Source of the DNA: Thermobifida cellulosilytica TB100
GTDB lineage: Bacteria; Actinomycetota; Actinomycetes; Streptosporangiales; Streptosporangiaceae
Length of the DNA stretch: 42,431 nucleotides
Assembly (NCBI RefSeq): GCF_001517975.1
Contig: NZ_KQ950182.1
Span: 301,453-343,883, forward strand
Direction: 5' to 3'
Shown here: piece after piece, positions 1-42,431 of the stretch
Position numbering within the stretch: position 1 is the stretch's first letter
How the letters are laid out: each line of letters begins with the position of its first letter
Translations under genes and position numbers: made by a program
Notes under the pieces: model-generated
What the model was told of the DNA's origin: nothing
The model's input: the letters and a program-made list of their open reading frames with translations, nothing else
The model's database searches: none

Positions 1-218
1 CCCTGGTCGTGCTCCCCACGCACGTGGGGATGGTCCGCAGGACGGCGTCACCATCCTCGGCGACACCAGTGCTCCCCACGCACGTGGGGATGGTCCGTCG
101 CGTAGTAGGCCGCCACGCGCGCCCTGGTCGTGCTCCCCACGCACGTGGGGATGGTCCGCAGGACGGCGTCACCATCCTCGGCGACACCAGTGCTCCCCAC
201 GCACGTGGGGATGGTCCG
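1..218. repeat. Tandem duplication of two CRISPR repeat-spacer units
   Basis: Bases 1-97 are repeated at 122-218. The spacer at 37-68 is identical to the spacer at 158-189, and the 8 spacer bases before the first repeat (CCCTGGTC) match the end of the spacer at 97-129. The duplicated length is 121 bases, exactly two repeat-spacer units, as expected for recombination between repeats. Confidence 0.9.
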
Positions 219-1471
219 GGGCGGATGAGGGTCCGCCCTTTCGCGGACGAGTGCTCCCCACGCACGTGGGGATGGTCCGCCCTTGACCCCGACCCGGGTG
301 ATGCTCGCCCTGTGCTCCCCACGCACGTGGGGATGGTCCGCGGTTCCCCGTTCCCCGTTCCCCGCTCCTGTTGTGCTCCCCACGCACGTGGGGATGGTCC
401 GATCGGTGACGCCTGCCGGGTTGTGTGGAACACGTGCTCCCCACGCACGTGGGGATGGTCCTCCGCCCTTTCCCCGCCCGGTTGGGCGGATGAGGTGCTC
501 CCCACGCACGTGGGGATGGTCCGCTCGCCGCGCGCGTCCCCCGCCGTTAGAACCAGTGCTCCCCACGCACGTGGGGATGGTCCCTTGACGCGGGCCGCAC
601 CGCCGCGCAGGGTGCGGTGCTCCCCACGCACGTGGGGATGGTCCGACCAGGCAGGTACTGGGACCGGACTGGCGCGCGTGCTCCCCACGCACGTGGGGAT
701 GGTCCGGCGCGCCCGAGCGGCGCGCCTCCTTCGTGGTTGTGCTCCCCACGCACGTGGGGATGGTCCGGGGCTTGTAAACGTAGCAGCTACATTGCATTCG
801 TGCTCCCCACGCACGTGGGGATGGTCCGCTCGTGGACTGGGCGACCGGCGCGCCGGAGGAGTGCTCCCCACGCACGTGGGGATGGTCCGGGCCTGCGCCC
901 GGTGTGGAACCGGGTCGCCGCGTGCTCCCCACGCACGTGGGGATGGTCCGAAGTAAGAGGCTCAAGCTTGGCGGAAACCTGTGTGCTCCCCACGCACGTG
1001 GGGATGGTCCGGTCGCGGATAAGGTTCCCGGGCTGTCCGAGCTGTGCTCCCCACGCACGTGGGGATGGTCCGGACGGATCCTGACGAGAGAGCCCCGGCG
1101 TGAGCGTGCTCCCCACGCACGTGGGGATGGTCCGAGTGTTGATCGGTCCCACGACCCGGTCACGCAGTGCTCCCCACGCACGTGGGGATGGTCCGACGCC
1201 GTACAACCCGCTGTACGACCGGATGCAGTGCTCCCCACGCACGTGGGGATGGTCCGAAGCTCAAGACCTGCTGCATCTCCGCGAGGTCGTGCTCCCCACG
1301 CACGTGGGGATGGTCCGGGGCGGTCCCACGCGCTGGTCCCGGACCGGCCGTGCTCCCCACGCACGTGGGGATGGTCCGGCCGCGCGCCGCAAGATCCGGG
1401 CGTGGCAGGCGTGCTCCCCACGCACGTGGGGATGGTCCGTCGGAGACGGAGACCGCCGAACAGCTCGAGTT

Positions 1472-1620
1472 GTGCTCCCCAGGCACGTGGGGATGGTCCC
1501 TACTGGCGCACCGCACCGGGCTGAAACCCAACGTGCTCTCCGCGCACGCGGGGAGGTCCCGGCTCCACGAACCAGCCGTAGCCGCCCTTCTGGTGCTCTC
1601 CGCGTACGCGGGGTGTGGCT
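1472..1620 (+). repeat. Three degenerate trailer-end CRISPR repeats
   Basis: The repeat at 1472 has one change (CCCCAGG instead of CCCCACG). The repeats at 1533 and 1593 begin GTGCTCTCC, carry GCG/CGC or GCG/TACGCG in the stem instead of ACG/CGT, and lose the ATGGTCC end. Decay at the leader-distal end is normal for CRISPR arrays and sets the orientation of this one. Confidence 0.85.
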
Positions 1621-1653
1621 GTGGTCTGTTCTCGCCTGTGCGGTTGTCTGTGT

Positions 1654-1938
1654 TCAGGTGTGGGTGGGGTGGGTGATGGTGTTGCCGGAGAGTTTGAGCA
1701 TGGGCGGCAGGCCAGGGGAGTCGGTGTAGCCGGTCACGGTGTGCAGGTTGTCCCCGAACCGCACCCGGGCGCCCACCGGGTAGGCCTTGCGCAGGGCGTC
1801 TTCCTCGCGGGTGCGGGCGATGGCGGCCAGGGTCTGGGCCAGGGCGCGGATCTGGGCGGGGGACAGTTCGGTCTTTCCTCGCCAGGCCCGGTTTTCGCTG
1901 ATGCGGTAGATGCGCGCCTGTTCGGACCGGCCGCTCAC
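1654..1938 (-). CDS. Small hypothetical protein with an SH3-like barrel segment
   Basis: This is a 94-residue protein with a GTG start that overlaps the stop of the upstream gene as GTGA, preceded by a strong GGGGAGGAGG ribosome site. The first 45 residues are charged and probably helical. Residues about 51-83 (from YPVGARVRFGDN on, with VTGY and MLKLSG) alternate hydrophobic and polar residues with Gly turns, like a small beta-barrel. It is the last gene of a three-gene leftward operon and ends 34 bases right of the CRISPR trailer. I do not recognise the family and give no function. Confidence 0.65.
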   Translation of the reverse strand: MSGRSEQARIYRISENRAWRGKTELSPAQIRALAQTLAAIARTREEDALRKAYPVGARVRFGDNLHTVTGYTDSPGLPPMLKLSGNTITHPTHT

Positions 1939-2177
1939 GGGGCCTCCTCCCCGGCATCGCCCTTGGGGTTGTCGTTGGTGTTGTCGTTGTGGCCGAGTAG
2001 TCCGGGGGCGGCGTAGATCCAGCGGTCTTCGGTCTGCTGCTGGTAGAGGCCGGGGGCTCCGCAGTGGGTGAGGAGCAGGAAGCGCTCATCGCCGTGGTGC
2101 TGGGCGAGGGTATCCAGGTGGGTGCGGCCGTCGGCCAGCAGCGCGACCTGGTCGGCAGTGAGGGTGTAGTCGGCCAT
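1935..2177 (-). CDS. Small hypothetical protein, middle gene of operon
   Basis: This is an 80-residue protein starting at ATG 2177-2175, where the upstream stop and this start overlap as TGATG. The N-terminal half (ADYTLTADQVALLADGRTHL) reads as a helical segment. A central part has FLLLTHCG and DRWIYAAPG, and the tail is rich in Asn, Asp and Gly. No catalytic motif or known domain is visible. The one-base overlaps on both sides imply translational coupling with its neighbours, so the three products may work together. Confidence 0.6.
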   Translation of the reverse strand: MADYTLTADQVALLADGRTHLDTLAQHHGDERFLLLTHCGAPGLYQQQTEDRWIYAAPGLLGHNDNTNDNPKGDAGEEAP

Positions 2178-2713
2178 CACCACCCGCCCCCGTTCCACCG
2201 GGCCTGAGGACGGCCGGTGTGCTGCCCCGCCGCACGGCCGCCCTCCAGAAGGTCTCCTCGCGGGTGCGGCTGCGGTGCCGCGGGGCGGGCTGCGGTGTCG
2301 TGGTCGGCGTGACGGCTGCTGTTTCGGCTGTTCCCGTAACCGTGGCCGTGGGGGAGGAAGTGCTGGCCGTAGTAGCCGCGCACGGGGTGGGGGTGTTCGT
2401 AGGTGGCCAGGATGTGGTCGAGCAGGTCCACGTCGTCCACCGCCACCGTGCTTCCGGTGACCCGGTTGCGCGCCACATACGGGCAAGGCACCCCGTGGGT
2501 GTAGGTGACCTCCCACAGGGCCGAGTGGCGACGGGCGCAGGCGGCGAACCCGGTGTAGCTCGGGATGCGCGGGGGCAGGGTCCGCGCCTGCCGAGGCGGC
2601 GGTGCGGCGTGCCGCGGCCGGTGCACCACGGGCCGCCTGCGGAGTGCGGGGGAGTCGGGCACGGGGCGGAAGGCCGCCAGCAGTAATAGGCGGAACAGAA
2701 CCAGAAGGCGCAT
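2177..2713 (-). CDS. Hypothetical protein, first gene of the three-gene operon
   Basis: The protein has 178 residues, an ATG start and a GGAGGAGG ribosome site 8 bases upstream. The first 16 residues (MRLLVLFRLLLLAAFR) are hydrophobic with Arg and could be a signal or membrane segment. The following 35 residues are Pro/Arg-rich. The best ordered part is about residues 50-120, containing SYTGFAACARRHSALWEVTY, CPYVARNRVTG and VDLLDHILATYEH. The tail is His- and Pro-rich low complexity. The family is not recognised. Its transcription runs left, away from the XRE gene, so the AT-rich region at 2714-2930 may hold divergent promoters. Confidence 0.55.
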   Translation of the reverse strand: MRLLVLFRLLLLAAFRPVPDSPALRRRPVVHRPRHAAPPPRQARTLPPRIPSYTGFAACARRHSALWEVTYTHGVPCPYVARNRVTGSTVAVDDVDLLDHILATYEHPHPVRGYYGQHFLPHGHGYGNSRNSSRHADHDTAARPAAPQPHPRGDLLEGGRAAGQHTGRPQARWNGGGW

Positions 2714-2930
2714 GCTGCTCCTCCTCCACTAGCGCCCCCTTGAGCAGGGGACGGCTTGATCAGGCAGTCTCATGGTCACGTACTGCCATCAAAAATGCAA
2801 GACTAATTTTTTAACTAGTTATCCAATTCTTGAAGAAGAACCTAAGCATCGATTGGTAATGCGCCAAATGAAGGAAAAACCGGACACCCTCGTAAGATCG
2901 CCTCAGCCCGACACGGGAGGTGATGACCCG
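2714..2930. other. AT-rich divergent intergenic patch
   Basis: The stretch from about 2780 to 2880 contains AAAAATG, AATTTTTTAACTAG and repeated AA/TT runs, strikingly AT-rich against the surrounding DNA. It lies between the leftward hypothetical operon and the rightward XRE gene and probably holds their promoters. The XRE reading frame stays open upstream to 2772, but the strong GGAGGT site at 2916-2921 favours the GTG start at 2931, leaving this patch non-coding. Confidence 0.6.
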
Positions 2931-3767
2931 GTGGCAGTGTCGCCCACGCTCAGCAAGCGCCGCCTGTCCAAACGCCTCCGAGAGCTCCGCGAGGCCAAAA
3001 GGATGACTGCCGACGCGGTGGTAGAACGAGCCCACGCTTTGGGAGGCACCCGCTGGTCAGCCTCCAAAATCACCCGACTGGAACGGGACGAGTGGCTGCG
3101 TCCGCGCGTGGAAGACGTAGAACTTCTACTTGACGTCTACGACGTCACTGACCTCGCCGAGCGTGCCGAACTCGTGCGCCTGGCCCGCGAGGCACGGCAG
3201 CGAGGCTGGTGGGCAGCCTACGACGACGTACTCGGCAGGGGAGCACTCACCGGGCTGGAACCAGGCGCGTCCCGGATTCGCACAGTGGAGCTGACCGTCA
3301 TCCCCGGACTGCTCCAGACCCCCGACTACGCCCGCGCGGTCATCCAGGCCGGTGGAATCCACGACGACGCAGAAGTGAACCGCCGAGTGGAGGCCCGGAT
3401 GCTGCGCCAGCGCATCCTGGCCGGGCCGGACACGCCCCAGTTGTGGGCGATCATCGACGTGGCCGCGCTCCGCAAAGCCGACACCGCCCAGTTACGGCAT
3501 CTGATCGACGTGCAACGCCGAGACCTGCGCGTACGCGTGCTGCCCGACGAAGTCGGACCGCACGCCGCCGTCAGCGGAGGCTTCACCCTGCTGGACTTCG
3601 ACGGAGACTCCACGGTCGTCTACACGGAGAACCCCGTGACACAAGCACTCACGGACGATCCCGACCGGGTACGCGAATGGGAACTGGTGTACCAGTATGT
3701 CAGCGCGTCCGCATTGTCCGTCGAGGAGTCACGGACGCTGATCCAGGACCTGATCGACCGCCAGTGA
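2931..3767 (+). CDS. XRE-family regulator with DUF5753-type C-terminal domain
   Basis: The 278-residue protein has an N-terminal helix-turn-helix (about residues 8-65: SKRLRELREAKRMTADAVV, then WSASKITRLERDEW) and a long C-terminal domain with the typical ELTVIPGLLQTPDYARAVI motif and WELVYQ near the end. This is the common actinobacterial XRE/DUF5753 architecture. The GTG start is chosen because GGAGGT lies 9 bases upstream; the open frame extends further left through an AT-rich patch. A DUF397 gene follows 10 bases downstream, the usual partner, and such pairs are thought to act as regulator and co-factor in development or as toxin-antitoxin-like units. Confidence 0.93.
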   Translation: MAVSPTLSKRRLSKRLRELREAKRMTADAVVERAHALGGTRWSASKITRLERDEWLRPRVEDVELLLDVYDVTDLAERAELVRLAREARQRGWWAAYDDVLGRGALTGLEPGASRIRTVELTVIPGLLQTPDYARAVIQAGGIHDDAEVNRRVEARMLRQRILAGPDTPQLWAIIDVAALRKADTAQLRHLIDVQRRDLRVRVLPDEVGPHAAVSGGFTLLDFDGDSTVVYTENPVTQALTDDPDRVREWELVYQYVSASALSVEESRTLIQDLIDRQ

Positions 3768-3777
3768 AAGGGCCGCC

Positions 3778-3987
3778 ATGCCCCTCAAGTCTGACTCTCG
3801 GCCACTGCGCTTCCGAAAGTCCTCGTACTCCGGGGCGAGGACGGAAAACTGTGTCGAGGTCGCCGACATCCCCGGGAAGCCCGCTGCTGCGGTGCGTGAC
3901 TCCCAGAACCCCCACCTGGGCCACCTGGTCATCCCCGGCCGGGAATGGGCCGCGTTCCTGGACGCGGTACGCACCAACGCCCTGTAA
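3778..3987 (+). CDS. DUF397 domain protein
   Basis: This 69-residue protein matches DUF397 from end to end: FRKSSYSGARTENCVEVAD near the N-terminus, a central VRDSQNP, and LVIPGREWAAFLDAV at the C-terminus. Family members are small and almost always sit beside an XRE/DUF5753 regulator, as here, with a 10-base gap and an AAAGGGCC ribosome site. The pair is likely co-transcribed and ends at the hairpin at 4003-4034. The biochemical role is not known from the sequence. Confidence 0.95.
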   Translation: MPLKSDSRPLRFRKSSYSGARTENCVEVADIPGKPAAAVRDSQNPHLGHLVIPGREWAAFLDAVRTNAL

Positions 3988-4002
3988 GCCACAGGATCAC
4001 AA

Positions 4003-4034
4003 GCGAGGCCCCCGGGATTGAGCCGGGGCCTCGC
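4003..4034 (+). terminator. Hairpin terminator after the XRE/DUF397 pair
   Basis: A perfect 10-bp stem, GCGAGGCCCC and GGGGCCTCGC, encloses a 12-base loop 15 bases after the DUF397 stop. There is no T-run, which is common in high-GC actinomycetes. Confidence 0.75.
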
Positions 4035-4058
4035 CCATACACCCGCTATCCACCTCTC

Positions 4059-4086
4059 GGACCATCCCCGCGTGCGCGGGGAGCAC
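4059..4086 (-). repeat. Orphan CRISPR repeat, inverted relative to the array
   Basis: Read on the minus strand this is a complete 28-base repeat beginning GTGCTCCCC and ending ATGGTCC, with G as the 29th base. It differs from the array repeat only in the stem: CCCCGCG/CGCGGGG here, CCCCACG/CGTGGGG there, so both arms changed and pairing is kept. No second repeat lies 60-62 bases away on either side. Confidence 0.85.
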
Positions 4087-4651
4087 CCTTGGCGACCTGG
4101 GACTTTACCAGCGGCCCGGGCGGTTTTCCTTCACTCGGGAAAACCTGTGGAAGCACTTCCAGCCGTCGGGAAACGCCCTCGCAGTCCCGCGCTCCCGGCT
4201 TGACCGCTCGTGTCCTGCCCGCTGCCCGAGATACCTGCTGGACCGCGGAACCGACCGGAAGCCCTCCTGCCGCCGGACTCCACGGACGACCACCCGCACG
4301 GCCTTGACGATCATGGCCCCAGGGACAGGACAAACGCTTGCTCTGCCCCCAGGGTCATGGAAGACGGCGACGCGGTGCCGCAACCTCACGGCCCGGCCAG
4401 GGCTGGTGGAGGCACTTCACCGTCCCTCTGCTCCTGCCGCGCCTCGCGGCCGAAGCAGGCGGGGCTGTCGGGGCAGCCCCCGCCCGTGCGGCCGTCTCAG
4501 GCCGCTGTCGCGGGCGGCCCGTCTCTTCCCGACCGTTTCGTCGGAACGGGCGGCGCTCCCGGCAAGATCGTCGTCCGGCTCCGTTTCCCCAGGTGTGTGG
4601 CGGTTACCGGGTCACGCATGGAGGGCACACCGGGGGAAGGGGGAGGGCGTG
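4087..4651. other. Intergenic region with no recognisable gene
   Basis: About 560 bases between the orphan CRISPR repeat and the phosphatase gene. The reading frame of the phosphatase is open leftward to 4304, but that part (Pro/Arg/Ser-rich, no family similarity) and the GGGGGAGGG ribosome site at 4640-4647 argue against coding. I see no further CRISPR repeat, RNA gene or clear promoter. Confidence 0.5.
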
Positions 4652-5848
4652 ATGCGGAGCTCCGGTGCTGACGAAGCCGTGGACCTGGAACCGGCCGTCC
4701 CTCCGGTGGAGCGGCGGTCCCGTTCCTTCGCCGCCTTCGTGTTCTGGGCGGCCTGGCTGGTCTCGCTTCTGCTCGCCGGTGCCTTCCTCGTGGGTCCGCT
4801 GCCGCGCCTGGTCCCGTTCCTCGTCTTCCTGCCCGCGATCGTGGCGGGTGTGGGGACGGTCAGACAGACCGTGGCCATCTCGGTGTGGGTGCTGCTCGTG
4901 GCGGGCACGGCCTTCACCTACCACGGCGGGATCGCCGGGTTCGACTTCTACTCGCTCGTGGTCACCGCGGGGTTCGGCGCGCTCAGCATCGCCGCCTGCT
5001 GGTACCGGAACCGCCACCAGCAGGAGGCGTACCGGCTGCACTTCCGCGAGGAGGAGGTGCGCCGCCTGCGGTCGACCGCCGCCGAACTGCAACGGCTCAT
5101 CCTCCGCTCCCTGCCCGCGCGGATCGACGGCCTGGTCGTGGACGGCCGCTACCGGCCGGTCGAGGGGGACCGGATGGTCGGCGGCGACATCTACGAGGTG
5201 GTGCGCTCCCCGCACGGGCTGCGGGTGCTGGTCGCCGACGTCCAGGGCAAGGGCCTGCCCGCCGTCGGCGCCGCGTTCTCCGTCCTCGGGGCCTTCCGCA
5301 GCGTCGCCTACCGCAAGGCGGACCTGCTGGAACTGGTGGACGCCATGGACGACGCGGTCATCCAGTACAACTCCTACGCCCGGGAGGTCGAGGAGCCGGA
5401 GCGGTTCGTCACCGCGGTCATCCTCCACATCGACCGGAACTACCGGGTGCACGTCGTCAACTGCGGGCACGTGCGGCCCCGCCTGGTGGGGCCCGGCCAC
5501 AGCGGGCCGGTCACCAGGGCCGACCCGGGCGCGCCGCTGGGCCTCGCCTCCCTCGTCCCCGAGCCCCGCACCGTCGAGGAGTTCGACCTGCCCCCGGACA
5601 CGGCCCTGCTGCTGTGCACCGACGGCGTCACCGAGGCGCGCAACCGCGACGGGGAGTTCTACCCGCTGTCCCAGCGGCTGCGCGCCTGGCAGGACGTCCC
5701 GCCGGAGCGGATCATCGAGACGCTCGCCGCCGATCTCAGCGACTTCACCGGAGGGGACTACCGCGACGACGTCACCGCGCTGACCCTGTACCGGGCCCGG
5801 GAGACGGGGGCGTCCGCCGCGGCGGAGCCGGAGCGGGCCGTCGGCTGA
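4652..5848 (+). CDS. Membrane-bound SpoIIE/PP2C-type serine phosphatase
   Basis: The 398-residue protein has a short acidic N-terminus, about four hydrophobic segments between residues 25 and 115 (AAFVFWAAWLVSLLLAGAFL and others), a charged helical linker (REEEVRRLRSTAAELQRLI), and a SpoIIE-type PP2C domain from about residue 155. The metal motifs are visible: GGDIYEV, VADVQGKGLPA, LLLCTDGVTEARN and the closing GGDYRDDVTALTL. Such proteins dephosphorylate anti-sigma-factor antagonists in streptomycetes and relatives. The start is ATG 4652, with GTG 4649 as an alternative; both follow a GGGGGAGGG site. No partner kinase or antagonist gene is adjacent, so the target is unknown. Confidence 0.93.
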   Translation: MRSSGADEAVDLEPAVPPVERRSRSFAAFVFWAAWLVSLLLAGAFLVGPLPRLVPFLVFLPAIVAGVGTVRQTVAISVWVLLVAGTAFTYHGGIAGFDFYSLVVTAGFGALSIAACWYRNRHQQEAYRLHFREEEVRRLRSTAAELQRLILRSLPARIDGLVVDGRYRPVEGDRMVGGDIYEVVRSPHGLRVLVADVQGKGLPAVGAAFSVLGAFRSVAYRKADLLELVDAMDDAVIQYNSYAREVEEPERFVTAVILHIDRNYRVHVVNCGHVRPRLVGPGHSGPVTRADPGAPLGLASLVPEPRTVEEFDLPPDTALLLCTDGVTEARNRDGEFYPLSQRLRAWQDVPPERIIETLAADLSDFTGGDYRDDVTALTLYRARETGASAAAEPERAVG

Positions 5849-5878
5849 GCCTGTCGGCCCGCTCCGTCCCGTGCCGGG

Positions 5879-6511
5879 TCAGCGGGGCGCGGGCGTCTCC
5901 TGCGGCGTCGTGTCCGCCGGCTCCTCCGCCCTCTCGGGGTAGGCGCAGGTCAGGTCGATCTCCTCGGTGGGTCCCACCTTGGAGGTGGCGGTGGTGCAGG
6001 ACCGGCCGTGGGCGTCGGTGAACACCACCAGTTGGATCCGGTCGTCGTCGGAGTCCGGGTCGGGGTCGGGGGGCGACTCGCGCACCGACGGTCCGGGGCG
6101 GCGCTCCGGCGGCGGGTAGTCGCAGTCGATGCTGCTCTCGTCGACCGCCCCGCTGCCCACGGTGGTGGCGACGAGGGTGCAGGCGCGGCCGTGCGCGTCG
6201 GTGAGGGTGATCAGCTCGGTCCAGCCCCACCTCCTGTCCGGTTCGGGGTCGGGGAACGCCTGTCGCTCCTCGCGGACGGGTGTCTTCCCCTCCGGGGGGA
6301 ACTCGCAGTCGATGCTGCTCTCGGTCTCGTCGCCGCTGGCGATGTACTCGGATCCGTAGGCGGCGATGACCACCAGCGCCGTGCAGGCCGCGCCGTGGGC
6401 GTTGGTGAAGCTCACCAGGTCGACGGTCTCCGCCGAATTGACGCAGGAGGTCGCGGTGAGGAGAACTGCGGAAACGGAAAGAACCGAGATTCCTCGGGCG
6501 CCTGCTCGCAT
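5879..6511 (-). CDS. Secreted lipoprotein with three internal Cys-pair repeats
   Basis: The 210-residue protein has a signal peptide with a probable lipobox ending TATSC (Cys23). The mature part holds three repeats of about 40-50 residues. Each runs (L)xxFTDAHGRxCT, then a variable stretch, then SSIDCxYPP: FTNAHGAACT...SSIDCEFPP, LTDAHGRACT...SSIDCDYPP and FTDAHGRSCT...IDLTCAYPE. Each repeat has exactly two Cys, suggesting one disulfide per unit. Linkers are acidic and Pro-rich (PDPDPDSDDD). I do not recognise the repeat as a named domain. It is convergent with the phosphatase gene, 30 bases away. The ATG start has GGGAG 7 bases upstream. Confidence 0.85.
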   Translation of the reverse strand: MRAGARGISVLSVSAVLLTATSCVNSAETVDLVSFTNAHGAACTALVVIAAYGSEYIASGDETESSIDCEFPPEGKTPVREERQAFPDPEPDRRWGWTELITLTDAHGRACTLVATTVGSGAVDESSIDCDYPPPERRPGPSVRESPPDPDPDSDDDRIQLVVFTDAHGRSCTTATSKVGPTEEIDLTCAYPERAEEPADTTPQETPAPR

Positions 6512-6620
6512 TTTCTGCTCCCGGGTCGTGGTTGTCTTTTCGACGTTTCCGGTCAGGGGTGAGTTCCGGTGTTCTCCTGCGGATTCCGGGGATTTCCGGA
6601 GCCGGAACCGCGGTGGCGGG

Positions 6621-7211
6621 TCAGTCCAGGTAGACCTCGATTCCGTAGATGAGGAGGGCGAGCAGGAGCACCGCGAGGAGGCCGGAGGCGGCCTGGGCGG
6701 CCACCCGCAGCAGCACGCGGTCGCGGCCGAGGGGCCTGCGCTCCGGTTCGGGGGCCTCCTCCCGGGTTTCTGCGGCCCGCGTGCCGTGCCCGGTCATGAT
6801 CCTCTCGGAGAAGGCGCGCAGCCCGTCCAGGGCGGCCCGCCCCTCGGCGCTGGCCAGCCAGCCGAGCGCGTCGAAGTCGCGGTCTGCGCTGGCCAGTTGC
6901 TGTCTGCGGGCCTCCAGTTGGATCTCCAGGGCGCGGATGTCCTCCTGGAGGTCCGCCTTCTCCCGGCGCAGCCGTGCCGCCTCGCGCCGGGAGTCCGCCA
7001 GGGCGTCGTTGGCGTCCTCCAGGCGGCGCTGCAGGAGGCGGTCCTCCCGGGTGCTGAGCATCTCGACGCCGAGGTGGAGGGCGAAGACCAGCGCGCCGCA
7101 GGCGATCATCAGGCTGCGCTGGTACCAGGCGGACCCGCCGAGGGTGCCGACGAAATCACCGGAAAGGCCGAGGACCGCGACCGTGGCCAGCAGGGCCGTG
7201 CGAATTCCCAC
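6621..7211 (-). CDS. Coiled-coil protein with terminal membrane segments
   Basis: The 196-residue protein begins with two hydrophobic segments (ALLATVAVLGLSG; LMIACGALVFALHLGV), continues with a long heptad-like coiled coil at about residues 50-115 (RRLEDANDALADSRREAARL), and ends with one membrane segment (GLLAVLLLALLIYGIEVYL). Both ends are therefore membrane-anchored with a coiled coil between them. No enzyme motif is visible. The GTG start at 7211 has a weak ribosome site. An AGGAG lies upstream, 7 bases from an in-frame ATC at 7235, so a longer form is possible. Function is unknown. Confidence 0.75.
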   Translation of the reverse strand: MGIRTALLATVAVLGLSGDFVGTLGGSAWYQRSLMIACGALVFALHLGVEMLSTREDRLLQRRLEDANDALADSRREAARLRREKADLQEDIRALEIQLEARRQQLASADRDFDALGWLASAEGRAALDGLRAFSERIMTGHGTRAAETREEAPEPERRPLGRDRVLLRVAAQAASGLLAVLLLALLIYGIEVYLD

Positions 7212-7345
7212 GCGGAATCGGACGAGGAAACGGATGGCTCACTCCTGCTTTTCCGCCGAGTTGCACTCGTCCGATTCTGGCATCGAATTCATCCGGGGCC
7301 AAGGGCGTTTTTCGGAATTCCGGGTGAAGGGTTCCGGAGGCCGGG

Positions 7346-7786
7346 TCAGGCCGCCGGGAGGGCGGCGGCGAGCGCGATCACGCCCACCGAGGCCACCAGG
7401 CTGGTGACCGCCATGATCCGGGAGAACACCGGGTAGCCGCGGGAGCTGGCCGCGCTGTGCAGCGCGGCGGCCAGCATCACCACGGCGAACATCGCCAGCT
7501 TGGCCGCCAGGATCTGGCCGTAGCCGGGGACCAGCAGCGACTCCCAGGTGACGCCGTGCCGCCAGGCCAGGGCGACGCCGGTGCCGATCTGCACCGGCAG
7601 GAAGAGGGCGACCGTCAGTATGCCGAAGCGGCGGCCGATCGCGGTCAGCAGCGACCCGCGCCGCTCGTCGTCGAGGCTGCGCCGGGCCAGCGGCAGCACC
7701 ACCAGCGACACGGTGAGCTGGCCGCCCACCCACAGCGCCGCACCCAGTACGTGCAGGAAACGCACCACAGTCCAGATCGTCAGCAC
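7346..7786 (-). CDS. CopD-like/DUF2269-like four-helix membrane protein
   Basis: The 146-residue protein has four hydrophobic segments and the N-terminal VRFLHVLGAALWVGGQLTV signature, in which a His is followed by LGAALWVGG, as in the CopD-type copper or heme membrane domain. The length fits a lone domain without CopC. It starts 4 bases after the stop of a 44-codon reading frame that is coupled to a regulator gene, so three genes form one leftward unit. The cupredoxin-like remnant next to it supports a copper link, but substrate and direction of transport cannot be read from the sequence. Confidence 0.8.
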   Translation of the reverse strand: MLTIWTVVRFLHVLGAALWVGGQLTVSLVVLPLARRSLDDERRGSLLTAIGRRFGILTVALFLPVQIGTGVALAWRHGVTWESLLVPGYGQILAAKLAMFAVVMLAAALHSAASSRGYPVFSRIMAVTSLVASVGVIALAAALPAA

Positions 7787-7790
7787 CGGT

Positions 7791-7925
7791 TCACTCCGTG
7801 ATCTCGAGGAATCCGCGGGCGCCGTTCTCGGCGTGCCGCATGCCGTGGTCGGGGAAGGGGGAGTCCGCTGCGGGACCGTCGCCGCGAAGCCGCCCTGCGC
7901 GGCCGCGGGAGCGGGTGAGGCTCAC
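7791..7925 (-). pseudogene. 44-codon frame, probable C-terminal remnant of a cupredoxin/NirK-like protein
   Basis: The frame starts with GTG overlapping the regulator stop (GTGA), has a good GGGGAGGGGAA site, and stops 4 bases before the CopD-like gene, so it looks translated. The first 20 residues (SLTRSRGRAGRLRGDG) are basic and featureless. The last 24, with SPFPDHGMRHAENGARGFLEI, look like the end of a multicopper oxidase or NirK-type cupredoxin domain, where a His-containing segment precedes a G-x-x-G-x-hydrophobic strand. A real cupredoxin needs over 100 residues, so I infer that an in-frame deletion removed most of an ancestral gene. It could also be a genuine small protein. Confidence 0.5.
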
Positions 7926-8614
7926 TTCCCCTCCCCGGCGGTGCGCAGTTCGGCGACGCAGCGGTCGGGCTCGGCGAACGGCCGCAGCCGCACCGCCTCC
8001 ACCGGTGCCCCCAGTTCGGCGAGCGCGCCGCGCATCATGCCCAGGTGGACGCCGCAGACGATCTCGGGGGCGGACTCGGCGAGCTCCCGGAACGGGCAGC
8101 GGTGCAGGTCGAGGCCGTCGCGGCTGCGTCGGGGCCGGAAGCCGGCCCGGTCCAGCAGCGCCGTCACCGCGCGGATCGCCGTTGCGGCGTCCACCCGCTC
8201 GCCGGACTCCACCTCGCGGATCGCCCGGCGGCCGTGGCTCCGGCCCGCGGCGATCGCGGCGGCGGCGTGGTCGGTGTCCAGTTCGGCGAGGTAGGAGACC
8301 AGGGTCTCCGCCAGGAGCCGGTAGTTGCGCAGGTCGCCGTCGTCTGCCCTGGTCGCGGAGTAGAGCAGGCTGGGGCGGCCGGGGCGTTCCCGTCTCTCGG
8401 CGGTGCTGGCGACGTAGCCGCGTTCGGCGAGCAGCGCCAGGTGGCCCCGCACGGTGTTGGGGTGCAGGCCGACCCGTGCGGCGATGTCCTGGACGGTGAG
8501 CGGGGCGGAGGCGCAGCAGAGGGTCTCCAGCACGGCCACGCGGCTGGGGTCCGCGAACACCCGGTGCACGCCGGGGTCGATGCAGCCGTGCGCGGTCCTG
8601 TCGTTGTTCTCCAC
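7922..8614 (-). CDS. SufR-like helix-turn-helix regulator with three C-terminal Cys
   Basis: The 230-residue protein has a winged helix-turn-helix at about residues 15-95 (SRVAVLETLCCASAPLTVQ, then HPNTVRGHLALL). The C-terminal half carries HRCPFRELAE, EIVCGVHLG and PDRCVAE. Three Cys in this order resemble the cluster ligands of SufR-type iron-sulfur repressors, though spacing differs slightly from cyanobacterial SufR. No suf genes are adjacent. Instead it heads an operon with a cupredoxin-like remnant and a CopD-like gene, which suggests a role in copper, nitrite or redox response. An inverted repeat at 8629-8644, just before the GTG start, is a likely autoregulatory operator. Confidence 0.85.
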   Translation of the reverse strand: MENNDRTAHGCIDPGVHRVFADPSRVAVLETLCCASAPLTVQDIAARVGLHPNTVRGHLALLAERGYVASTAERRERPGRPSLLYSATRADDGDLRNYRLLAETLVSYLAELDTDHAAAAIAAGRSHGRRAIREVESGERVDAATAIRAVTALLDRAGFRPRRSRDGLDLHRCPFRELAESAPEIVCGVHLGMMRGALAELGAPVEAVRLRPFAEPDRCVAELRTAGEGK

Positions 8615-8628
8615 GCCCCCAGTTTAAA

Positions 8629-8644
8629 TACGGTGATCGCCGTA
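8629..8644. promoter_or_regulatory. Inverted-repeat operator upstream of the SufR-like regulator
   Basis: TACGGTGATCGCCGTA is a near-perfect 16-bp palindrome (TACGG, CCGTA arms around GATC) starting 15 bases before the regulator start codon, inside AT-rich flanks (TTTAAA and GAAATT). Position and symmetry suit a dimeric repressor binding its own promoter. Confidence 0.6.
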
Positions 8645-8896
8645 GAAATTCGGGGTGGCTGTCGGGACCGTCGGGTCCCCCGGCGCACGGCATCCGCCGA
8701 GGTCGACGGTCATGGTTCCGCAACCGCTCCGGGCGGGCCAGGGACCTGGGTCCTCAGTGCGGGGGCCGCTCGGCCTTGCCGCGGCGGGGAGCTCCTGCGT
8801 GGCGGCAAGGCCGGACTCCGCGCTTCGCCCGCACCGGCGGGTTCCACGGGCACGCCGCCGCTCCCGCGGGAGGGCCGCCGTGGCGCGGGCCCCTTC

Positions 8897-8941
8897 CGGA
8901 AAAGCCCCGCGGCCCCGGACGGAACGGGCCGGGGCCGCGGG
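8897..8941 (-). terminator. Rho-independent terminator of the 8957-10117 gene
   Basis: A perfect 13-bp stem at 8906-8918 and 8929-8941 (CCCGCGGCCCCGG with its complement) lies 15 bases after the stop. On the minus strand it is followed by GGCTTTTCC. The rest of 8645-8956 shows no gene. Confidence 0.8.
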
Positions 8942-8956
8942 CGGGGAGCCGGAAGG

Positions 8957-10117
8957 TCAGTTCCGGGCGGGGAAGATGCCGAGGATCTCCGTCGAGGTGG
9001 CTGCCTCCGCGAGTCGGCCCTTGGGGGTGAAGGTGGAGAACAGCTCCTGGGGCTCGCCGCGGCGGGCACCGAACGGCAGGGCGTGGTAGGCGCCGCCGGA
9101 CTGCACGACGTAGCGGTTGCCGTCGGTGTCCACCCACAGGCGCTGGATGTTGTCGCTGAAGGCGTCGGTGATCACCTCGTCGTCGGACGGGGTGCCGTCG
9201 GGGGCCAGATTGAAGATCCACAGGGTGGAGCGGTTGGTGCTGGGCACCCCCCAGTTCTTCTTGGGGAGCAGACCGACGAAGCGCCCCGACGGGTCGGGGA
9301 GGAAGTCCTTGGAGGCGACCCGCGTGCCGTCGGTCAGGAAGTGGAAGTCCTGGCCGCCTCCGCCGACGGGCTCGGTCAGCACCTGGAGTTCGTTGTCGGG
9401 CGTGACGGCGTAGGCGGCCTCGGGGACGTAGACGTTCTCGGTGCCCTTGGTCAGGGTGAGGCCCTCGTACTGGTGGAGGGGCCACACCTCGCGGGGGACG
9501 AGGCCCCGCTCCTCGGGCGGGGCGCCCAGGGGGTCGTCGGTGGGGACCGCGAGCACCCGGGACTCCTCCTCGCCGGGCTCGAGGTACTCCTCGAACCACA
9601 GTTCACTGCCGTCCGGGGAGAACTGCGGTGCCCGGTAGGAGATCGTCACCTCCTCGCCCAGGAGGTAGCTGAGGTCCTCCGCCGCCTCTTCCTCCGGGGC
9701 CAGGGTCGCCGTCACCTGGTAGGCGTGGGTGTTCGGGACGAGTTCGCCCAACCGGATCTCCCCCTGCGAGGTCTCGTAGGCCGCGTGCCGGAAGTCGGCG
9801 GAGAAGGCGAACTTGGAGGGGTCCAGGAAGAAGACGTAGCTCTCGGAGCGGGCCGTCAGCTCGGTGAGGTCGACGAGGAGCTTCTGGGTGCCGTCGTCCA
9901 CGTTGTGGAAGGTGAGGAAGACGGCCTTCTCCGTGGAGTTCTCGGCGAGCCGCACGAAGCCGGACAGCGCCCGTTCGGCGGGCCTCTCCTCGGGGGTGGG
10001 GGAGACCACGGGGGCCGCCCAGTCGCCGCCGACGCCGCCGCAGGCCGTCAGCGGCAGCAGGAGGGCGAGGAGGGCGGCGGAGACCGGAGCCGATGAGGGC
10101 CGTCTGGTGAGCTTCAC
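8957..10117 (-). CDS. Secreted lipoprotein with beta-propeller-like repeats
   Basis: The 386-residue protein has a signal peptide (ALLALLLPLTAC) with a clear lipobox LTAC-GG, so Cys26 is probably lipidated. The mature part repeats short patterns such as SADFRHAAYE, FSPDGSELWFEEY, DPSGRFVGLLP and DTDGNRYVV, where Asp-Gly turns sit between strands as in WD40/TolB-like propellers. No catalytic residues stand out. It starts with GTG and an AAGGA site 7 bases upstream and seems monocistronic, with its own terminator. The role is unknown; a ligand-binding or sensing surface protein is possible. Confidence 0.8.
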   Translation of the reverse strand: MKLTRRPSSAPVSAALLALLLPLTACGGVGGDWAAPVVSPTPEERPAERALSGFVRLAENSTEKAVFLTFHNVDDGTQKLLVDLTELTARSESYVFFLDPSKFAFSADFRHAAYETSQGEIRLGELVPNTHAYQVTATLAPEEEAAEDLSYLLGEEVTISYRAPQFSPDGSELWFEEYLEPGEEESRVLAVPTDDPLGAPPEERGLVPREVWPLHQYEGLTLTKGTENVYVPEAAYAVTPDNELQVLTEPVGGGGQDFHFLTDGTRVASKDFLPDPSGRFVGLLPKKNWGVPSTNRSTLWIFNLAPDGTPSDDEVITDAFSDNIQRLWVDTDGNRYVVQSGGAYHALPFGARRGEPQELFSTFTPKGRLAEAATSTEILGIFPARN

Positions 10118-10995
10118 GTTGCGTCCTTCGGATCGTCCTGGGACAGGGGTCGTCCGTGGAAGACGGGGCCGAGAACGGTGCGGGACGCAGGGTTCTCGCC
10201 CCCGGCAGGCCGGAGACCGAGAATTCGGCGGGATGGCTCGCGTTTTTCGTCCGAAGAATAGCGACGTTGTCCTAGGGGCAAAGAGTTTGTCGGATTTCCG
10301 GACCGACCGGAGTGCCGGGGCGAGGGGGTGTGCGGCACCTTTCCGGACGGGTCCGAACCCGTGTGAACTGGTGAACCGATGGGCTCGGGCGGTCCGGGGA
10401 GCCCCGGAAGATCGAGGGACATTTCATCTGATTTCGGTCTGACCGAAACTGAGAAACCCTCCGCGTGACCACGGTGGGCGCACGGCGGACACGCTCGGTG
10501 ACGGACCGAATCTCCTTCGGGTGGGGCGGGGGTGGGCGAACGCGTCTGCCGCGTATCACGAATCCGTGCAGAATGATGCGGAATCCGAGACGAAAACCCT
10601 TTTGGGCTACTGATTCGGTTGCGTTGTGAGATTTCGTAATCGGTAACCGTTTTGAATTCGCCGAAAAAATCCCGGGGCCCGTGATCCGTGCCGGGGCGTC
10701 GGAATCCCCGGCACGGCGGCTCCCGCGGCACCCCGGGTCCCAGCAGCGCGGACGCCGCACGCCCGCGGCCCCGGCGCTGCGGCCTCTCCCGTGGTGTATC
10801 GCCCGTGTATTCCGGTTATCGGGTCGCCACCTAGGGTGACGGCAGGCCGATACGGAAAGGGCGGGCGCCCGAAGACCTCCCCCCTCCCGGGCGCCCGGAC
10901 CAGGCCAGCCCACCGCGGGCACGGAACGGGGTCGGGCGTACCTTCCCCACACCCCGGCACCGCGCTTCCGTGCCCGCAGACGAGAGGAGACCAAC
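10118..10995. other. Long gene-free region upstream of the peptide cluster
   Basis: About 880 bases without a credible gene; the open frames here lack ribosome sites and are Pro/Arg/Ser-rich. It has locally AT-rich parts around 10225-10290 and 10600-10670, a symmetric element at 10432-10448, and two GGGCGCCC palindromes at about 10863-10870 and 10889-10896 that can pair. It probably carries the promoters of the leftward lipoprotein gene and the rightward peptide gene. The ribosome site AGAGGAGA at 10983-10990 serves the peptide gene. Confidence 0.6.
10432..10448. promoter_or_regulatory. 17-bp inverted repeat, operator candidate
   Basis: TTTCGGTCTGACCGAAA has 7-base arms around CTG. It lies in the gene-free region about 550 bases before the peptide gene and 315 bases before the lipoprotein start. 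The bound protein is unknown. Confidence 0.4.
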
Positions 10996-11178
10996 ATGTT
11001 CGAGCGTTTCGGTGAGCTGGGCGACCGGCTGCTGTCGCTGGTCGTGCCCAAGGCCAAGGCGTCGGCCGTCATCTGCTGGTACGAGTACGCCTCGATCAGC
11101 AGCCCGTGCATCCGCCGGTACTGCTGCACCGGCAGCGGCGTCCCCGACGGCTACTGCACCCCCTACCGCCCCTGCTGA
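10996..11178 (+). CDS. Cysteine-rich secreted peptide precursor with knottin-like Cys order
   Basis: The 60-residue precursor has an ATG start and an AGAGGAGA site. Residues 1-24 form a leader: an amphipathic helix (FERFGELGDRLLSLVV) then PKAKASA, ending in an Ala-x-Ala signal-peptidase site. The predicted core, Val25-Cys60, has 36 residues and six Cys at 27, 38, 43, 44, 54 and 60: C-x10-C-x4-CC-x9-C-x5-C. That C-C-CC-C-C order is the one found in inhibitor-cystine-knot toxins. Downstream genes encode two disulfide-type proteins, an ABC exporter and an S26 peptidase, which fit oxidation, export and leader removal. Classing it as a disulfide-rich bacteriocin or signal is inference. Confidence 0.85.
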   Translation: MFERFGELGDRLLSLVVPKAKASAVICWYEYASISSPCIRRYCCTGSGVPDGYCTPYRPC

Positions 11179-11186
11179 TCCCCTGA

Positions 11187-11225
11187 CCGGCTGCGGCGGG
11201 GCCTGCGCGGCTCCGCCGCAGCCGG
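11187..11225 (+). terminator. Attenuator-like hairpin after the peptide gene
   Basis: A perfect 13-bp stem (CCGGCTGCGGCGG and its complement) with a 13-base loop begins 8 bases after the precursor stop. With no T-run and four further genes in the same direction, it may work as a partial terminator or mRNA stabiliser that keeps precursor levels above those of the enzymes. Confidence 0.65.
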
Positions 11226-11292
11226 CCCCACCGCAGAACAGAGGACCCAGCCGTCCTCCCCGTCACCTCCCCAGACCCACGAAAGGTTCCCC

Positions 11293-11367
11293 ATGCTCCA
11301 GCGCTGCGGTGCGCCGGACGACCGACCGCCGACCCAGCCCGGAGTACGGGCGACCGCCCGCCGCTGA
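11293..11367 (+). CDS. Possible 24-residue mini-gene between precursor and MauE gene
   Basis: An ATG with GAAAGG 7 bases upstream opens a 24-codon frame (begins MLQRCGAPDD, one Cys, ends TARR) closing at TGA 11365-11367, 21 bases before the MauE-like gene. It lies between the hairpin and the enzyme genes, so it could be a translated leader or simply untranslated spacer. Support is only the start signal and position. Confidence 0.25.
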   Translation: MLQRCGAPDDRPPTQPGVRATARR

Positions 11368-11388
11368 CCGGACCGGGAGCCCTCGACG

Positions 11389-11967
11389 ATGGTGTACGCC
11401 CTCATCGCCTGCCGCGTCCTGCTCGCCGTCGTGTTCGCCGTCTCCGCGTTCGGCAAACTGCGCAGCAGACGGGCCTTCGAGGAGTTCACCTCCGCCGCGC
11501 GGCAGCTCGCCCCCGGGTGGCTGATCAGGCCGCTCCAGGGCTCCGGCGCCACCACCGGCGCCCACCGGCTCGCCGCCGTGGTCGTCGGCTGCGAGGTCGC
11601 GATACCGCCGCTGCTGCTCGCGCCCCGGACCGCCGCCGTCGGGTTCGCGCTCGCCGCGGCCCTGCTCGCCGCCTTCACCGCCGCCATCGTCGCGGTGCTG
11701 CGCCGCGGCGACCGCGTCGCCTGCCACTGCTTCGGCGCCACCGACCAGGCGCTGCGTCCCGCGCACGTCGTCCGCAACCTGCTGCTGCTGACCGCGGCAG
11801 CCACCGGACTCGTGCTGGCCCTGGCCGCCCCCTCCGCCCAGCCCGCCCTGGTCGGCGCGGTGGCGGCCGTCGGCACGGCCGGGATCCTCGCGCTGCCCGT
11901 CCTGCTCTTCGACGACCTGCTCGACCTGTTCACACCCACGATCCCGAGGAGGCCGACCGCCCCGTGA
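11389..11967 (+). CDS. MauE-like membrane disulfide-formation protein
   Basis: The 192-residue protein has an N-terminal LIACRVLLAVVFAVSAFGKL segment typical of MauE/DoxX-like proteins, about four to five membrane helices, and a VACHCFGATDQ motif with two Cys flanking His. MauE is needed, with MauD, for the disulfide-rich small subunit of methylamine dehydrogenase and is thought to act like DsbB/VKOR. No amine dehydrogenase gene is present; the six-Cys peptide is the obvious client. The ATG start has GGGAGC 8 bases upstream. Its stop overlaps the next start (GTGA), so MauE and the redoxin are coupled. Confidence 0.88.
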   Translation: MVYALIACRVLLAVVFAVSAFGKLRSRRAFEEFTSAARQLAPGWLIRPLQGSGATTGAHRLAAVVVGCEVAIPPLLLAPRTAAVGFALAAALLAAFTAAIVAVLRRGDRVACHCFGATDQALRPAHVVRNLLLLTAAATGLVLALAAPSAQPALVGAVAAVGTAGILALPVLLFDDLLDLFTPTIPRRPTAP

Positions 11968-12512
11968 ACGCCCTGCTGACCGTCGCCGTCATCCTGGTCG
12001 GCGCGCTGTGCGTCCTGAACCTCACCCTCACCGTGGGGGTGATCCGCCGCCTGCGGGAGCACACCGAACTCATCCAGAACGCGGTCCGGATCGGCCCGCC
12101 CGAGCAGATCATGCTCCCCGCGGGGGAGACGGTGGGGCCGTTCTCCGCCGTGACCGAGGAGGGAGTCGAGGTCAGCCGCGACACCCTGGCCGACGAGACG
12201 CTCGTGGGGGTCTTCTCCCCGACCTGCTCGGCCTGCGCCGAACAGCTCCCGCTCTTCGTGGACCGGGCCCGCTCCTTCCCCGGGGGCCGGGACAACGTGC
12301 TGGCCGTGGTCGTGGGCAGCCGGGAGGAGGCCGCCGAACAGCTCGCCCGGCTCGCCCCGGTCGCCCGGGTGGCGGTCGAGGACCACGGCGGCCCCGTCGC
12401 CCAGGCCCTCGGAGTCAAGGGCTTCCCCGCGTTCGCCCGCCTGGCCGCCGACGGCAAGGTGCTCGCCAGCGGGTACCAGACGAGCGACCTGGGCGTGCCC
12501 GTTGCGGGCTGA
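11964..12512 (+). CDS. MauD/TlpA-like membrane-anchored thioredoxin-fold protein
   Basis: The 182-residue protein has one N-terminal membrane anchor (LLTVAVILVGALCVLNLTLT), then a thioredoxin-like domain with FSPTCSACAEQLPLF. The redox pair is Cys88-Ser-Ala-Cys91. A cis-Pro region, VKGFPAFARLA, follows near residue 150. This matches MauD/TlpA-type redoxins facing outside the membrane. Directly behind MauE with a GTGA overlap and a GAGGAGG site, it completes a dedicated disulfide-exchange pair. It probably oxidises or isomerises the peptide made at 10996. A reducing role on another protein cannot be excluded. Confidence 0.9.
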   Translation: MNALLTVAVILVGALCVLNLTLTVGVIRRLREHTELIQNAVRIGPPEQIMLPAGETVGPFSAVTEEGVEVSRDTLADETLVGVFSPTCSACAEQLPLFVDRARSFPGGRDNVLAVVVGSREEAAEQLARLAPVARVAVEDHGGPVAQALGVKGFPAFARLAADGKVLASGYQTSDLGVPVAG

Positions 12513-14376
12513 TCCGACCGCCGCGGTCACCGGAGGAGTCAGAACCACTCTGAGGGGGGTGGCCGCGGCCCTCGTCCTCGCCTGGCGCGCGGGCTGGTAC
12601 CTGCTGCTCGGCCTCGCGGCGACCACCCTGCTCCAGGCGGTCGCCCCGGTGACGGCCACCTGGCTGACCAAGCTGGTGCTCGACGAGATCGCAGCCCCCG
12701 GCTCCGACACGGGCGGACTGCTCCTGCTCGGCGGCGGCCTCGCCCTGGCCGGGGCCGCCACCCTCCTGCTCCCGGCCGCGGCCCAGTACCTCAACTCCGA
12801 GATCCAGCGCCGGGTCGGCCTGCTCTCCCAGGACGAGCTGTTCGCTGCCGTCGAGCGCTTCGTCGGCCTCGCCCGGTTCGAGAACCCCGCCTTCCTCGAC
12901 CGGCTGCGCCTGGCCCAGCAGTCCGGCGGCCAGACCCCCGCCATGGTGGTGGCCGGGGTCTTCACCCTGGGCAGCGGCACCGTGACCGTCCTCGGCTACC
13001 TCGGCTCCCTCGTGGTGGTCAGCCCGTGGATGGCCCTGGCCGTGCTGCTGTCCGCGGTGCCCGTGCTCATCGCCGAGCTCCGGCTCTCCCGCAGGCGCGC
13101 CGCCCTGATGTGGCGGATCGGCCCGGTGGAGCGCCGCGAGATCTTCTTCCGCGAGCTGCTCGCCGACGTCCGCGCGGCCAAGGAGCTGCGGCTGTTCGGC
13201 ATCTCCGCCTACCTGCGGGAGCGGATGACCCGGGAGCGGCGCACCGCCAACGCCGAACACCGCCGGATGGACCGGCGGCAACTGGCCGTGCAGAGCGGCC
13301 TGGGGCTGTTCTCCGCCGCGGTGGCGGGGGCCGGACTGGTGTGGGTGGTGCTCGCCGCCGCCGAGGGGCGACTGACGGTCGGCGACATCTCGCTGTTCGT
13401 GGGGGCGGTCACCGGGGTGCAGAGCGCCCTGGTGCAGCTCGTCCGCGAGGTCAGCCTGGCCCACCAGCAGCTTCTCATGTTCGACCACTACCTCCAGGTC
13501 GTCGGCAGCGAGCCGGACCTGCCGGTGGCGGCCCGGCCGCGGCCGGTGCCCCCGCTGCGCCGCGGCATCGAGTTCCGCGACGTGTGGTTCCGCTACTCGC
13601 CGGAGCACCCGTGGACGCTGCGCGGGGTCGACCTGGTCATCCCGCACGGCCGGTCGGTGGCCCTGGTCGGCCGCAACGGCGCGGGCAAGAGCACGCTGGT
13701 GAAGCTGCTGTGCCGGATGTACGACCCGGAGCGCGGGGCCGTCCTGTGGGACGGCGTGGACCTGCGCGAGATGGACCCCGCGGAGCTGCGCCGCCGGATC
13801 GGCGCGGTGTTCCAGGACTACATGGAGTACGACCTGACCGCCAGGGAGAACATCGGCCTGGGCGACGTGGCGCGGCTGCGCGCCGGCGACGACGCGGCCG
13901 TCCGCGCCGCCGCCGAACGGGCCGGGGCGCACGCGATCGTGGCCGGGCTGCCCCGCGGCTACGACACCCTGCTGACCCGGATGTTCTTCGACGGCGACCA
14001 GGACGCGGAGAGCGGGGTGCCGCTCTCCGGCGGGCAGTGGCAGCGTGTCGCGCTGGCCCGCGCCTACCTGCGCGGCGAGCGCGACCTGCTGATCCTGGAC
14101 GAGCCCAGCTCGGGGCTGGACGCCGAGGCCGAGTACGAGATCCACACCGGCCTGCGCGAGCACCGCAGGGGGCGCACCAGCCTGCTCATCTCCCACCGGC
14201 TGGGCGCGGTGCGCGACGCCGACCGGATCGTGGTGCTGGAGGAGGGCCGGGTGGTGGAGAGCGGCGACCACGCGGAGCTGATGGCCGCCGACGGCGTCTA
14301 CGCCCGCCTGTTCGGCATGCAGGCGCGCGGCTACCAGGAGGCCGCGGCACTGCCGGGCCTGGGAGAGGCTCCGTGA
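12502..14376 (+). CDS. ABC exporter, fused membrane and ATPase domains
   Basis: Up to 624 residues: six membrane helices in the first 330 residues (AWRAGWYLLLGLAATTLL; SLVVVSPWMALAVLLSAVPV) and a C-terminal ATPase with Walker A GRNGAGKST (about 391-399), signature LSGGQWQ (about 509), Walker B LLILDEPSS (about 531) and switch His LLISHRLG. There is no C39 peptidase domain, so leader removal needs another enzyme, here the adjacent S26 peptidase. The start is uncertain: TTG 12502 overlaps the redoxin gene, while GGAGGAG at 12532-12538 would suit CTG 12550. It is the likely peptide exporter. Confidence 0.92.
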   Translation: MRADPTAAVTGGVRTTLRGVAAALVLAWRAGWYLLLGLAATTLLQAVAPVTATWLTKLVLDEIAAPGSDTGGLLLLGGGLALAGAATLLLPAAAQYLNSEIQRRVGLLSQDELFAAVERFVGLARFENPAFLDRLRLAQQSGGQTPAMVVAGVFTLGSGTVTVLGYLGSLVVVSPWMALAVLLSAVPVLIAELRLSRRRAALMWRIGPVERREIFFRELLADVRAAKELRLFGISAYLRERMTRERRTANAEHRRMDRRQLAVQSGLGLFSAAVAGAGLVWVVLAAAEGRLTVGDISLFVGAVTGVQSALVQLVREVSLAHQQLLMFDHYLQVVGSEPDLPVAARPRPVPPLRRGIEFRDVWFRYSPEHPWTLRGVDLVIPHGRSVALVGRNGAGKSTLVKLLCRMYDPERGAVLWDGVDLREMDPAELRRRIGAVFQDYMEYDLTARENIGLGDVARLRAGDDAAVRAAAERAGAHAIVAGLPRGYDTLLTRMFFDGDQDAESGVPLSGGQWQRVALARAYLRGERDLLILDEPSSGLDAEAEYEIHTGLREHRRGRTSLLISHRLGAVRDADRIVVLEEGRVVESGDHAELMAADGVYARLFGMQARGYQEAAALPGLGEAP

Positions 14377-14873
14377 CCGCAGCCGCCGTCACGGCCGCGG
14401 TGGTCCTGGCGGCTGCGGCGGCCGTGACAGGGCTGCGGCGGACCCTGGTCGTGGTGGAGGTCTTCGGGCAGAGCATGGCGCCGACGCTCCGCCAGGGCGA
14501 CCGCGTCCTGGTGCGCAGGCGTGGCCTGGAGCGGCTGCGCTGCGGCGACGTGGTCGTGTTCGCGCCGCCGTACCTGCCGGGCAGGTGGGACCACCCGGGG
14601 GAGGGGCGGCGGACGTCCGAGCGGCGGTGGGTGATCAAGCGGGTCGCCGCACTGCCGGGCGACCCGGTGCCCGCGTCGTGTGCCGCCGCGCCCGGGGTGC
14701 GTCCGGACGCCCCCGTGCCGCCCGGCAGCCTGCTGGTGCTCGGGGACAACCCCGCACACAGCACCGACTCCCGGGCGTGGGGCTACATCCCGGCCGACCG
14801 GATCCTCGGGGTGGTGCTGCGCAGGCTCGGCTCCCGTCCCCCGGCCGTCGACCCGAGCGGGACGAAGGTGTGA
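14373..14873 (+). CDS. S26 signal peptidase I-like protease
   Basis: The 166-residue protein has one N-terminal membrane helix (AAVVLAAAAAVTG) and the S26 boxes: VFGQSMAPTL with catalytic Ser34, RWVIKRVAALPGD with catalytic Lys89, and LLVLGDNPAHSTDSRAWGYI. It starts with a GTG overlapping the ABC gene stop (GTGA) after a GGGAGAGG site, so it belongs to the peptide operon. The precursor has an Ala-x-Ala end at residues 22-24, a suitable cleavage site. It is short for a housekeeping enzyme, consistent with a dedicated peptidase. Its last 91 bases overlap the convergent SARP gene. Confidence 0.92.
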   Translation: MTAAAVTAAVVLAAAAAVTGLRRTLVVVEVFGQSMAPTLRQGDRVLVRRRGLERLRCGDVVVFAPPYLPGRWDHPGEGRRTSERRWVIKRVAALPGDPVPASCAAAPGVRPDAPVPPGSLLVLGDNPAHSTDSRAWGYIPADRILGVVLRRLGSRPPAVDPSGTKV

Positions 14874-16753
14874 TCCGGGCCGCCGCGCTCCCTGAGGGGG
14901 CGCACGCGCCGCAGCAGGCACAGCCTGGTCTCCAGGCTCTCGGACGCCTCGGCCTGTTCCGCCGCGTAGACGCGGAGCAGGCCGGAGAGCCGGTAGCGGT
15001 CGGCGCCGATCGGGTCGATCAGCCGGATGTCGGCCAGGCGGCCCAGCGCGGCGGTCGCGGCGGTGGCGTCGCAGTCCAGCAGCACCGACGCCGTCTCCGC
15101 GCGGAACTCCCCGGCCCGGACCAGGCCGAGCCTGCGGAACAGTGCTGCGGCCCGCCGGTCGGTGGGGTTGTCGCTGTCGCGCAGGGGCAGGTAGTCGGCC
15201 TCGATGCTGGAGCGCACCGAGCGGTCCCCGCAGCGCAGGGTGTCCAGCCGGTGCCGCTCGTCGCACAGCAGCCGGGCGAAGGCGGTCAGCGACCACTCGC
15301 GGCGGGTGAACAGCCGGGTGCCCGCGATCCACAGCGGTAGCGGCTGGTAGTCGCACAGCCGCGCGATCCACTCCGCGGCCTGCGGCTCGGCGCGGACCCG
15401 TTCGGGGCCGCAGCAGGAGGCCAGCAGCTCCACCGCCTCGTCCGGCGGCAGCGGGCCGAGGGCCACGTGCCGCACGCCGTCCAGCGCGCTGCCCCGCACC
15501 CGGCTGGTGATCAGCACCGCGACCTCCGGCCAGGGCGGGAGCAACGGCCGGATCTGCGCCTCGTCCACGGCGTTGTCCAGCACGACCAGCAGGCGGCGGC
15601 CTTCGGTGAGCTCCCGGAACCGGTAGGCGCGCTCCTCGGCGTCGGCGGAGATCTCGTCGGTGGCCATGCCGAGTCCGCGCAGCAGACGGCCCAGGGCGTC
15701 GGCGGGGCTGCGCGGGCTGCCGCCGGTGCCGCCGCCGAGGTCGATGTAGAGCTGCCCGTCCGGGTAGTGCTCGGCGAGCGCGGCGGCGGCCTTGAGGGCC
15801 AGGGCCGACTTGCCGCTGCCGCCGGGGCCGTGGACGGCGACGACGCGGGGGCGTGTGCCGGGGACGGCGCAGGGGCGCAGCGCCTCTTCCAGAAGGTGCA
15901 GTTCGGCGACCCTGCCGACGAACCTGGCGGGTTCGGCCGGGAGCATCCGGGGGGCGGTGCGGCCTGCCGGGAGCCGGGCGCTCTGCGGCCAGGACTCCAG
16001 CAGGCGGGGGTCCCGGTTCAGGATGTCGCGCTGCAACCGGACCAGTTCGGCGCCGGGTTCGATGCCGAGGTGCTCGCGCAGGGCGCGGCGGGCGGCCTGG
16101 TAGGTCTCCAGGGCCGCGGCCGGGGAGCCGGCGCGGTACAGCGCCAGCATCAGCAGGCCCCACATGCTCTCCCGTACGGGGCTCTCGGCCACCAGGCGGC
16201 GCAGGTCGCCGATGAGGTCGGCGTCGCAGCCGAGCATGAGGCGGGCGCGCATGAGGTCCTCGACGGCGCTGTAGCGCTGCTCGTCGAGGGCTTCCAGGCG
16301 GGGGGCGAGTTCCGGGGTGCGGGGGATCTCTTCGGCGGCGGAGCCCCGCCACAGCGCCAGGCCCGCGGTCAGCGCGGCCTCGGCCGTCGCGGCGTCGCCG
16401 TTGCGGAGGGCCTCGCGGCCGCGCCGCTGCTGCTCGGTGAAGGCGTGGGTGTCGAGTTCCTCGGGGGCGACGCGGATCAGGTAGCCGGGGCGGCGGGCGA
16501 CGATGCGTTCCGGGCCGGGGAAGCAGTGCAGGCGCTTGCGGAGCCGGTTCACATAGGTGCGCAGGTTGGCCGTTGCGGAGGGGGGCGGAGTGTCGTCCCA
16601 CAGGGCGGAGGCCAGGCGGTCGAGGGGAACCACCCGGTTGGGCTGGAGGAGGAGGGCGGTCAGCAGGGTGCGTTGTTTGAGGGGGCCGATGCAGATCTCG
16701 GCCCCGTCGTGGAGAACCTGTGTCGGACCGAGGAGACCGAATTCCAGTCCCAT
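14783..16753 (-). CDS. SARP/AfsR-type transcriptional regulator with NTPase domain
   Basis: The 656-residue protein begins with an OmpR-type DNA-binding domain (FGLLGPTQVLHDG; TANLRTYVNRLRKRL; GYLIRV), then a bacterial transcriptional activation domain at about residues 100-245 (AALETYQAARRALREHLGIEPG), then an NB-ARC ATPase with P-loop VVAVHGPGGSGKSAL and LLVVLDNA. It ends without the TPR tail of full AfsR. SARPs activate neighbouring secondary-metabolite genes, so it likely controls the peptide operon it faces. A perfect CelR operator lies 102 bases upstream of its ATG, implying repression that cellobiose relieves. The ribosome site is GGAAAGG. Confidence 0.93.
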   Translation of the reverse strand: MGLEFGLLGPTQVLHDGAEICIGPLKQRTLLTALLLQPNRVVPLDRLASALWDDTPPPSATANLRTYVNRLRKRLHCFPGPERIVARRPGYLIRVAPEELDTHAFTEQQRRGREALRNGDAATAEAALTAGLALWRGSAAEEIPRTPELAPRLEALDEQRYSAVEDLMRARLMLGCDADLIGDLRRLVAESPVRESMWGLLMLALYRAGSPAAALETYQAARRALREHLGIEPGAELVRLQRDILNRDPRLLESWPQSARLPAGRTAPRMLPAEPARFVGRVAELHLLEEALRPCAVPGTRPRVVAVHGPGGSGKSALALKAAAALAEHYPDGQLYIDLGGGTGGSPRSPADALGRLLRGLGMATDEISADAEERAYRFRELTEGRRLLVVLDNAVDEAQIRPLLPPWPEVAVLITSRVRGSALDGVRHVALGPLPPDEAVELLASCCGPERVRAEPQAAEWIARLCDYQPLPLWIAGTRLFTRREWSLTAFARLLCDERHRLDTLRCGDRSVRSSIEADYLPLRDSDNPTDRRAAALFRRLGLVRAGEFRAETASVLLDCDATAATAALGRLADIRLIDPIGADRYRLSGLLRVYAAEQAEASESLETRLCLLRRVRPLRERGGPDHTFVPLGSTAGGREPSLRSTTPRIRSAGM

Positions 16754-16854
16754 GGACCTTTCCGGGAAGTCGTTCTTCGTCGTGGGAACGGGTACTGCGG
16801 TGGGCGTCTCGGGTCAGGGAGGCCGGTTCCTGGGAATAACGGGTCCTCCTTCTT

Positions 16855-16868
16855 TGGGAGCGCTCCCA
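16855..16868. promoter_or_regulatory. Perfect CelR operator upstream of the SARP gene
   Basis: TGGGAGCGCTCCCA is the exact 14-bp palindrome described as the CelR binding site before cellulase genes of T. fusca. Here it sits 102 bases before the SARP start, in an AT-rich stretch. The only other nearby gene is the xylanase, whose 3-prime end faces it, so the SARP gene is the natural target. Confidence 0.85.
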
Positions 16869-17000
16869 AGGAAAGTGGGGAAGCTATCGAGTAGCAAATA
16901 TCACACTTTTTATGGAAATCGTCCAGAGGAGTAATGCGGGCGCACGGGGGCCGATAGTCCCCAACCGGTCATTTCGCTCGCGTCACCGGAGAAAAATACA

Positions 17001-17037
17001 GAAAAGTGGAGCCCGGAACACCCTGTCCGGGCTCCAC
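17001..17037 (-). terminator. Rho-independent terminator of the xylanase gene
   Basis: A perfect 12-bp stem (GTGGAGCCCGGA and its complement) with an 8-base loop lies 36 bases past the stop. On the minus strand it is followed by TTTTCTGTATTTTTC. Confidence 0.88.
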
Positions 17038-17072
17038 GAGGAGAGGTGCGGAGGGCTCCTCCGCAGATCGGA

Positions 17073-18347
17073 TCAGTGTCGGCCAGGTCCGTGGCCCGGT
17101 CCGTGGCCGGGACCGTGACCCGGACCCTGGCCGGGCCCCTGGCCGGGACCGTGACCCGGACCGTGGCCAGGTCCGTGGCCAGGTCCGTGGCCCGGACCGT
17201 GGCCGGGACCCGTGTCGCCCCGCGCCTCCTTCAGGGTGGCTTGCAGGGCGTAGAAGGCGGGCTTGGGGACGAAGTCCTCGGTCATGATCGTCGCCGAGCC
17301 CTCACCGGAGAAGAACACCGGAACCCAGGAGTACTTGTCGGTGAAGCCCCAGACCGTGAAGGAGTCGCAGCCCTCCACGGCCAGGCACGCCTCCAGCGCC
17401 TGCTGGTAGTAGTCGGCCTGCTGCTCCAACTGCTCGTCGGTCGGGATGCCGCTCTCCGGGAGGTCCATGCGGACGTCCAGTTCGGTGATGGCCGTGGCCA
17501 GACCGAGCTCGTCGAAGCGCCGCAGGTTCTCCTCCAGGTCGCCGGGGAAGCCGTACCGGGTGCTCAGGTGCCCCTGCGTGGAGAACCCGTGCACCGGGAC
17601 GCCCTGGTCGAGCAGGTCCTGGATGAGCTGGTAGTAGGCGTTGCTCTTGGGGTTGATGCCCTCCACGTTGTAGTCGTTGAAGAACAGCTCCGCCTCGGGG
17701 TCGGCCTCGTGCGCCCAGCGGAAGGCGTCGGCGATGATCTCCGGGCCGAGCTCGCGCAGCCAGATGTTCTCCTGGGTGCGCAGGTTGCCCTGCTCGTCGA
17801 AGATCTCGTTGGCCACGTCCCACTGCTGGATCCGCCCGGCGTAGCGGCCGACGACGGTCGTGATGTGGTCGTGCAGGATCTCGCGCAGCTCCTCCGCGGA
17901 GTAGTCGCCCTCCTCCAGCCAGGCCGGGTTCTGGCTGTGCCACAGCAGCGTGTGCCCCCGCACGACCTGGCCGTTGCGCTCGGCGAAGTCGACGATGGCG
18001 TCGGCGTCCGCGAAGTTGTAGCGGTCCGGCTCGGGGTGGATGAACTCCCACTTCATCTGGTTCTCGGGGGAGACCGAGCTGAACTGCTCCCCGAGGATCT
18101 TCCGGTACTTGTGGTCCGAGGAGAACGGGTCGGGGTAGTCCTGCTCCAGGTGGTGGCCGCCGCCTGCGACGGCGCTGCCGACGAAGAACCCCTCAGGGGC
18201 GGCCCAGCGCAGCTTGTCGGCCTTGGGGCCGGCGTGGGGCGGCGGGGCGTGGTCGTGCCCGGGCTTCGCGACAGCGGGGGCAGCCGCCATCGGGAGGGAC
18301 AGGGCCGCCGCGGCAAGTGCGGCGGTGACAAGACGGACGGGTTTCAT
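17073..18347 (-). CDS. xyl10B: Secreted GH10 endo-1,4-beta-xylanase
   Basis: The 424-residue precursor has a signal peptide (LVTAALAAAALSLPMAAAPAVA), then one GH10 barrel from about residue 55 to 375. WDVANEIF holds the acid/base Glu181 and TELDVRM the nucleophile Glu289; WHSQNPAW and WGFTDKYSW are further GH10 signatures. It has no carbohydrate-binding module; instead it ends in a 45-residue Gly-Pro-Gly-His tail. Size and architecture match T. fusca Xyl10B as I recall it, so the symbol is likely but not proven. Start ATG 18347 has GGGAG 7 bases upstream and leaves the operator at 18383-18396 in the promoter. It hydrolyses xylan outside the cell. Confidence 0.95.
   Translation of the reverse strand: MKPVRLVTAALAAAALSLPMAAAPAVAKPGHDHAPPPHAGPKADKLRWAAPEGFFVGSAVAGGGHHLEQDYPDPFSSDHKYRKILGEQFSSVSPENQMKWEFIHPEPDRYNFADADAIVDFAERNGQVVRGHTLLWHSQNPAWLEEGDYSAEELREILHDHITTVVGRYAGRIQQWDVANEIFDEQGNLRTQENIWLRELGPEIIADAFRWAHEADPEAELFFNDYNVEGINPKSNAYYQLIQDLLDQGVPVHGFSTQGHLSTRYGFPGDLEENLRRFDELGLATAITELDVRMDLPESGIPTDEQLEQQADYYQQALEACLAVEGCDSFTVWGFTDKYSWVPVFFSGEGSATIMTEDFVPKPAFYALQATLKEARGDTGPGHGPGHGPGHGPGHGPGHGPGQGPGQGPGHGPGHGPGHGPGRH
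17076..17210 (-). repeat. Gly-Pro-Gly-His tetrapeptide tail of the xylanase
   Basis: Eleven tetrads, mostly GPGH with two GPGQ and a final GPGR, followed by a last His, are encoded by 12-base tandem DNA repeats. The tail is flexible, has about nine His, and replaces the binding module usual for secreted xylanases. Confidence 0.9.
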
Positions 18348-18382
18348 CCAGGGGCTCCCAGTGGCAGTCGATCGTTGTTCTT

Positions 18383-18396
18383 CCGAAAAATTCCGG
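18383..18396. promoter_or_regulatory. Xylan-regulon operator before the xylanase gene
   Basis: Read with the gene (minus strand) the site is CCGGAA-TT-TTTCGG, an imperfect 6-2-6 inverted repeat beginning 15 bases after the -10 box. It matches the site before the deacetylase gene, including the flanking TGTT. The LacI repressor encoded between the two genes is the likely ligand. Confidence 0.7.
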
Positions 18397-18411
18397 AACA
18401 TGTGACGAAGG

Positions 18412-18441
18412 ACACTAGGTGCCAACCGGGCAGGTCGTCAA
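18412..18441 (-). promoter_or_regulatory. Xylanase promoter
   Basis: On the minus strand TTGACG (18441-18436) and TAGTGT (18417-18412) are 18 bases apart, the same arrangement as the deacetylase promoter at 19897-19926. The operator lies just downstream, where a bound repressor would block initiation. Confidence 0.6.
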
Positions 18442-18520
18442 TACCCGGCCCGCCGAACAGGGGGCATCCTCACCTTCCGTGCTCGTACCCTTGGGGAGAC
18501 ACCGTGGAGAAGGAGGATGC

Positions 18521-19555
18521 GTGGCCCAGACGCCGAGCCGATCCGTGACCATCTCCGCCATCGCGGCGGAAGCAGGCGTGTCCGCCCCGACGGTCTCGCG
18601 TGTCCTCAACGGGCGGGGCGACGTGGCTCCGGAGACCCGGGAACGCATCGAGAACCTGCTGCGCGCCAGGGGCTACCGCCGCCGCGGCAGCCGGGCCGCA
18701 GGCGAGCGGGTGGGCCTGATCGACCTGGTCTTCAACGACCTGGACAGCCCGTGGGCGGTCGAGATCATCCGCGGTGTCGAGGACGCCGCCCACGACATGG
18801 GCAGCAGCGTCGCGGTGTCGGCCGTCCACCGCAGGGCGAGTTCGACCCGGCAGTGGCTGGCCAACGTCCGCTCCCGCGCCAGCGACGGCGCCGTCCTGGT
18901 CACCACCGGCCTCGGCTCCGACCTGCGCAGCGAGCTGGAGGAGCTGCACATCCCCGTCGTCGTCATCGACCCGGTCGGCCTGCCCGACCTGGCCGTGCCC
19001 ACGGTCGGCTGCACCAACTGGGCCGGCGGGCTCAGCGCGACCAGCCACCTGATCGACCTCGGGCACCGGCGCATCGGCTTCGTGACCGGACGTCCCGAGC
19101 TGTGGTGCAGCCGCGCCCGCCTGGACGGCTACCGGGCCGGGCTGGAGACCGCCGGGCTCGACCTCGACCCCGACCTGGTCGTCCCCGGCAACTTCGACTA
19201 CGAGTCCGGCTTCCGCGCGGGCGAGCAGTTGTTCGGCCTGGCCGAGCCGCCGACCGCGGTGTTCGCGGCCAGCGACCAGATGGCCCTCGGCGTCTACGAG
19301 GCCCTGCGCCAGCGCGGCCTGCGGATTCCCGACGACGTCAGCGTGGTCGGCTTCGACGACCTGCCGCAGGCGCGCTGGTCCTCCCCGCCGCTGACGACGG
19401 TGCGCCAGCCGCTGGACGACATGGGCAGGCTCGCGGTGCGCACCCTGCGCCGCCTCAGGGACAACGAGGAGATCGAGAGCCCCCGGGTGGAGCTGGCCAC
19501 CGAGCTCATCGTGCGGGACAGCACCGCTCCGCCCCCCGCCGCAGCCGGAGACTGA
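18521..19555 (+). CDS. LacI-family repressor of the xylan genes
   Basis: The 344-residue protein has an N-terminal LacI helix-turn-helix (VTISAIAAEAGVSAPTVSRV, then NGRGDVAPETRERI) and a periplasmic-binding-like sugar domain (VGLIDLVFNDLDSPWA; HRRIGFVTGRPE; PTAVFAASDQMALGVYEAL; SVVGFDDLPQARWSSPPLTTV). It is divergent from the xylanase and precedes the deacetylase, so it is probably a XylR-type repressor that binds CCGGAA-N2-TTCCGG and releases it with a xylan-derived sugar. The GTG start follows AGGAGG at 18511-18516. Its own upstream region shows no copy of the operator. It is distinct from CelR, whose site here is at 16855. Confidence 0.93.
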   Translation: MAQTPSRSVTISAIAAEAGVSAPTVSRVLNGRGDVAPETRERIENLLRARGYRRRGSRAAGERVGLIDLVFNDLDSPWAVEIIRGVEDAAHDMGSSVAVSAVHRRASSTRQWLANVRSRASDGAVLVTTGLGSDLRSELEELHIPVVVIDPVGLPDLAVPTVGCTNWAGGLSATSHLIDLGHRRIGFVTGRPELWCSRARLDGYRAGLETAGLDLDPDLVVPGNFDYESGFRAGEQLFGLAEPPTAVFAASDQMALGVYEALRQRGLRIPDDVSVVGFDDLPQARWSSPPLTTVRQPLDDMGRLAVRTLRRLRDNEEIESPRVELATELIVRDSTAPPPAAAGD

Positions 19556-19590
19556 CGTCACTCTGCGTGATCTTTCGGGATCGCAGTAGG

Positions 19591-19622
19591 CAGGGGCCCC
19601 TTCGGGGCCCCTGGTGTTTTTT
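19591..19622 (+). terminator. Rho-independent terminator of the LacI gene
   Basis: A perfect 10-bp stem CAGGGGCCCC/GGGGCCCCTG with a TTC loop is followed by GTGTTTTTT, 35 bases after the stop codon. Confidence 0.93.
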
Positions 19623-19634
19623 CGAAAATTTTCG
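19623..19634. promoter_or_regulatory. Palindrome CGAAAATTTTCG after the LacI terminator
   Basis: A perfect 12-bp palindrome directly behind the T-run. It resembles CGAAA/TTTCG LacI operators of actinobacterial xylan regulons but stands about 300 bases before the deacetylase promoter, so a regulatory role is uncertain. Confidence 0.35.
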
Positions 19635-19863
19635 GCCCCGTGCTGCGGCCGCGGCGGGGCACGGGTGCGCCGGGGCGCGGCGCCCTCCGCCGGGCCGCCC
19701 GCTGTGCCGCCGCTCGACGGCCCGGCGGCCGGAGCCGCCTGGGCGGGCGGGCTGGGAGGGGCAAAGGACCAGCTCGGCGCGCGGACACCTGCTGACGTGA
19801 GCGGCTGGCGCCGCGGACAGAGTTGGGCGACACGCGGTAACTAGACATGTCCGACGCGTGACG

Positions 19864-19878
19864 AAGTGTGCGACACTT
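19864..19878. promoter_or_regulatory. Inverted repeat upstream of the deacetylase promoter
   Basis: AAGTGTGCGACACTT has 6-base arms around GCG and ends 18 bases before the -35 box, a fitting place for an activator. The binding protein is unknown. Confidence 0.4.
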
Positions 19879-19896
19879 ACATTAAGTGAACGATGA

Positions 19897-19926
19897 TTGA
19901 CAAGGGGGCATGATGCTTTTTAGGTT
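19897..19926 (+). promoter_or_regulatory. Deacetylase promoter
   Basis: A consensus -35 TTGACA (19897-19902) and a -10-like TAGGTT (19921-19926) are 18 bases apart. The operator begins 11 bases after the -10, overlapping the expected start of transcription. Confidence 0.7.
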
Positions 19927-19935
19927 TCCCTTGTG

Positions 19936-19958
19936 TTCCGGAACTTTCCGGAACTTTC
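19936..19958. promoter_or_regulatory. Xylan-regulon operator before the deacetylase gene
   Basis: Two copies of TTCCGGAACT stand 10 bases apart (19936 and 19946), followed by TTC. Together they contain the 6-2-6 inverted repeat CCGGAA-CT-TTCCGG at 19938-19951. The matching element at 18383-18396 has one mismatch. Confidence 0.72.
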
Positions 19959-19980
19959 ATGGCGTTCAGAAGGAGACCCC

Positions 19981-21132
19981 GTGGCTGCTTTCCCCCGAGG
20001 CTCTCGACTACGGAGCCGCCTCCTCGCCGTCCTGTGCGCGGCAGGACTCGCGTTCGGCGCCGCTGCCCCGGCGCAGGCCGCCACCGCCGACATCGTCACC
20101 AGGACCCCGCAGGGCGGCCAGACCGTGGCCCTGACCTTCGACGACGGCCCCAACCCGCAGGACACCCCGGCCCTGCTCCAGGTGCTGCGCCAGCACCAGG
20201 TCAAGGCGGTGTTCTGCCTGTGGGGCGAGCACGTGCGCCAGTACCCCGACCTCGTCCGGCAGATCGTGCAGCAGGGCCACACCCTGTGCAACCACTCCAT
20301 GCGCCACAGCGACATGGGGAACTGGTCGGCCAACCAGATCCGCGCTGACCTCCAGGAGACCAACGCCGCGATCCGCCAGGCGGTTCCGGGCGCCCAGATC
20401 CCCTACTTCCGGGCACCCTACGGCTCCTGGGGCCAGAGCCCCCAGGTCGCGGCCGAGCTGGGCATGCAGCCGCTGGGCTGGGCCATGGACATCGGCGACT
20501 GGGAGCCGCCCGGCACCTTCGAACTCGTCCAGCGCCTCAACCAGAGGCGCACGCCCGGCGCGGTGATCCTGATGCACGACGGCGGCGGCGACCGCAGCCA
20601 GACCGTCCAGGCCGTCAACCAGATCATCCCGCAGTGGAAGGCCCAGGGCTGGACCTTCACCCTGCCCGACGGCTCCAGCGGCTCCGACCCGGGCAACAAC
20701 CCGGGTGACCCCGGAAACAACCCCGGCGACCCGGGCAACAACCCGGGCGACCCCGGAAACAACCCCGGCGACCCGGGCAACAACCCCGGTGACCCCGGAA
20801 ACAACCCGGGCGGTCCGAGCGGTCCCTGCGACGTGGACTACACCGTGGTCAACGACTGGGGCAACGGCTTCCAGGGCGCCATCTACATCAGGAACACCGG
20901 CTCCTCGCCGATCAACAACTGGACCCTCCAGTTCAGCCTGCCCAACGTCACCATCAGCAACGGCTGGAACGGCGACTGGACCCAGAGCGGCTCCCAGATC
21001 ACCGTCAAGGCGCCGTCCTGGAACCCGACCATCCAGCCCGGCCAGAGAGCCGAGCTCGGCTTCGTCGCCAACAAGAGCGGCAACGCCTCCGCTCCCAACC
21101 AGTTCACCCTCAACGGCAACGTCTGCTCCTGA
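19981..21132 (+). CDS. Secreted CE4 polysaccharide deacetylase (probable acetylxylan esterase) with CBM2
   Basis: The 383-residue precursor has a signal peptide ending APAQA. A NodB domain follows (about 40-225) with all CE4 motifs: TFDDGP (Asp54, Asp55), the metal His pair in HSMRH (105, 109), FRAPYGSWG, DIGDWEPPG and LMHDGGG. Next comes a Gly-Asn-Asn-Pro-Gly-Asp-Pro linker, then a C-terminal CBM2 (CDVDYTV...NGNVCS) with the end Cys pair and exposed Trp (WNGDW, SWNP). CBM2 and the xylanase neighbour favour acetylxylan over chitin. The GTG start follows AAGGAGA at 19970-19976; the frame extends further left but lies within the operator. Confidence 0.94.
   Translation: MAAFPRGSRLRSRLLAVLCAAGLAFGAAAPAQAATADIVTRTPQGGQTVALTFDDGPNPQDTPALLQVLRQHQVKAVFCLWGEHVRQYPDLVRQIVQQGHTLCNHSMRHSDMGNWSANQIRADLQETNAAIRQAVPGAQIPYFRAPYGSWGQSPQVAAELGMQPLGWAMDIGDWEPPGTFELVQRLNQRRTPGAVILMHDGGGDRSQTVQAVNQIIPQWKAQGWTFTLPDGSSGSDPGNNPGDPGNNPGDPGNNPGDPGNNPGDPGNNPGDPGNNPGGPSGPCDVDYTVVNDWGNGFQGAIYIRNTGSSPINNWTLQFSLPNVTISNGWNGDWTQSGSQITVKAPSWNPTIQPGQRAELGFVANKSGNASAPNQFTLNGNVCS
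20686..20820 (+). repeat. 21-base minisatellite encoding the deacetylase linker
   Basis: About six copies of a 21-base unit encode DPGNNPG. Codon choice alternates between copies (CCGGGC versus CCCGGA), so the array is not a single recent expansion. It forms the flexible link between the catalytic and CBM2 domains. Confidence 0.85.
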
Positions 21133-21164
21133 CCGGTGAACTGACCACCGTCTGAGACGGCTCA

Positions 21165-21196
21165 GGGGCCGCCGCTCCGACCGGTGCGGCGGCCCC
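21165..21196 (+). terminator. Hairpin terminator after the deacetylase gene
   Basis: A perfect 10-bp stem GGGGCCGCCG/CGGCGGCCCC with a 12-base loop, 33 bases past the stop; no T-run. Confidence 0.75.
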
Positions 21197-21211
21197 GTCG
21201 TCGCCGGGCAT

Positions 21212-21239
21212 GAAAAAAGGCCCTGCGGACAGGGCCTTC
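21212..21239 (-). terminator. Rho-independent terminator of tRNA-Leu
   Basis: On the minus strand GAAGGCCCTG-TCCG-CAGGGCCTT is followed by TTTTC directly downstream of the tRNA 3-prime end. Confidence 0.9.
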
Positions 21240-21241
21240 AG

Positions 21242-21329
21242 TGGTGTCCGAGGGGGGACTTGAACCCCCATGCCCTTAACGGGCACTAGCACCTCAAGCT
21301 AGCGCGTCTACCTATTCCGCCACCCGGAC
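21242..21329 (-). tRNA. tRNA-Leu, anticodon GAG
   Basis: On the minus strand the gene begins GTCCGGGTGGCGGAATAGG, has an anticodon stem CTAGC/GCTAG with loop TTGAGGT (anticodon GAG), a long class II variable arm (TGCCCGTTAAGGGCA), a T arm with GGTTCAAGTCC, and a closing CTCGGAC. The discriminator A and CCA end are encoded (21245-21242). It reads CUC/CUU codons. Confidence 0.97.
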
Positions 21330-21524
21330 AGGGTGCTCTCGGCGGCTTGCCGCCGGACAAGGACAACCATAGCAAAACTCTGGCGTGACCCGTACGCCAA
21401 TTACTCGGACCCGTCGTCCACCCGCTGGTTCCACGCCCGGCACGCGGCAGAAGGAGCCGCGGGCGTCCGGAGACGGGACCATGGTGGGGAAGACCCGACA
21501 ACGGAGAGGAACGGGGTGTGACTC

Positions 21525-22841
21525 ATGGCGGACCAGAGGGGGACGAGCACGGCCGAGGCCGAAGTGGTGGACCTGTGCCGGGAGCTCATCGCGATCGACA
21601 CGTCCAACTACGGGGACCATTCGGGCCCGGGGGAGCGGGCGGCCGCCGAGTACGTCGCCGCCAAGCTCGACGAGGTCGGCCTGGAGGCCACGATCTACGA
21701 GTCGCACCCGGGGCGCAGCAGCCTGGTGGCGCGGATCGAGGGCACCGACCCGTCCCGGCCGCCGCTGCTGATCCAGGGGCACCTCGACGTCGTCCCCGCC
21801 GACGCCGCCGACTGGACCCACCACCCGTTCTCCGGCGAGGTCGCCGACGGGTGCGTGTGGGGCCGCGGTGCGGTCGACATGAAGGACATGGACGCGATGG
21901 TGCTGGCGGTGGTGCGGCAGCGGCTGCGGGAGGGGCGCAGGCCCCCGCGCGACGTCGTGCTGGCGTTCCTCGCCGACGAGGAGGCCGGGGGCGCCTACGG
22001 CGCGCACTGGCTGGTCGACCGGCACCCCGAGCTGTTCGCCGACTGCACCGAGGCGATCAGCGAGGTCGGCGGGTTCAGCGTCACGGTCGGGGACCGGCGG
22101 CTGTACCTCGTCGAGACCGCGGAGAAGGGCCTGGCGTGGATGCGGCTCACCGCGCGCGGCACCGCGGGCCACGGGTCGATGGTCAACGACGACAACGCGG
22201 TCACCGAGCTGGCCGAGGCCGTCGCCCGGCTCGGCCGGCACCAGTTCCCGATCCGCCTCACCCCGGCGGCGCGCGGCTTCCTGAAGGAGGTCTGCGAGGT
22301 GCTCGGCGTGAAGTTCCAGGAGGACGACGTGGAGGCCACCGTGGCCCAGTTGGGCCCGGTCGCCAGGATGGTCGGCGCGACCCTGCGCAACTCGGTCAAC
22401 CCCACGGTCCTGGCGGGCGGCTACAAGGCCAACGTCATCCCCGGCGAGGCCACCGCGCAGGTGGACGGCCGCTTCCTGCCCGGGCTGGAGGAGGAGTTCT
22501 TCGCCGAGGTCGACCGGCTGCTGGGGCCGAAGGTCAGCCGCGAGTTCATCAGCTACCTGCCCGCCGTGGAGACCGAGTTCGCCGGCGGGATCGTCACCGC
22601 GATGTCCGAGGCGCTGCGGGCCGAGGACCCGCAGGCGCGGGCCGTGCCGTACTGCATGTCCGGGGGCACCGACGCCAAGGCGTTCGTCAGACTGGGCATC
22701 CGCAACTTCGGGTTCGTGCCGCTGCGGCTGCCCGCCGACCTGGACTTCGTGGGCATGTTCCACGGTGTGGACGAGCGCGTGCCCGTGGACGCGCTGCGCT
22801 TCGGCGTGCGCGTCCTGGACCGCTTCCTCGACCTGGCCTGA
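21525..22841 (+). CDS. M20-family zinc peptidase (ArgE/DapE-like)
   Basis: The 438-residue protein has the M20 metal and catalytic motifs: IQGHLDVVPA near residue 81, WGRGAVDMKDMDAM near 110, FLADEEAGGAYGA with the general base Glu-Glu near 148, and a lid domain around RGTAGHGSMVNDDNAVT near 215. YCMSGGTDAKAFVRLGI and FHGVDERVPVDAL near the end complete the fold. Family members cleave N-acyl amino acids or small peptides in the cytoplasm. The exact substrate is not readable; similarity is to the broad ArgE/DapE/CPG2 group. It appears to be a single gene with its own terminator at 22849. Confidence 0.93.
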   Translation: MADQRGTSTAEAEVVDLCRELIAIDTSNYGDHSGPGERAAAEYVAAKLDEVGLEATIYESHPGRSSLVARIEGTDPSRPPLLIQGHLDVVPADAADWTHHPFSGEVADGCVWGRGAVDMKDMDAMVLAVVRQRLREGRRPPRDVVLAFLADEEAGGAYGAHWLVDRHPELFADCTEAISEVGGFSVTVGDRRLYLVETAEKGLAWMRLTARGTAGHGSMVNDDNAVTELAEAVARLGRHQFPIRLTPAARGFLKEVCEVLGVKFQEDDVEATVAQLGPVARMVGATLRNSVNPTVLAGGYKANVIPGEATAQVDGRFLPGLEEEFFAEVDRLLGPKVSREFISYLPAVETEFAGGIVTAMSEALRAEDPQARAVPYCMSGGTDAKAFVRLGIRNFGFVPLRLPADLDFVGMFHGVDERVPVDALRFGVRVLDRFLDLA

Positions 22842-22848
22842 GCGCCCG

Positions 22849-22877
22849 CCCGGGACCGCGGCCCGCGCGGTCCCGGG
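22849..22877 (+). terminator. Hairpin terminator of the M20 peptidase gene
   Basis: A perfect 12-bp stem CCCGGGACCGCG/CGCGGTCCCGGG with a 5-base loop starts 7 bases after the stop. Confidence 0.8.
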
Positions 22878-23020
22878 GGCGAACGGGACGGACACGCCTG
22901 ACTGCACGGCGAGACCACTCCCTTACTCAGTGCTACTTTTACTTTGCGTTCGGAGAGGGTTTCTCTCCGTGTCAGCGGTGGGATCGGTCCTGCCCAGCCA
23001 TCGTCACTGAGGGGTTGTCC

Positions 23021-23635
23021 ATGGTGCGTTCGGGTCGCGGACGGCGGGAGGCTCCCGGCCGCGTGCCCTGGCGCTCCGTCCCGCACACTCTCGCTCGTGT
23101 CCCGGCCCGCGGCGGCCGCACCGCCGCCGGACGTCCGGGAACCGGAGTCGGCGAGGCGACCGCCGACGACGCCTTCCCCAGCGAGCTGGAGACAGTGGCC
23201 GCGGCGCCCGGGGAGGGTGCCGAGACCACCGCGCCCACCGCCGCTCCCCTCCGGGGCGGCGGTGCTTCCGCTTCCCCGGTCGGTGCTCCGCTGCCGGCGG
23301 AGAGGGCCGCACCCGTCGGGGAGAGCGGCGGCCCGCACCCAGAGGACGGAGCGCCGACCGGAGCCGGGGCGGTCGGCGACAGGCGCGCCGCCCCCGGCTC
23401 CTCTCCCCGCGGGACCTCGGTTCCGGCGCCGCCCGGGTGCGCCGGCTCCCGCCCCTCCGTCTCCCCGTCCCCGCGGGCGTCGCACCACGATCCCGACGAC
23501 CCCGTCCGGACGGGTCCCCAGTCTCCCCCGGCCCGACCGACAGCGGCCGACTGCCCGACCCGGCGGATCGAGCCGCCGGAACCGGCGGCGCGGGCGGGCG
23601 GCGTGGCCGGCGCTCCGCCGTCCACGCCCGACTAG
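23021..23635 (+). CDS. Low-complexity hypothetical protein, doubtful
   Basis: The 204-codon frame opens at ATG 23021 with GAGGGG 6 bases upstream, behind an AT-rich stretch (CTACTTTTACTTTGCG) that could be a promoter. The product is Pro, Ala, Gly and Arg-rich with no domain; the middle reads TADDAFPSELETVAAAPGEG. Third positions are GC-rich, as in real genes here, but other frames are open too. It precedes the chaplin-like gene by 117 bases in the same direction. It may be a disordered surface protein, a decayed gene or non-coding. If it is not a gene, 22878-23752 holds nothing I recognise. Confidence 0.3.
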   Translation: MVRSGRGRREAPGRVPWRSVPHTLARVPARGGRTAAGRPGTGVGEATADDAFPSELETVAAAPGEGAETTAPTAAPLRGGGASASPVGAPLPAERAAPVGESGGPHPEDGAPTGAGAVGDRRAAPGSSPRGTSVPAPPGCAGSRPSVSPSPRASHHDPDDPVRTGPQSPPARPTAADCPTRRIEPPEPAARAGGVAGAPPSTPD

Positions 23636-23752
23636 TCGGCACAGGGCCGCGTCCGGCCGTCTCCGGCCGCGCGGCACGCGGGAGTACGGCGCCCGTCCAG
23701 GAGCCGCTCCCGCCGTGTCCGTCAGACCAACCACTGCTCAGGGAGTACCACC

Positions 23753-24460
23753 ATGCACGCACCCGTGCGGAACACGACCTTCGCCGCTCTCGTCACCGCG
23801 GGCCTCTTCGCGGTCAGCCCCGCGGCGCACGCCGACACGGCCGCCGACGGCCGCGGCCCGGCGGCGGACGACAGGGAGTGGGGGCCCGTGGTCGACGTTC
23901 CGATCCGGGTCTGCGGCGACTCCCTCGCGCTCCTGCGGCAACTGGCGGACTGCTCCGACAGCCCCGCAGCGGAGGGCGCCGACGAGGTGCTGCTCCTTCC
24001 TCCCGGCGATCGGGTGGAGGAACCCGACCGGTGTCAGGCCGGGGAGGACTGTCTCCTCGGGGGCGTCGCGGAGGCCGCGGGGGAGGGGCCCGCCGAACAG
24101 CCCGACACGGCGGAGGAGGCCGCGGCGGAGCCGGACCAGGACGCGCAGGCCGAGCAGCCGGCCCCGGCCGCCGGGGCGCCGTGGCCGGTGCGCGCCGAGA
24201 GCGTGCTCCCGAAGAAGGAGGACGCCCCTCCGGCGCTCCCCGAGACCGCCCCCGTGCCGACCCTCCGCGGGCTGCCGCGGATTCCGGAGCAGTCCGCGCC
24301 CCTCGACCTGCCCGGGGCGTCCACCTACGCGCTCACGGCCACCGGGACGAAGGACGCCCCGCTGCTCAGCGCCGGGGTCGCCACGGTGCTGCTGGGCGGC
24401 GTGGCGATCTACGTCGGCTACGGCCTGGGCCGCAGCGACCGCCCGAACCTGTTCCGGTGA
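23753..24460 (+). CDS. Secreted, membrane-anchored protein with a divergent chaplin-like domain
   Basis: The 235-residue protein has a signal peptide ending AAHA, then about residues 45-66 with VVDVPIRVCGDSLALLRQLA and a second Cys. This resembles the chaplin core (VPVxVCGNxVxVxG...C), the hydrophobic coat proteins of actinomycete aerial hyphae. A second Cys pair (RCQAGEDC) follows, then a long acidic Ala/Glu/Pro linker, and a C-terminal membrane helix (LLSAGVATVLLGGVAIYVGY) with a short Arg tail. LPETA occurs in the linker but about 40 residues before the helix, too far for a sortase signal. A chaplin role is inferred from one short motif only. Confidence 0.65.
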   Translation: MHAPVRNTTFAALVTAGLFAVSPAAHADTAADGRGPAADDREWGPVVDVPIRVCGDSLALLRQLADCSDSPAAEGADEVLLLPPGDRVEEPDRCQAGEDCLLGGVAEAAGEGPAEQPDTAEEAAAEPDQDAQAEQPAPAAGAPWPVRAESVLPKKEDAPPALPETAPVPTLRGLPRIPEQSAPLDLPGASTYALTATGTKDAPLLSAGVATVLLGGVAIYVGYGLGRSDRPNLFR

Positions 24461-24515
24461 CGGGGTGAGCCGACCGCGGGCTCCGGCGACTGCCGGGCGG
24501 CAGACCGCACCCGTG

Positions 24516-24569
24516 CGCGGCCCCGTCCTCCGGCCGAGGGGGCGCCCTGGTCCGGGGGACGGGGCCGCG
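24516..24569. terminator. Hairpin between convergent genes
   Basis: A perfect 12-bp stem CGCGGCCCCGTC/GACGGGGCCGCG encloses about 30 bases between the chaplin-like gene and the convergent DUF5703-like gene; it could serve both. Confidence 0.6.
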
Positions 24570-24622
24570 GCGGCGGGGACCGCGCCGAGGCGCGACACCC
24601 GCACCAGATTTTGTGTCCTAAA

Positions 24623-24808
24623 TCACATCAGTCGGGGTTGTCGGATGATCCGGCGTCGTAGGGTGACACGGCGGCTGCCGTCCATGTAGACACGCACCCG
24701 GGCAAGCTCCCACCTGCCGTACTCGGCGTGCTCGGTCAGAGCCTGACGGGCCGCGCTGCGCGAGGTGCCGCGTGGGAAGCGGAGTTCTTGGTATTCGTAC
24801 TCGAGCAT
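24623..24808 (-). CDS. Small conserved actinobacterial protein (DUF5703-like)
   Basis: The 61-residue protein begins MLEYEYQELRFPRGTSRSAA and ends RVTLRRRIIRQPRLM. The pattern of an acidic-aromatic N-terminus, HAEYGRWELARVRVY in the middle and a basic C-terminus matches the small actinobacterial family I know as DUF5703, with near-normal length. It is divergent from topA, a frequent position. Function is unknown; the basic C-terminus could contact nucleic acid. It is too small to show well among the long antisense frames of this region but has sound start and stop. Confidence 0.85.
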   Translation of the reverse strand: MLEYEYQELRFPRGTSRSAARQALTEHAEYGRWELARVRVYMDGSRRVTLRRRIIRQPRLM

Positions 24809-25033
24809 TGCGTTTATTCTGCGACTGCCGACGGGGTTACGCCAGAGCGTTGACCCGCACGGACCGAGGACAGTACTCCCCGTACAAGGGAGTGCCCCGG
24901 ACCGCACCGCACCATGCGGGCGCGGCTGTGCGAGAGGGCACCGGGCGGCGTCGGTTACCGTCGAAGTTCGGGCAACCGACACCGCGCGTCGCGGAGTGGA
25001 CGCGCGAACGCGAGGCGAGACGTAGGGGAAGAC

Positions 25034-27778
25034 GTGCCACCCAAGAAGGGCAGTGCCGGAAACAGCGCTAAGGACACCGCACGGGGCGGAGGGAACAAGC
25101 TCGTCATCGTCGAGTCGCCGGCCAAGGCCAAGACGATCGCGGGCTACCTCGGCAGCGGCTACGTGGTGGAGTCCAGCATCGGCCACATCCGGGACCTGCC
25201 GACCAAGGCCGCGGAGATCCCGGCCCGCTACAAGGACGAGTCGTGGGCGCGCCTGGGGGTGAACGTCGACCACGACTTCGAGCCGCTCTACGTCGTCAAC
25301 ACCGACAAGAAGGCCCAGGTCAAGAAGCTCAAGGAACTGCTCGCCCAGGCCGACGAGCTCTACCTGGCCACCGATGAGGACCGCGAGGGCGAGGCGATCG
25401 CCTGGCACCTGCGCGAGGAGCTCAAGCCGACGATCCCGGTCCGGCGCATGGTGTTCAACGAGATCACCAAGGAGGCCATCCGCCGGGCCGCCCAGCACAC
25501 CCGCGACCTCAACCTGCGCCTGGTCGACGCCCAGGAGACCCGCCGCATCCTCGACCGGCTCTACGGCTACGAGGTCTCCCCGGTGCTGTGGAAGAAGGTC
25601 ATGCCCAGCCTCTCGGCGGGCCGGGTGCAGTCCGTGGCGACCCGCCTGGTGGTCGAGCGGGAGCGCGAGCGCATCGCGTTCACCGCGGCCGAGTACTGGG
25701 GGCTCAGGGCCGTCTTCGACGTGGCCCCCGGGGCGGGCGGGGACGAGCCGACCGCCTTCCCGGCCACGCTGACCGGGCTCGACGGCGCCCGCGTCGCCCA
25801 GGGGCGCGACTTCACCTCCCAGGGCGTGCTGCGCTCCCCGCAGGGCGTGCGCCACCTCGACGAGGAGACCGCCCGCGGGCTCGCCGAACGCCTCAGCGGA
25901 GCCCGGTACACGGTGCGCTCGGTGGAGCGCAAGCCCTACCGGCGCTCGCCGTACGCGCCCTTCCGCACCACCACCCTGCAACAGGAGTCCTCCCGCAAGC
26001 TCGGCCTGTCGGCCAAGCAGACCATGCAGGTGGCGCAGCGGCTGTACGAGAACGGCTACATCACCTACATGCGCACCGACAGCACCACCCTGTCGGAGAG
26101 CGCGGTGGCCGCCGCCCGCGCGCAGGTCGCCAGCCTGTACGGCAGGGACTACCTGCCGGCCAAGCCGCGCACCTACACCAGCAAGGTCAAGAACGCCCAG
26201 GAGGCCCACGAGGCGATCCGCCCCGCCGGCGACACCTTCCGCACCCCCGCCGAGACCGGGCTGAGCGGGGTCGAGCTCCGCCTCTACGAGCTCATCTGGA
26301 AGCGCACCGTCGCCTCCCAGATGAAGGACGCCGTCGGCGAGTCGGTGAGCGTCCGCGTCGAGGGCGTCTCCAGCGCCGGAGAGCACGCGGAGTTCTCCGC
26401 CACCGGCAAGATCATCACCTTCCACGGCTTCCTCAAGGCCTACGTCGAGGGCTCCGACGACCCGCAGGCCGAACTCGACGACCGGGAGCGGCGGCTGCCC
26501 GCCCTGGCCGAGGGCGACCCGCTGCGCGCCGAGAGCGTCGAAGCCGAGGGGCACAGCACCCGCCCGCCCGCCCGCTACACCGAGGCGTCGCTGGTCAAGG
26601 AGCTGGAGGAGCGCGAGATCGGCCGCCCCTCCACCTACGCCACCATCATCGGCACCATCCTCGAACGCGGCTACGTGTTCAAGAAGGGCTCGGCGCTGGT
26701 CCCGTCCTTCCTGGCCTTCGCCGTGGTGCAACTGCTGGAGCGGCACTTCGGCCACCTGGTCGACTACGACTTCACCGCGCGCATGGAGGACGTGCTCGAC
26801 GCCATCGCCCGCGGCGAGGCCGAGCGGGTCCCGTGGCTGCGCCGGTTCTACTACGGCGCCGACGGCGAGGCCGGACTGAAGGAGCTGGTCAGCGACCAGC
26901 TCGGGGAGATCGACCCCAAGGAGATCAGCTCCTTCCCGCTGCCCGGCACCGACATCGTGCTGCGGGTCGGCCGCTACGGCCCCTACCTGGAGCGCAACGG
27001 CGAGCGGGTGAACGTGCCCGAGGACCTCGCCCCGGACGAGCTGACCAGGGAGCGGGCCGAGGAGCTGTTCGCCCAGCCCAGCGGGGACCGCGAGCTCGGC
27101 AAGGACCCGGAGACGGGGCGGACCGTCGTGGTCCGCAACGGCCGCTTCGGCCCCTACGTCACCGAGATCATCGAGGAGGCCGAGACCGCCGAGGCCGCGA
27201 CCAAGGCCAAGGGGCGCCGCAAGACCGCCGCGCCCAAGCCGCGCACCGCCTCCCTGCTCAAGTCCATGTCGCTGGACACGATCACCCTGGAGGACGCGCT
27301 GAAGCTGCTGTCGCTGCCGCGCGTGGTCGGGGAGATCGACGGCGAGCAGGTCACGGCGCAGAACGGGCGCTTCGGGCCGTACCTGAAGAAGGGCAGCGAC
27401 AGCCGCTCGCTGGAGACCGAGGAGCAGATGTTCACGGTCACCATCGAGGAGGCCCGGGAGCTGTTCGCCCAGCCCAAGAAGCGGGGCCGCCGCGCCGCCG
27501 CGCCGCCGCTGCGCGAACTCGGCGCCGACCCGCAGACCGGCAGGCCCATGGTGATCAAGGAAGGGCGGTTCGGCCCCTACGTCACCGACGGCGAGAGCAA
27601 CGCCTCCCTGCGCAAGGGCGACGACGTGGAGTCGCTGACGGTGGAGCGCGCCTCCGAGCTGCTGGCCGAGCGCCGGGCCAAGGCCCCGGTGAAGAAGACG
27701 GCGTCCCGGAGCACCGCGAAGAAGACGACCACGGCCAAGAAGACCACCGCGAAGAAGACCGCCGCCAAGAAGTCCTGA
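25034..27778 (+). CDS. topA: DNA topoisomerase I (type IA)
   Basis: The 914-residue protein has a TOPRIM domain (KLVIVESPAKAKTIAGYLG near residue 22; LATDEDREGEAIAWHL), the catalytic Tyr345 in GYITYMRTDSTTL, and ARYTEASLVKELEE with GRPSTYATII. After the core it carries three repeated C-terminal modules (GPYLERNGE, GRFGPYVTEI, GRFGPYLKKG and GRFGPYVTDG) without zinc fingers, and a Lys/Thr/Ala tail of about 30 residues, as in actinobacteria, where it supports processivity. It relaxes negative supercoils. The GTG start follows AGGGGAAG at 25024-25031. A hairpin terminator lies 20 bases downstream. Confidence 0.98.
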   Translation: MPPKKGSAGNSAKDTARGGGNKLVIVESPAKAKTIAGYLGSGYVVESSIGHIRDLPTKAAEIPARYKDESWARLGVNVDHDFEPLYVVNTDKKAQVKKLKELLAQADELYLATDEDREGEAIAWHLREELKPTIPVRRMVFNEITKEAIRRAAQHTRDLNLRLVDAQETRRILDRLYGYEVSPVLWKKVMPSLSAGRVQSVATRLVVERERERIAFTAAEYWGLRAVFDVAPGAGGDEPTAFPATLTGLDGARVAQGRDFTSQGVLRSPQGVRHLDEETARGLAERLSGARYTVRSVERKPYRRSPYAPFRTTTLQQESSRKLGLSAKQTMQVAQRLYENGYITYMRTDSTTLSESAVAAARAQVASLYGRDYLPAKPRTYTSKVKNAQEAHEAIRPAGDTFRTPAETGLSGVELRLYELIWKRTVASQMKDAVGESVSVRVEGVSSAGEHAEFSATGKIITFHGFLKAYVEGSDDPQAELDDRERRLPALAEGDPLRAESVEAEGHSTRPPARYTEASLVKELEEREIGRPSTYATIIGTILERGYVFKKGSALVPSFLAFAVVQLLERHFGHLVDYDFTARMEDVLDAIARGEAERVPWLRRFYYGADGEAGLKELVSDQLGEIDPKEISSFPLPGTDIVLRVGRYGPYLERNGERVNVPEDLAPDELTRERAEELFAQPSGDRELGKDPETGRTVVVRNGRFGPYVTEIIEEAETAEAATKAKGRRKTAAPKPRTASLLKSMSLDTITLEDALKLLSLPRVVGEIDGEQVTAQNGRFGPYLKKGSDSRSLETEEQMFTVTIEEARELFAQPKKRGRRAAAPPLRELGADPQTGRPMVIKEGRFGPYVTDGESNASLRKGDDVESLTVERASELLAERRAKAPVKKTASRSTAKKTTTAKKTTAKKTAAKKS

Positions 27779-27798
27779 ACGGACGGCGAACCTGTCGA

Positions 27799-27823
27799 GA
27801 GGGCCCCGGATTCCGGGGCCCTC
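27799..27823 (+). terminator. Hairpin terminator of topA
   Basis: An 11-bp perfect stem GAGGGCCCCGG/CCGGGGCCCTC with an ATT loop, 20 bases past the stop. Confidence 0.88.
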
Positions 27824-27946
27824 CCCCGTACGCTGGGAGAAGAGGGGAAGACCGCCGGGGATAGAGGTGGAAAGATGTCCGGAATTGCCGGTATCGGGCC
27901 GTCCGTAAGCGTTGCATGATTCGCCCCCGTCGCTACTCTGGTCGCC

Positions 27947-30007
27947 ATGAGCAGACCCGCACCCCTCGGAGCGCCCGGCGAGGCGCGCACCGTTCTCGCG
28001 ATCACGCCGTTCCGGCGGCTGTGGCTCTCGCTGTCCCTCTCCAGCCTCGGTGACTGGCTGAGCCTGCTGGCGCTGGTGTCCCTTGCCGCGATCCTCACCG
28101 AGGGCGAGGAGACGGTGATCCAGTACTTCGCGGTCAGCGGAGTGGTGGTCCTCAAGGTGCTCCCCTCGGTGCTGCTCAGCCCGATCGCGGGGGTGCTGGC
28201 CGATCACGTCGACCGCCGCCTCACCATGGTCGTCAGCGACGTCGTCCGCGGCCTGCTCTACATCTCCATCCCCGTCGTGGGGCGGCTGGACTGGCTGCTC
28301 ATCGCCAACTTCCTGGCCGAGTGCGTGGCGCTGTTCTGGGCGCCCGCCAAGGACGCCACCGTGCCCAACCTGGTGCCCCGGCACCGGCTGGAGCAGGCCA
28401 ACCAGCTCAGCCTGCTCACCACCTACGGCTCGGCGCCGGTCGCCGCGGCGCTGTTCGCGCTGCTGGCCTCCCTCAGCACGGTGCTGGGCGGCTTCTTCCC
28501 CGCGATGCGCACGCCCGAGGCGGACATCGCCCTCTACCTCAACGGCGTCACCTTCTTCATCGCCGCCGCCGTCGTCTGGCGGCTGCCCATCCCCGCCACC
28601 CGCGCCGCCGACGACCCCAAGCGCCCGTCGGTGTTCCGCGCGATCTGGGAGGGGCTGCGGTACGCCGGAACCACCCGGCTGGTGCGGGGCCTGCTGCTGG
28701 GCATGCTGGGCGCCTTCGGCGCGGGCGGCGCGGTCATCGGCGTGGCCCGCATCTACGTGACCCACCTCGGCGCGGGCAACGCCGGGTTCGGCGTGCTGTT
28801 CGGGGCGGTCTTCACCGGCATGGCGGTCGGCATGCTCCTCGGCCCGCGCGTGCTGCGCGACTTCAGCCGCCGCCGCCTGTTCGGCCTGTCCCTGCTGCTG
28901 GCCGGGGTGGCGCTGCTGCTCGTCGGCCTGTCCAGCGACATGGTGCTGTCCGCGGTGCTCACCGCGGTCCTGGGCGTCGGAGCCGGTATCGCCTGGGTGA
29001 TCGGCCTGACCATGCTGGGCCAGGAGGTCGACGACGAGATCCGCGGCCGCACCTTCGCGTTCCTGCACGCCGTGGCCCGCGTGGTGCTGATGGGCTCGGT
29101 CGCCGCGGCCCCGCTGATCGCGGCGACGATGGGGGAGCAGACCTTCGAGGCGGGAGAGCTGACCTACCGGTTCCACGGCTCGGCCGGGGTGCTGCTGATC
29201 GCCGCGGGCCTGCTCATCCTGGTGTCGCTGGTGGCCTACTGGCAGATGAACGAGGGCCACGAGATGTCGCTGCTGGCCGAGCTGAAGGCCGTGCTGGGCG
29301 GCCGGAGCGCCGAGGACGACGCCCCCGAGCGGCCCGGCGGCCTGTTCGTGGTGCTCGAGGGCGGCGAGGGCTCCGGCAAGTCCACCCAGGTCCGCGAGAT
29401 CGCCGTGTGGCTGCGCGAGGAGGGATTCGACGTCCTCACCACCCGCGAGCCGGGAGCCACCAAGCTGGGCATGCGGCTGCGCACGATGCTGCTGGACAAG
29501 GCGCACGCGGGCATGTCGGCCCGCACCGAGGCGCTGCTGTACGCGGCCGACCGCGCCGAGCACGTCGAGACGGTGATCCGGCCCGCGCTGGAGCGGGGCG
29601 CGATCGTGATCAGCGACCGCTACGTCGACTCCACCCTCGCCTACCAGGGCGCCGGGCGGGAACTGGGCGTCGACGAGGTCGCCCGGCTCAACGACTGGGC
29701 CACCGGGCGGCTGGTGCCGGACCTGACCATCCTGCTGGACCTGCCCGCCGAGGAGGGGCTGCGGCGCCACGCCGACCGCCCCGCCGACCGGCTGGAGTCG
29801 GAGACCCTGGAGTTCCACGAGCGGGTCCGCCGCGGCTTCCTGGAACTGGCCGACCGCCACCCCGAGCGCTACCTGGTGCTGGACGCCCGGGAGCCGCAGG
29901 AGGCCGTCACCAAGGCCATCCGGCGGCACCTGCGCAAGATGCTGCCCGACCCGGTGCCCGACGACGCCGAGGCGATCACCGGGATGATCCCGATCATCAA
30001 GGAGTGA
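27947..30007 (+). CDS. tmk: MFS transporter-like/thymidylate kinase fusion
   Basis: The 686-residue protein joins two parts. Residues 1-430 have about twelve membrane helices and MFS-type loops (LADHVDRRLTMVVSDVVRG). After a short linker, residues about 463-670 are a complete dTMP kinase: P-loop FVVLEGGEGSGKSTQ, TTREPGATKLGMRLR, the DRYVDSTLAYQGAGR motif and a Lid region. The fusion is known in several actinobacteria. The kinase makes dTDP for DNA synthesis; what the membrane half moves is unknown, and it may mainly anchor the enzyme. The delta-prime gene follows, as in many genomes. No separate tmk is in the window. Confidence 0.95.
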   Translation: MSRPAPLGAPGEARTVLAITPFRRLWLSLSLSSLGDWLSLLALVSLAAILTEGEETVIQYFAVSGVVVLKVLPSVLLSPIAGVLADHVDRRLTMVVSDVVRGLLYISIPVVGRLDWLLIANFLAECVALFWAPAKDATVPNLVPRHRLEQANQLSLLTTYGSAPVAAALFALLASLSTVLGGFFPAMRTPEADIALYLNGVTFFIAAAVVWRLPIPATRAADDPKRPSVFRAIWEGLRYAGTTRLVRGLLLGMLGAFGAGGAVIGVARIYVTHLGAGNAGFGVLFGAVFTGMAVGMLLGPRVLRDFSRRRLFGLSLLLAGVALLLVGLSSDMVLSAVLTAVLGVGAGIAWVIGLTMLGQEVDDEIRGRTFAFLHAVARVVLMGSVAAAPLIAATMGEQTFEAGELTYRFHGSAGVLLIAAGLLILVSLVAYWQMNEGHEMSLLAELKAVLGGRSAEDDAPERPGGLFVVLEGGEGSGKSTQVREIAVWLREEGFDVLTTREPGATKLGMRLRTMLLDKAHAGMSARTEALLYAADRAEHVETVIRPALERGAIVISDRYVDSTLAYQGAGRELGVDEVARLNDWATGRLVPDLTILLDLPAEEGLRRHADRPADRLESETLEFHERVRRGFLELADRHPERYLVLDAREPQEAVTKAIRRHLRKMLPDPVPDDAEAITGMIPIIKE

Positions 30008-30009
30008 CC

Positions 30010-30041
30010 GGTGGGGCGGGTGCCGCGGCACCCGCCCCACC
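30010..30041 (+). terminator. Strong hairpin between tmk fusion and holB
   Basis: A 15-bp nearly perfect palindrome GGTGGGGCGGGTGCC-GC-GGCACC... starts 3 bases after the stop. It should limit read-through into holB. Confidence 0.78.
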
Positions 30042-30122
30042 GCCGTCAGGGGCACGCGGCGGACCCGGCGGCGGGGCCGAACCCGCCCCCGAAGTCGGTC
30101 CGTCCTCCTATGCTGAGCGGTG

Positions 30123-31295
30123 ATGAGCGTCTTCGACGACCTGGTGGGCCAGGACACGGTGATCGGGCAGTTGCGTTCGGCCGCGCGCGCGGCCGACGAC
30201 CTGCTCTCCGGCGGCGACGGCGCGGGCATGACGCACGCGTGGCTGTTCACCGGGCCGCCCGGATCGGGGCGGTCGCAGGCCGCCCGGGCGTTCGCCGCCG
30301 CCCTGCAGTGCGGCGACGGAGGCTGCGGCCACTGCCCCTCCTGCCACCAGGTGGCCGCGGGCACCCACCCCGACGTGCTGTACGTGCGCCCCAGCGGGCT
30401 CAGCTTCGGCGTGGAGCAGACCCGCGAGCTGGTCATGCGCGCGGCCTCCAGCCCCACCGCGGGCCGCTTCCGGGTGGTGCTGTTCGAGGACGCCGACCGG
30501 GCCACCGAAGCCGCCTCCAACGCCCTGCTCAAAGCCGTGGAGGAGCCCGCCCCGCGCACGGTGTGGCTGCTGTGCACCCCCACCGCCGAGGACCTGCTCG
30601 TCACCATCCGCTCCCGCTGCCGCCTGGTGACCCTGCGCACCCCGTCCACCCGGGCGATCGTCGACGCCCTGGTCCGGCGGGACGGGGTCGACGAGGCCCG
30701 CGCCGCCGAGGCGGCCCGCGCCGCGGCCGGACACCTGGAGCGCGCCCGCGCCCTGGCCACCGACCCGGCCGCCCGCCGACGGCGCGAGGAGGTCCTCTCC
30801 CTCCCCGCCCGCCTCGACAGCCTCGGCGCCTGCGTGCAGGCCGCCGCGCGGCTGTACGAGATCGCCGAGACCGAGGCCAAGGAGACCACCGAGGCCCTCG
30901 ACGAGCAGGAGAAGGCCGACCTCAAGGCCGCGTTCGGCGAGGGCGCCACCGGGCGGGGCGTGGCCAAGGCCGTGCGGGGCGCGGCCGGAGCCCTCAAGGA
31001 GCTGGAGGAGCGGCAGAAGCGCCGCGCCACCCGCGTCAAACGCGACGCCTACGACACCTTCCTCATGGACCTGGTCGCCTTCTACCGCGACGTGCTGGCC
31101 CTCCAGCTCGGCGCGTCGGTGGAGCTGTCCACCGGCGACCACGACGCCGACCTGCGCCGCGTCGCACGCTCCAGCACCCCGGAGGCCACCCTGCGCCGCA
31201 TCGACGCCGTCATGGAGTGCCGCCGCCGGATCGCCGCCAACGTCCACCCCCAGATCGCCATGGAGGCCATGACCACGGCCCTGTACCTGGGCTGA
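30123..31295 (+). CDS. holB: DNA polymerase III delta-prime subunit
   Basis: The 390-residue protein begins MSVFDDLVGQDTVIGQL, has a P-loop variant GPPGSGRSQ in which Arg replaces the usual Lys, a four-Cys zinc module (QCGDGGCGHCPSCHQ), VVLFEDADRATEAASNALLKAVEEP and the sensor region LCTPTAEDLLVTIRSRC. The altered P-loop fits delta-prime, which stabilises the clamp loader but does not hydrolyse ATP. The C-terminal 160 residues are helical and charged. ATG 30123 is preferred over the adjoining GTG 30120. It loads the sliding clamp together with delta and tau subunits encoded elsewhere. Confidence 0.95.
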   Translation: MSVFDDLVGQDTVIGQLRSAARAADDLLSGGDGAGMTHAWLFTGPPGSGRSQAARAFAAALQCGDGGCGHCPSCHQVAAGTHPDVLYVRPSGLSFGVEQTRELVMRAASSPTAGRFRVVLFEDADRATEAASNALLKAVEEPAPRTVWLLCTPTAEDLLVTIRSRCRLVTLRTPSTRAIVDALVRRDGVDEARAAEAARAAAGHLERARALATDPAARRRREEVLSLPARLDSLGACVQAAARLYEIAETEAKETTEALDEQEKADLKAAFGEGATGRGVAKAVRGAAGALKELEERQKRRATRVKRDAYDTFLMDLVAFYRDVLALQLGASVELSTGDHDADLRRVARSSTPEATLRRIDAVMECRRRIAANVHPQIAMEAMTTALYLG

Positions 31296-31341
31296 CCCGC
31301 CGCTCTGGTGGCGGCCGCCCACCGGCGCCTACCCTGACCCC

Positions 31342-32247
31342 ATGCCGATGATGATGGCGGTGGTCTTCGAACGGTACGGGCGGCTCCACTACCTCGACCC
31401 GGGGGAGACCAGCCCCCGCGTGGGCGACCGGGTGCTCGTCCCCACCGACGCGGGCCCCGAGGTCGCCGAGTGCGTGTGGCCGCCGCAGTGGGTCAGCGAG
31501 GACGTCGACGGGCTCCCGGTCTGCCTGGGCCTCGCCACCGAGGAGGACGTGGCCCGCGCGGAGCGGGCCCGCCGCCGCCGGGCCGAGGCGCGCCGCGCCG
31601 CCCGGCGGCTGATCCGCGCCCGCGGACTCGACATGAAGGTCGTCGGGGTCGACCACGCCGCCGGCAGCGACTCCTTCGTCATCTACTTCACATCGCCCAC
31701 CAGAGTGGACTTCCGCGCCCTGGTGCGCGAACTGAGCCGTACCCTGTCAGCACGGGTACGGCTCACCAGGCTCTCCGCGCGCGAGGAGGCCCGCCTGCGG
31801 GGCGGGATCGGCTCGTGCGGGCGCGACCTGTGCTGTGCGACCTTCCTCACCGACTTCGAGCCGGTGACGATGCGCATGGCCCGGGCGCAGAACCTGCCCG
31901 CCAACCCCATGCGGATCTCGGGCGCCTGCGGCAAGCTGATGTGCTGCCTGAGATACGAGCACGAGCTGTACCAGGAGTTCCGGGCGGACCTGCCCCGGGG
32001 GACCCGGGTGCGCGTGCCCGACGGCGACGGGGTCGTCATCGGACACGACGTCCCGGCGGAGAAGGTCGTGGTCCGGATCGACGGCACCGGACGGCGCTGC
32101 GCGTGCGACCGCGCGGACGTCTGCGGTCCCAGACAGGCATACGAAAGCGCCCGACAGGGCGGGACACAGAGAGCGGGAGCGAGTGGGAGCGAAGGGCTGG
32201 ACCGGTGCGGCGCTGGCGATCGTGCTGCTGGCGACGGGATGCGCTGA
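31342..32247 (+). CDS. PSP1-domain protein (RicT-like)
   Basis: The 301-residue protein has an N-terminal beta-rich part (VVFERYGRLHYLDPG; GDRVLVPTDAG), an Arg/Ala-rich helix, then the PSP1 core: DFRALVRELSRTLSARVRL, GSCGRDLCCATFL and SGACGKLMCCLRYEHE, each with a C-x3-4-CC cluster. In Bacillus, RicT with these Cys belongs to an Fe-S complex that affects RNase Y. Here the partners RicA and RicF are not visible. The last 22 codons overlap the downstream lipoprotein gene by 65 bases in another frame. The start is the first of three clustered Met codons. Confidence 0.9.
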   Translation: MPMMMAVVFERYGRLHYLDPGETSPRVGDRVLVPTDAGPEVAECVWPPQWVSEDVDGLPVCLGLATEEDVARAERARRRRAEARRAARRLIRARGLDMKVVGVDHAAGSDSFVIYFTSPTRVDFRALVRELSRTLSARVRLTRLSAREEARLRGGIGSCGRDLCCATFLTDFEPVTMRMARAQNLPANPMRISGACGKLMCCLRYEHELYQEFRADLPRGTRVRVPDGDGVVIGHDVPAEKVVVRIDGTGRRCACDRADVCGPRQAYESARQGGTQRAGASGSEGLDRCGAGDRAAGDGMR

Positions 32248-33727
32248 GGCGGATCAGGCGGACCGCGACGCGGCACCGGAGGCGGCAGGGCCGCTGGCCG
32301 CCTTCTACGGCCAGGAGATCGCCTGGGAGGACTGCGACGGGGACTTCCAGTGCGGCACCTTCGAAGTCCCCATGGACTACGACGACCCGTCCGGGCCGCG
32401 CCTGGAGATCGCGGTGAAGCGGCTGCCCGCCTCCGGCGGCGACCCGGTCGGCTCGCTGGTGGTCAACCCCGGCGGGCCGGGCGGCTCCGGCCTGGACTAC
32501 GTCAGCGGCGCCTTCCTCACCTTCGGCGAGGAGGTCCTCGAACAGTTCGACATCGTCGGCTTCGACCCGCGCGGGGTGGGCCAGAGCTCCCCGGTGTACT
32601 GCATGGACAGCGTGGAACTGGACGAGTTCCTCGGCTTCCAGTTGGACAGCGCGGACGGCTCCGGCGACCCCGCCGCACCCACCGACGCCAGCCTCGAGGA
32701 GTTCGTCCGGCTCAACCGCGAGTTCGTCCAGGCGTGCCAGGAGCGCTCCGGCGAGCTGATCCACCACGTGGGCACCGCCGACGTCGCCCGGGACCTGGAC
32801 GTGCTGCGCGCGGTGCTCGGCGACGACGGGCTCACCTACCTCGGCAAGTCCTACGGCACCTCCATCGGCGCCCACTACGCCGAACTGTTCGGCGAGAACG
32901 TGCGGGCGCTGGTGCTGGACGGCGCGGTCGCCCTCGACGGCGACCAGTTGGAGCTCAGCGTCGAGCAGGCAGGCGGCTTCACCACGGCGCTGCGCGCCTT
33001 CGTCGAGGACTGCCTGGGCCTGCCCGACTGCCCGCTGGCGGACGGCGACGGCGCCACCGTGGAGGACGGCATCGCGCGGATCGGCGACCTGCTGGAGCAG
33101 GCCGCCGCCGAACCGCTGGTCAACCGGCTGGACGACCGCGAGATCAACCGGACCCGCGTGGAGCTGGGAGTGCTCACCGCGCTGTACAGCGAGTCGTTCT
33201 GGCCCGAGGTGCGCACCGGGCTCACCGAGGCGATCGAGGACGGCGACGGCACCGTGCTGCTCCAGCTCGGCGACGTGCTGTACGGCCGCGACGACGAGGA
33301 CGCCTACGAGAACTCCGTGGCCGCGCTGGTCGCGGTGAACTGCGCGGATAACCCCGGCCCGCGCGACCTCGACGCCTACGAGGAGGCCGCGCGCACCGTG
33401 GGCCAGACGGCGCCGCTGTTCGGCCCCTCCCTCGCGTGGGGGGCGCTGACCTGCGCCTACTGGCCGGAGGAGGCGCAGGAGGACAGGGTGGCCGAGATCG
33501 ACGGCGACGGCGCGCCGCCCGTCCTGGTCGTGGGCACCACCCGCGACTCCGCCACCCCCTACCAGTGGGCCGAGGAGATGGCTGAGACGCTCGACTCGGG
33601 GGTACTGCTCACGTGGGAGGGGGACGGCCACACCGCCTACGGCTCGGACAGTTGCGTGGACGGTCTGGTCGACGCCTACCTGCTGGAGGTCAGGGTTCCC
33701 GAGGACGGGACGGTCTGCGCTCTGTGA
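32183..33727 (+). CDS. Secreted lipoprotein alpha/beta-hydrolase, tripeptidyl-aminopeptidase-like
   Basis: The 514-residue protein has a signal peptide with lipobox (LLATGCAEA, Cys about 20), then an alpha/beta-hydrolase: NPGGPGGSGLDYV as oxyanion loop, GFDPRGVGQSSPV, the nucleophile elbow YLGKSYGTSIGA, and a TAP-like C-terminal part with VVGTTRDSATPY (Asp) and WEGDGHTAYG (His). This is the SlpD/SlpE/TAP family of mycelium-associated aminopeptidases of streptomycetes. It releases short peptides from protein N-termini outside the cell. The GTG start overlaps the PSP1 gene by 65 bases after a GGGAG site, so the two may be expressed together. Confidence 0.93.
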   Translation: MGAKGWTGAALAIVLLATGCAEADQADRDAAPEAAGPLAAFYGQEIAWEDCDGDFQCGTFEVPMDYDDPSGPRLEIAVKRLPASGGDPVGSLVVNPGGPGGSGLDYVSGAFLTFGEEVLEQFDIVGFDPRGVGQSSPVYCMDSVELDEFLGFQLDSADGSGDPAAPTDASLEEFVRLNREFVQACQERSGELIHHVGTADVARDLDVLRAVLGDDGLTYLGKSYGTSIGAHYAELFGENVRALVLDGAVALDGDQLELSVEQAGGFTTALRAFVEDCLGLPDCPLADGDGATVEDGIARIGDLLEQAAAEPLVNRLDDREINRTRVELGVLTALYSESFWPEVRTGLTEAIEDGDGTVLLQLGDVLYGRDDEDAYENSVAALVAVNCADNPGPRDLDAYEEAARTVGQTAPLFGPSLAWGALTCAYWPEEAQEDRVAEIDGDGAPPVLVVGTTRDSATPYQWAEEMAETLDSGVLLTWEGDGHTAYGSDSCVDGLVDAYLLEVRVPEDGTVCAL

Positions 33728-33917
33728 GCGGCGTGCCGGACGCGGGGGTTCCGGCGGAGCTGACGGTGCCGCTGAGCGGACGGTACAGCCTTCGCCAGTT
33801 AATACCGGCGACATCTGGGACCGTTTAAATTCTGCCCAAAATTCGCTCGACAACGGGGGAGTGGTCGCTTTTGGAGGGAATGTCCGCTCAGGGACGGCGT
33901 CAAGCGGGGGGAGCGGC

Positions 33918-35465
33918 ATGAAACCGACGAGGAATCTCTCGACTCCGGCCGCCGCGGGAACGGGAGCCGACACCGCGGCGGCTCCGGCACGGACACCCGC
34001 GGTGCCCGGCCAGACCGCGTTCCTCGACGCCTACCCCGACTACGTCGACACCACCGTGCTCGACCGGCTCCGGGCGACCGAGTACCGGTACCTCGACGAC
34101 AAGAACCACCTCTACCTGGACTACACCGGGGGCGGTCTGCCCGCCGAGGCCCAGATCAAAGCGCACGCCCAACGGGTGGAGGGGGACTGCTACGGCAACC
34201 CCCACTCGGCCAACCCGACCTCGCGGGCGTCCACCGAACTGGTCGAGCAGGCCAGGACCGCGGTCCTGGAGTTCTTCAACGCCTCCCCCGACGAGTACAC
34301 GGCCGTCTTCACCCCCAACGCCACCGGCGCCTGCCACCTGGTGGGGGAGGCGTACCCGTTCGAGCCGGGAACACGGTTCGTGCAACTGGCCGACAACCAC
34401 AACTCGGTGAACGGGATCCGCGAGTTCGCGCGCAGCCGCGGGGCGCAGATCGACACCATCGACCTGGTGCCGCTCGAGCTGCGCGCGGAGGAGGACGAGG
34501 TGCGCTCCTCCCTGGGCCGCCCCGTCCCCGAGGCGCTGCGGCCCTCCCGGCCCGACGGCGACGAGGTGCGCTCCGGACTGTTCGCCTACCCGGCGCAGAG
34601 CAACTTCACCGGGGTCCAGCACCCCCTGGAGTGGATCGACCTCGCCCACAGCCACGGCTTCGACGTGCTGCTGGACGCCGCCGCCTACGCGCCCGCCAAC
34701 CGGATCGACCTCGCCCGGATCAAACCCGACTTCATGCCGGTGAGCTGGTACAAGCTGTTCGGCTACCCCACCGGCCTGGGCTGCCTGGTGGCGCGCCGGG
34801 AGGCCCTGGCGCGGCTGCGGCGGCCCTGGTTCGCGGGCGGCACGATCCGCGCCGTCAGCGTGCTGGGCGACTGGTACCAGTTGATGGACGGACCGGCCGC
34901 GTTCGAGGACGGCACCGTCAACTACCTGTCGATCCCCGACGTGGAGATCGGACTGCGCTGGCTCACCGCCATCGGCATGGAGACCGTCCGCACCCGGGTG
35001 CGATGTCTCACCGGCTGGCTGCTGGACCACCTGTCCGAGGCCCGGCACTCCAACGGCACGCCGCTGGTGCGCATCTACGGCCCCACCACCACCGAGGCGC
35101 GCGGCGGAACGGTCGCCTTCAACTTCCTCGACCCCTCCGGGCGCGTCGTCGACGAACGGGCCGTCGCCCGCGACGCCGCGCGCGCCAACATCTCCCTGCG
35201 CACCGGCTGTTTCTGCAACCCGGGGGCGGGCGAGGCCGCCTTCGGGCTGCACCGCGACGACCTGCGCCGGCCCGGGCTGCCCGCCGCCGCCACCCTCGAC
35301 GAGGTCCTGGCCGCCATCGGCATGCCCACGGCCGGGGCGATCCGCATCTCCGTGGGCCTGGTCAGCACCCTGGAGGACGTGTCGCGCTTCCTGGAGTTCG
35401 CCCTCTCCACCTACCTGGACCGCTTCCCCGACACCGAAGGGCTCCCGCCCCGCCTGTCCTGCTGA
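33918..35465 (+). CDS. Class V aminotransferase, molybdenum-cofactor-sulfurase-like
   Basis: The 515-residue protein has a class V PLP fold: YLDYTGGGLPAEAQIKAHAQ, GNPHSANPTSRAST, FTPNATGACHLVGEAYPF, DAAAYAPANRIDL, and the PLP Lys in SWYKLFGYPTGLG. Near the end SLRTGCFCNPGAGEAAFG holds the Cys typical of the cysteine-desulfurase half of MOCOS/ABA3. The MOSC half of eukaryotic MOCOS is missing, so it is either a stand-alone sulfur donor or an enzyme of another pathway. The first 40 residues are Ala/Thr-rich and unordered. ATG 33918 has GGGGGGAG upstream. Neighbouring genes give no hint of a molybdoenzyme. Confidence 0.88.
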   Translation: MKPTRNLSTPAAAGTGADTAAAPARTPAVPGQTAFLDAYPDYVDTTVLDRLRATEYRYLDDKNHLYLDYTGGGLPAEAQIKAHAQRVEGDCYGNPHSANPTSRASTELVEQARTAVLEFFNASPDEYTAVFTPNATGACHLVGEAYPFEPGTRFVQLADNHNSVNGIREFARSRGAQIDTIDLVPLELRAEEDEVRSSLGRPVPEALRPSRPDGDEVRSGLFAYPAQSNFTGVQHPLEWIDLAHSHGFDVLLDAAAYAPANRIDLARIKPDFMPVSWYKLFGYPTGLGCLVARREALARLRRPWFAGGTIRAVSVLGDWYQLMDGPAAFEDGTVNYLSIPDVEIGLRWLTAIGMETVRTRVRCLTGWLLDHLSEARHSNGTPLVRIYGPTTTEARGGTVAFNFLDPSGRVVDERAVARDAARANISLRTGCFCNPGAGEAAFGLHRDDLRRPGLPAAATLDEVLAAIGMPTAGAIRISVGLVSTLEDVSRFLEFALSTYLDRFPDTEGLPPRLSC

Positions 35466-35533
35466 CCGCCCGATATCGGTTCCAGCCACGCGCGCGGACA
35501 CGCTAGACTGGCAGCGCCTCCCTGCGAGGCGGT

Positions 35534-35607
35534 GCCGCCTTAGCTCAGTCGGCCAGAGCGACGCACTCGTAATGCGTAGGTCGAGGGTTCGATTCCCTCA
35601 GGCGGCT
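35534..35607 (+). tRNA. tRNA-Thr, anticodon CGT
   Basis: A complete cloverleaf: acceptor GCCGCCT/AGGCGGC, D arm TAGCTCAGTCGGCCAGAGCG, anticodon stem ACGCA/TGCGT with loop CTCGTAA (anticodon CGT), T arm GAGGGTTCGATTCCCTC, discriminator T. CCA is not encoded. It reads ACG codons. Confidence 0.97.
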
Positions 35608-35616
35608 CCCAGGTCA

Positions 35617-35648
35617 AAGGGCCCCTCCCGAGTCCGGGAGGGGCCCTT
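35617..35648 (+). terminator. Terminator of tRNA-Thr
   Basis: A perfect 14-bp stem AAGGGCCCCTCCCG with its complement and an AGTC loop, 9 bases after the tRNA. Confidence 0.9.
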
Positions 35649-35922
35649 CGCGCATGCCCTTGCCCACACGGCTCGGCCGTGGCAGTCAGCGGGTGTCCGG
35701 TGGAACCGCGCGTCTCTGCCGGTTCGCGGCTGAGGACTCCGGCGCGATCGGGCACCACGGAGCGGGAACCGAGATCGCCGCGTGCCGTGCTGTTCCGTGT
35801 GCTGACCTTTCTGGCGAGTGGTGCCGTTCTGTCTGTTTCCGGCTTTCGGGAGCGGGCGGGCGGTACGCTGCGTCCCACAAACCAGGGTGGGGACGGCCAT
35901 CCGGTGCGGTGGAGGGATGCGC

Positions 35923-38900
35923 GTGCGGCGACGTGTGGTCGGACTGTTCTTCCTGGTCGCCTTTCTCGCGCTCGGGGCGGCGGCCCCGGAACTGCTGGCC
36001 GTCTTCGAGATCGAGGTGCCCTGGGCCAGAGCCCTCGGCCTCGCGGTCGCCACGGTGGCCGGGGCGGCACTCCTCACCTGGCAGGCCCGCTACGAGCGGG
36101 AGGCGGAGCGTCGCGATCAGCAGGCCCTTGCTGTTGCCGAGGGCTGTCTGAGCCTGCCTTCGGGGAAACTCCCCAGGGTCCGCCAGCTCGACGACCCCCG
36201 GGACTGGGGCGTGCACCCGGCCGCCGCCAGCAGTAGTGCCGACCCGGTGCCGCCGTTCGTGCCGCGTGACGTCGACGAGGAACTGCGCGCCCGACTCGCC
36301 GAGAACACGTTCGTGCTGGTGGTGGGGGACTCCACGGCGGGCAAGACCCGGTGCGCCTTCGAAGCGGTCCGCGCTGTCCTGCCCGACCACACCCTGATCA
36401 TCCCCGCCACCGCTGGAGGGATCGGGGCCGCGCTGCGCGCCGCCAACGAACAGCGCAGGTGTGTGCTGTGGCTTGACGACCTCAACACCTGGTTCTCCTC
36501 GCCCGAGCTGACCCGGGATGCCCTCTCCCGCCTGCTCGCCCCCGAAGGCCGCCGTCACCGGGTCGTGGTGGCCACCCTGCGCGCGGCCGAGGAGAACCGG
36601 TGGCGCAGTGTTCCTGAGGACGGTGCGGCCGCCGACACCTGTCACAGGGTCCAGGCCCTGCTGGGGCGTGCCCACCGGATCTTCCTGCCCCGCCTGTTCA
36701 GTCCTGCCGAGCGCGAACGCGCCCGGCTTCGTGCCCATGATCGGCGTATCGCCGATGCCCTGGAGCATGCGGAGGAGTACGGGGTGGCCGAGTACCTGGC
36801 CAACGGGCCGCAACTGCTGGCCGAGTGGGAGAACGCGTGGAGCGCCAACACCGACCCGCGGGCTCCCAGCCGGCCCCGTGGCGCCTGCCTGGTCGCCGCC
36901 GCCGTGGACCTGCGCCGTGCGGGTTACGCCTCCCCCCTGTCTCGGAAGCTCATCACAGAGGTGCACGGTTACTACCTCGACCACCGCGGCGGGGAACGTC
37001 TCAACCCCGAACCCCCGGAAGCCGCCTGGGAGTGGGCTGTGCGGCCGCGTCGCGGCACCACCCGTCTGCTCACCCCCCACGGTCCCGACCGCGTGGACGT
37101 GTTCGACTACCTGGTGGATGCGGTCCAACGCCGTACGCCTGCGGGCGAGCACGTGCCCGAGCCCGTCGTCACCGCCGCCCTGGCCCATGCGGGCGCGGCC
37201 GACGCCCACGCCATCGGCACCACCGCGCATGCCCAGGGCCGCTACCGGCTGGCCGAACGCGCCTACCGCCAGGCCCTCACCGCCCACACCGCCACCCTCG
37301 GCCCCACCCACCCCCACACCCTGGCCAGCCGGGGCAACCTCGCCCTCGTCCTGCAAGCCCTGGGGCGCCTGGAGGATGCCGAGGCCGAACACCGCGCTGA
37401 GCTGGAGATCTGCCGTCGTGTTCTGGGCGAGGACCACCCCGACACCCTCACCAGCCGCAACAACCTCGCCTCGGTCCTGTGGGCGTTGGGCCGTCTGGAG
37501 GAGGCCGAGGCCGAGCACCGCGCAGTCCTGGAGGCCCGCCGCCGCCTGGGTGAGGACCACCCCGCCACCCTGAGCAGCCGCAGCAACCTCGCCTCGGTCC
37601 TGCACGACCTGGGCCGCCTCGAGGAAGCCGAAGCCGAACACCGCGCAGTCCTGGAAACCCGCCGCCGCATCCTCGGCGAAGACCACCCCCACACCCTCAC
37701 CAGCCGAGGCAACCTCGCCTTGGCCCTGCGGGCGCTGGGGCGTCTGGAGGAGGCCGAGGCCGAATACCGCGCCGAACTGGATGCCTGCCGCCGCGTCCTG
37801 GGTGAGGACCATCCCGACACTCTTGTCAGTCGAGGCAACCTCGCCTCGGTCCTGTGGGCGTTGGGCTGCCTGGAGGAGGCCGAGACCGAGCACCGCGCAG
37901 TCCTGGAGGTTCGCCGCCGCCTTCTGGGTGAGGACCACCCCGACACTCTCATCAGCCGCAGCAACCTCGCCCTCGTCCTGCGCGACCTGGGCCGTTTGGA
38001 GGAGGCCGAGGCCGAGCACCATGCAGTCCTGGAGGTTCGCCGCCGTGTTCTGGGCGAGGAACATCCTGCCACTCTGACCAGCCGGAACAATCTCGCCTCG
38101 GTCCTGCGGGCGTTGGGCCGCTTGGGGGAGGCCGAGGCCGAATACCGCGCTGAGCTGGAGATCTGCCGTCGTGTTCTGGGTGAGGAGCATCCCGACACTC
38201 TGACCAGCCGGAACAATCTCGCCTCGGTCCTGCAAGACCTGGGCCGTTTGGAGGAGGCCGAGACCGAGCACCGCGCAGTCCTGGATGCTTGCTGTCGTGT
38301 TCTGGGTGAGGAGCATCCCGACACTCTGACCAGCCGGAACAATCTCGCCTCGGTCCTGCAAGACCTGGGCCGTTTGGAGGAGGCCGAGACCGAGCACCGT
38401 GCAGTCCTGGATGCTTGCTGTCGTGTTCTGGGTGAGGACCACCCCACTACTCTGACCAGCCGGAACAATCTCGCCTCGGTCCTGTGGGCGTTGGGCTGCC
38501 TGGAGGAGGCCAAGGCCGAGCACCGTGCAGTCCTGGAAGCCCGCCGCCGAGTCTTGGGCGAAGACCACCCCGACACCCTGAGCAGCCGCAGCAACCTCGC
38601 CCTGGTCCTGCAAGACCTGGGACGCCTGGAGGAAGCCGAGGCCGAGCACCGTGCAGTCCTGGATGCTTGCTGTCGTGTTCTGGGCGAGGAACATCCTGCC
38701 ACTCTGACCAGCCGGAACAATCTCGCCTCGGTCCTGTGGGCGTTGGGCTGCCTGGAGGAGGCCAAGGCCGAGCACCGTGCAGTCCTGGAAGCCCGCCGCC
38801 GAGTCTTGGGCGAAGACCACCCCGACACTCTCGCCAGCCGGGGCAACCTCGCCTCGGTCCTGCAAGACCTGGGGCGCTTAGAGGAAGCCGAAAGGGTCAG

Positions 38901-38934
38901 AAACGATCACACCCCCTCCCTGCCTCCGGAGTGA
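35923..38934 (+). CDS. Membrane-anchored P-loop/TPR repeat protein
   Basis: The 1003-residue protein starts with two membrane helices (VVGLFFLVAFLALGAAAPEL; ALGLAVATVAGAALLTWQA), then a P-loop domain with FVLVVGDSTAGKTRCAF (about 132-148) and Walker-B-like CVLWLDDLNTW. A helical part follows, and from about residue 430 thirteen kinesin-light-chain-type TPRs of 42 residues (NLASVLxxLGRLEEAEAEHRAVL...LGEDHPDTL). This resembles STAND-type signalling NTPases. GTG 35923 is preferred since GGAGGG ends 6 bases before; ATG 35917 is too close. It stands alone beside tRNA-Thr. Its ligand and output are unknown; no toxic effector domain is visible. Confidence 0.88.
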   Translation: MRRRVVGLFFLVAFLALGAAAPELLAVFEIEVPWARALGLAVATVAGAALLTWQARYEREAERRDQQALAVAEGCLSLPSGKLPRVRQLDDPRDWGVHPAAASSSADPVPPFVPRDVDEELRARLAENTFVLVVGDSTAGKTRCAFEAVRAVLPDHTLIIPATAGGIGAALRAANEQRRCVLWLDDLNTWFSSPELTRDALSRLLAPEGRRHRVVVATLRAAEENRWRSVPEDGAAADTCHRVQALLGRAHRIFLPRLFSPAERERARLRAHDRRIADALEHAEEYGVAEYLANGPQLLAEWENAWSANTDPRAPSRPRGACLVAAAVDLRRAGYASPLSRKLITEVHGYYLDHRGGERLNPEPPEAAWEWAVRPRRGTTRLLTPHGPDRVDVFDYLVDAVQRRTPAGEHVPEPVVTAALAHAGAADAHAIGTTAHAQGRYRLAERAYRQALTAHTATLGPTHPHTLASRGNLALVLQALGRLEDAEAEHRAELEICRRVLGEDHPDTLTSRNNLASVLWALGRLEEAEAEHRAVLEARRRLGEDHPATLSSRSNLASVLHDLGRLEEAEAEHRAVLETRRRILGEDHPHTLTSRGNLALALRALGRLEEAEAEYRAELDACRRVLGEDHPDTLVSRGNLASVLWALGCLEEAETEHRAVLEVRRRLLGEDHPDTLISRSNLALVLRDLGRLEEAEAEHHAVLEVRRRVLGEEHPATLTSRNNLASVLRALGRLGEAEAEYRAELEICRRVLGEEHPDTLTSRNNLASVLQDLGRLEEAETEHRAVLDACCRVLGEEHPDTLTSRNNLASVLQDLGRLEEAETEHRAVLDACCRVLGEDHPTTLTSRNNLASVLWALGCLEEAKAEHRAVLEARRRVLGEDHPDTLSSRSNLALVLQDLGRLEEAEAEHRAVLDACCRVLGEEHPATLTSRNNLASVLWALGCLEEAKAEHRAVLEARRRVLGEDHPDTLASRGNLASVLQDLGRLEEAERVRNDHTPSLPPE
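37213..38905 (+). repeat. 126-base tandem repeats encoding the TPR array
   Basis: Thirteen units of 126 bases encode the TPRs. The units at 38189-38314 and 38315-38440 are almost identical, and about 128 bases from 38450 recur at 38702, two units further on. One unit near 37540 is a codon short. The pattern indicates unequal exchange in recent time. Confidence 0.88.
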
Positions 38935-39213
38935 GCGTGCTCGATGTGTGCCCGTTGCCGTGTGCGAGGACGGGGATCCAGGGCACAACCACGACATCCG
39001 TTCCGCTTGCTGCCCTTCGCCGACGTCCTGCCCACATGTGCCCGGCCGTCGTCGGGAGCCCGAACACCGTCCAGGCCAGGATCAGGCACAATCTGTGGAC
39101 CGTTCCCTGCCGCTCTCCGGAGCAGTGCTGCGGTAGGCCCTCCCTCGCAGGGCGGCCGGTCCGCGCGCCGGTCGGGTGACGGGGGAGGCGGTAGGGAGGC
39201 GAAGGAGACAGCG

Positions 39214-39663
39214 ATGGTCCAGGAAACAGCCCTCGGGCTCCTCGGAGTGGGCTACGAAGGACTGGACGTCGTCCGGTTCGTGGAGAGATTGCAGAGCCAC
39301 GGCGTGTCTCTGCTGGTCGACATCCGGAAGACGCCGGTGTCGCGGAAACCCGGTCTCAGCAAGACCCGGCTGGGCGAGAGCCTGCGGGCCGCCGGGATCG
39401 AGTACCGGCACGCCCCCTGCCTGGGCAACCCGAAGTGGAACCGTCCGGGGTTCGCGGGCGAGCCGAGCGAACGGGAGGCGGCGCGGTCCGCCTACTCCGC
39501 GCTCCTGCGCAGCAACGAGGCGGACCGGTGGCTCCGGTGGATCGCGGAGCAGGCCGCGACGCGGACCGTGGCGTTGATGTGCGTCGAGGCCGACGAGGAG
39601 CGCTGCCACCGCTACGTGGCCCTCCGGGAGATCCGCAGGCGGACCGGCGGGCCCGCCGCCTGA
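39214..39663 (+). CDS. DUF488 family protein
   Basis: The 149-residue protein has the family hallmarks: LLGVGYEGLDVVRFVERL at the start, SLLVDIRKTPVSRKPGLSKT, GIEYRHAPCLGNP, and near the end VALMCVEADEERCHRYVAL with a Cys-x8-Cys-His. Length is standard. DUF488 proteins have no agreed biochemical function; the conserved Asp, Arg and the Cys/His end suggest a nucleic-acid or metal role. ATG 39214 is preceded by AAGGAGA at 39202-39208. It is convergent with the alcohol dehydrogenase gene and seems monocistronic. Confidence 0.93.
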   Translation: MVQETALGLLGVGYEGLDVVRFVERLQSHGVSLLVDIRKTPVSRKPGLSKTRLGESLRAAGIEYRHAPCLGNPKWNRPGFAGEPSEREAARSAYSALLRSNEADRWLRWIAEQAATRTVALMCVEADEERCHRYVALREIRRRTGGPAA

Positions 39664-39713
39664 GCCGGGCGGGCGAACAGCCCGGACCGACGACCGGCGG
39701 CCCCGGCCTCCGG

Positions 39714-40754
39714 TCAGCCCTCCGGCACCACGACCGCGCGGCCCTGGATCTTGCCCGCCTCCATGCGCTCGTACACCCGCGGCCCCTCCTCCAGGCCGTA
39801 GCGCTCCACGTGGACGTCGAGCGCGCCGCGGCGGGCCAGCTCCACCAGTTCGACCAGTTCCGGGCGGGTGCCCCAGTAGCTGGTGCTCACCCGGGTGCCG
39901 TACGGGGGCGAGAAGAACGACACCGGCAGCGAGCCCCCGCCGATGCCGACCACGTTGATGTCGGAGTCCAGCCCCGCCATCTGCGCGGCGAGGTCCACGG
40001 TGGCCTGCGCGCCCACGAAGTCGAACACCACCCGGGCGCCCGCGCCGTCGGTCAGTTCGCGCACGGTGTCCACGGCCTTCGGGTCGGAGGGCAGCGCCTG
40101 GTGGGCTCCGCTGCGCAGCGCCAGCTCCCGGCTCTCCTCGCGGATGTCCAGGGCCACCACGACGGTGGCGGACATCGCGCGCAGCAACTGGATGCCGACG
40201 TGGCCCAGCCCGCCCGCGCCGATGACCACGGTGACGCTGCCGGGCTCCAGCTTGGACAGGGAGCGCTTGACCGCGTGGTAGGGGGTGAGGCCGGCGTCGG
40301 TCAGCGGCACCGTCGTCACCGGGTCGAGGTCCCCGATCGGCACCAGGTGCCGTTCGGAGTCCACCAGCAGGTACTCCGCCAGCGCCCCGGGCCGTCCCAG
40401 GCCGGGAGGCACGATGCCCAGCCCGGCGGCGCGCGGGCAGTAGTTCTCCCGCCCTTGCGAGCAGGCGTGGCAGGTGCCGCACCCCCACGGGCCGTAGACC
40501 ACGACGGAGTCGCCCTCCGAGACGGCGTGCACGTTCGCCCCGACCGCCGCGACCACTCCGGCGCCCTCGTGGCCCAGGGTGAGGGGGAGCTGGTACGGGA
40601 ACTCCTCGGCGCTCCAGCCCATCACCGTCAGGTCGGAGTGGCACACCCCGGCCGCGGTCACCTTCAGCAGGATCTGCCCGGGGCCGGGTTCCGGCACGTC
40701 GACGTCGACGACCTGCGGCGGCCTGCCGATCTCCAGGTACTGCACGGCGCGCAT
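39714..40754 (-). CDS. Zinc-dependent alcohol dehydrogenase (MDR family)
   Basis: The 346-residue protein has the catalytic zinc site (GVCHSDLTV and GHEGAGVVAAVG), the structural zinc loop CGTCHACSQGRENYC, and a Rossmann fold with VIGAGGLGHVGIQLL followed by ALDIREESRELA, where Asp after the second strand indicates NAD rather than NADP. It oxidises alcohols or reduces aldehydes in the cytoplasm; it resembles NAD-dependent secondary or primary alcohol dehydrogenases of actinobacteria. The ATG start follows GGAGGAGGAG. The frame is open a little further upstream, but without a better start. Confidence 0.93.
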   Translation of the reverse strand: MRAVQYLEIGRPPQVVDVDVPEPGPGQILLKVTAAGVCHSDLTVMGWSAEEFPYQLPLTLGHEGAGVVAAVGANVHAVSEGDSVVVYGPWGCGTCHACSQGRENYCPRAAGLGIVPPGLGRPGALAEYLLVDSERHLVPIGDLDPVTTVPLTDAGLTPYHAVKRSLSKLEPGSVTVVIGAGGLGHVGIQLLRAMSATVVVALDIREESRELALRSGAHQALPSDPKAVDTVRELTDGAGARVVFDFVGAQATVDLAAQMAGLDSDINVVGIGGGSLPVSFFSPPYGTRVSTSYWGTRPELVELVELARRGALDVHVERYGLEEGPRVYERMEAGKIQGRAVVVPEG

Positions 40755-41003
40755 GGTCTCCTCCTCCGTGAAACGGCACGACACGGGGACAGCTACCCGC
40801 CGGGAGCCCGCCATGCGGGCAGGGGCAGATCAGGTCCGGCGAGGCGCCTCGGATGCCGTTTCGGCAGGCAGGGGGCGCTTCCGCTGCCGTGGGGCCGCGG
40901 CGCGCCCGTGTGCGGGGCCGGGCAATCGGTGCGGGTACGGATTTGTTCCGACGCCCCGGAGCCAATACCCGACAGGCGGCACAGTGGCACTTAGTGTCGG
41001 AAC

Positions 41004-41351
41004 ATGGGCATGCTGCTGATGCTGGTCGCGCTGCTCGGAGCGGTCCTGGTGATGGCGGTCGGGATGGCGGTGGTGCGCTGGGGGGCGGAGTACCGGCTGG
41101 GCCGGATGTTCGGCGACGACGACATTGACCCGCTGCCCGGCGCCGACGGCGTCGGCGGGTACTGGCCGGTCCCCGTGGAGGGCGCCGGGCAGGAGCCGGT
41201 GCTGCCGCCGCACGTCCTGGCCCGGGTCCGCGTCCTGCTGAGGGAGGGGCGCGAGGCCGAGGCGGTCGAGGCCGTCCGCGAGGCGACGGGCATGGACCTG
41301 TACCGGGCGCGGGAGACGGTCGCCCTGGTCCGGCGGAACGGGGGGAAGTGA
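41004..41351 (+). CDS. Small membrane protein with ribosomal L12-like C-terminal motif
   Basis: The 115-residue protein has one N-terminal membrane helix (LLMLVALLGAVLVMAVGMAVV), a short polar linker and, from about residue 72, VRVLLREGREAEAVEAVREATGMDLYRARETVALV. That segment follows the helix-turn-helix of the L7/L12 C-terminal domain (KVIKAVRxATGLGLKEAKDLV). L12-like tails fused to a membrane anchor occur as unnamed actinobacterial proteins. It probably binds a protein partner at the membrane. The ribosome site is weak. It is convergent with the GH4 gene, with 4 bases between stops. Confidence 0.75.
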   Translation: MGMLLMLVALLGAVLVMAVGMAVVRWGAEYRLGRMFGDDDIDPLPGADGVGGYWPVPVEGAGQEPVLPPHVLARVRVLLREGREAEAVEAVREATGMDLYRARETVALVRRNGGK

Positions 41352-41355
41352 GCCG

Positions 41356-42431
41356 TCACGGCCGGGGCAGGATCTGCTCCAGTTCGGGGAAGGCGCGCAG
41401 GTAGCCGTCGAGCAGCCGCTGGGCGACGGCCACCGAGTCCACCAGGGGGTGGGTGGCGAAGGCGCGCAGCGCGGCGGCCCGCGAGCCGGTGTCCACGGCG
41501 GAGAGGACCTCGCGCTCCACCGCCTTGACCGTCCGGACCAGCGCCGCCTGGTGCGGGGCGAGCGGGTCGACGGCCAGGGGGCGGGCGCCGGAGGCGTCGA
41601 CCAGGCAGGGCACCTCCACCACCGCGTCGGCGTCCAGGTCGGGCAGGGCGCCCCGGTTGCGGACGTTGACGACCAGCCGCGCGGGCCGGTCCAGGGCGAT
41701 CGCCCGCATCACCGCCAGGGCCACCTGCTCGTAGCCGCCGCCGTCGAGGTCGGCCGGGTCGCGTTCGACGCCTCCGGCGGCGCGGCGGTTGTCGGCCATG
41801 TAGGTCTCCTCCCGCTCCCGCCGGGTCCGTTCCCACAGGTCGTAGGCGTCGGCGGGGCGGCGCGCGGCCTCCCGGTAGAACTCGCGCTGCTGCGCCACCA
41901 GTTGCTCGCCGCGGGTGCGGCCGCCCCCGGCGAGGGTGTGCGCGATCGCCTCCCGGGCCTCCCGTGCCAGGTAGTAGTAGTGCAGGTACTCGTTGGGCAG
42001 CGCGCCCAGGGCGCGCAGCCACGCCGCGCCGAACAGGCGGCCCTCCTCGAAGGAGGTGAGCGCGGCCTCGTCGGCGAGCAGCTCCGGCAGTCGGTCCCGC
42101 CCGTCGGCGTACAGGCCGCGCAGCCAGCCCAGGTGGTTGAGGCCCGCGTAGTCGAGGTGGACGCGGTCGGGGTCCAGGCCGAGCGCGCGCGCCGCCCGGC
42201 GGCCCAGGCCCACGGGGGAGTCGCAGATGCCCACGACGCGGTCGCCCAGCACCCGGGTCATCGCCTCGGTGATGAGCCCCGCGGGGTTGGTGAAGTTGAC
42301 CACCCAGGCGTCGGGGGCGAGCCGTGCGACGCGCCGGGCGATGTCCACGGCCACCGGCACCGTGCGCAGGCCGTAGCTGATGCCGCCCGCGCCCACCGTC
42401 TCCTGGCCGAGCACCCCGGCGGCCAGGGCCA
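41356..42431 (-). CDS. GH4 6-phospho-beta-glucosidase-like protein, 5-prime end missing
   Basis: The gene runs off the right edge; 358 C-terminal codons are present, lacking the N-terminal NAD-binding strand. Visible motifs are VVNFTNPAGLITEA, GICDSPVG with the metal-binding Cys, LDYAGLNHLGWL with the metal His, and EVPCLVDASGARPL. GH4 enzymes use NAD and a divalent metal to split glycosidic bonds by oxidation-elimination, in the cytoplasm. The C-x-S-P and NHLGW forms fit the 6-phospho-beta-glucosidase branch, suggesting use of imported beta-glucosides such as cellobiose. Its promoter and any transport partners are outside the window. Confidence 0.92.
   Translation of the reverse strand, partial: ALAAGVLGQETVGAGGISYGLRTVPVAVDIARRVARLAPDAWVVNFTNPAGLITEAMTRVLGDRVVGICDSPVGLGRRAARALGLDPDRVHLDYAGLNHLGWLRGLYADGRDRLPELLADEAALTSFEEGRLFGAAWLRALGALPNEYLHYYYLAREAREAIAHTLAGGGRTRGEQLVAQQREFYREAARRPADAYDLWERTRREREETYMADNRRAAGGVERDPADLDGGGYEQVALAVMRAIALDRPARLVVNVRNRGALPDLDADAVVEVPCLVDASGARPLAVDPLAPHQAALVRTVKAVEREVLSAVDTGSRAAALRAFATHPLVDSVAVAQRLLDGYLRAFPELEQILPRP

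Follow-up and report, generated by a model that had tools for sequence, protein, structure and literature searches.

A putative actinobacterial gene module for exported, disulfide-rich mini-proteins with variable cores

A five-gene locus of Thermobifida cellulosilytica TB100 very probably works, judging from the conservation of its parts, as a biosynthetic module whose product is a ribosomal, disulfide-rich and secreted mini-protein. It lies within what we call the window, the whole stretch of 42,431 nucleotides that was analysed. Beyond the locus itself, we favour, with some reserve, the existence of an actinobacterial class in which one export, cleavage and oxidation module serves an evolving disulfide scaffold. 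The leader would be both ABC-exporter signal and signal-peptidase site, the cores would hold two to six disulfides, and the branch with adjacent cysteines (CC) would gain and lose whole pairs around a constant C1...C3C4...C5, the cysteines being numbered in order along the core.

Organisation of the locus

All five genes are present on the forward strand of the window. The first (10996-11178), with GAGGAG upstream at 10984-10989, encodes a precursor of 60 residues. Residues 1-24, MFERFGELGDRLLSLVVPKAKASA (10996..11067), form a proposed export signal with a signal-peptidase-type AxA end, residues 22-24 being Ala-Ser-Ala as originally predicted; residues 25-60, VICWYEYASISSPCIRRYCCTGSGVPDGYCTPYRPC (11068..11178, including the stop codon), form the core, and its translation reproduces the predicted six cysteines spaced C-x10-C-x4-CC-x9-C-x5-C. 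GC content by codon position is 0.52/0.57/0.95 in the precursor gene, the high third position being that expected of coding DNA here. Furthermore, a genome of the same genus carries three tandem homologues (80, 75 and 63% identical) adjoining the same genes, and we therefore consider that this open reading frame did not arise by chance.

The four genes that follow overlap successively by 4, 11 and 4 nt, in agreement with the prediction. The first of them (11389-11967) encodes a MauE-type membrane redox protein (PF07291, E 3.7e-21; 76.2 bits against a gathering score of 27), and 127 of the 128 distinct relatives aligned retain both of its cysteines, which form a CHC motif. The next (11964-12512, GTG start) encodes a thioredoxin-fold oxidoreductase with an N-terminal membrane anchor and a CSAC motif, in which both cysteines of the CxxC are kept in 161/161 aligned distinct relatives. 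We call it MauD from its position beside MauE and its Redoxin fold (PF08534, E 5.4e-7, 30.0 bits against a cut-off of 26.6), the name having no MauD model behind it; with the nearest curated thioredoxin-fold model, the DsbE family TIGR00385, it reaches 12.7 of 123.15 bits.

The ABC exporter gene (12502-14376, the TTG start at 12502 being a mechanical choice) encodes membrane and ATPase domains (PF00005, E 2.5e-28), and no peptidase family appears in the Pfam list for the protein, as had been claimed. The last gene (14373-14873) encodes a short S26 (type I) signal peptidase (PF10502, E 2.7e-25; TIGR02227, E 1e-23, 84 bits over a cut-off of 47) that carries the Ser/Lys dyad of type I enzymes, the serine being conserved in 154/156 and the lysine in 156/156 aligned distinct relatives. 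Convergent with it on the reverse strand, and overlapping its 3' end, lies a SARP/BTAD-NB-ARC gene (14783-16753; PF03704, E 1.3e-41), which the gene list of the original prediction had omitted. It is probably the regulator of the cluster; a SARP-like gene is found at 101 of 177 module loci.

A variable core behind a conserved leader

In an alignment of 23 precursors, D10, P18, A22 and A24 are invariant; among 32 diverse precursors, P18 and A24 are again invariant and A22 is retained in at least 90%. The predicted AxA end is thus kept among relatives. It is important to note that this statement rests on the alignments, because the cut pattern used to delimit leaders, present in 242 of 245 rows, itself requires alanine at -1. 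The pattern also placed a few leader ends one residue early (for example L021), inflating S/T at -3. The most hydrophobic 11 residues of the leader score 1.2 on the Kyte-Doolittle scale, against 2.34 for the Sec-like N-terminus of a xylanase encoded in the window. At the level of sequence, then, the leader is conserved, AxA-terminated and without Sec-like hydrophobicity.

The core behind it is hypervariable. Over 1770 pairs (60 of 96 thinned precursors), mean identity is 45% in the leader and 16% in the core with cysteines disregarded. None of the 32 precursors matches any Pfam or NCBIfam family above noise, and three plasmid records label precursors 'hypothetical protein'. A copy of the cluster, with two predicted peptides, lies on the large plasmid of Streptomyces clavuligerus.

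Recurrence of the module

A precursor profile built from 32 sequences matches 161/341 genomes of the window's own family, 34/297 of a second, probably Streptomyces-like family, but just 2/396 when genomes are sampled evenly across the phylum. Matches L009 and L010 (E 0.002-0.006) and further weak ones were excluded from the family, and G361 (E 2.9e-5) was left out. Loci were drawn as 80 places from the best-first matches listed for the own-family and second-family profile searches. Two sets of loci were read that overlap in species, with 30 precursors common to the 155 distinct ones of the first and the 74 of the second.

All four partners (MauE, MauD, ABC exporter and S26 peptidase) lie near the precursor at 88 of 123 loci, and at least one solid partner match is found at 119, two weak partial ABC matches being uncounted. 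Two precursor loci, L020 and L159, have none of the four in the stretch read. Conversely, a MauD-anchored scan of named genomes found a precursor at 72 of 77 loci, and at three of the five without one the whole module is present. An ABC relative at E <= 1e-100 occurs together with a precursor at 177/200 loci read. These counts bear out the prediction that the MauE/MauD neighbours are conserved with the precursor. Within the stretches read, some of them incomplete, MauE is unseen at 30/123 loci and MauD at 11/123; a neighbouring redox pair is therefore no strict requirement. The gene set recurs with shuffled gene order, and a single locus can hold up to 7 different precursors. In the window's own genus, cluster-type MauE is confined to the two of four members that have precursors, and a sister genome shows an empty site at the cluster position.

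There is a hint in these sequences that absence of MauD and MauE goes with 4-Cys cores. Where a strong ABC match was required (15 loci, including L149 and L171, being set aside), the 5/5 loci with neither gene in the stretch have only 4-Cys cores, against 14/138 of the others (Fisher p 2.5e-5); before this filter, the counts were 5 and 2 against 15 and 126 (p 4.9e-4). L149 and L171 are the two 8-Cys exceptions in the unfiltered count, and their ABC matches are partial, near 1e-10. As a phylogenetically independent association, the link was rejected: it involves 5 state changes on the ABC tree, and in a pair test on that tree the Cys state differs in 0 or 1 of 3 pairs.

Cysteine pairing in the core

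Cysteines per core range from 4 to 12 across relatives, and the number is even in 191 of 192 unique cores (a 12-Cys core, L282, E 6.5e-5, was left out of this count on score). The sole exception, L204, has five; its near relative L170 stops ahead of the extra cysteine. In cores less than 50% alike the cysteine number is even in 96/96; for 13 other residues the corresponding figure is 42-61 of the 96. Since this parity holds throughout such diverged cores, full disulfide pairing is likely. For the window core, loss of six hydrogens gives a computed monoisotopic mass of 4061.71.

Which cysteines pair can be approached through their joint loss. C1, C3, C4 and C5 are invariant in 25 aligned cores, and all five 4-Cys rows are without C2 and C6. 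Because C2 and C6 disappear together while the others remain, they are probably paired, to judge from these alignments. Shifts in position point the same way: in single-CC cores, and with early and late classes that were defined after inspecting the sequences, a late C2 is accompanied by a late C6 in 47/47, and C6' (+3) by an early C2' in 16/16. A further 12 single-CC cores combine early C2' with late C6 and have no C6', which means that the tie between C2' and C6' does not run both ways; on the ABC tree, the co-change of C2 and C6 amounts to 2 independent transitions. In the window core, C38 is likely to be joined to C60 (C2-C6), while C27 and C54 probably each bond to one of C43/C44. An AlphaFold2 model of the core (mean pLDDT 86.5) predicts a three-stranded sheet, with strands at residues 2-9, 12-22 and 25-30 of the core.

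Knottins are connected C1-C4, C2-C5 and C3-C6. The original prediction had described the core as knottin-like, and the window core does contain six cysteines in the order C-C-CC-C-C, an order common to 49/192 unique cores; the other 143 have a different pattern. However, were the core an inhibitor cystine knot with those pairs, C3 and C5 would lose their partners in the five 4-Cys rows, whereas C2 appears to go with C6 and C5 is retained. The coupling of late C2 to late C6, the range of cysteine numbers and the three-stranded sheet of the model also weigh against the description, and we consider a true knottin quite unlikely.

Discussion

The locus combines a conserved leader, a variable core and adjoining maturation genes, as a RiPP in the broad sense does. 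With leader end and partners conserved, and the redox and peptidase active sites retained in nearly every copy, the predicted dedicated system for an oxidised, exported and cleaved mini-protein is upheld as far as sequence can speak. We propose that the SARP regulator would switch on the operon, and that the ABC exporter would recognise the leader and carry the whole precursor across the membrane, where the membrane-bound S26 peptidase would then cut after residue 24. MauD, through its CxxC, might make or shuffle disulfides outside the cell, being recharged via the CxC of MauE.

Other fates of the core have to be weighed against this. Redoxin folds can reduce as well, and MauD and MauE could hold the thiols of a metal-binding core reduced until metal loading. 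Even cysteine counts alone would also fit some metal sites; a number changing by twos from 4 to 12 speaks against a metal-binding peptide, as does the fact that the window module encodes no metal carrier, and this explanation strikes us as very improbable. Still slimmer is the chance of an extra, unrecognised modification, such as lanthionine, by an enzyme acting in trans. Serine and threonine are present in the cores, but each is even in 47/96, that is, without parity. Furthermore, no lanthipeptide, sactipeptide, lasso or LAP synthetase family was found among the five module proteins and three neighbours, and neither the window module nor three annotated plasmid loci contain a lanthionine synthetase, radical SAM or YcaO enzyme; the predicted absence of lanthionine and radical-SAM enzymes is therefore borne out there.

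A different matter is what an oxidised product would do. It is possible, though we think it unlikely, that it serves as an exported signal or a factor in development, and not as an antagonist, after maturation by the same route. The frequency of SARP-like regulators at module loci is consistent with this, as is an unsystematic look at the window genes scanned, in which no immunity gene was recognised. However, a signal would rarely show so low a core identity beside that of the leader unless its receptor diversified with it, and several different precursors at one locus also argue against it. Two features, the diversity of cores set behind a constant leader and the accessory, inserted nature of the cluster, lead us to take the disulfide-rich mini-protein as most probably a specialised metabolite, perhaps an antagonistic one. 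That the machinery is kept while the peptide is swapped in many genomes suggests a large, uncharacterised class of natural peptides.

If this is true, bacteria would have in this class an equivalent of the toxin and defensin superfamilies of animals and plants, respectively, complete with dedicated machinery for oxidative folding. The class would also indicate that cultured actinobacteria hold a large stock of disulfide-rich mini-proteins. It would offer a testable role for MauE/MauD beyond methylamine metabolism, a possible export route that pairs a peptidase-less ABC exporter with a signal peptidase of its own, and a natural experiment in how a scaffold acquires disulfides. The module could also become a tool for producing disulfide-rich peptides.

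Comparison with known systems

RiPP clusters of the sublancin (BdbA-BdbB) type also have thiol-disulfide oxidoreductases of their own. They feature a peptidase-domain ABC exporter, a double-glycine leader and a glycosyltransferase, none of which the window module has. The nickel SOD maturation protease (TIGR02754) is, like the window S26 protein, a short S26-type peptidase, named for the maturation of one small protein; its substrate is different, and the window protein scores 50.1 bits, under the cut-off of 63.25. In the mau cluster the substrate of MauE/MauD is an enzyme subunit, and there is none of this kind among the five window genes. What that cluster, for methylamine utilisation, shares with the window is the MauE/MauD pair for a disulfide-rich substrate (PMC7794033).

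The claim that no actinobacterial system of this make-up had been described holds in part. In a title- and abstract-level literature search, with bioRxiv and most subscription journals outside its scope, we found nothing on a product, and among the matches listed only PMC7794033 deals with MauE-containing peptide clusters. That paper does list Streptomyces candidates: three decRiPPter families with mauE, one of them also with mauD, in Streptomyces sp. 2112.3, S. viridosporus T7A and Streptomyces sp. CS081A, their precursors having at least 8 Cys (PMC7794033). As in the window, a small Cys-rich precursor lies by mauE, in clusters that had passed a filter for a transporter, a peptidase and a regulator; the sections cited propose a precursor-modifying role, naming disulfide formation for MauE of the mau system (PMC7794033). 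We liken the families to ours by description and not by precursor sequence, and in those sections they are candidates only, given no leader rule, S26/AxA link, pairing or product (PMC7794033).

Actifensins and actinodefensins differ from the window in a leader end of GA plus one E, a subtilisin-like protease and a LuxR regulator, and the actifensin gene list, which includes function-unassigned genes, mentions neither MauE/MauD nor an S26 peptidase in the part of the source cited (PMC6989792). Like the window, they present an actinobacterial, ribosomal peptide, here of 37 residues, with six cysteines and a mass fitting three disulfides, together with leader removal, tandem diversified copies and ABC transporter genes (PMC6989792).

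A recurrent gene set with an accessory distribution

The five same-strand genes at 10996-14873 (+), encoding a precursor, MauE, MauD, an ABC exporter and an S26 signal peptidase, are present as the original prediction described them. GAGGAG stands upstream of the precursor gene, whose high third-position GC is of the coding type. A SARP/BTAD regulator gene (14783-16753) converges on the S26 gene, with their 3' ends overlapping, and is probably part of the same unit. Elsewhere in the window, a single 686-residue frame at 27947-30007 (+) codes for a Major Facilitator transporter (PF07690/PF05977) fused to a thymidylate kinase (PF02223), and the xylanase-like protein at 17073-18425 (-) has a long C-terminal tail of Gly-Pro-Gly-His / Gly-Pro-Gly-Gln repeats.

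The module is accessory. All four genus members searched carry two further MauE homologues that pass the Pfam cut-off; among these four, a third MauE, the one at the cluster, occurs only in the window genome (4.43 Mb, 19 contigs) and G002, the same two genomes that give precursor matches, and precursor searches of the genomes of G001 and G003 returned none. In G002, three tandem precursors adjoin the same module genes. In G003, a sister genome, the two genes flanking the island in the window, one lipoprotein-like and one xylanase-like, adjoin one another, 0.8-0.9 kb apart, and the surrounding 5 kb gave no match to any of the module proteins. Two internal TGA are reported in the xylanase-like gene at this empty site.

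Family breadth and partner genes

With the window precursor alone as query, 10 of 100 relatives' genomes were matched at E <= 0.01, two of them by weak matches only, which we did not count as family. A 32-precursor profile (E <= 1e-4) matched 161 of 341 genomes in the window's family and 34 of 297 in a second family, f20, probably Streptomyces and relatives. The profile is specific: it matched only 2 of 396 genomes in an even phylum sample, the window's own included.

We read 123 loci, the window and 122 mostly top-ranked entries from the match lists; being picked by precursor score they are a non-random set that includes close relatives, and all four partners lie nearby at 88 of them. An ABC gene is nearby at 117 (114 at E <= 1e-100), MauD and S26 at 112 each, and MauE at 93; at least one partner is found at 121, a figure that drops to 119 once two weak, partial ABC hits are set aside. 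A MauD-anchored scan of named genomes gave 77 loci, in Microbispora, Nonomuraea, Nocardiopsis, Microtetraspora, Micromonospora, Dactylosporangium, Amycolatopsis, Streptomyces and others; 72 of these have a precursor and 49 the full set of four partners, and the two locus sets have 30 precursors in common. The MauD profile was built from module loci, so the scan ties this type of MauD, not MauD generally, to the system. The set recurs in variable gene order, the commonest (precursor-MauE-MauD-ABC-S26) accounting for 37 of the 177 loci where a precursor goes with a strong ABC hit. At L251, L280 and L291 the four partners are complete, yet no precursor was found nearby; these modules perhaps serve a different substrate family. 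Single loci may hold arrays of different precursors: seven at L165, and four at L171, where the module is incomplete within the stretch read.

Leader and proposed cleavage

The leader consensus is, roughly, xxDRLLxxxxPxxxAxA. Its Ala-x-Ala end is conserved, A22 and A24 being invariant among 23 aligned precursors and A24 also among 32 diverse ones. The leader Pro lies six residues ahead of the final Ala. Type I signal peptidases favour a helix-breaking Pro at this distance and small residues at -3/-1. The S26 active site retains Ser in 154 of 156 copies and Lys in 156 of 156. Yet a hydrophobic segment of the Sec type is missing from most leaders, and no peptidase domain was recognised in the ABC protein. 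The natural reading is that the precursor would be exported by the ABC protein and then cut outside.

Cysteine parity and probable disulfide pairing

A cleavage site could be recognised in 242 of 245 precursor rows, and at E <= 1e-7 these supplied 192 unique cores; 191 of them carry an even number of Cys. After thinning to <50% identity, Cys is even in 96 of 96 (p 1.3e-29 against one half), while 13 other residues are even in 42 to 61 of 96. Such a result is hard to explain unless each Cys has a partner. Where a thinned core has just one CC, flanked by Cys on either side, the two flanks balance in all 6 four-Cys cores (one each side), all 22 six-Cys cores (two) and 11 of 15 eight-Cys cores (three). 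Three six-Cys and five eight-Cys thinned cores have a terminal CC only, seven show CC at more than one position and 37 lack it altogether. The most Cys seen is 12, in a Nonomuraea jiangxiensis core (L282; precursor E 6.5e-5).

In a MAFFT alignment of 25 window-like cores, C1, C3, C4 and C5 are kept throughout; in the five 4-Cys rows C2 and C6 are both missing and the flanking CWxE and CTPWR motifs remain. We sorted 90 single-CC cores by early and late position classes, chosen after seeing the sequences: all 47 cores with late C2 also have late C6, and all 16 with C6' (three residues past C5) also have early C2'. Two 8-Cys cores have both pairs, 16 have neither, twelve have early C2' and late C6 without C6', and one is the odd L204. 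Given this joint presence and loss, C2-C6 behaves as a single bond. C2'-C6' seems to form another, with C2' apparently free to accompany late C6 as well. Mapped on the ABC tree, C2/C6 change comprises two independent transitions, both concordant, and six transitions from six to eight Cys comprise four concordant, none discordant and two without change; this support is consistent but not large. The original prediction took the peptide to be knottin-like, a reading whose C2-C5 and C3-C6 pairing is at odds with the co-variation of C2 and C6.

The CxxC of MauD is kept in 161 of 161 aligned copies and the CxC of MauE in 127 of 128. Where a strong ABC hit stands in a stretch that lacks both MauD and MauE, the cores are 4-Cys in 5 of 5 loci, against 14 of 138 others, although on the ABC tree the MauD/MauE-less loci with 4-Cys cores are non-independent events. 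This fits, but does not prove, a need of the more complex cores for a dedicated MauD/MauE pair. Six loci (L150, L156, L164, L167, L172 and L175) were read as reduced modules of precursor, ABC and S26 only within the stretch covered, and every one has 4-Cys cores.

Possible function and relation to known systems

Leaving out Cys, mean identity in the core is 16%, against 45% in the leader (60 of the 96 thinned precursors). Most cores are mildly basic (net positive in 74 of 96), a SARP-like gene is nearby at 101 of 177 loci, and 25 of 177 have several precursors. Some precursor loci are plasmid-borne: 28 plasmid records carry MauD relatives, and the three loci read, in Streptomyces sp. NBC_00376, S. 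clavuligerus and S. atratus, all hold a family-like precursor annotated as 'hypothetical protein', with MauE annotated at the latter two. On plasmid pF1D18A of the well-studied S. clavuligerus (L302), two tandem precursors adjoin the module. We favour a specialised, possibly antagonistic peptide as the probable product.

A literature search by title and abstract, with bioRxiv and most subscription journals outside its scope, found no characterisation of such a system. For the beta-subunit of methylamine dehydrogenase, disulfide formation by MauE has been speculated (cited in PMC7794033). The decRiPPter survey of RiPP clusters is the nearest report to this module: it describes three mauE candidate families in Streptomyces, one also with mauD, whose precursors have at least 8 Cys (PMC7794033). 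New here are the breadth of the family, the link between AxA and S26, the Cys parity and the map of inferred disulfide pairs.
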